Positions 1 to 25,980 of a DNA stretch of 25,980 nucleotides are shown piece by piece. The notes beneath the pieces are model-generated. The model did no database searches. It saw nothing but the letters and a program-made list of their open reading frames with translations, and was not told the origin of the DNA. The position numbers and the translations under genes are program-made. The DNA comes from a virus: positions 1 through 25,980 of IMG/VR virus record IMGVR_UViG_3300034523_000021; one strand, written 5' to 3'. How positions within the stretch are numbered: the stretch's first letter is position 1; every line of letters begins with the position of its first letter.

Positions 1-3000
1 CGTTGGTCTGAATGGCCAGTGTGTTGCCGTTGAGATTGGTTTCCACTGTGTCAATGCGCTGACCTTGAACAAGGTCGCCTTCAATGATTGCCGACTGCGT
101 AGACCAGACACCAACGTAACTTGCCTCTGAGCCCATCAGTGCACTGTCGTCACCCTGAAGCGGCGGGTTGACCTGCAGGTAAATGCCGTCGACCCGCTGC
201 GCAGTGGTGGTGACCTTGCCATCGAGCGTGGTCACCGTGGCCTTGAGGGTGCTCAGCCCGCTGGCCGTGGCAGTTACGCCGGTGACAGGATCGTTCACCG
301 TGGTCTTCACCGCGTTCAGCTGCGAGGCCTGGGCGGTGATATCCTGGCCGTGCTGGCTAATCGTCGCCGAGTTCTGCTGAACTTGGGTCACCAGGGCGTT
401 GACCGTCTGTGTGACTGTGCCAATGTCGGTCCAATAGGTGGCGTTCGGTGGCGGGTTGTTCGCCGGCACCGCGCCGTTGGCCTGGTACAGGTGCTGGCCC
501 ATGCGAACGATGTCGTTGAGCACGTACGCCTTAGACGGCACGTACTCCAGCGCATCCACCACCTCCCCGATCAGCTGCTCAAGCTCATCCTTGGCCGCGT
601 CAATGCGACCGTTCACCGAGCCTGGTCCGTTTCCGTCGATCAGGTCGATTCGGTCATTCAGGTGCTGGCCCAGCGCGGTTTCGTCAATCTGCCCTTTGAT
701 CTGTTCAAGGATCGGCCCAGCATCCGAGCTGGCCTGGCCCATAACTCCATTGACCACCGGGTAGAACGGCCCAATGTTGCCGGTGCGGTCCACCAGGCGC
801 GCCCAGAAGAACAGGGTTGCGCCCGCCAGCAGCGATTGCATGCGGTAGTCGGCCTGCGGATATGCCAGGTCTGCCAGCTTGGTCGCTGTTGTCAGGTCAT
901 TGGCCGGACCATACCATAGCTCGGTACGCTGAGTATCCTCGGCGCCAGCAGGGAAGCCCCACTTGATGCCGATGCCGAACAGTTCGCTGGTGGTGGTGAG
1001 CGACGACACCGCTGGCGGCAACCCGACCTTGCCTTCCAGATTGGTCAGAGCTGACGTGGTAGGAATAGACGAAACGTTGAGCGCGCTGACCGCGCGCACC
1101 CTCGCCATGTACTGTCCGGAGTAGATCCCGCGTACGTCAACCATTTGCTCAGCGGTGCGAGGTACGGTGATCCATTCGCGGGCGCCCCACTTCCACTCGA
1201 CGTCATAAGCAACCGCCCCTGGAGCGGCATCCCAGGCGATCGACATGACAGTTACCGCAATGCCCTGCTCGATCACGACGTGCTGGCTCAACATCACGCG
1301 CGCCGGCGCATCCTGCGTGCCCACGGGGATACCGGTGATTGGCCGGGTATCCACCACGGCGCCGTTATCGATCGCGTCGAACTTGCTGGGGTCGTGCTGA
1401 ATCACTTCGAGCTGAAACTGGTGCCACTCCGGACGCGTGACGTTGCGGACGTAGAACTGCATGAGCTTCAGATCTTCGTAGTCGAGAATCCAACCGCACT
1501 CGGCCTGAGGCTGTTCGCTGAAATCTGCCATAACCGTCACGTCACGGCCGACAACCGACTTCACCACGCGGCCCTCCGACTTGCCGCTGGGTAGATTGAC
1601 CATCAGCCGAGCGCCGACCGGCACCACGGTATCGCGATCAAGCGTTACCAAGCGGCCAACTGCAGCTGCTATTCGGCCGCCATTGTTCCTACCAACCAGC
1701 ATAGGGTCTGCCACTGCTATCACCTGGCCAGGCTTTGGAATGTCACCATCCAAGCCCACACGAAAGACCCCGCCCTGCGTTTGCAGCTTTTCAGTGAGCG
1801 CGGCCCACTGCCCGGCGCGCTGTGCTTGCCCCAGGGATGTGCAACCTATCGCGCCGACATCGGTGTCACGTACGATGCCGCCCAGCTCAACCATGGCTTC
1901 ATCATCAAACACCGGTTCCTTGTCGGTTTCGAAACCCTGATCCGGATTGTCCCAGGACACCATGTAGAGGGTGTGCCGATCGCGCGCGCGGGTGCCTTCG
2001 TACTTGATGGCTCCGTTGTTCAGGATCTGCGTCTGGTTGTAGGTGTAAACCGGGTCGCCGGGCATATCCGCGTTGACCACGATCTGGCTGCCGTCCCAAT
2101 ACGCCAGGCCGTGGAAGATCGATGCGAGGTCTTGAAGAACGGCATAGGCCTCGGCCTGCTTCTGGAAGTACAGGTTGCACGTAAAGCGCGGTTCCTGGCC
2201 GCCCTTCCCATCCGGAACCATCTGGTCGCAGTATTGAGCGATTCGATACAGCGACCAGCGATCAATCATTGTCGCGTCGATTCGGTCGCCGAGGCCGTAA
2301 TACGGATGCAGCACCAGGTCGTAGAAGATCCAGGCCGGGTTATTGGTATAGGCCTCCTTGAAGGTGCCATCCCAGATGCCGTTGCTTGTCCCGGTACCAG
2401 AGGTTGCATAAGTGCGGGTTTCGGGGTTGTAGTTGGTCGGCACACGGATGATGCGCCCGCGCATCAGCACAGCAATTTTTGCGATGTCTCCGCCAAAAGT
2501 CTGAGCGTCGTACTCAAGGCAGCTGACCGCGGTGAGCGGGAATTCCTGATCGCTATCGACGACCTCCGCTATCGCCTTGACGATCATCTGGTCTACGACC
2601 AAATCGGAGTTAGCGTTCGGGGTCAGGCGGCGAACACGAATGGTCCAGCGGCTACCGGCCGGCAGATCGAGGCGATGCGCTCGCTCGTACTCAGTGATGT
2701 TCTTGCGATCTACAGCCGACGCCAGCACCTGCACATAGGGCCCGTTGTCGATGGAGATGTCGACCGCGTAATCGATCCGCACGCCATTGATGTTGCCGGA
2801 GGCGTCCTGACTACGAAGCGTTGGCCAGCTCAGACGGATGCGCACGGCGTCGATCATTGAGTTGGTGATGGTGTGCAGCCACGGCGTGCCAAAGACCAGC
2901 TCTTTCTTGACGTCGATCTCGTTACTGGATTCCTGTATCCCCTCGAGGCGCTCCTGATTCAGCTCACCATTGCGGAACTGCCACTTTGCGCTTGGGTAAT

Positions 3001-3241
3001 TGATCGTGCCGTCCGGAGACTGGATTGCAGTGCCGTTCAGCTTGACGGACCGCAAGCCGTCAACCGGGCCAACGATCGGCCCCCAGCTCCACAGGTAGAG
3101 GATGCGAGCGGTGGAGACGGACGGCACGCTGTTGGAGGCAATGCTCGGCTGCTTCTGCTTCGCTTGGCCACCCTTGCTACCAATAACAACCCGGCACTTG
3201 CGAGGTGCAGCGCGGCACGCCTTATTTGCTCCTGCGCTCAT
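1..3241 (-). CDS. J: Tail tip attachment protein J (host specificity), C-terminus outside window
   Basis: The reading frame is open from an ATG at 3241 to the left edge, giving about 1080 residues with no stop, so the C-terminus is missing. It is the central tail-tip protein that contacts the host receptor, lambda gpJ family. The first ~550 residues are the conserved baseplate-hub-like part (for example WIFYDLVLHPYYGLG, and a stretch matching phage-tail-3 type domains). A fibronectin III-like segment follows near residues 640-730, with a second probable one after it. From about residue 880 the sequence is heptad-like, Gln/Thr/Val-rich and fibrous, as in DUF1983-type C-termini. A GGAGGG ribosome binding site lies 4 nt before the ATG. 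J normally follows I directly; here a plus-strand gene and a terminator hairpin separate them. Receptor specificity usually lies in the missing C-terminus. Confidence 0.93.
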   Translation of the reverse strand, partial: MSAGANKACRAAPRKCRVVIGSKGGQAKQKQPSIASNSVPSVSTARILYLWSWGPIVGPVDGLRSVKLNGTAIQSPDGTINYPSAKWQFRNGELNQERLEGIQESSNEIDVKKELVFGTPWLHTITNSMIDAVRIRLSWPTLRSQDASGNINGVRIDYAVDISIDNGPYVQVLASAVDRKNITEYERAHRLDLPAGSRWTIRVRRLTPNANSDLVVDQMIVKAIAEVVDSDQEFPLTAVSCLEYDAQTFGGDIAKIAVLMRGRIIRVPTNYNPETRTYATSGTGTSNGIWDGTFKEAYTNNPAWIFYDLVLHPYYGLGDRIDATMIDRWSLYRIAQYCDQMVPDGKGGQEPRFTCNLYFQKQAEAYAVLQDLASIFHGLAYWDGSQIVVNADMPGDPVYTYNQTQILNNGAIKYEGTRARDRHTLYMVSWDNPDQGFETDKEPVFDDEAMVELGGIVRDTDVGAIGCTSLGQAQRAGQWAALTEKLQTQGGVFRVGLDGDIPKPGQVIAVADPMLVGRNNGGRIAAAVGRLVTLDRDTVVPVGARLMVNLPSGKSEGRVVKSVVGRDVTVMADFSEQPQAECGWILDYEDLKLMQFYVRNVTRPEWHQFQLEVIQHDPSKFDAIDNGAVVDTRPITGIPVGTQDAPARVMLSQHVVIEQGIAVTVMSIAWDAAPGAVAYDVEWKWGAREWITVPRTAEQMVDVRGIYSGQYMARVRAVSALNVSSIPTTSALTNLEGKVGLPPAVSSLTTTSELFGIGIKWGFPAGAEDTQRTELWYGPANDLTTATKLADLAYPQADYRMQSLLAGATLFFWARLVDRTGNIGPFYPVVNGVMGQASSDAGPILEQIKGQIDETALGQHLNDRIDLIDGNGPGSVNGRIDAAKDELEQLIGEVVDALEYVPSKAYVLNDIVRMGQHLYQANGAVPANNPPPNATYWTDIGTVTQTVNALVTQVQQNSATISQHGQDITAQASQLNAVKTTVNDPVTGVTATASGLSTLKATVTTLDGKVTTTAQRVDGIYLQVNPPLQGDDSALMGSEASYVGVWSTQSAIIEGDLVQGQRIDTVETNLNGNTLAIQTN

Positions 3242-3257
3242 GCGCCCTCCAGAATGC

Positions 3258-3278
3258 AAAAACCCGCCGAAGCGGGTT
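3258..3278 (-). terminator. Rho-independent terminator hairpin just upstream of J
   Basis: Read on the minus strand, AACCCGC pairs perfectly with GCGGGTT around a TTCG tetraloop, followed by a T-run ending about 17 nt before the J start codon. The orientation stops leftward (late) transcription, not the plus-strand gene beside it. J expression from the late operon would therefore need antitermination or leaky read-through. Confidence 0.8.
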
Positions 3279-3294
3279 GTGAAGTATCAAAAAT

Positions 3295-3324
3295 TTGGCG
3301 TTTGATTGTACTTATTGGTATACA
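3295..3324 (+). promoter_or_regulatory. Sigma70-like promoter of the plus-strand moron
   Basis: A -35 box TTGGCG (3295-3300) and a -10 box TATACA (3319-3324) are separated by 18 bp. They lie about 28 bp upstream of the start codon of the plus-strand gene. An independent promoter opposite to the late operon is expected for a gene expressed in the lysogen. No operator-like palindrome is evident over it. The call is by eye. Confidence 0.6.
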
Positions 3325-3351
3325 GGCACACCAATGACAAGGAGCGCCTAA

Positions 3352-3693
3352 ATGACCAATATATTCCATGTAGAAGAACTTGATCTCGCTGATCAACCTG
3401 AAGGTACAAAGCAGGTTTGGTATGTCAAAGAAGGTACTTTTATTCACACCACCTGCAACAGCGAAGAAGCTGCAAGATTGTCTTTAAAACATTTTGAAGA
3501 CGTCCGTAAAAGCAACGCAGCTTTAGGCACAATAAAAATCAAACAAAGAGCCGTAGCCGCTAAGGAACATGAATATCTGGCTCAATCCGAGTTGGCCATT
3601 AAGGCAATTGAAAAACTCAATTCCTCTTTAGACTCAAAAAACAAAAACGATTCGGGTGGCAGTAAACCTCATAAACACAGAAACAGAATTTAA
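3352..3693 (+). CDS. Plus-strand moron, 113-aa protein of unknown function
   Basis: This is the only convincing plus-strand gene in the window. An AAGGAG ribosome binding site (3339-3344) lies 7 nt before the ATG and a promoter-like pair lies upstream. The product is small, soluble and without a signal peptide or membrane segment. It has a probable beta-rich N-terminal half (VWYVKEGTFIHTT), a helical Lys/Glu/Ala-rich middle and a basic His/Lys/Arg-rich tail (KPHKHRNRI). I do not recognise the family. Codon use is visibly more AT-rich than in the flanking tail genes, which suggests later acquisition. It sits between tail genes I and J and ends 5 nt before the end of I (convergent), with no terminator of its own visible. 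Position, orientation and own promoter fit a lysogenic conversion, phage-exclusion or anti-defence moron; that role is inference. Confidence 0.85.
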   Translation: MTNIFHVEELDLADQPEGTKQVWYVKEGTFIHTTCNSEEAARLSLKHFEDVRKSNAALGTIKIKQRAVAAKEHEYLAQSELAIKAIEKLNSSLDSKNKNDSGGSKPHKHRNRI

Positions 3694-3698
3694 ATAAA

Positions 3699-4286
3699 TC
3701 AAATGTTGTCCTGGGTGTAGATCCCACCAGACTCAACTGCCCCGCCGACCTCGCGCTCGCCATACAGCAACGGGTATGGATTGCCCTGGGCGATGGTCGT
3801 GACGGCCCCTCCGAAGCCGTAGCTCGGGTTGTTACCGTCGTCGTTCTTGCCGTCGGCGCTGGCCTTAGTGGTCGGGGAAAGCATCTGCACCACTCCGCCC
3901 AGACCTACAGCAGCGCCTGCGGCAAGCAAGCCCATGCCCAAGGTCGAGGTGGTGCCGCCGGTGAACAAACCAGCCACGATCAGCACGACGCCGAGAAGCG
4001 TCTGAAACATTCCCGCCTGCTTGCTGCCCTGGATAATCGGCTGTATGCGGATGTCGCCTTCGGCACGGCCTACGAGTTCAAGCTCCCGCTCACTAACATT
4101 CCGCTCGTCAACAAAAACCGCGAAGACCATGCCGCGCTCGTGCGCCGTACGCATGAATTTCTCAAAGCCGGGCTTCATCGCGCACAGCGCTGCTGTTGCG
4201 TCGTAAATACCATTGAGATCAAGTCGGTACTCTTTGCCGAACTTTTTGCCCAGCACCCCGCCGAGCTTGATAGTGCGCATCGTCAT
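3699..4286 (-). CDS. I: Tail assembly protein I
   Basis: The 195-aa product matches the lambda gpI family: an N-terminal ubiquitin-like region (MTMRTIKLGGVLGKKFGKEYRLDLNG), then a hydrophobic Gly/Ala segment near residues 95-135 (VVLIVAGLFTGG...MGLLAAGAAVGLGGVVQML), ending in a motif with PYPLLYGEREVGG. It acts in tail-tip initiator assembly with K, L and J. I place the start at the ATG at 4286, which overlaps the K stop codon as ATGA, rather than at a longer upstream extension. That extension reads antisense-like residues over K and lacks family similarity. An AAGGA lies about 9 nt upstream. Its 3' end converges on the plus-strand moron. Confidence 0.88.
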   Translation of the reverse strand: MTMRTIKLGGVLGKKFGKEYRLDLNGIYDATAALCAMKPGFEKFMRTAHERGMVFAVFVDERNVSERELELVGRAEGDIRIQPIIQGSKQAGMFQTLLGVVLIVAGLFTGGTTSTLGMGLLAAGAAVGLGGVVQMLSPTTKASADGKNDDGNNPSYGFGGAVTTIAQGNPYPLLYGEREVGGAVESGGIYTQDNI

Positions 4287-5065
4287 GGGCGGTAGTCCTT
4301 GTGCCGGAGGATCAGCTTCATCCGGTTGGCCATGGACCAACCGCAGATTTCACGGGCCGCCAGGCGCCCAGGCATGTGGTGGTAAATGAACGGGCCAGAC
4401 CCGCCAAGTTTTGGCGCCGGCTCGCTGACGAGTGACGGCTCATCGCCCAGATAGATCACGGCGTGATTAGGGAAATAGCACTCCCGGCCCGGCGTCGGGA
4501 TCTGCAGCACCAGCATATCGCCGCGCTTCGCCTCGTTGACCTGGTAGAAGCCGGTGGCCGCGAAGTTGTCTTCGTAAAGGCTTGGGCCGTCTTTCTTCTC
4601 CCACCACAGGTCGGTGCGTTCGAAGTTCGGAAGATTCAGGCCGGCCTCGCGCGCGTACCAGTCACGGCAGGCTGTCCAGCAGTCCAGCAGGCCATGGGAG
4701 AAGTCGCGCCCCAACAGCGGCGCCTGGAAGCCCGAAGGCTTGAACCACTCGAAGTGACCGCCAGGCCAGCCGACAATGCCCCACGGCAATTCGTGCAACT
4801 CACAGCTGACGCGGTCGGCCATGCTCGGCGCCGGAGACTTGTCGGGGTGGCTGTGGATGATGGCCAGCACGTCACCGCGATCCTCGGCGGCAGCCATGTC
4901 CTTGTGGTCGATTTGGAAGTGTTCGCGCGGCGTCGTGGCGAGGTTGGCGCAGGGCACGTACTCCCGGCCGGCGGCCGACTTGATCAGAACGCCGCAGGCT
5001 TCTGCCGGGTAGACGCCCTCAGCATGCGCGCGGATCTCGTCCTGCAGTTTTTTGTTGATGCGCAT
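4283..5065 (-). CDS. K: Tail assembly protein K, JAMM + NlpC/P60 domains
   Basis: The 260-aa product has two enzymatic domains. The N-terminal JAMM/MPN domain shows Glu22 (YPAEACGVL) and the metal motif HSHP...SMAD (His71, His73, Ser81, Asp84), matching HxHx7Sx2D. The C-terminal NlpC/P60 domain shows the nucleophile Cys129 (LLDCWTACRDWY) and His201 (NHAVIYLG). This is the lambda gpK arrangement: tail-tip maturation and probably local peptidoglycan cleavage during DNA entry. The ATG at 5065 is preferred because GAGGT precedes it and it begins 2 nt after the L stop; the longer frame overlaps L. It overlaps I by 4 nt. Confidence 0.92.
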   Translation of the reverse strand: MRINKKLQDEIRAHAEGVYPAEACGVLIKSAAGREYVPCANLATTPREHFQIDHKDMAAAEDRGDVLAIIHSHPDKSPAPSMADRVSCELHELPWGIVGWPGGHFEWFKPSGFQAPLLGRDFSHGLLDCWTACRDWYAREAGLNLPNFERTDLWWEKKDGPSLYEDNFAATGFYQVNEAKRGDMLVLQIPTPGRECYFPNHAVIYLGDEPSLVSEPAPKLGGSGPFIYHHMPGRLAAREICGWSMANRMKLILRHKDYRP

Positions 5066-5067
5066 CG

Positions 5068-5772
5068 CTACCTCGAACTTGCTATAAGGCTTGCGCCCAT
5101 GGATCCACCGAACCGGCGGGTGTTGCCCCGAAGTTTGCAGCTGCTCCACCAACCACCACAGCGGTCCAGCGCTGGGTTGTCAGTGGGCTGGTTCTTCTTG
5201 TCGAACATCGCCGTGCCGGTGTAGGCGCAAGCCTCCTGCCTGTACCCGCCACGGCAGGCCCACCGGCAAAGCTTGGTGATTTGCTGAGCCGGCAGCATCT
5301 GGCCTTCCATGTCCGTGGGGCTCGAAAGCGAGAAAGTCACCGAGATGCTCGGTAGCGCCTCGGTCTTCTGCTCGATAAACCAGAGGTTCGTCTTGGCCTG
5401 GTCGCTTGCTTCCGGGTTGCCGTCAGGGAAGTTCGCGGCATCCAGGAAGTGGCGGAACGTCTCGATCACCTTCACCCGGGCGCCGGCCAGATCGCGGAAC
5501 TGGAAGCACAGGGCAGTGATCGCCCCCCGCACGCCGCCGAGTTCGTCGTCCACCTGCAGCGTTGGTGTGGCTGGTCGGCCATCCCCGCGGATGTCGAAGC
5601 CCTTGGCCTCGATCTGGAGCGGAGAATACAGCTGCCCCTGCCAGATGATGTCGCCCTCGTGGGCGTGGCCGTGGAAGCGCCAGAGCAATCCGCCCAGGCG
5701 CGTAGCGTCCAGTTCGTAAAGCCGGATCTGGTTGCCCGGCTCAAGCTTTTGGATGTCGGTGTTGTAATTCAT
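5068..5772 (-). CDS. L: Minor tail protein L (Fe-S cluster tail-tip protein)
   Basis: The 234-aa product belongs to the lambda gpL family. Its C-terminal domain holds five cysteines at 169, 173, 182, 205 and 212 (LCRWACRGG, ACAYTG, RCGG, SCKLR). The family coordinates an iron-sulphur cluster through four conserved C-terminal cysteines. The N-terminal part is beta-rich hub domain. It lies between M and K in lambda order. The Shine-Dalgarno sequence is weak (GGGGCC), and a terminator-like hairpin sits immediately upstream, so translation may depend on local RNA structure. Confidence 0.9.
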   Translation of the reverse strand: MNYNTDIQKLEPGNQIRLYELDATRLGGLLWRFHGHAHEGDIIWQGQLYSPLQIEAKGFDIRGDGRPATPTLQVDDELGGVRGAITALCFQFRDLAGARVKVIETFRHFLDAANFPDGNPEASDQAKTNLWFIEQKTEALPSISVTFSLSSPTDMEGQMLPAQQITKLCRWACRGGYRQEACAYTGTAMFDKKNQPTDNPALDRCGGWWSSCKLRGNTRRFGGSMGASLIASSR

Positions 5773-5787
5773 AGGGCCCCATAAACA

Positions 5788-5810
5788 AGAAACCCCGCAC
5801 TTGGCGGGGT
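5788..5810 (-). terminator. Terminator-like hairpin between M and L
   Basis: On the minus strand ACCCCGC and GCGGGGT form a perfect 7-bp stem with a 5-nt loop (CAAGT), followed by TTCTTG. The T-tract is short, so termination may be partial. It lies in the 54-bp M-L gap. Confidence 0.6.
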
Positions 5811-5826
5811 CTGGTGAGGTTTGCGG

Positions 5827-6171
5827 TTACGGCGTGTAGGTCTGCTTGAACGTAAACGAAAGCGTCCACAGGCCAGCGCCGAGCGGCTTGGACTTGTAGC
5901 CCTTGCAGCGGTACCGGCCCTGGGTTCCACCCGGCGGCGTCCAGATGAAAGCCTTGTAACCTTCGTGCCGGTCGATGAAATCTCGCACCTTCAGCAACTC
6001 CTCACCGGGAGCCATGACGCCAGCGTGCGTCAGGTTCCAGTTCTCGCTTTTGGTGTTGATACCGATGCCGCCAGCCTGGGTGTAGCCGTCGCCGAAATCG
6101 TTCTCCCATGTGCGCTGGTCAATCTCCCCGTCGCCGCCCAGTTGAACGCAGTAGCTGAATGTTTCGACCAT
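5827..6171 (-). CDS. M: Minor tail protein M
   Basis: The 114-aa product matches the phage minor tail protein family (lambda gpM): N-terminal ETFSYCVQL, then ENDFGDGYTQ, then FIWTPPGG and a C-terminal beta strand LWTLSFTFKQTY. It joins the tape measure protein to the tail-tip hub. The start ATG overlaps the H stop by one base (TGATG), implying translational coupling. It follows the lambda order H-M-L. Confidence 0.9.
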   Translation of the reverse strand: MVETFSYCVQLGGDGEIDQRTWENDFGDGYTQAGGIGINTKSENWNLTHAGVMAPGEELLKVRDFIDRHEGYKAFIWTPPGGTQGRYRCKGYKSKPLGAGLWTLSFTFKQTYTP

Positions 6172-9170
6172 CAGACTCGCCTCCAGAGCATGCCGCCCTG
6201 CCCCATTTCACCTTGAAGCACGCGACGAATTTCCGAGACCAGGCCCTGGCCCATAGCCTCACCTTGTTTCCGAGCATCATCTCCACTCATTCCTGGCTGC
6301 GCTTGAACGTTCACAGGCGCATTGATGGTGAGACCTACACCACCTCCGCCACCTGAGTCTGCGCGCAGCTGGTCGAGAGTACGGTCCAACTTGGCACTGG
6401 TCTCGGCAGTGGTTACCCGCTCGCCTTTTTGAAGCAGCCAGGTTCCCGTCTCCGGTACCGCGTCGATGCCATCGTGCGCCATACCAGCAAGTGCCGCACT
6501 TGCGACACCAGCCACCATCGGAGCCGTAGCAGTAGCGGCGGCGGCGGCAGCTGCCGGCGCAGCCGCAGGACCGACGATAGGGATTGCAGCGGTCGAGGCG
6601 AACGCAGCAAGGCTGGCCTGGAACGCCGTCGCCTGGGCGTTTGCCACAAGCGTTGGAACTGCGCTCGCTTGAGTGGTCTTGCCCACCAGTAACTGCACGG
6701 CCTGATACACCAGCCACTGAGCCGCCATGTCGTTCAGCGCTTGAAGAGTGGATTTGGCGAAGCCCGCGACAAGATCTCCGAGTGCATCACCAGCACTCTT
6801 GGCGCCAGTTTCAACGTCAGTCAGGAAACCACTTAGCTCTCCTTTTGCGCTACCCAAAACCGAGGAGGTGGCATCAGCCGCCATCGATGAATAGTCGGTC
6901 GCTGCCTCAACGAAGTTCTCCCAGGCATTGCTGACGCCATCCATCCAGTTACTTTGAGCATCATCAAGTTGGTTGTAATAGTCCTGCTGGATAACAATGC
7001 GCTCAGCAAGGGCCTCCTCGAGAAGGTCGGTCTCCTTGTCGTATCGGCTTTTCGCATCTGGGTCACCGAGCACCTCGGCTTCCTTGTACTGCTTGAACAT
7101 CTCGGCGCGTTGCTTAGCGTAATCCTGCTGGATTGCCAGATCTTCCTTGAGGCGTCCTCGCAGCTTTTCTCCGGAACCAGCGCCCGCCAGTTCCATCTCA
7201 AAGCCCTGTCGGACAATGGTGTTGCTGCCCTTAAGGTTGGCCTGCAATGTGGCCAGTTTCAGATCCTCTTCATTCTGCTTCTTGAGCTTTAACTTAGTGT
7301 CTAACTCAGCAGCCAAATCCTGAAGAACCTTCTGGCGCTCCGCACTCACCCCTTTGAGCTTTCCGGTTTCCAGTTCGAAAGCGAGTTTTGCGACTTCACT
7401 GGCCTTGCGATTTTTGCCGGTGGTTTCGTCGATCAGGTCGATCTGGCGACGGTAGTTCTGTTCGGCATCTGCGCCCCGCTTAGTCAGCGCGTCGGAGGAT
7501 GCTCTAGCGGCGCTCTTAGTGCGCTCGTCAGCCTTTTTGGTTTCCTCGGCCGCCTTCTTTATCACATCAACGCTTTTCTGCTTGGCAACCAATAGATCGC
7601 CTTCGCCTGCTTTCAACCCTTCAACAAACCCACCACTGATCCGAGCAGCCAGCTTCTCGGCCTCGGTTCGCTTCCCAACCGTTGCAATCTGCTCATCCAG
7701 AGCCCTGGCCATGTCCTTGTAAACTTTGGAAACTGGCACGTCTACCGGGCTAGCCAATATGCCGTTCAGCTGCTGGATCTGCTCGCCCAGCCCGGCGACT
7801 TTTTGCCTTGCTGTATCGAGCTCGCCTTGAGCAGTGATCAGCGAAGCATTCCATTCCTGCTGACGCTTGTCGTCAGGGTAATCTCGTAAAAGCCTTTGGT
7901 ATTGATTGACGGCAGTCTCGGCATCGATAGCAGCAAGTTGGGAATCGAGCAGGTGAGCGTTAATGTCTTGGAGTGCTGACCGAGCCTGGTTCTTTGTTAA
8001 ACCATCAAAAGACTTGCTGAGCCAATCGACTTTTTCAGCCAGCCCACCAGCACTCTCCTTAGCATCGTCGCTTCGCGTCATAAAGTAAGCGAGCGCAGCG
8101 CCCGCTGTAATTGCAATACCAACAGGACCGCCAAGCAAAGTCATTGCGGCGGACGCCGCCCTGGCGGCAACCCCCATTGCGGTTATCCCGGCGGTGGCTG
8201 CAATTGATGCCCCGGACAAGCGCGCAGCTGCGAGAGAGGCGCCTACTGCTTGCGCCTGTAGCAAAACAAAGCTTGCCGAAGTGGATACCGCTGATGCCGC
8301 CAATCGCGCAGTCATCACAGTGGCGAGAACGGTAGCAGCAGTTCCTAGCCCCTCGATCGCCGCCTTCGCGGTCGGAGAGCTAAGTGCTTTGTTCAATCCT
8401 TCGATCGCCGCCTTAGTCGAATCAAGACTTCCCTCGCCAGTAAGCAGGCCGGAAATAGTGTTCTGCAAAGCGTCAAGCGACCCTCCAAATGTGTCACGGG
8501 CAGCAGCAGCGGCACCGCCGTAGGACTCCTCTAACGATTTAAGAATAATTTGCTGGGCGCCAGCTACATCGCCCGTAGACTCAAGCGCCGCGGCGAGCTT
8601 CTTTTGCTCGTCAGTGAATCGAAAACCCTGCTTGCTGAGGGCGGTCAACCCCTGAGAGGGAACATCCAAAGCCCGGCCAATCGTTTCAGCAGCGTCTTTT
8701 ACCGTGGTACCGGTCCGCGCCGCCATATCAGCGGCTGACTGTAGTGCGCGATTGAACTGATTGCCGACGATACCGGTGAATGCCAGCAACGTAGTTTGCG
8801 CCTGATTGATATCGCCACCGGAAAAGGTTGTTGCCTTTTCCAGCGCGTCAGCCATCGAATTCAACTGATCACGATTGAACCCTGCCGACTCACCAGTTGA
8901 GCGAAGTACAGCGCCGAGCTGCGCCTGTTCTTGCTCTGCATTTTTCGTTTCCGTGACGAACCGACCAAAGATACTTGCTACCGAAAAAGCACCAACAACA
9001 CCTGCCGCTGCGCCGGCGAGAGCGTTCCAGGCAAGAGACGCTTCTCGCGCTGCATCCGTCATCTCCTTGGATGTTTTCTTTGCCGACCTCCCGGCCTGAT
9101 CCATAGGGCCAGTAAAACCACCTATCTTGGCAATCAGGTCAAGAGTCAGAGTGCCAAGTGATCCAGGCAT
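6171..9170 (-). CDS. H: Tail tape measure protein H
   Basis: The 999-aa product has an N-terminal lambda-type tape measure start (LGTLTLDLIAKIGGFTGPMDQAGRSAKKT), long helical coiled-coil stretches (residues ~400-700) and Gly/Ala-rich hydrophobic segments near 270-370 and 840-900. It ends in a lambda-family C-terminus rich in INAPVNVQ and Arg/Gln. It sets tail length and is ejected ahead of the DNA. At roughly 0.15 nm per residue the tail would be about 150 nm long (inference). A strong GGAGGAAA ribosome binding site precedes the ATG at 9170. The preceding chaperones G and G-T coat this protein during assembly. Confidence 0.95.
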   Translation of the reverse strand: MPGSLGTLTLDLIAKIGGFTGPMDQAGRSAKKTSKEMTDAAREASLAWNALAGAAAGVVGAFSVASIFGRFVTETKNAEQEQAQLGAVLRSTGESAGFNRDQLNSMADALEKATTFSGGDINQAQTTLLAFTGIVGNQFNRALQSAADMAARTGTTVKDAAETIGRALDVPSQGLTALSKQGFRFTDEQKKLAAALESTGDVAGAQQIILKSLEESYGGAAAAARDTFGGSLDALQNTISGLLTGEGSLDSTKAAIEGLNKALSSPTAKAAIEGLGTAATVLATVMTARLAASAVSTSASFVLLQAQAVGASLAAARLSGASIAATAGITAMGVAARAASAAMTLLGGPVGIAITAGAALAYFMTRSDDAKESAGGLAEKVDWLSKSFDGLTKNQARSALQDINAHLLDSQLAAIDAETAVNQYQRLLRDYPDDKRQQEWNASLITAQGELDTARQKVAGLGEQIQQLNGILASPVDVPVSKVYKDMARALDEQIATVGKRTEAEKLAARISGGFVEGLKAGEGDLLVAKQKSVDVIKKAAEETKKADERTKSAARASSDALTKRGADAEQNYRRQIDLIDETTGKNRKASEVAKLAFELETGKLKGVSAERQKVLQDLAAELDTKLKLKKQNEEDLKLATLQANLKGSNTIVRQGFEMELAGAGSGEKLRGRLKEDLAIQQDYAKQRAEMFKQYKEAEVLGDPDAKSRYDKETDLLEEALAERIVIQQDYYNQLDDAQSNWMDGVSNAWENFVEAATDYSSMAADATSSVLGSAKGELSGFLTDVETGAKSAGDALGDLVAGFAKSTLQALNDMAAQWLVYQAVQLLVGKTTQASAVPTLVANAQATAFQASLAAFASTAAIPIVGPAAAPAAAAAAATATAPMVAGVASAALAGMAHDGIDAVPETGTWLLQKGERVTTAETSAKLDRTLDQLRADSGGGGGVGLTINAPVNVQAQPGMSGDDARKQGEAMGQGLVSEIRRVLQGEMGQGGMLWRRV

Positions 9171-9186
9171 GCTTTCCTCCAGGCAT

Positions 9187-9206
9187 AAAAAAAACCGCCG
9201 GAGCGG
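9187..9206 (-). terminator. Terminator-like hairpin between the lipoprotein gene and H
   Basis: On the minus strand a short CCGC/GCGG stem with a TCCG loop is followed by eight T residues and ATGCC. The stem is only 4 bp with a mismatch below it, so it is weaker than the others, but the T-run is strong. It lies after the lipoprotein stop and just before the H ribosome binding site. Confidence 0.55.
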
Positions 9207-9226
9207 GTGTAAGTATTCTCGCGGTA

Positions 9227-9619
9227 TTACCTGCTAAAGCCTTGAACGTCAGTATTGAACAGGTCCAATGCGCGATTGGATAAATCAGAACACCACGACC
9301 TCCCTCGACAATCGAATGTCGCGGTTATCGAGTACCTGCCATCGGGCAATTTTTGCTTATACGCGGCACCATTTAAATACCCGACCTTACTCGCAGGAAA
9401 GGTTTGAAGATAAGTGTCCGTAGCAGTCATCAGCCTCATCCTGGAGATGGTTGGCAAGGATCGAATAGCGCGCCCCCACATTTCCGAGCACTGCTGCTCA
9501 CCACTACACATGGGAGTCGGGTGAATTTTTGCAACATCCAGAGGCGGGGTTGACGGCTGCTGTTGAACGCATCCGGATATAGCCAAAACGGTGAATAACA
9601 GTGCGCAGGCCTTGTGCAT
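9227..9619 (-). CDS. Predicted outer-membrane lipoprotein, possible moron
   Basis: The 130-aa product has a classic signal peptidase II leader: charged MHK, hydrophobic ACALLFTVLA, then the lipobox ISGC with Cys17 as the lipidated residue. The following residues (VQQQPSTPP) form a flexible linker with no Asp at +2, so outer-membrane sorting is expected. The mature part has two cysteine pairs of equal spacing, Cys38/Cys44 and Cys104/Cys110, likely disulphides in the periplasm. I do not recognise a named family. GGGAGG lies 7 nt upstream of the ATG. It occupies a site between G-T and H where lambda has no gene, and a terminator follows it. Phage lipoproteins such as phi80/N15 Cor and T5 Llp block their receptor against superinfection; that role here is inference. 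Confidence 0.85.
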   Translation of the reverse strand: MHKACALLFTVLAISGCVQQQPSTPPLDVAKIHPTPMCSGEQQCSEMWGRAIRSLPTISRMRLMTATDTYLQTFPASKVGYLNGAAYKQKLPDGRYSITATFDCRGRSWCSDLSNRALDLFNTDVQGFSR

Positions 9620-9664
9620 TGCCTTTCCTCCCTAAAAAAGAGGACTCTACCATCTAAGTTCAGT

Positions 9665-10296
9665 TTAAGCCCAACCCGCGACCGCCTCCTCCAGCGACTC
9701 GACGCGCGGATCCATATGCGGTGCGAAGTCCTGCTGGTAAAACCTCGGAGCATCCTTGCCAGTCTTCGAATTAACGTAGAACGCCTGAAACTGCGCCAGA
9801 GCCATCTCAACGCGCATGCCCAGGTGCAGCGATCCGCGCTTAGCGCGAAACTTCATCCAGACCACAAACTCGGAATAGGTCATGCGCTCCTGCGCTTCGG
9901 CAATGGTGCGGCCGCCAATTCCGTTCATGACCAGCTCGCACCACAACTCATCCGAAGGGTCTAGCGCTTCTTCTTTCCCGAGTTCTGCACCTCGCCGATG
10001 GCGATCAGCAGCAGGTTAGTCAGGTCAGGGTCGAGTGCGCCCTTCTCCGGATCGGCCTCGCCAGTGATGTCGGCCACGGTGAACACCGCTTTGCCCTCGG
10101 CATCACAGATGCTGGAGGCGATACGGCATGCCAACGGGTCGGCACCACGATGGGCGGCGATGTCGCCCACAGCGGTCTGGTACGACAGGGGCCGGACGTA
10201 GCAGGTGAACTTGGCGCCTTCCCACTCGATCTCCTTGGCCACCGGCCGCGCAGTGAAGGCCTTCGATTTTTTCAGGTTCGCGATGTTCAGTTCCAT
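9665..10296 (-). CDS. GT: Tail assembly chaperone G-T, made by -1 ribosomal frameshift
   Basis: Translation of G can slip -1 at GGGAAAG (9979-9973), four codons before the G stop. The ribosome then continues in an open frame through EEALDPSDELWCELVMNG... to a TAA at 9665, giving a fusion of about 210 aa (108 from G plus 102 from T). The T frame has no ATG near its beginning and overlaps the end of G, so it makes sense only as an extension. The arrangement and heptamer are the same as in lambda G/G-T. The minor G-T product recruits tail tube subunits to the tape measure while G coats it. The evidence is the reading frames and slippery site; frameshift efficiency is unknown. Confidence 0.85.
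9961..10296 (-). CDS. G: Tail assembly chaperone G
   Basis: The 111-aa product [22 protein letters not shown]... is the zero-frame chaperone. It ends VQNSGKKKR just after the frameshift site. Its start codon overlaps the tail tube stop by one base (TAATG). It lies upstream of H as expected for the G/G-T pair, and its acidic C-terminal region before the basic tail resembles lambda gpG-type proteins. It is needed for assembly and absent from the virion in the lambda system. Confidence 0.85.
   Translation of the reverse strand: MELNIANLKKSKAFTARPVAKEIEWEGAKFTCYVRPLSYQTAVGDIAAHRGADPLACRIASSICDAEGKAVFTVADITGEADPEKGALDPDLTNLLLIAIGEVQNSGKKKR
9973..9979 (-). other. Programmed -1 frameshift slippery site GGGAAAG
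   Basis: The zero frame reads TCG GGA AAG, so the heptamer fits X XXY YYZ as G GGA AAG and allows re-pairing to GGG AAA. It is the heptamer used by lambda G/G-T. The zero-frame stop follows 12 nt later, while the -1 frame stays open for another ~300 nt. Confidence 0.85.
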
Positions 10297-11027
10297 TATG
10301 CGGAGACCTTACGAATCCAGGCGGAACCGCCCGAGCGCTGGATCGACACTGTCGATGCAACCACGGCGTTCTGCGCAAAGGTGAATGGGAAGTCGGCCAC
10401 GTAGCCCTGGAAGGCGAACCAGGTGCGGGTTGGCGGCAGTTCGAAGTCGTCACCAGCCACCAAGGCGACAGTGGCGGTTGCGCCAGAGCCAGCGCCGCCA
10501 GTGAGGGCGATCGTCGGGGCCGAGGTATAACCCATGCCCTTGTTGGTGATCGTAACGCCGGTGACCACGCCGCCGGACACTGTAGCCGTGCCAGCTGCAC
10601 CAGAACCACCGCCACCGGAAAAGGCAACAGTAGGGGCAGTTGTGTAACCGGTTCCGCCAGCAGTGACCGTAGCCACGCCAAGGCTGCCGCCGGCGGCGAT
10701 GGTCGGCACGATGTCTTTGCCGTCAGACCAGCCCACCACCCACTTGATAGTGGTATCGCCGTTGGCTTCCGAGAGCTGATGCAGACGGATATGGCTCGAG
10801 TTATTCGGGTCAGCGTTCAGGCCAAGCGAGGCCTGGCCGGGAGTGCGCAAGCCTTTCTTGTAGCTGCGCTCATCGGCGCTGAGGCAGGTGTCTTCAATCT
10901 GCTCCGCCGGCGAGCCACCCGGGTCGAAGCTGGTGGCGCACTCAACTTCCATGACGGTCATAGGCCCGGTGCCGGAAAGCGGCGGGACCAATGCGTAGAT
11001 CTGGGTTCCTTGGGAAAGGATCGACAT
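10296..11027 (-). CDS. V: Major tail tube protein V with inserted Gly-rich beta repeats
   Basis: The 243-aa product forms the tail tube. The N-terminal part ([16 protein letters not shown]...) and the end ([30 protein letters not shown]) are typical tail tube sequence. Between them, about residues 122-192, are two copies of a ~38-residue Gly/Thr/Val-rich unit with pattern GxGYTxAPTxAxxGGxGSGA. Such units are added to phage structural proteins as surface decorations; here they would project from the tube. I chose the ATG at 11027 because TTGGAG lies 7 nt upstream; the frame extends 4 codons further only via TTG. It overlaps G by one base. Confidence 0.88.
10452..10664 (-). repeat. Two tandem protein-level repeats within the tail tube gene
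   Basis: Residues 122-160 and 161-192 of the tube protein share the pattern GxGYTxAPTxAxxGGxGSGA followed by Val/Thr-rich strands. The unit is about 38 residues and the second copy ends early. The repeat is clear in protein and diverged in DNA. Confidence 0.75.
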
Positions 11028-11050
11028 GGCGTTCTCCAAATGTCGGGCAT

Positions 11051-11075
11051 AAAAAAACCCGCACTCGGCGGGGTT
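11051..11075 (-). terminator. Terminator hairpin upstream of the tail tube gene
   Basis: On the minus strand CCCGC and GCGGG pair around a CGAGT-type 5-nt loop, with extra A-T pairs past a bulged G, followed by seven T residues and ATGCC. It ends about 20 nt before the tail tube start codon, between the tail terminator gene and V. Confidence 0.75.
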
Positions 11076-11091
11076 GGTTTGGGTTGCAGCG

Positions 11092-11457
11092 TTATCGAGG
11101 GACGAGCCAGCTCACATCGAAGCTGTACCGGTAATTCTTTGTGGACGGGTCGCGGCTTTCACCACCCCAACGGATGATGTAGGCCTTCAGCTCAATGGCG
11201 TCCCTGATGGCCTTTGCAGCGGCCCTGGCATCCCTCCCCGTCGCGGCGTACACATCGACCTGCAACGTGTAGCCGTCGGTGTCTGGGCGCCCAGCCAGGT
11301 AGTTCTCGGGGTCACCACCGATGGTCTGCCATACCGCGTAAGGCTTTTGACCATCCTGTGGTGCGTCGCCGAATGGATAAAGGCGCTGCGGGGTTGAGCC
11401 CAGGGCTGCGATGACCCCGGCATCCATGGCGCACACGGCGTTGATTGGTGCGAACAT
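11092..11457 (-). CDS. Tail completion/terminator protein, DUF3168 family
   Basis: The 121-aa product ([33 protein letters not shown]...[10 protein letters not shown]...YTLQVDVYA) has the pattern of DUF3168 proteins such as SPP1 gp17-like tail completion factors. It caps the tail tube and joins it to the head. The position between the gp10-like gene and the tube gene fits. The ATG overlaps the gp10-like stop by one base (TGATG). Confidence 0.85.
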
Positions 11458-11939
11458 CAGCTGCTCCTGGCCTTCTCGGTCCGACGTATTGCTCTGTCGA
11501 GGCCCTTCTCGAACTGAGTGGCGAACTCATTGGTGACTTCGCTGATATGGTCTTCCAGGGCTGGGCGGGCCACAGGGTCAGCAGCGATATGCTCGGTACC
11601 GAACTCAAGCAGACGCCAATGCGGTGTCGGCGCGCTTTTCTCAGTGCTGCCATTCTTGACCAGCACCGCACCGTGCAGAACACCAACACGAAACCCTAGG
11701 TCACCAGTACGACGGAATAGACGGCCGTTCCAGCGCAGCACGATGTTGTCGGCAATGGAACGCCCTGTGTCCGGGTCATCCCAACGCCTGGCGCCTTCTT
11801 TGAAGTTCCTGGCGACCATCTCTGCAGCCCGACGTAGCGCGGTGCGCCCGGTCTTGCGCTTGACCTCATCGTTCGCCGTGGCGAGTTTCCCCAGCAAGTT
11901 GTCGACGCCGATCAAGCTGAACTTGACTTCATCGACCAT
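11457..11939 (-). CDS. HK97 gp10-like head-tail/tail component
   Basis: The 160-aa product shows the HK97 gp10 family pattern: N-terminal VKFSLIGVDNLLGKL, a helix KTGRTALRRAAEMVARNFKEGA, and near the end HWRLLEFGTEHIAADPVARPALE. The family takes part in head-tail joining or tail completion (lambda gpZ-like role). It overlaps the upstream adaptor gene by 11 nt and the downstream gene by one base, so it is part of a tightly packed operon. Confidence 0.88.
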   Translation of the reverse strand: MVDEVKFSLIGVDNLLGKLATANDEVKRKTGRTALRRAAEMVARNFKEGARRWDDPDTGRSIADNIVLRWNGRLFRRTGDLGFRVGVLHGAVLVKNGSTEKSAPTPHWRLLEFGTEHIAADPVARPALEDHISEVTNEFATQFEKGLDRAIRRTEKARSS

Positions 11940-12270
11940 CGTTCACACCCTTGCTAACCGGCAGCGTCAAATAATCGAGGCCCGAAACGTTGTCTGGCAA
12001 AGCCCCGGCGATGTTGTAGATCTCGCCGCGGTGAATGATCCGCATCGTGGGCACCAATCCCGGGCGATACCGAACCACAATCTTCGCTGTAACCTCGGAC
12101 TGAGTTGCCTGGGCTGCCAAGAACTCCCTGGCACTCAAGGGCTCAACCGACGCCGGGCAACGCTCCCAGACGGTTTCCCATCTCACCGGAAGCTCGGTGT
12201 TGTCTTCCGGGTCGCGCTCCACCACCGGCTTCTGGATATCGATGCGGTGCCGCAACCGACCGGCGCGCAT
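11929..12270 (-). CDS. Head-tail adaptor / head closure protein
   Basis: The 113-aa product begins MRAGRLRHRIDIQKPV and continues with WETVWERCPASVEPLSAREFLAAQATQSEVTAKIVVRYRPG and MRIIHRGEIYNIAG. This is the signature of the SPP1 gp16 / HK97 gp7-like head-tail joining family (Phage_H_T_join). It seals the connector after DNA packaging. The ATG overlaps the upstream connector stop by one base (TAATG). Confidence 0.9.
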   Translation of the reverse strand: MRAGRLRHRIDIQKPVVERDPEDNTELPVRWETVWERCPASVEPLSAREFLAAQATQSEVTAKIVVRYRPGLVPTMRIIHRGEIYNIAGALPDNVSGLDYLTLPVSKGVNDGR

Positions 12271-12746
12271 TACACACCCATCCGGATGCGATACGGCATC
12301 AACAGGGACTTACTGGTCAGTGGCAGCTCGGTGGCAATGGTCCCCGTCACCACTTCCTCACGGTTCGCGAAAAGGTGCCCAAGCTTGAGCAGGCATGCCG
12401 CCTCGATCCCTTTGTTTATCACTATCCCGAATTCGTCCATATCGATAGCCTCGAAGGCATCCGCCAGGGTCTGTCGAGCACGTTCACGCAGTCGGCACCG
12501 GTCGTCAGAGTTCTCAGGGGCATCGGCCACCAGTAGCGCGGCGCGGTAAGTGGCGCGCGCCGCCTGGGTACGCTGAAGAGTGGTGGACTTTGCGAGATCC
12601 ACAGCGGCCTGATCGGCAAAGAACCGGCGCTGCAGGAACTGCTGAGCAGCCTCCTCGGCGCCGTCCAATTGCGACTGCACCAGGTCCTGGTCCTCAGGTT
12701 CCGCGAGCAGGTGCTTCATGGCCAGTTCGATGTCGATCACGCTCAT
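12270..12746 (-). CDS. Head-tail connector, gp6-like
   Basis: The 158-aa, largely helical product (MSVIDIELAMKHLLAEPEDQDLVQSQLDGAEEAAQQFLQRR...) fits the HK97 gp6/phage QLRG-type connector family by its N-terminal DIELAKxHLxxxxxxDD-like pattern, length and position. It binds under the portal and receives the adaptor. It starts 2 nt after the preceding stop. Confidence 0.82.
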   Translation of the reverse strand: MSVIDIELAMKHLLAEPEDQDLVQSQLDGAEEAAQQFLQRRFFADQAAVDLAKSTTLQRTQAARATYRAALLVADAPENSDDRCRLRERARQTLADAFEAIDMDEFGIVINKGIEAACLLKLGHLFANREEVVTGTIATELPLTSKSLLMPYRIRMGV

Positions 12747-12748
12747 GG

Positions 12749-13006
12749 TCAGTCGGCCTTTTTCTTGTCGGTGGTCTTTGCCTTGGGTCCAGGCTTTTGA
12801 GTTGCGCCCACGCTGGTGGAAGTCATCGGGGCGGGTTCGGATTCAGTGTCAGTCAGGTCAACCAAGGCCTCATCCTTGCCGTCGTCTGGCTCGGCATAGC
12901 CTTTCTGCAGCAGCTGCCGGCCGTGCTGCTCACTTGTTAAAAACGAGGTGCCTTCAACCAAAGTTCTGCCGCCGAGATACAACGGCTTGAGGGTCTTCAA
13001 TTTCAT
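12749..13006 (-). CDS. Small conserved structural-region protein, function unknown
   Basis: The 85-aa product starts MKLKTLKPLYLGGRTLVEGTSF, contains GRQLLQKGYAE and ends in a low-complexity acidic then Lys/Pro/Thr tail. Short proteins with this N-terminal pattern often lie between capsid and connector genes of HK97-type phages; I know no assigned function. A strong GGAGGT ribosome binding site precedes the ATG. Confidence 0.75.
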   Translation of the reverse strand: MKLKTLKPLYLGGRTLVEGTSFLTSEQHGRQLLQKGYAEPDDGKDEALVDLTDTESEPAPMTSTSVGATQKPGPKAKTTDKKKAD

Positions 13007-13018
13007 TTCGACCTCCGA

Positions 13019-13042
13019 AGGGCCGCCGCTTGGACGGCCCCG
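13019..13042. repeat. GC-rich inverted repeat after the capsid gene
   Basis: GGGCCG and CGGCCC form a 6-bp stem with a 9-nt loop in the gap between the capsid stop and the next ribosome binding site. No T-run follows on the minus strand, so it is not a standard terminator. It could affect transcript stability or translation of the small downstream gene. Confidence 0.4.
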
Positions 13043-13047
13043 CTATA

Positions 13048-14259
13048 TCAAGGGGTTGGAGTGGCGAAGGTGCCGTAGATGAACGCTTCCGGACGCTTAA
13101 CAGCCAGCGCCAGACGCTCCTCGCAACGGATCGAGATCATGTTCTTCTCGAAGTCGTCGGCGTTTTCGGTAGAGATCACCACGTTTGCGTCCTCGCGGTC
13201 GAAGATCTGTGCGCCGGTCTGGAAAGCACCGGTCAGGAACTTGCCCAGGAACGCCGTCAGTTCAGTTGCAACAACTGGCAGGCCCCACAGAGTGGGACCG
13301 GCGAGGCTCAGCGGGTTGCCGATGATGTAGCGACCCAGGGTGTCCTTGGTAAGCTCGATCTTCGCCCAGTCGGTGAAGTGGAGCACGTGCCCGCTGGCCG
13401 GCAAGCGGGCCAGCTGCGACTGCAACATGGCCAGGCGCAGCTGGTCGATTTGGGTCATCGCGTCAGGCTCGAACGCTGCCGAATAAGCTTCAGCTTGCGG
13501 CACGATGCCGTGCAGGTGCACACCAGTGCCGTCACCGAACAAGATCTCCGACTCTTCGGCGTATTTCAGGCCGTAGCGCATTTCTGCGTCGATGGTCGAT
13601 TGCAGCTGGGCGAAGTCGTCCAGGATCTGCTTCGAGGCCTTGAACATGTGCGCGATCGTGGTGACCGGCGTGATCTTGGTGTTGAACTGGATGTCGCTGT
13701 ACGGTTTCTGGGTGTTTTCAGCGACAACGCGTGCGGCGTTGGTAAAGCCGGTCTGTTGCACCCAGAAGATCGCTGGGGAAGTGGTGCGGCCCGGCGCGAT
13801 CAGATCACGGATGAACAGTCGCTGCTTCGGCATCACATCGATACCTGGCAAGCGCTGTGGCTCCACTACGCCCTCGGCAACGCCGGTGCTGAGCAACGCG
13901 GCGTGAACTGGCACGCTGACGCGGCGGTTGCCTTGAATGCTCTTTGCGAACTCGGCCAGAGCTTCGCTTTTGATGACGGTGCCGCCGAGGGTTTCGCGCT
14001 GAGCGGCAGCGGCCTGGGTAGGAATTCGGGCGAACTCCTGCTCCAATTCGCCGAGCTGGGCCTTAAGCTGCTTCTCGGCTTCGGTGAGGCTGTTGAACTT
14101 CAGGGCCATCTCATCGACAGCGGCCTTGGTTTCGGTGGAAAGCGAGCCAGCTTTCTTGGCTTCCGAAAGCGCGTTTTCAGCCTGTTTGCTGAATTCGTCA
14201 GTGGCCTTCTTGAGCTCGTTGGAAACGTTCTTCAACAGCTCGGCAGTGGTGTCGCTCAT
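13048..14259 (-). CDS. Major capsid protein, HK97 fold
   Basis: The 403-aa product has an N-terminal ~90-residue Lys/Glu/Ala-rich helical delta domain (scaffold) and then an HK97-fold body. Recognisable parts include FIRDLIAPGRTTSPAIFWVQQTGFTNAARVVAEN-like P-domain sequence, IAHMFKASKQILDDFAQLQSTIDAEMRYGL and the C-terminal MISIRCEERLALAVKRPEAFIYG. The upstream ClpP-like protease should remove the delta domain; the exact cleavage point cannot be read from sequence. GGAGAAA lies before the ATG, which overlaps the protease stop by 4 nt. Confidence 0.95.
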   Translation of the reverse strand: MSDTTAELLKNVSNELKKATDEFSKQAENALSEAKKAGSLSTETKAAVDEMALKFNSLTEAEKQLKAQLGELEQEFARIPTQAAAAQRETLGGTVIKSEALAEFAKSIQGNRRVSVPVHAALLSTGVAEGVVEPQRLPGIDVMPKQRLFIRDLIAPGRTTSPAIFWVQQTGFTNAARVVAENTQKPYSDIQFNTKITPVTTIAHMFKASKQILDDFAQLQSTIDAEMRYGLKYAEESEILFGDGTGVHLHGIVPQAEAYSAAFEPDAMTQIDQLRLAMLQSQLARLPASGHVLHFTDWAKIELTKDTLGRYIIGNPLSLAGPTLWGLPVVATELTAFLGKFLTGAFQTGAQIFDREDANVVISTENADDFEKNMISIRCEERLALAVKRPEAFIYGTFATPTP

Positions 14260-15143
14260 GGTTTTTCTCCGGTTTGAATTGCTGCTGCCGAGAACCGCGA
14301 AAGCGCGGCCTGTAGTTCGGCAATGGGGTCGGCCAGGTTGGCCGTGGTTGCGGCAGCGTTCTGCTTGCCGGAGGTGGTAGCGCCAGGCGTACCAGCCTTG
14401 AGTTCTTGAATTAGGGCGCGGCGCTCGGAGCGCGGCATACCCTGTTTTGCCAGGATTAGATCCATACGGCGCGCAGCGACCTGGTGAGGCGCCGATGCGC
14501 TGGCATCCTCGACAGCGGCGTCAGATGCCAGAAGGCTGTCCGCAAACCCTGCATCGATTGCCGCAGCGCCACCCATCCAGGTCTCGACATCCATGAGCTT
14601 GCGCATGGCCTCAATGGGATCGCCGGTACGGACGGCGTAGATATCAGCGAGTGTTCCGTCGATCTGCTCGAGGAAGTCGGCGACCTCTCTGATGTCGTTA
14701 CGGTCACCGGCGGCCATGGTCCAGCTGTTGTGGATCATCAAGAAGCCGGCGCGCGCGATCTGGATTTCATCCGCCGCCATGGCGATGAACGACGCAGCCG
14801 AGGCGGCCAGGCCGAGGACTTGCACCGTCACCTTCCCCTTGTGCTCGCGCAGCAGGTTGTAGATGGCCAGGCCTTCAAACACGTCGCCGCCTGGGCTGTT
14901 GATCTTCACGGTTACATCGCTGTCACCGATTGATCGCAGCGCGGCACTGATCCGCTTTGCAGTCACGCCCTCGCCCGTCCACCAATCAAACCCAATTGGG
15001 TCGTAAATCGTGATGGAGTTGTCGTCCGTGCTTGCCGCCTTGATCGATGGATTCCACCGCTCCAAGGCCTTCGGCGTCAGGTCGCAGTGAACCTGCGCGC
15101 GCGGCCGAGCCTCCGGCGCCGCCGGAATGGTCTTTAGGGTCAT
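14256..15143 (-). CDS. ClpP-like head maturation protease
   Basis: The 295-aa product carries a ClpP-type serine protease domain. It includes INSPGGDVFEGLAIYNLL (residues 81-98), the nucleophile Ser115 in GLAASAASFIAMAADEI and His138 in FLMIHNSW; the third residue is probably Asp185 (MDVETWMGG). It cleaves the capsid delta domain during head maturation. After residue ~210 an Ala/Ser/Gln-rich C-terminal extension may act as scaffold. CTGGAG lies 7 nt before the ATG. The gene lies between portal and capsid as in HK97-type phages. Confidence 0.93.
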   Translation of the reverse strand: MTLKTIPAAPEARPRAQVHCDLTPKALERWNPSIKAASTDDNSITIYDPIGFDWWTGEGVTAKRISAALRSIGDSDVTVKINSPGGDVFEGLAIYNLLREHKGKVTVQVLGLAASAASFIAMAADEIQIARAGFLMIHNSWTMAAGDRNDIREVADFLEQIDGTLADIYAVRTGDPIEAMRKLMDVETWMGGAAAIDAGFADSLLASDAAVEDASASAPHQVAARRMDLILAKQGMPRSERRALIQELKAGTPGATTSGKQNAAATTANLADPIAELQAALSRFSAAAIQTGEKP

Positions 15144-15157
15144 TGGTTACTCCAGGA

Positions 15158-16558
15158 TCAAGCGGCGAGAAGCCGAGGTAGAGATATCAGTGCATGGGCC
15201 ATCATTGGCCCATCGGGGTTTCCGGCATCGAGCGCCTTGGTCGCCAGGTCGAAGGCTTCTTTGATTGCCTCCTTATCCCCGCTCTGATTTGCCGCAGTTA
15301 TTCGCAACATGAAGGCGGTAGCCGCCGGCGACATGCCGGCCGACTGTTTGCCGAGCTGATCAAGCGGCACGAGCGCCGACTGAACGGTGAATGTATCGCC
15401 GCCCGGGATAGGAGCCATGTTTTCCAGGCGCCGAACCTCGTTCCGGCACATCCAGCCGTTTTGCAGAGCGGTGTTGTACCAGGCGCCACGACCAGCGCTG
15501 TCGGCGCGCAGCAGGCCTTCAACTGCGAACTCAGCGAAGAACTCGTCAGCGTCAGCCTCACCGATCAGGCATCGGGTGATCTCCTGCTCAATGTTCACCA
15601 GAAGCGGGCGCAAACTGTTGGTCAGGAAGTGCAGGTTCTGCGCCTCCACCGAGCTGGCCCAGCTGGACTGCTTATCCATGTGACCGACCATGAAGGGCGG
15701 CACCCGGAACCACCGGCACATTTCCTCAATATTGAAAGATCGAGACTCCAGCATCTGCGCCGCTTCGGGGTTCATGGTGATGCCCTGGTACTTTAAACCA
15801 GCCTCTGCAACCATGATTTTGCCGGCATTTTTGGAACCCATGAATGCGCCAAGACTGGCCCTGAGTTGCTCGCGCTGCTCTGGTTTCAGCGCAGTGTCAC
15901 TGCTGAGAATCCCGGAAGCCTGCATGCCTTGAGCGAATACCTTCGCGGCAGCTTCCTCAACAGCCATTGCGGAGCCGAATATTTCCTTACCGGTGGTGAC
16001 CGGCAACATTCCGCAAACTCCGTCCAAGCCGAAGCCGCGAATGTGCATCAGGTTTTTTTCGGGGATGTCGCGCTCAACGCCGCTTTCGTTATAGGTGTAT
16101 TTGAGACGACCATTTTCTTGTCTTTTGACACGCATGTACTGTGGCAGCAGAGGAACAAGTGCGACGATTCGGCTGCCAACCATCTTCTTCTCAACGAAGG
16201 CGTTACCGCGCAAGCAAATGCTCGCTACAACCAACAGCATGAAACGCTGGGGAGTCATCTCCGCGTTTGGAACTCGGCATAGAACTCGATACAGCGGGTG
16301 ATCAGTCGCCGACTTTCGAGACCCATCAGGTAAGCGCCGATAAAGTTTAAGAGGGAGAGTCGAAACTGATTCAGACAAAAGCCTCACACACGCCCATACC
16401 GTAGACAGCTGCATCGCTTTATCGACAGACACGTGCTGTCCGGATACAGAACTTCCGAACCATTCTTGCCAGAAAGCCCCGTCCTTTATACCAACTGGCA
16501 CACCGAGCCAATCCAGCAGGGCGGCCTTTACCCGGCCAGGCTTTTTTTCGCGCGCCAT
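15158..16558 (-). CDS. Portal protein, HK97 gp3 family
   Basis: The 466-aa product matches the Phage_portal family: VDKAMQLSTVWACVRLLSESVSTLPLKLYRR near residues 45-75, a stem region with FRVPPFMVGHMDKQSSWASSVEAQNLHF, and LRPLLVNIEQEI. It forms the dodecameric ring for DNA passage at one head vertex. The ATG overlaps the TerL stop by one base (TAATG). The C-terminal tail after residue ~400 is Ala/Asp-rich, as is common. Confidence 0.94.
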   Translation of the reverse strand: MAREKKPGRVKAALLDWLGVPVGIKDGAFWQEWFGSSVSGQHVSVDKAMQLSTVWACVRLLSESVSTLPLKLYRRLPDGSRKSATDHPLYRVLCRVPNAEMTPQRFMLLVVASICLRGNAFVEKKMVGSRIVALVPLLPQYMRVKRQENGRLKYTYNESGVERDIPEKNLMHIRGFGLDGVCGMLPVTTGKEIFGSAMAVEEAAAKVFAQGMQASGILSSDTALKPEQREQLRASLGAFMGSKNAGKIMVAEAGLKYQGITMNPEAAQMLESRSFNIEEMCRWFRVPPFMVGHMDKQSSWASSVEAQNLHFLTNSLRPLLVNIEQEITRCLIGEADADEFFAEFAVEGLLRADSAGRGAWYNTALQNGWMCRNEVRRLENMAPIPGGDTFTVQSALVPLDQLGKQSAGMSPAATAFMLRITAANQSGDKEAIKEAFDLATKALDAGNPDGPMMAHALISLPRLLAA

Positions 16559-18282
16559 TAAATGCCTACCATAATTGGATTTTCGTAGAAGCCACTCGTA
16601 TCAGGCTCGCCCGCATTGGCCAGCACCCGACCTATGGCCATGATCAGCGCGACGGCGCCGTCGATCTTGTTGTCATCGCCCTGCTTGATAGGGCGAACCA
16701 CGTCATCGTTGCCGGGTAGGTTCTTTCCAATCACGTTGCCGACACACCAGGTCATGATGGGGTTGCCGTCATGATGGAAACGGCCAGCTTCTATCGCGGC
16801 CTCCAGTTCTTTCATCGGATCCGACATGTTGGTGTAGTTTTGCGTGATGGTGACCGGATTGAAACCCTGATCATCAAGGTCATGACTCAGGCCTGTTGCA
16901 CCATGAGGATCAATTGGGCATTCGCGAACAGGGGCTTGGTGGTTCGCTTCCTTGGTGTCCTCGAGGATTTCGCGGTAGTCGACCTCGGCACCGTCGGTCA
17001 CATCCAGATGCTTGGAGTGAATCCAGGCCTGGAAGCGCTCAGCCATTCGCTTGTTATCGGTGTTGAAGGCGGTGTCGTAAGGAACCCAGAACTTCGGCGC
17101 AATGCTGTAGTAGTGGTTCTTCCCGTCAATAACGCGCCAGAACAGCCTGGCCCTTGAGTTCATGTCGAGCTTGCGCGCCAAGTCGAAACCGGCAATCCAC
17201 TCTTGCCCCTCGAACTGCTCCAGGGTCAGCGACGTGTCTTCACATGCCTTCCAGCTTTCCATGTTATAGAAGCCGGCCTTGGCGCTAACCCAAAGGTTGA
17301 GGTGCTTCGTTTTGAAGGTGTTCGCAAAGCGGGCCGAGCGAATGGCTCGGGCCTGCTGACTCTCCAGGTACTCCTGAAACACCGAGACGCCATGGTTCGG
17401 GTTGGCCTTGGCCAGCATTTTCGGATCGGTCCAGTCGTCGCCCTCATCGAGCGTCCAGATCCAACCGAACAACTCTTCGTCCGGCACCGTACCGGCCAGC
17501 ATCTCGACGACCTGGCGGCGTTTGTCGTAGCACGGGCCTTCAATGTCGGCGCCGGCGGTGGTGATGATGAACATCAGCGGCTGACGCCGCGCGCCCATAC
17601 CGGTGAGCATGGTGTCGTACTGGGCCGACGTTGGGTGCTCGTGGTATTCGTCGACGATGGCGCAGCTGGGTGACGCGCCGTCGCCGGGGTTGCCTATCAG
17701 GGGCTCGAAGCGGCTGAAATCGGACGGGATGTTCATGTTCGAGGCATTCACCTCGATGCCAGCGGCCTGAATAAGCATCGGTGACTTGCTGACCATGAGT
17801 TTCGCAGGCCGGAAAACTTCCCAGGCCTGTTTCTCCGTCGTTGCGCCGGCGTACACCTCTGCACCGAACTCGCCATCGGCGACGAACATGCTTATGCCCA
17901 CGCCACCGGCGACAACTGATTTGCCATTCTTCCTTGGCACCTCCCAGTAGCTTTCACGGAACCGGCGGTGCCCGCCCTTCTTCTTTATCCAGCCGAATGT
18001 CACGGCCAGGCCAAAAAGCTGCCAAGGCTCGAGCGTGATCAGCTGACGCTTGAATGCCCACTCACCCTTGGTGTGCGGGAGCAGTTGCATCAGCTTGAGC
18101 TTTTTTTCTGCCTTGGCCGGATCAAACTTGTAACGGAACCCGCGCTTGCGGCTGCCGGCCAGGTCGTCGAAGTGTCGCTGCACTGCCTGGTGGATATAAC
18201 GGCACGCCGGGACCTTACCGCGGAGCAATGACCGACCCCACGCCGTCGCCTTATCGACATTGGGGTGGGCAGATTTGGTCAT
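16558..18282 (-). CDS. Terminase large subunit (TerL)
   Basis: The 574-aa product is a DNA-packaging motor. The ATPase domain shows a Walker A-like VPRKNGKS (115-122) and Walker B CAIVDE (207-212) followed by HEHPTS. The C-terminal nuclease domain shows Asp367 in [13 protein letters not shown], a second acidic site in CPIDPHG and a final [12 protein letters not shown]. This is the Terminase_1/HK97 gp2 group, which together with a P27 small subunit and an HNH protein usually marks cos-type packaging. The ATG overlaps the TerS stop by one base. Confidence 0.95.
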
Positions 18283-18767
18283 CAGGTTCTCAGCAGGTTG
18301 GCAAATTCGTTGGTTTCTTTCTCCTTGTTGCCGCCGATCAGCCGTGTGCGGCTGGCCGGGTCCAAGCCCAGCATCGAACCGAACGTAACCATCTGGCGCA
18401 TCGTTTCATTGGCGGCGGTAAGTGCGGGGTTCTTCATCGGCCCGCCGGTGGCGCCGGTAACGACGATGCCATGCTGCTGGATCGATTCTTGGGCAAGCCG
18501 CCAGTTGTCGTAGGCGCTACAGAAGGCCTCGACGTTGTGCAGGTCCGTGATAGCCACCACGTTCTCGCGCAGCAGCTCGGGGACAATCATGTTCCACATA
18601 GTGGCGGCCCGCGGAGTGAACCATTCGGGCGGATCGATCTGGGTGATCTTGGAAAACTGCGGCTCAGCTTTGTTCAGCGCGCGCTTGCCAGGGTTTCCGG
18701 CGAGTGCTTTTTTGGCCGTTGGCTTGGGTTTGCGACCACGGCCGGCGACCGTGGCGGTGCCTCCCAT
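18282..18767 (-). CDS. Terminase small subunit, P27 family
   Basis: The 161-aa product has the P27-family layout: a basic Gly/Lys/Pro-rich N-terminus ([24 protein letters not shown]), [26 protein letters not shown], and a C-terminal part with [31 protein letters not shown]. It recognises the packaging site. AGGAG lies 6 nt before the ATG. It follows the HNH gene and the presumed cos region. Confidence 0.93.
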
Positions 18768-18927
18768 CGCGCAACTCCTGTATTTTTTAATTTCGCGGGT
18801 GTAAAAAAACGACTGAGGGCGCGGTCTAGAAGCGAAAAGGCCCAGACTTTTGACCCTCCCCCTCCTTTTCTGCGCGAATCATTCTCGTTTGACCTTTTTT
18901 CACTGTTTTTCGGCCATCTTTCTGTTT
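18768..18927. other. Candidate cos / packaging-site region between HNH and TerS
   Basis: This 160-bp non-coding gap holds a striking purine tract on the minus strand (GGAGGGGGAGGGTCAAAAG, 18865-18847). It also has T-runs on both sides and a GATTCGCGC-type stretch just upstream. In phages with adjacent HNH, P27 TerS and HK97 TerL the cos site lies beside these genes. I cannot locate cohesive ends by eye; the assignment is positional inference. Confidence 0.45.
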
Positions 18928-19302
18928 TCAGCGCCGGGAGTTGCCGAAACCACCATCCTCGGAGGCCGTCTTGCTGGAGTGGCATGGACCACAGAGGCTC
19001 TGCCAGTTGTCCCGATCCCAGAACAGGACCATATCGCCCTTGTGGGGGATGACGTGATCAACATCGGTAGCCGCAACCACCTTGCCTGCCTGCTCGCAAC
19101 GCCTGCACAGCGGATGCTTTGCCAGCCAGCCTGCCCTTGCCTGCTGCCACTTGTAGTTGTAGTGGCGCTTGGTGCTGCTCTCCCGAGGCTTGGCCCACGT
19201 CGAACTCTTGAGTAGGTGCGCATGTTCATCGCAGTACCGAGGGTTTCGGGTCAGCGTGTTGCAGCCCTGGGCATTGCATGGCTTCTGCGGCCTCAGCGGC
19301 AC
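18928..19302 (-). CDS. HNH endonuclease beside terminase
   Basis: The 124-aa product has a complete HNH motif: VDHVIPHKGD (His83), the central DRDNWQSL (Asn99) and CHSSKT (His108). Two CxxC pairs (Cys66/69 and Cys104/107) should bind structural zinc. An N-terminal Cys/His cluster (CNAQGCNTL...RYCDEHA) is also present. In HK97-type phages the HNH protein next to TerS works with TerL in cos cleavage. The start is a GTG with a weak ribosome binding site and overlaps the preceding small ORF by 10 nt, so coupling is likely. Confidence 0.92.
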   Translation of the reverse strand: MPLRPQKPCNAQGCNTLTRNPRYCDEHAHLLKSSTWAKPRESSTKRHYNYKWQQARAGWLAKHPLCRRCEQAGKVVAATDVDHVIPHKGDMVLFWDRDNWQSLCGPCHSSKTASEDGGFGNSRR

Positions 19303-19475
19303 GGTGTGCCATCCATGTACGTAAGTGGCGGCGCTTCAGGATCCTGATCTGCCTGATCCTCTGCCAGGGCCTGGATCAGCATGGACAGGTTCGTCTCCAT
19401 GCGCACCAAGAGTGAGGTTTGTTTCTTCATCTCGGCCAGCATCTCGGCCTGTAAGCAGTTCGCTTGCTCGCTCAT
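19293..19475 (-). CDS. Small helical protein of unknown function
   Basis: The 60-aa product MSEQANCLQAEMLAEMKKQTSLLVRMETNLSMLIQALAEDQ... is a single amphipathic helix followed by an acidic linker and the tail LTYMDGTPCR. AAGAGG lies 7 nt before the ATG. It overlaps the HNH start by 10 nt. I have no function for it; similar short Glu/Leu-rich ORFs with a C-terminal TYMDG-like tail occur next to HNH genes in Pseudomonas phages (recollection, not searched). Confidence 0.6.
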   Translation of the reverse strand: MSEQANCLQAEMLAEMKKQTSLLVRMETNLSMLIQALAEDQADQDPEAPPLTYMDGTPCR

Positions 19476-19536
19476 AGGCCAGCCTCTTCATATTATTCAG
19501 CCATTCGCGCCGGGCGGCGCATCCACTGCAGGCCAT
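19336..19536 (-). CDS. Small Cys-containing ORF overlapping its neighbour
   Basis: The 66-aa frame begins MACSGCAARREWLNNMKRLAYERA, a pattern I associate with tiny conserved proteins in Pseudomonas phage lysis/terminase regions. Its ATG overlaps the preceding stop by one base (TAATG), so translation could be coupled without a Shine-Dalgarno. After about residue 28 it overlaps the 60-aa ORF at 19475-19293 in another frame and becomes Gly/Asp/Arg-rich, like a shadow. Either both overlap genuinely or this gene is being extended beyond its former end. No function is known. Confidence 0.45.
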   Translation of the reverse strand: MACSGCAARREWLNNMKRLAYERASELLTGRDAGRDEETNLTLGAHGDEPVHADPGPGRGSGRSGS

Positions 19537-19874
19537 TACTGAGCCGCTCGACTAAGCGCTTCATCCGCCTTGTCAGCAGCCTTGGCCGCCGTGTCTGCCG
19601 CCTGGACCGCCGTGTTAGATGCCTCTTGCACCTTGACCGCCGCGTCCTGGGTCTTCTCGGCCAACGAGGTCAGCCGAAGGTCACGCTTGCCCAGGGCGGC
19701 GTCGTAAGCGGCGCGTACTTCGGCAAGCTGCTTGGTCTGCTCGCTGCTGGCTGACCATACACCGGCCTGGTATCCAAGGATGGATCCGCCGGCTACCAGC
19801 AACAGCGCGATTACCCAAACCTCAGCTCGCCTCCACCAGTGGCGGGCGATGAAGTTGATTGCGCATCTGTCCAT
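19536..19874 (-). CDS. Membrane-anchored coiled-coil protein, spanin/holin candidate
   Basis: The 112-aa product has one N-terminal membrane segment after a basic start (ARHWWRRAEVWVIALLLVAGGSILGYQAGVW, about residues 17-38). A long Ala/Glu/Lys/Gln helix follows to the end. That topology, an inner-membrane anchor with a periplasmic coiled coil, is the i-spanin (Rz) layout. No overlapping lipoprotein frame (Rz1) is visible in it. The ATG overlaps the preceding stop by one base (TGATG). The spanin role is inference; a structural or holin-like protein is also possible. Confidence 0.7.
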   Translation of the reverse strand: MDRCAINFIARHWWRRAEVWVIALLLVAGGSILGYQAGVWSASSEQTKQLAEVRAAYDAALGKRDLRLTSLAEKTQDAAVKVQEASNTAVQAADTAAKAADKADEALSRAAQ

Positions 19875-20245
19875 CAGTTGACGCCTCCCAGCTTGGTTCG
19901 CAGGCGGGCGATCTCATCGCTCTGCGAGGTGACCGTTGCAGTGAGTTGCGCGACCTGGCTGGTGAGCGCCTCAATCTTGCCCTCCATCCGTCCAACCGCC
20001 GCAGCGAGCTCGTTGCGCTCTTTGGCGAACTGGTCGGCGCGTGCCTCGGCGGCGTTCGCCCGTGCACGCTCAGTGTCCAGTAGTTCGTTCAGTCGCCTGA
20101 CGGTGCCGATGTCGGCGTTATCCATCGCCCGATCGGTGGCGTCCTTCGAGAGGAACTTGCGGAGCCAGAGTAGGCCGCCAAGCGCGACGGTGGCACTACC
20201 GCCAAGCCAGGTAGCCGTGCCTGGGCCGAGGTCAGTAGGATCCAT
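19874..20245 (-). CDS. First late gene: membrane/coiled-coil protein, holin-like candidate
   Basis: The 123-aa product has one short hydrophobic stretch near the N-terminus (ATWLGGSATVALGGLLWLRKFL, residues 11-32). From residue 50 to the end it is a long heptad-rich helix (RLNELLDTERARANAAEARADQFAKERNELAAAVGRME...). It is the first gene after the presumed late promoter and terminator, where lysis genes usually sit. The ribosome binding site is TGGAG, 7 nt upstream. A holin, antiholin or spanin-like role is inference from topology and place. Confidence 0.7.
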   Translation of the reverse strand: MDPTDLGPGTATWLGGSATVALGGLLWLRKFLSKDATDRAMDNADIGTVRRLNELLDTERARANAAEARADQFAKERNELAAAVGRMEGKIEALTSQVAQLTATVTSQSDEIARLRTKLGGVN

Positions 20246-20262
20246 CCGGTACTCCAGAAACG

Positions 20263-20288
20263 AAAAAGCCCCGCACAGTGGCGGGGCT
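20263..20288 (-). terminator. Strong terminator after the late promoter (tR'-like)
   Basis: On the minus strand AGCCCCGC and GCGGGGCT form a perfect 8-bp stem with a 6-nt loop (CACTGT), followed directly by TTTTT. It lies between the putative late promoter and the first late gene. This is where lambda tR' blocks late transcription until Q acts. Confidence 0.85.
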
Positions 20289-20338
20289 CAGAATTTTGGG
20301 TCGTCTCTCATAACGCGCAAGATCGACATGATGGGGTT

Positions 20339-20367
20339 AATTTACGGCCAGTCGGCCAATGGGTCAA
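20339..20367 (-). promoter_or_regulatory. Putative late promoter (pR'-like)
   Basis: On the minus strand a -35 box TTGACC (20367-20362) and a -10 box TAAATT (20344-20339) are separated by exactly 17 bp. The stop codon of the 187-aa gene lies within the -35 box. Transcription should start near 20332 and meet the terminator stem about 45 nt later. No other gene lies in this 118-bp gap. Confidence 0.7.
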
Positions 20368-20927
20368 GCGGCATCTACAAAGATTTGCTCACTGTCGAAT
20401 ATCTCGGTCGCGTGGATGACAGCCTGCTCTTCGAGCTTCTCCAAACGCTTGTGGATTCCGCCGCGCCAGTTGCGGCGCGTCCGCTCCGGGGAGCCAGCCA
20501 GATCCCAGGTGTTCATGTCGTAAAACTCGGCGGGCAGCACGATCATATCTGTGGAGCGTTTCCCTATCTGCACGCCTTTCAGCTTCGGTATGGCCCACGC
20601 TGTCAGCGCCTTATAGACGAACAGCTGTGGCGCCGGGGAAACCATGCGGGCCACCAGCCTGCCGATGGCGCCGACCTTGTTGGCCTTGTGCGTTGAGTAC
20701 TTGGCCACCAACACATCCCATTGCGCTGGATCGAGTTGACGATGAAGCAGCGCATACAGGCAGCAGTCGTAGTCGAATTTGTCACGCACGGACAACGTGC
20801 TGCCGGTACCGCCCTGGCGAAGGTCGGCGTCGATCAACTTTTGCCATGACTGTTTGGTGCTGTTGTCTATGTTGTCTGCTGCCAGCACCCGCACCAGGGT
20901 ACCCATCACGTCCTTATACATAGCCAT
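20364..20927 (-). CDS. Candidate late antiterminator (Q analogue)
   Basis: The 187-aa product does not match lambda Q that I can see, but it occupies the Q position: last gene of the early/nin operon, immediately before a promoter and a strong terminator. It is mostly helical. The segment LDPAQWDVLVAKYSTHKANKVGAIGRLVARM (about residues 65-95) looks like an HTH/sigma region 4-like unit as found in several antiterminator and late activator families. A basic region (SPERTRRNWRGGIHKRLEK) lies near 143-161. GGGGA precedes the ATG at 20927, with a second possible ATG two codons later. The function is inferred from context. Confidence 0.6.
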   Translation of the reverse strand: MAMYKDVMGTLVRVLAADNIDNSTKQSWQKLIDADLRQGGTGSTLSVRDKFDYDCCLYALLHRQLDPAQWDVLVAKYSTHKANKVGAIGRLVARMVSPAPQLFVYKALTAWAIPKLKGVQIGKRSTDMIVLPAEFYDMNTWDLAGSPERTRRNWRGGIHKRLEKLEEQAVIHATEIFDSEQIFVDAA

Positions 20928-20930
20928 GGC

Positions 20931-21245
20931 TCAATCCCCTGTGTAGTTGGTGCCGCCGGCGCCGCGGCGGTTGTTCTGTTCGTATTGCTCGTGGGCACCG
21001 CCGATAACATGGCGAGCCCTGGCGATCTCGGTGAGCGAGTCTTTCAACCGCACATTCAGCACCGGCACTACATCGCTCAACGGAAGAGTCTGGAGCGTGT
21101 GGCCGCAGACCCAACCCGAGCCCAGGCAGTGATCGCACTCGAGGTAGTGGAACAGCCCGAGCCGTTCGCCCTTCCCGAGACAGATGTTGCACTCGACGAT
21201 GAACTTCAGCTCGCGCTGCTGGAGTGAACCGCGGGACTTATTCAT
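20931..21245 (-). CDS. DnaJ-like zinc-finger protein of the nin region
   Basis: The 104-aa product has two CxxCxGxG-type units, CNICLGKGE (Cys19/Cys22) and CDHCLGSGW (Cys37/Cys40), spaced as one DnaJ-type zinc-binding module, with a further Cys47. The C-terminal half is helical and charged. GGAGG lies 5 nt before the ATG and the gene overlaps its upstream neighbour by 4 nt (ATGA). Similar zinc-finger proteins are common next to late regulators of lambdoid phages and may bind nucleic acid or protein; the precise role is unknown. Confidence 0.75.
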   Translation of the reverse strand: MNKSRGSLQQRELKFIVECNICLGKGERLGLFHYLECDHCLGSGWVCGHTLQTLPLSDVVPVLNVRLKDSLTEIARARHVIGGAHEQYEQNNRRGAGGTNYTGD

Positions 21246-21445
21246 TTGGCCTCCAGCAGTCGCTTATGGGTTTCGTAAACATCGTCACCGTTCGGCAAAT
21301 GAGGTTCGTGATGAACGCGGTACTTGTCTCCACCCCGCATGCGCACCTCAAGGACCGGAGCATGATTCACGGTGTAGATGAAGATGGCGCTGATATCGGC
21401 CGGGTTCACGGCGAGTCGGGTGCGCTTTAGGATCTGAATCAGCAT
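21242..21445 (-). CDS. Small hypothetical protein
   Basis: The 67-aa product (MLIQILKRTRLAVNPADISAIFIYTVNHAPVLEVRMRGGDKYRV...) looks like a compact alpha/beta domain with strands around 18-45 and a helix at the end. GAGGT lies 7 nt before the ATG, it begins 2 nt after the recombinase stop, and it overlaps the zinc-finger gene by 4 nt. No family recognised. Confidence 0.7.
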   Translation of the reverse strand: MLIQILKRTRLAVNPADISAIFIYTVNHAPVLEVRMRGGDKYRVHHEPHLPNGDDVYETHKRLLEAK

Positions 21446-21447
21446 TT

Positions 21448-22728
21448 TTAAACCTCGCCTATGGTTGAATATTGATTGGCCTCGCAGCCCTTATGCTCCG
21501 TGGCTTTCAGCGAATTACCGGAATCTTCAAATCTAAAGCCGGTCAATCCGTGAATCGCTGCAAAGCCTTTCTGATCTAGATGCGCGTGCCACTGGTCCAG
21601 GGCATCACGCTTGCGACTCATCACGTCCGACTGGATGTACACCTTCACGTTGTGGCCCATGGCGTGGTTGATCAGCAGCTCGCCAATCAGGTGGTCGATG
21701 CCGAGATCTGCCCAGCCAGTACGGGCCACCTTGCGCAGGTCGTGACTGGTCCACTCGCCCTGCCCCAATCGACGGAACACGGCGCAGCCCTGAGCCTCGC
21801 CCAGCGCCTTGCCGTTGCGCGCCGGGAACAGGCATTGGCCCTCATAGCCTCGGGCGTACTGACCTTCGCGGTACTGAGTCAGCAGCGCGCACACCTGCTC
21901 GGTCAGGGGCAAGTGATGCTCGACACCGGTCTTTGTGTTCTCGGCCGGGATGAACCACTCGCGCTCGGCAAGGCTGATGTGCGACCAGCGGGCCATCCGG
22001 GTTTCGCCGATCCTCGTCCCGTGACAGAGCATCATCAGCGCGAGCATCGAATCCAGAGGTGCAGTGGTCATCACGTAGGCCAGCTGCGCGATCAGGCCTT
22101 CCAACTGGACACCGCGAAGACGGGATGGCTTGATGCCGACCTTCGCCTTTGAGAAGTCATTGAACCGGATCGCCGCCATCGGGTTGAACGTGATCATCCC
22201 CAGCTTGGTCGCCTGACGGAACGCCAGGGCCAGCAGCTGGAATGCCGAACGCACGTAGTCGATGGAAACCGTCTCTTGAAGCGGCCACATCAGCAGTGTG
22301 TCGAGCGCAGCCTTGTCGATGGCGATCAGCGGCATGTCGCCCAGGCGCGGTTTCAAGTGGCACTTGATCAGCGATGCACCTGTGTTCTTGCGCTTGGCGG
22401 ACAGGTTGCGATCGCGCGACATGCGATCGGCGAACCAATCCAGCAACTCACCCACGGTGCCCCACTTGGAAAGGCTCGTACCTTCGCCAGCAGCCAGGCG
22501 CAGGCGAAGTGATGGCAACGCGGCGGCGACCTGTTTGTGGGTCAGTTCTGGAAAGGTGCCGATCGGGTTCCACTTGCCCTTCAGCACCAGGTACCACGAT
22601 CCGCCAGTACGGGCTTTGTTGAAGCGCAGGTATAGACCCTTGTTTTCGAGGTCGCGGACGTCCTGCACCGTGCCGGCCGCCTGGCGCTTGATCTCTGCCT
22701 CGGTGATCTTGACCGCGGCGGTAGTCAT
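21448..22728 (-). CDS. Tyrosine recombinase/integrase, P4-type, inside the nin operon
   Basis: The 426-aa product has a SAM-like core-binding domain (~90-190) and a catalytic domain. It shows Arg239 in CHGTRIGETRMARW, Lys266 in ENTKTGVEHHLPL, His329-x-x-Arg332 (SHDLRK), His355 (LLINHAMG) and the probable nucleophile Tyr364 in YIQSDVMSRKRDALDQW. The last segment follows the P4/DUF4102-type integrase pattern. All catalytic residues are present. It is translationally linked to RusA (4-nt overlap) on one side and a small gene 2 nt away on the other, far from any visible attachment site. It may be a lysogeny integrase expressed early, or a recombinase with a replication or resolution role. Confidence 0.9.
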   Translation of the reverse strand: MTTAAVKITEAEIKRQAAGTVQDVRDLENKGLYLRFNKARTGGSWYLVLKGKWNPIGTFPELTHKQVAAALPSLRLRLAAGEGTSLSKWGTVGELLDWFADRMSRDRNLSAKRKNTGASLIKCHLKPRLGDMPLIAIDKAALDTLLMWPLQETVSIDYVRSAFQLLALAFRQATKLGMITFNPMAAIRFNDFSKAKVGIKPSRLRGVQLEGLIAQLAYVMTTAPLDSMLALMMLCHGTRIGETRMARWSHISLAEREWFIPAENTKTGVEHHLPLTEQVCALLTQYREGQYARGYEGQCLFPARNGKALGEAQGCAVFRRLGQGEWTSHDLRKVARTGWADLGIDHLIGELLINHAMGHNVKVYIQSDVMSRKRDALDQWHAHLDQKGFAAIHGLTGFRFEDSGNSLKATEHKGCEANQYSTIGEV

Positions 22729-23102
22729 TTGCCCACCGCTGCCGGTGCGGCGTCGATGGGATAATCTCGGATGTGCACGCGAACAGAGCCGCCCGCCACC
22801 GGCTCGCCGACGTTGATGGTGGTGACGAAGTTCTTGTCGTCGATGCCCAGGCCATCAGCGATGCCATCGCGACCAGCCTTGAAGCGCGCCAGCAGGTTGT
22901 CGTCATCGTAGGAGCGGCGATTCGGCGGGCAGAACGTGACCCAGAAATACTTTTTGCCACTGAGGCGCGGCGCACCGAGCGCCAACGCGATCAGTCCACA
23001 GGCGTGGCGGTACGCCTTCGCGTGTTTGTGTTTTTGCCGCCAGTGCACGCGCGCGTTTGGACTCAACTCCTTCGGCGGCCACGGCAGCGTCATGTCGATC
23101 AT
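22725..23102 (-). CDS. rusA: RusA-family Holliday junction endonuclease
   Basis: The 125-aa product has the RusA signature: N-terminal LPWPPKELSPNARVHW, then the catalytic acidic cluster YDDDNLLARFKAGRDGIADGLGIDD with Asp66-68, Lys75 and Asp88/89. It resolves four-way DNA junctions made during phage replication and recombination before packaging. Start may be the ATG at 23102 (overlapping the preceding stop as ATGA) or three codons later. It overlaps the recombinase gene by 4 nt. Confidence 0.94.
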   Translation of the reverse strand: MIDMTLPWPPKELSPNARVHWRQKHKHAKAYRHACGLIALALGAPRLSGKKYFWVTFCPPNRRSYDDDNLLARFKAGRDGIADGLGIDDKNFVTTINVGEPVAGGSVRVHIRDYPIDAAPAAVGK

Positions 23103-23401
23103 GCAGCCCCCTTAACGGTGAGAATTCCGGCCCGGATCAGGCCTTGGTGGGTTTCCGCAATGGCGCGCGGCATGTCCCGCCAGTCGATGTCGCCGGCGGC
23201 GCGTCCGTCGATCACGTCATGGCAAGCGCTGCAGGCGTACACAGCGACGGTGTCTAAGCCCTTCATGCCCATACCCTTTTGCCCGCAAGGCAGATGAGCG
23301 AGAACTGTGGTTTCTGGATTGTGGTTGCAGACGCCTGGCATCCGGACGGTGCACTCTTGGCCATTGGCCGAGGCGCGGAGCTTCTTCGAACTTACTCGCA
23401 T
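23099..23401 (-). CDS. DUF1364/YbcO-like nuclease
   Basis: The 100-aa product (MRVSSKKLRASANGQECTVRMPGVCNHNPETTVLAHLPCGQKGMGMKG...ACSACHDVIDGR) matches DUF1364, related to E. coli YbcO. Probable zinc ligands are Cys17, Cys25, Cys57 and Cys60, with His36 and His61 near the active site. It is likely a structure-specific nuclease, as in many lambdoid nin regions. I chose the ATG at 23401; the longer frame upstream runs through the preceding gene. It overlaps RusA by 4 nt. Confidence 0.88.
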   Translation of the reverse strand: MRVSSKKLRASANGQECTVRMPGVCNHNPETTVLAHLPCGQKGMGMKGLDTVAVYACSACHDVIDGRAAGDIDWRDMPRAIAETHQGLIRAGILTVKGAA

Positions 23402-23601
23402 GGCGGGTTCCCCGTGACGACATCGACGACTTCGTAAGTGCCCGGCCACATCCAGGCGCCGTATCGCCGGGCCATAGCCGGATCGGCAAAAAGGGCAAGT
23501 GCATGATCAGGTGGCGAGCTCAAGTCGACCTTGAACGAGCAGCAGAACACCGCCCAGCGGTAGGTCTCGATCTCAGGAATAGCAAGGCGGCGATCAGCCA
23601 T
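23392..23601 (-). CDS. Small hypothetical nin-region protein
   Basis: The 69-aa product starts MADRRLAIPEIETYRWAVFCCSFKVDLSSPPDHALALFADPAMARRYG. It is a compact domain with two central Cys and several Trp/Tyr, without a recognised family. I use the ATG at 23601, which overlaps the P stop by 8 nt and has a GGGGG tract upstream; a longer frame overlaps P. It overlaps the next gene by 10 nt. Confidence 0.65.
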   Translation of the reverse strand: MADRRLAIPEIETYRWAVFCCSFKVDLSSPPDHALALFADPAMARRYGAWMWPGTYEVVDVVTGNPPCE

Positions 23602-24289
23602 GACGGGCAGCCCCCGATCGCATAGCGCGCAGCTCGGCGAGCGCTCTGTTTCCGATCTCAGGTGTGCGGCGTCCTTCAACTCGCTCAGGCAGTGCCAAAG
23701 GCATTTTCTGCAATGGCAGCCCCTCAATCAGGCGCCTAACTGTGATGGTGTAATTGCGCTCGAACAGCTTGAGGCTGAGCGATTCCTCCAGCTTGTTCAG
23801 ACTTTCAAAGCCACACTCTTTCGCTGTATGCCAAACCGCGTCGTTGCTCCACCGCGCACGCCCGGCCATGCAGGGATGCGCATTGCGGCATGCTTCACGA
23901 TGAGCGGCCGAAAGCGTTGGCAGGCCAAGCATTTCAGCAGTTGGCGTGCACCAGCCGATGAACACCCCGGGGGCTGGGATAAAATCCCTTCCTGACTGAC
24001 GAGCCCCCATTAGACCGAACTGCAGCTGATCAAGACTGCGCAGGCCTGCCTCTAGGAACGCCTGCAGCCACTCTTTTTTTGCCGCCTTGTAGGAAGCCAT
24101 GTCCGGCCACGCCTGCTTCCAAGCGGGGAAGATCGCGCGCAGCTGGCGAAACAAGCCGTTGATCACGATGGCAGTTTCACGGTTGAGCTCTGCTTGAATT
24201 TCTTGAGGTAGTTGCTGTTCCTTCGCGATGTACTGCCCCGACTGAACCTTCGCCCACAGCCCCGTGGTTACGACTGCAACGCTTTTCAT
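23594..24289 (-). CDS. P: Replication protein P (helicase loader)
   Basis: The 231-aa product matches the lambda P family: VINGLFRQLRAIFPAWKQAWPD (about 42-63), KKEWLQAFLEAG and ARQSGRDFIPAPGVFIGWC. It recruits the host DnaB helicase to the initiator-bound origin. Its ATG overlaps the O-like stop codon by 4 nt (ATGA), the usual O-P pairing. Confidence 0.9.
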   Translation of the reverse strand: MKSVAVVTTGLWAKVQSGQYIAKEQQLPQEIQAELNRETAIVINGLFRQLRAIFPAWKQAWPDMASYKAAKKEWLQAFLEAGLRSLDQLQFGLMGARQSGRDFIPAPGVFIGWCTPTAEMLGLPTLSAAHREACRNAHPCMAGRARWSNDAVWHTAKECGFESLNKLEESLSLKLFERNYTITVRRLIEGLPLQKMPLALPERVEGRRTPEIGNRALAELRAMRSGAARHG

Positions 24290-25032
24290 TGGCCCACCCC
24301 ATGCTCAATCCAGTCAGTCGCGTCGTCGTCGAAGTCCTGAGATGCTTGGCGCGGCGCGAATGGTTTGACGTTGGACGACCTGTTCAGGTCGTTGCGCACC
24401 CACTTGACCAGCATGCTTACCCACTCGGCCTCGGTGTTGACTTGCCCCTTCGGCTCATAGTGACCAGTGAATGCGCTCAAGACCTGGTCGGTGAAAAGGT
24501 CTAGCGAAACGCCCTGGTGCAGTGCGTACGTTTTGAGGATCTTCGGTTCTGGCACCCAGCTAAGAGTCATTTCTCTCGGCATGCGAGGGTCGACCGACTC
24601 CTGCGCAGAGAGAGGGTTTTGATCTTCTCTTCTCTTCTCTTCTTTAGGTAACGCACCGCTAACGCTAGTAGCGTTACCTTTTGCGTTACTTGCCTTGTGA
24701 TTCGCCACGCGTTTTGCCGTGAGAAGCCTGTTTTTAGCGGTCTTCCCGTTGTGACGGTCGAAATGAGGAAGGCTTATCACCCCTTCTGACTCGATCATCC
24801 AAGCAACAGACTTCATGTGCTCGCAGAAACCGGTAACGCCTACGAGACGGTCTAGTAACTTTTTGCTAACGCTCGGAGCGTTACCGTTTTCTGTCTGTTG
24901 GTCGAACCAGCCCCACACGCGCATCAGCTTTCCAACCACAGCATCGGGTTCGATGTCTGCCAGGTCAGCGATCTGGCAAACCTCGGGCTTGTCCAAGGTG
25001 GTGAGTTCAAATTTGATCCAGTCGCCGGCCAT
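24286..25032 (-). CDS. O: Replication initiator O-like, DnaT-type C-terminal domain
   Basis: The 248-aa product has an N-terminal winged-helix-like domain (MAGDWIKFELTTLDKPEVCQIADLADI... to about residue 100), a charged variable linker (100-150) and a C-terminal DnaT-like domain (~155-217). The last reads SWVPEPKILKTYALHQGVSL and YEPKGQVNTEAEWVSMLVKWVRNDLNR. It should bind origin iterons and, with P, load helicase. The iterons lie within the gene, in the codons for residues ~49-67 and ~114-129. A strong AGGAGGT precedes the ATG, which overlaps the upstream stop by one base (TAATG). Confidence 0.88.
   Translation of the reverse strand: MAGDWIKFELTTLDKPEVCQIADLADIEPDAVVGKLMRVWGWFDQQTENGNAPSVSKKLLDRLVGVTGFCEHMKSVAWMIESEGVISLPHFDRHNGKTAKNRLLTAKRVANHKASNAKGNATSVSGALPKEEKRREDQNPLSAQESVDPRMPREMTLSWVPEPKILKTYALHQGVSLDLFTDQVLSAFTGHYEPKGQVNTEAEWVSMLVKWVRNDLNRSSNVKPFAPRQASQDFDDDATDWIEHGVGQ
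24620..24885. other. Replication origin: seven GSTAACGC iterons and a homopurine tract inside O
   Basis: Seven copies of GSTAACGC (S = G or C; one copy ends the inverse as GCGTTACT) occur in 240 bp. Plus orientation: 24647-24654, 24658-24665, 24832-24839, 24865-24872. Minus orientation: 24671-24678, 24683-24690, 24878-24885. Two pairs form inverted repeats with 5-bp gaps. Next to the first cluster is a ~27-bp tract that is all pyrimidine on the plus strand (repeats of TCTTC, 24623-24645). Iterons plus a strand-asymmetric tract in the O gene match the lambda ori layout. Confidence 0.75.
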
Positions 25033-25274
25033 TACTTGACCTCCTGCAGAAGCTCAGCCAACCGAGTAAGGCCTTCTGGTGTAACGAGAGGTTGGAATGC
25101 CGCACGCTCAATGCCGGTCTCGGTGTCAGGCTTGAGGGCGGTCACCTTGTGCTTGAGGTAGCCGGTGAGCTGAGCTATCTCGGGGGAAGACATCGTGTGT
25201 CGCGACACGCTTTGTTCATGCCGTAAAAGTGTCGCGACATCGGGGGTATTGCCTGGAGCGGTGTTGGTGTTCAT
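25032..25274 (-). CDS. Small HTH-like regulator, possible Rha/antirepressor-type N-terminal domain
   Basis: The 80-aa product contains MSSPEIAQLTGYLKHKV (from residue 28), a likely helix-turn-helix resembling the N-terminus of phage Rha/antirepressor proteins, and a C-terminal LVTPEGLTRLAELLQEVK. The ATG at 25274 has only a weak ribosome binding site. A second ATG at 25193 begins directly at MSSPEIAQ and would leave two palindromes (25197-25208, 25229-25240) upstream rather than inside the coding region. The choice of start is open. It overlaps O by one base. Confidence 0.6.
   Translation of the reverse strand: MNTNTAPGNTPDVATLLRHEQSVSRHTMSSPEIAQLTGYLKHKVTALKPDTETGIERAAFQPLVTPEGLTRLAELLQEVK
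25197..25240. promoter_or_regulatory. Two operator-like palindromes with core TGTCGCGACA
   Basis: GTGTCGCGACAC (25197-25208) is a perfect 12-bp palindrome and GTGTCGCGACAT (25229-25240) repeats its 10-bp core. Their centres are 32 bp apart, about three helical turns, so both would face the same side of the helix. They flank an AT-richer 20-bp stretch. This fits paired binding of a dimeric repressor, though both lie within the frame of the small HTH-like gene if it starts at 25274. Confidence 0.5.
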
Positions 25275-25277
25275 AAT
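25249..25277 (+). promoter_or_regulatory. Plus-strand promoter of an OOP-like RNA
   Basis: TTGCCT (25249-25254) and CATAAT (25272-25277) are separated by exactly 17 bp; the -10 matches the consensus at five of six positions. It points against the cII-O operon and ends at the terminator at 25307-25330. The -10 box includes the start codon of the opposing small gene. Confidence 0.55.
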
Positions 25278-25283
25278 GACCCA

Positions 25284-25330
25284 CGAGTTTTATTGCTGTT
25301 GAAAGGACCGCCCTGCCAGGCGGTTTTTTT
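25284..25330 (+). ncRNA. Putative OOP-like antisense RNA
   Basis: A transcript from the promoter at 25249-25277 would be about 47 nt and stop at the hairpin just before the end of the cII-like gene. Lambda OOP RNA lies in the same place, between cII and O, opposite to both, and lowers cII expression. Read-through would run antisense into the cII-like 3' end. Deduced only from the promoter-like and terminator sequences. Confidence 0.45.
25307..25330 (+). terminator. Plus-strand rho-independent terminator
   Basis: ACCGCC and GGCGGT form a perfect 6-bp stem with a 6-nt loop (CTGCCA), followed by seven T residues on the plus strand. Both neighbouring genes are on the minus strand, so it terminates an opposing transcript. 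Confidence 0.8.
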
Positions 25331-25341
25331 ATGCTTGCGAT

Positions 25342-25764
25342 TCAGGCGGCCTTCAGCGATTCGCGCAGGATGTGTAACGCCTCAATGGCTTCATGAATCG
25401 CCTTCTCGCCCTGGGCTTTTTCGTGCTGGCTGATGTGGTTGTCCGCGGCCGCGTCGAAGATCAGCCGCCCGACGTCGCCGCACTCGGCGGACAGATGGCC
25501 GAGGGCAACCATCAGCGGCTTGGCTGCCGGCTTCTCGCGCGCGACCAGGTCGTAGCCGAACTTGTCTGCCAGGGCCATCAGCGGTCGCATGTCGCCGGTG
25601 TGCAGAAGAACGCCGAACAGATGCTCAATCGTCAGGTGGTGAGCCGAGTTATCCGGATTCGAGCGCTGCAGCAGGCTGACGTGCGCGAGGCACATCTTCC
25701 CTGCAAGTTCCTCCGCCCCACTTTCCTTGATGGTGGTGTGGCAAGCCCTCAAGAAATCTTCCAT
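25342..25764 (-). CDS. Phage regulatory protein, CII family
   Basis: The 140-aa product matches the phage CII regulator family (PF06892 type). Evidence is the N-terminal FLRACHTTIKESGAEELAGKM, VSLLQRSNPDNSAHHLTIEHLFGVLLHTGDMRPLMALADKFGYDLV (about residues 28-75), and a helical C-terminus. Such proteins bind DNA and help choose between lysis and lysogeny. GAGGT lies 8 nt before the ATG at 25764; an upstream extension of 18 codons lacks family similarity. It sits between Cro and the replication genes as expected. Confidence 0.85.
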   Translation of the reverse strand: MEDFLRACHTTIKESGAEELAGKMCLAHVSLLQRSNPDNSAHHLTIEHLFGVLLHTGDMRPLMALADKFGYDLVAREKPAAKPLMVALGHLSAECGDVGRLIFDAAADNHISQHEKAQGEKAIHEAIEALHILRESLKAA

Positions 25765-25847
25765 TCGTAAAACCTCAAATTTGTTTCCGTGGTAGCGGCC
25801 GCCAGGTCCGGCGATCATTCGCTCAACAGATCACTGACAAGGACGCC

Positions 25848-25980
25848 TTATGCAGCGGTTTTCTTTTTGTCGGCCTTCAATTGGCCGTCCGTTACAAGTT
25901 CAAGCTGGTACTGACGTAGCTCAGGGATCTCTTCGCCCCACTGCCGAACTGCCTCGTATGTGATGCCGAGCGCTTTGGCG
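25848..25980 (-). CDS. cro: Cro-like repressor, C-terminal part only
   Basis: Forty-four codons are visible, ending at TAA 25850-25848. The sequence AKALGITYEAVRQWGEEIPELRQYQLELVTDG is the recognition half of a Cro helix-turn-helix, with the typical QWGEEIP and a short basic tail (KADKKKTAA). The N-terminus lies beyond the right edge. Cro shuts down early transcription. The 83-bp gap to the CII-like start contains the ribosome binding site and no other gene that I can see. Confidence 0.85.
   Translation of the reverse strand, partial: AKALGITYEAVRQWGEEIPELRQYQLELVTDGQLKADKKKTAA

Follow-up and report, generated by a model that had tools for sequence, protein, structure and literature searches.

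The PHROG 3412 family of temperate Pseudomonas phages: probable Q-type late antiterminators with an AlpA-like predicted fold

Known Q-type antiterminators

The antiterminators 21Q, lambda Q, 82Q, and AlpA have been described as unrelated in sequence but similar in fold or mechanism, and the AlpA study predicted that further members would emerge through structure (PMC9371919). The promoter controlled by AlpA contains one binding element, GGGACG, at -25 to -20, through which the protein loads as one copy, and a required pause element, CACGAT, at -1 to +5 (PMC9371919, PMC7969949). The 21Q site contains TGAGCA twice, with key C:G pairs at -21 and -13 (PMC6606751). A full-length structure of 82Q was not available according to the AlpA paper (PMC9371919). 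GafZ, which acts in the Caulobacter gene transfer agent with its partner GafY, shows no structural similarity to AlpA or Q proteins, as reported by its authors (PMC11150451).

The DNA analyzed here, a virus record of 25,980 bases, comes from a temperate Pseudomonas siphophage, and the whole stretch is referred to as the window. A sequence-only reading of this stretch had proposed a late switch of the Q, pR', tR' type, served by an unrecognised antiterminator of 187 aa. The computed gene order, a conserved promoter-terminator cassette, a predicted fold matching that of AlpA, covariation between the DNA site and the recognition helix, and a 21Q-type Q gene in the same slot of a related phage all support this proposal. 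Based on sequence comparison and structural modeling, the 187-aa protein is very probably a Q-type late-gene antiterminator acting through the adjoining cassette. The family would represent the case anticipated by the AlpA authors, being a fifth family by sequence, AlpA-like by fold, and 21Q-like by site.

Genomic context and distribution of the family

On the minus strand of the window, the early genes encode, in order, a CII-like regulator, O-like and P-like replication proteins, a YbcO-type nuclease, and a RusA-like resolvase. These are followed by an integrase-like gene, two small genes, the 187-aa gene (20364..20927, minus strand), and then lysis, terminase, portal, and head genes. Judging from gene order and a PHROG match, the late region starts at the first gene past the terminator, annotated as 'hol-like chemotaxis' (phrog_2658; 19874..20245, minus strand). 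The integrase-like gene (21448-22728, minus strand) encodes a tyrosine recombinase and lies within the early operon, after the RusA-like gene and before the putative Q gene; integrase-like genes are found at a like place in Solano, Hali, and PseuP_224.

The 187-aa protein belongs to PHROG 3412 (phrog_3412, E 3e-77), a family of unknown function in the database that also contains orf84 of phage D3. All 57 aligned family members match PHROG 3412 and no other family. Members occur in 62 phage records, all but one of them named as Pseudomonas phages (carriers include D3, F10, MD8, JBD44, PS-1, and MPK9), and in hundreds of IMG/VR contigs. The family was present in 42 of 149 sampled Pseudomonas genomes (28%) and in only 1 of 274 genomes sampled from the class; the single case was the Pseudomonas genome on which that sample was centred. 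Two alignments (A2 and A3) were too diverse to use in collection scans. Searches of Pfam, NCBIfam, and PDB sequences with the 187-aa protein retrieved no relative, the protein fits no recognised Q family, and a Pfam search with 21 family members gave no match. Rfam and tRNA scans of the window were likewise without a match. In the literature searchable without a subscription, no earlier report describes D3 orf84 or PHROG 3412 as a Q protein; the only hint of prior naming is the GenBank product 'transcription regulator, anti-termination' of a member in PseuP_222.

In annotated phage records, the family member closes the early region: NinB, NinG, or RusA-type genes precede it, and the next genes encode holin, lysin, or terminase. 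This position, immediately before the late promoter and the late genes, was found in phages including D3, F10, MD8, JBD44, and phiAH14a. An apparent natural replacement is seen in PseuP_224, which matches the window in its structural genes and upstream flank. There, the slot is filled by a 127-aa protein that matches the 21Q family, PF06530, at E 7e-9, and a similar cassette follows the gene, consisting of a promoter-like stretch, then a hairpin and a terminator. The occurrence of a recognised Q in the exact place of the 187-aa gene is strong circumstantial evidence of equal function.

Directly upstream of the putative Q gene, the window encodes a protein of about 104 aa (20931-21245, minus strand; phrog_5085) that weakly matches DnaJ-like or Lar-like zinc fingers. 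This neighbor gives rise to an alternative explanation, in which the 187-aa protein regulates the late promoter, as an autorepressor or otherwise by binding DNA, while antitermination falls to a different factor, such as the zinc-finger-like protein. The 104-aa gene is indeed a frequent upstream neighbor (also at L084 3113-3430, L088 3164-3460, and L001 14682-14999), and the MD8 record names it 'antitermination protein Q'. However, it is present whichever Q type follows and also precedes the true 21Q-type Q in PseuP_224, so that it does not replace Q, and as a candidate for the Q itself it was rejected. Furthermore, the 104-aa protein has no Q-family match, and the AlpA fold described below belongs to the 187-aa protein. 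The MD8 label is probably wrong, and the explanation by another factor appears very improbable.

Promoter, tandem repeat, and pause element

The 187-aa gene ends within the promoter that follows it. The -35 box TTGACC (20362..20367, minus strand), which is largely conserved in the family, overlaps the TGA stop codon (20366-20364), and a 17-bp spacer separates it from the -10 box TAAATT (20339..20344, minus strand). This sigma70-like arrangement agrees with the sequence-only reading, whose coordinates for the gene, the promoter, and the terminator were all correct. The predicted start is A20332, 7 nt past the -10 box. Three further elements had been missed in that reading: a TGGCCG repeat, a CATCAT pause element, and a small RNA hairpin. 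The repeat forms the proposed binding element TGGCCG-AC-TGGCCG (20358-20345), unique in the window, with an upstream half-site at 20353..20358 and a downstream one at 20345..20350, both on the minus strand. Both halves are indicated by the period-8 repeat statistics, and the downstream half-site additionally covaries with the predicted recognition helix. The -10-like CATCAT (20328..20333, minus strand) lies at -1 to +5 and is a candidate sigma-dependent pause element, as suggested by family conservation and its likeness to the AlpA element.

The cassette layout is common to members down to about 35% identity, though the bases differ. In most members, the order is -35 box, two 6-bp direct repeats with a period of 8, -10 box, pause element, probable hairpin, and terminator. 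Most of the family keeps the motif gcTTGAC. In most members, the -35 box deviates little from consensus, and it usually takes in the stop codon. Many members have a weak -10 box. Spacers measure 17-18 bp and hold the tandem repeat. A period-8 repeat between the promoter boxes was detected in 41 of 54 representatives (exact in 31), compared with a mean of 5.8 and a maximum of 12 in shuffles; other lags give 3-16 among the same 54, and control regions at period 8 give 4-9. The half-sites vary from phage to phage (TGGCCG, TGAGCG, TGCAAC, TGGCAG, GCGAAC, CCATCA, and others), and the two copies within one cassette vary together. In 55 of 58 diverse cassettes, the -10-like element at about -1 to +5 carries A and T at both of its key positions, and at least 4 of 6 matches to TATAAT were counted in 23 of the 58, against 4.9 in shuffles. 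A minority of members (L089, L097, L137, L153, L164, L189, L298, L422, L424, L425, and L437) have no recognisable promoter and repeat directly past the stop codon; these members may rely on a more distant promoter or may themselves be decayed.

Terminator and nascent-RNA hairpin

An intrinsic, tR'-like terminator (20266..20289, minus strand) follows the promoter as a stem and a T run, at a position conserved in the family. Its stem (20289-20266) begins about 44 nt downstream of the predicted start, close to the distance of about 45 nt given in the sequence-only reading. Among family representatives, 32 of 54 have a terminator at most 190 nt past the gene, compared with 19 of 1080 control windows (1.8%), and the median distance is 38 nt past the predicted start.

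Within positions 17000-24000 of the window, there are 6 terminator-like sites (6.6 expected by chance) and 1 promoter-like site (1.3 expected). Since these matches are at chance level, the window alone is insufficient for the claim, which is carried by related sequences. Taken by themselves, such figures would suit an ordinary gene that happens to be followed by an unrelated promoter and terminator. This explanation is contradicted by the comparative data, namely the conservation down to about 35% identity together with covariation, and its probability is negligible.

Between the pause element and the terminator, folding z-scores point to a nascent-RNA hairpin, GTCGATCTTGCGCGTTATGAGAGACGAC (20300..20327, minus strand). 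The mean z-score over 46 diverse cassettes is -1.42, compared with 0.00 +/- 0.15 in controls. Counted covariation is weak to modest, and RNAalifold on 32 hairpins gave no consensus structure; for these two reasons, the hairpin is graded as only probably real, with the folding z-scores as the better evidence. Related features occur in phages with 21Q-type genes (L312-L342 and L388). Their promoters contain a palindrome-like TTGTCCATATGGAA in place of the tandem repeat, and a strong RNA hairpin of the GGTGTTCAGCTGTTTCAGCGCGACACC type precedes the terminator downstream of the 21Q-type gene.

Predicted fold

An AlphaFold2 model of the 187-aa protein, built with 57 sequences, reached a mean pLDDT of 80 and a pTM of 0.75. 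Its least certain parts are loops around residues 25-37, the expected counterpart of the ring-forming segment in AlpA and 21Q. When the model was compared with 350,542 PDB chains by Foldseek, AlpA chains ranked first and second with a probability of 1.00, and all others stayed at or below 0.10. A second model, from the MPK9-like clade, gave the same AlpA result; the two modeled clades are about 35% identical, and their alignments overlap by sharing rows. The E-values for AlpA (0.012-0.04) lie above 0.001, with TM values of 0.47-0.64. The model contains both parts of the AlpA fold, an N-terminal ring segment and a C-terminal helix-turn-helix, although the E-values are modest. AlpA, itself a Q-like antiterminator, is thus the sole confident PDB match, and 21Q was not retrieved.

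At the sequence level, a family-profile hmmsearch against PDB sequences found no AlpA chain at E-values up to 10, and hhalign against Pseudomonas 21Q-type proteins (PF06530) showed no link (probability 0.1). The suggestion in the sequence-only reading that the protein forms a separate antiterminator class therefore holds by sequence, but not as a wholly new type of protein, because the predicted fold is that of AlpA.

A gene located beside its own target would also fit a plain activator or repressor. For instance, the 187-aa protein might be a classical activator that recruits polymerase at the repeat, with the terminator merely insulating the early from the late operon. A helix-turn-helix protein with a repeat in or beside the promoter boxes is compatible with such a role, as are the weak -10 boxes of many members. 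Nevertheless, the -35 box is near consensus in most members, the repeat sits in the 17-18 bp spacer, where few activators bind, and conservation extends to a pause element and to a terminator set at a constant distance beyond the start. Moreover, the sole fold relative, AlpA, is an antiterminator. The pause element and the terminator favor antitermination without proving it, and the activator explanation is considered improbable.

Matching of half-site and recognition helix

Each column of the alignment was scored for the information that it shares with the half-site class. The four most informative of the 187 columns (149, 146, 152, and 151) all fall at the predicted recognition helix, which reads PERTRRNW in the window protein. 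Across 73 rows, Arg149 accompanies TG[G/T]C half-sites in 40 of 40 cases, and another residue accompanies other half-sites in 33 of 33. This two-class grouping was chosen after viewing the data, and a fresh prophage set was therefore tested, in which all 39 distinct loci with a readable site fit the Arg149 rule, many of them closely related to each other. When the helix columns were excluded from the tree, six changes were counted for each trait, and joint change was found in 6 of 6 independent pairs (p 0.031). In the MPK9-like clade, one member (L246) has acquired Arg149, and its site has changed to TGGCCG. Further pairings appear more than once, in distinct parts of the tree, such as Glu153 with CCATCA (L088 and L167) and Tyr152 with TGAGA (L091 and L228).

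A clade near the window protein (L080, L402, L403, L407, L409, and L414-L417) has Ser149 instead of Arg149, and eight of its loci were left unparsed. Where inspected (L080 and L415-L417), the sites are asymmetric, with TGGCGN upstream and TGATC rather than TGGCC downstream; they are possibly intermediates in a change of specificity, as read from the sequences. In MR13 and Aurca01 (L092 and L093), the N-terminal part is near-identical and the stretch from leader to terminator is identical, whereas the C-terminal part and the half-sites differ. This pattern suggests that recognition modules have been swapped by recombination.

Proposed mechanism and relation to known systems

The start site is a prediction, and the pause, binding, the two protomers, the nozzle, and read-through are modeled here by analogy with AlpA and 21Q. 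Early transcription would produce the 187-aa protein. Polymerase leaving the promoter just past the gene would pause at about +16 owing to sigma re-binding to the -10-like element (-1 to +5). The protein, which probably acts as two copies, would use its C-terminal helix-turn-helix to bind the pair of 6-bp half-sites that lies between -35 and -10. It would then load onto the paused polymerase, and its N-terminal loop-helix-loop would enter the RNA exit channel. Hairpins would be barred from this channel, so that polymerase could read on past the terminator and transcribe the lysis, packaging, and head genes.

AlpA (PDB 7XYA, 7XYB; Pseudomonas aeruginosa) is the closest system by predicted fold, which combines a helical N-terminal part with flexible loops and a C-terminal helix-turn-helix. 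It also shares the -10-like element at -1 to +5, an element between -35 and -10, a terminator shortly downstream, and a Pseudomonas host. In contrast, there is no HMM-level sequence similarity, most members carry two half-sites 8 bp apart where AlpA has a single element, and the proposed role is that of a phage late regulator rather than of a chromosomal one. By proposed role, gene position, and site, the family resembles 21Q of phage 21 (PF06530). The 6-bp direct repeats with a period of 8 lie in a near-identical register, with key C:G pairs likewise 8 bp apart, one family member carries TGAGCA-AA-TGAGCA, the half-site of 21Q itself, and 21Q-type genes fill the same slot in related Pseudomonas phages. 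Unlike 21Q, the 187-aa protein has no PF06530 match, is longer, and has added helices as in AlpA.

The resemblance to the lambda late switch that the sequence-only reading had drawn stands for the order Q, pR', tR', but the site, with half-sites 8 bp apart, resembles that of 21Q and not that of lambda. As in lambda Q and 82Q, the proposed element lies inside the promoter, and a candidate pause lies in the first transcribed bases. Differences lie in the absence of a Pfam or NCBIfam match, the absence of a zinc finger (only two cysteines, adjacent to each other), and the tandem repeat site. GafZ is comparable in being an antiterminator whose proposed site lies between -35 and -10, and differs in acting with GafY.

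A broader proposal can be put forward only tentatively, as somewhat less likely than not. The family would constitute a fifth Q-type sequence family that combines the AlpA fold with a 21Q-like two-protomer site. A simple helix code would have been re-wired often, each Q would serve mainly its own promoter, and the hairpin would be an added cis-element shared with 21Q-type cassettes.

Late-gene control in many temperate Pseudomonas phages, including the classic D3, appears to rest on the PHROG 3412 family. If this is true, AlpA, a host cell-death regulator thought to be prophage-derived, gains a family of phage counterparts, and its fold becomes linked to the tandem-site mode of 21Q. The DNA target appears partly readable from the protein's own sequence. 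Natural matched pairs of protein and DNA site make Q specificity testable, both by residue against half-site and by cross-activation of the late genes of related prophages. Beyond PHROG 3412, the predicted folds of two uncharacterised phage proteins in BFVD (A0A8S5QVS0 and A0A6J7WUV8) match the model with a probability of 1.00, and these proteins are possible further Q-like families.
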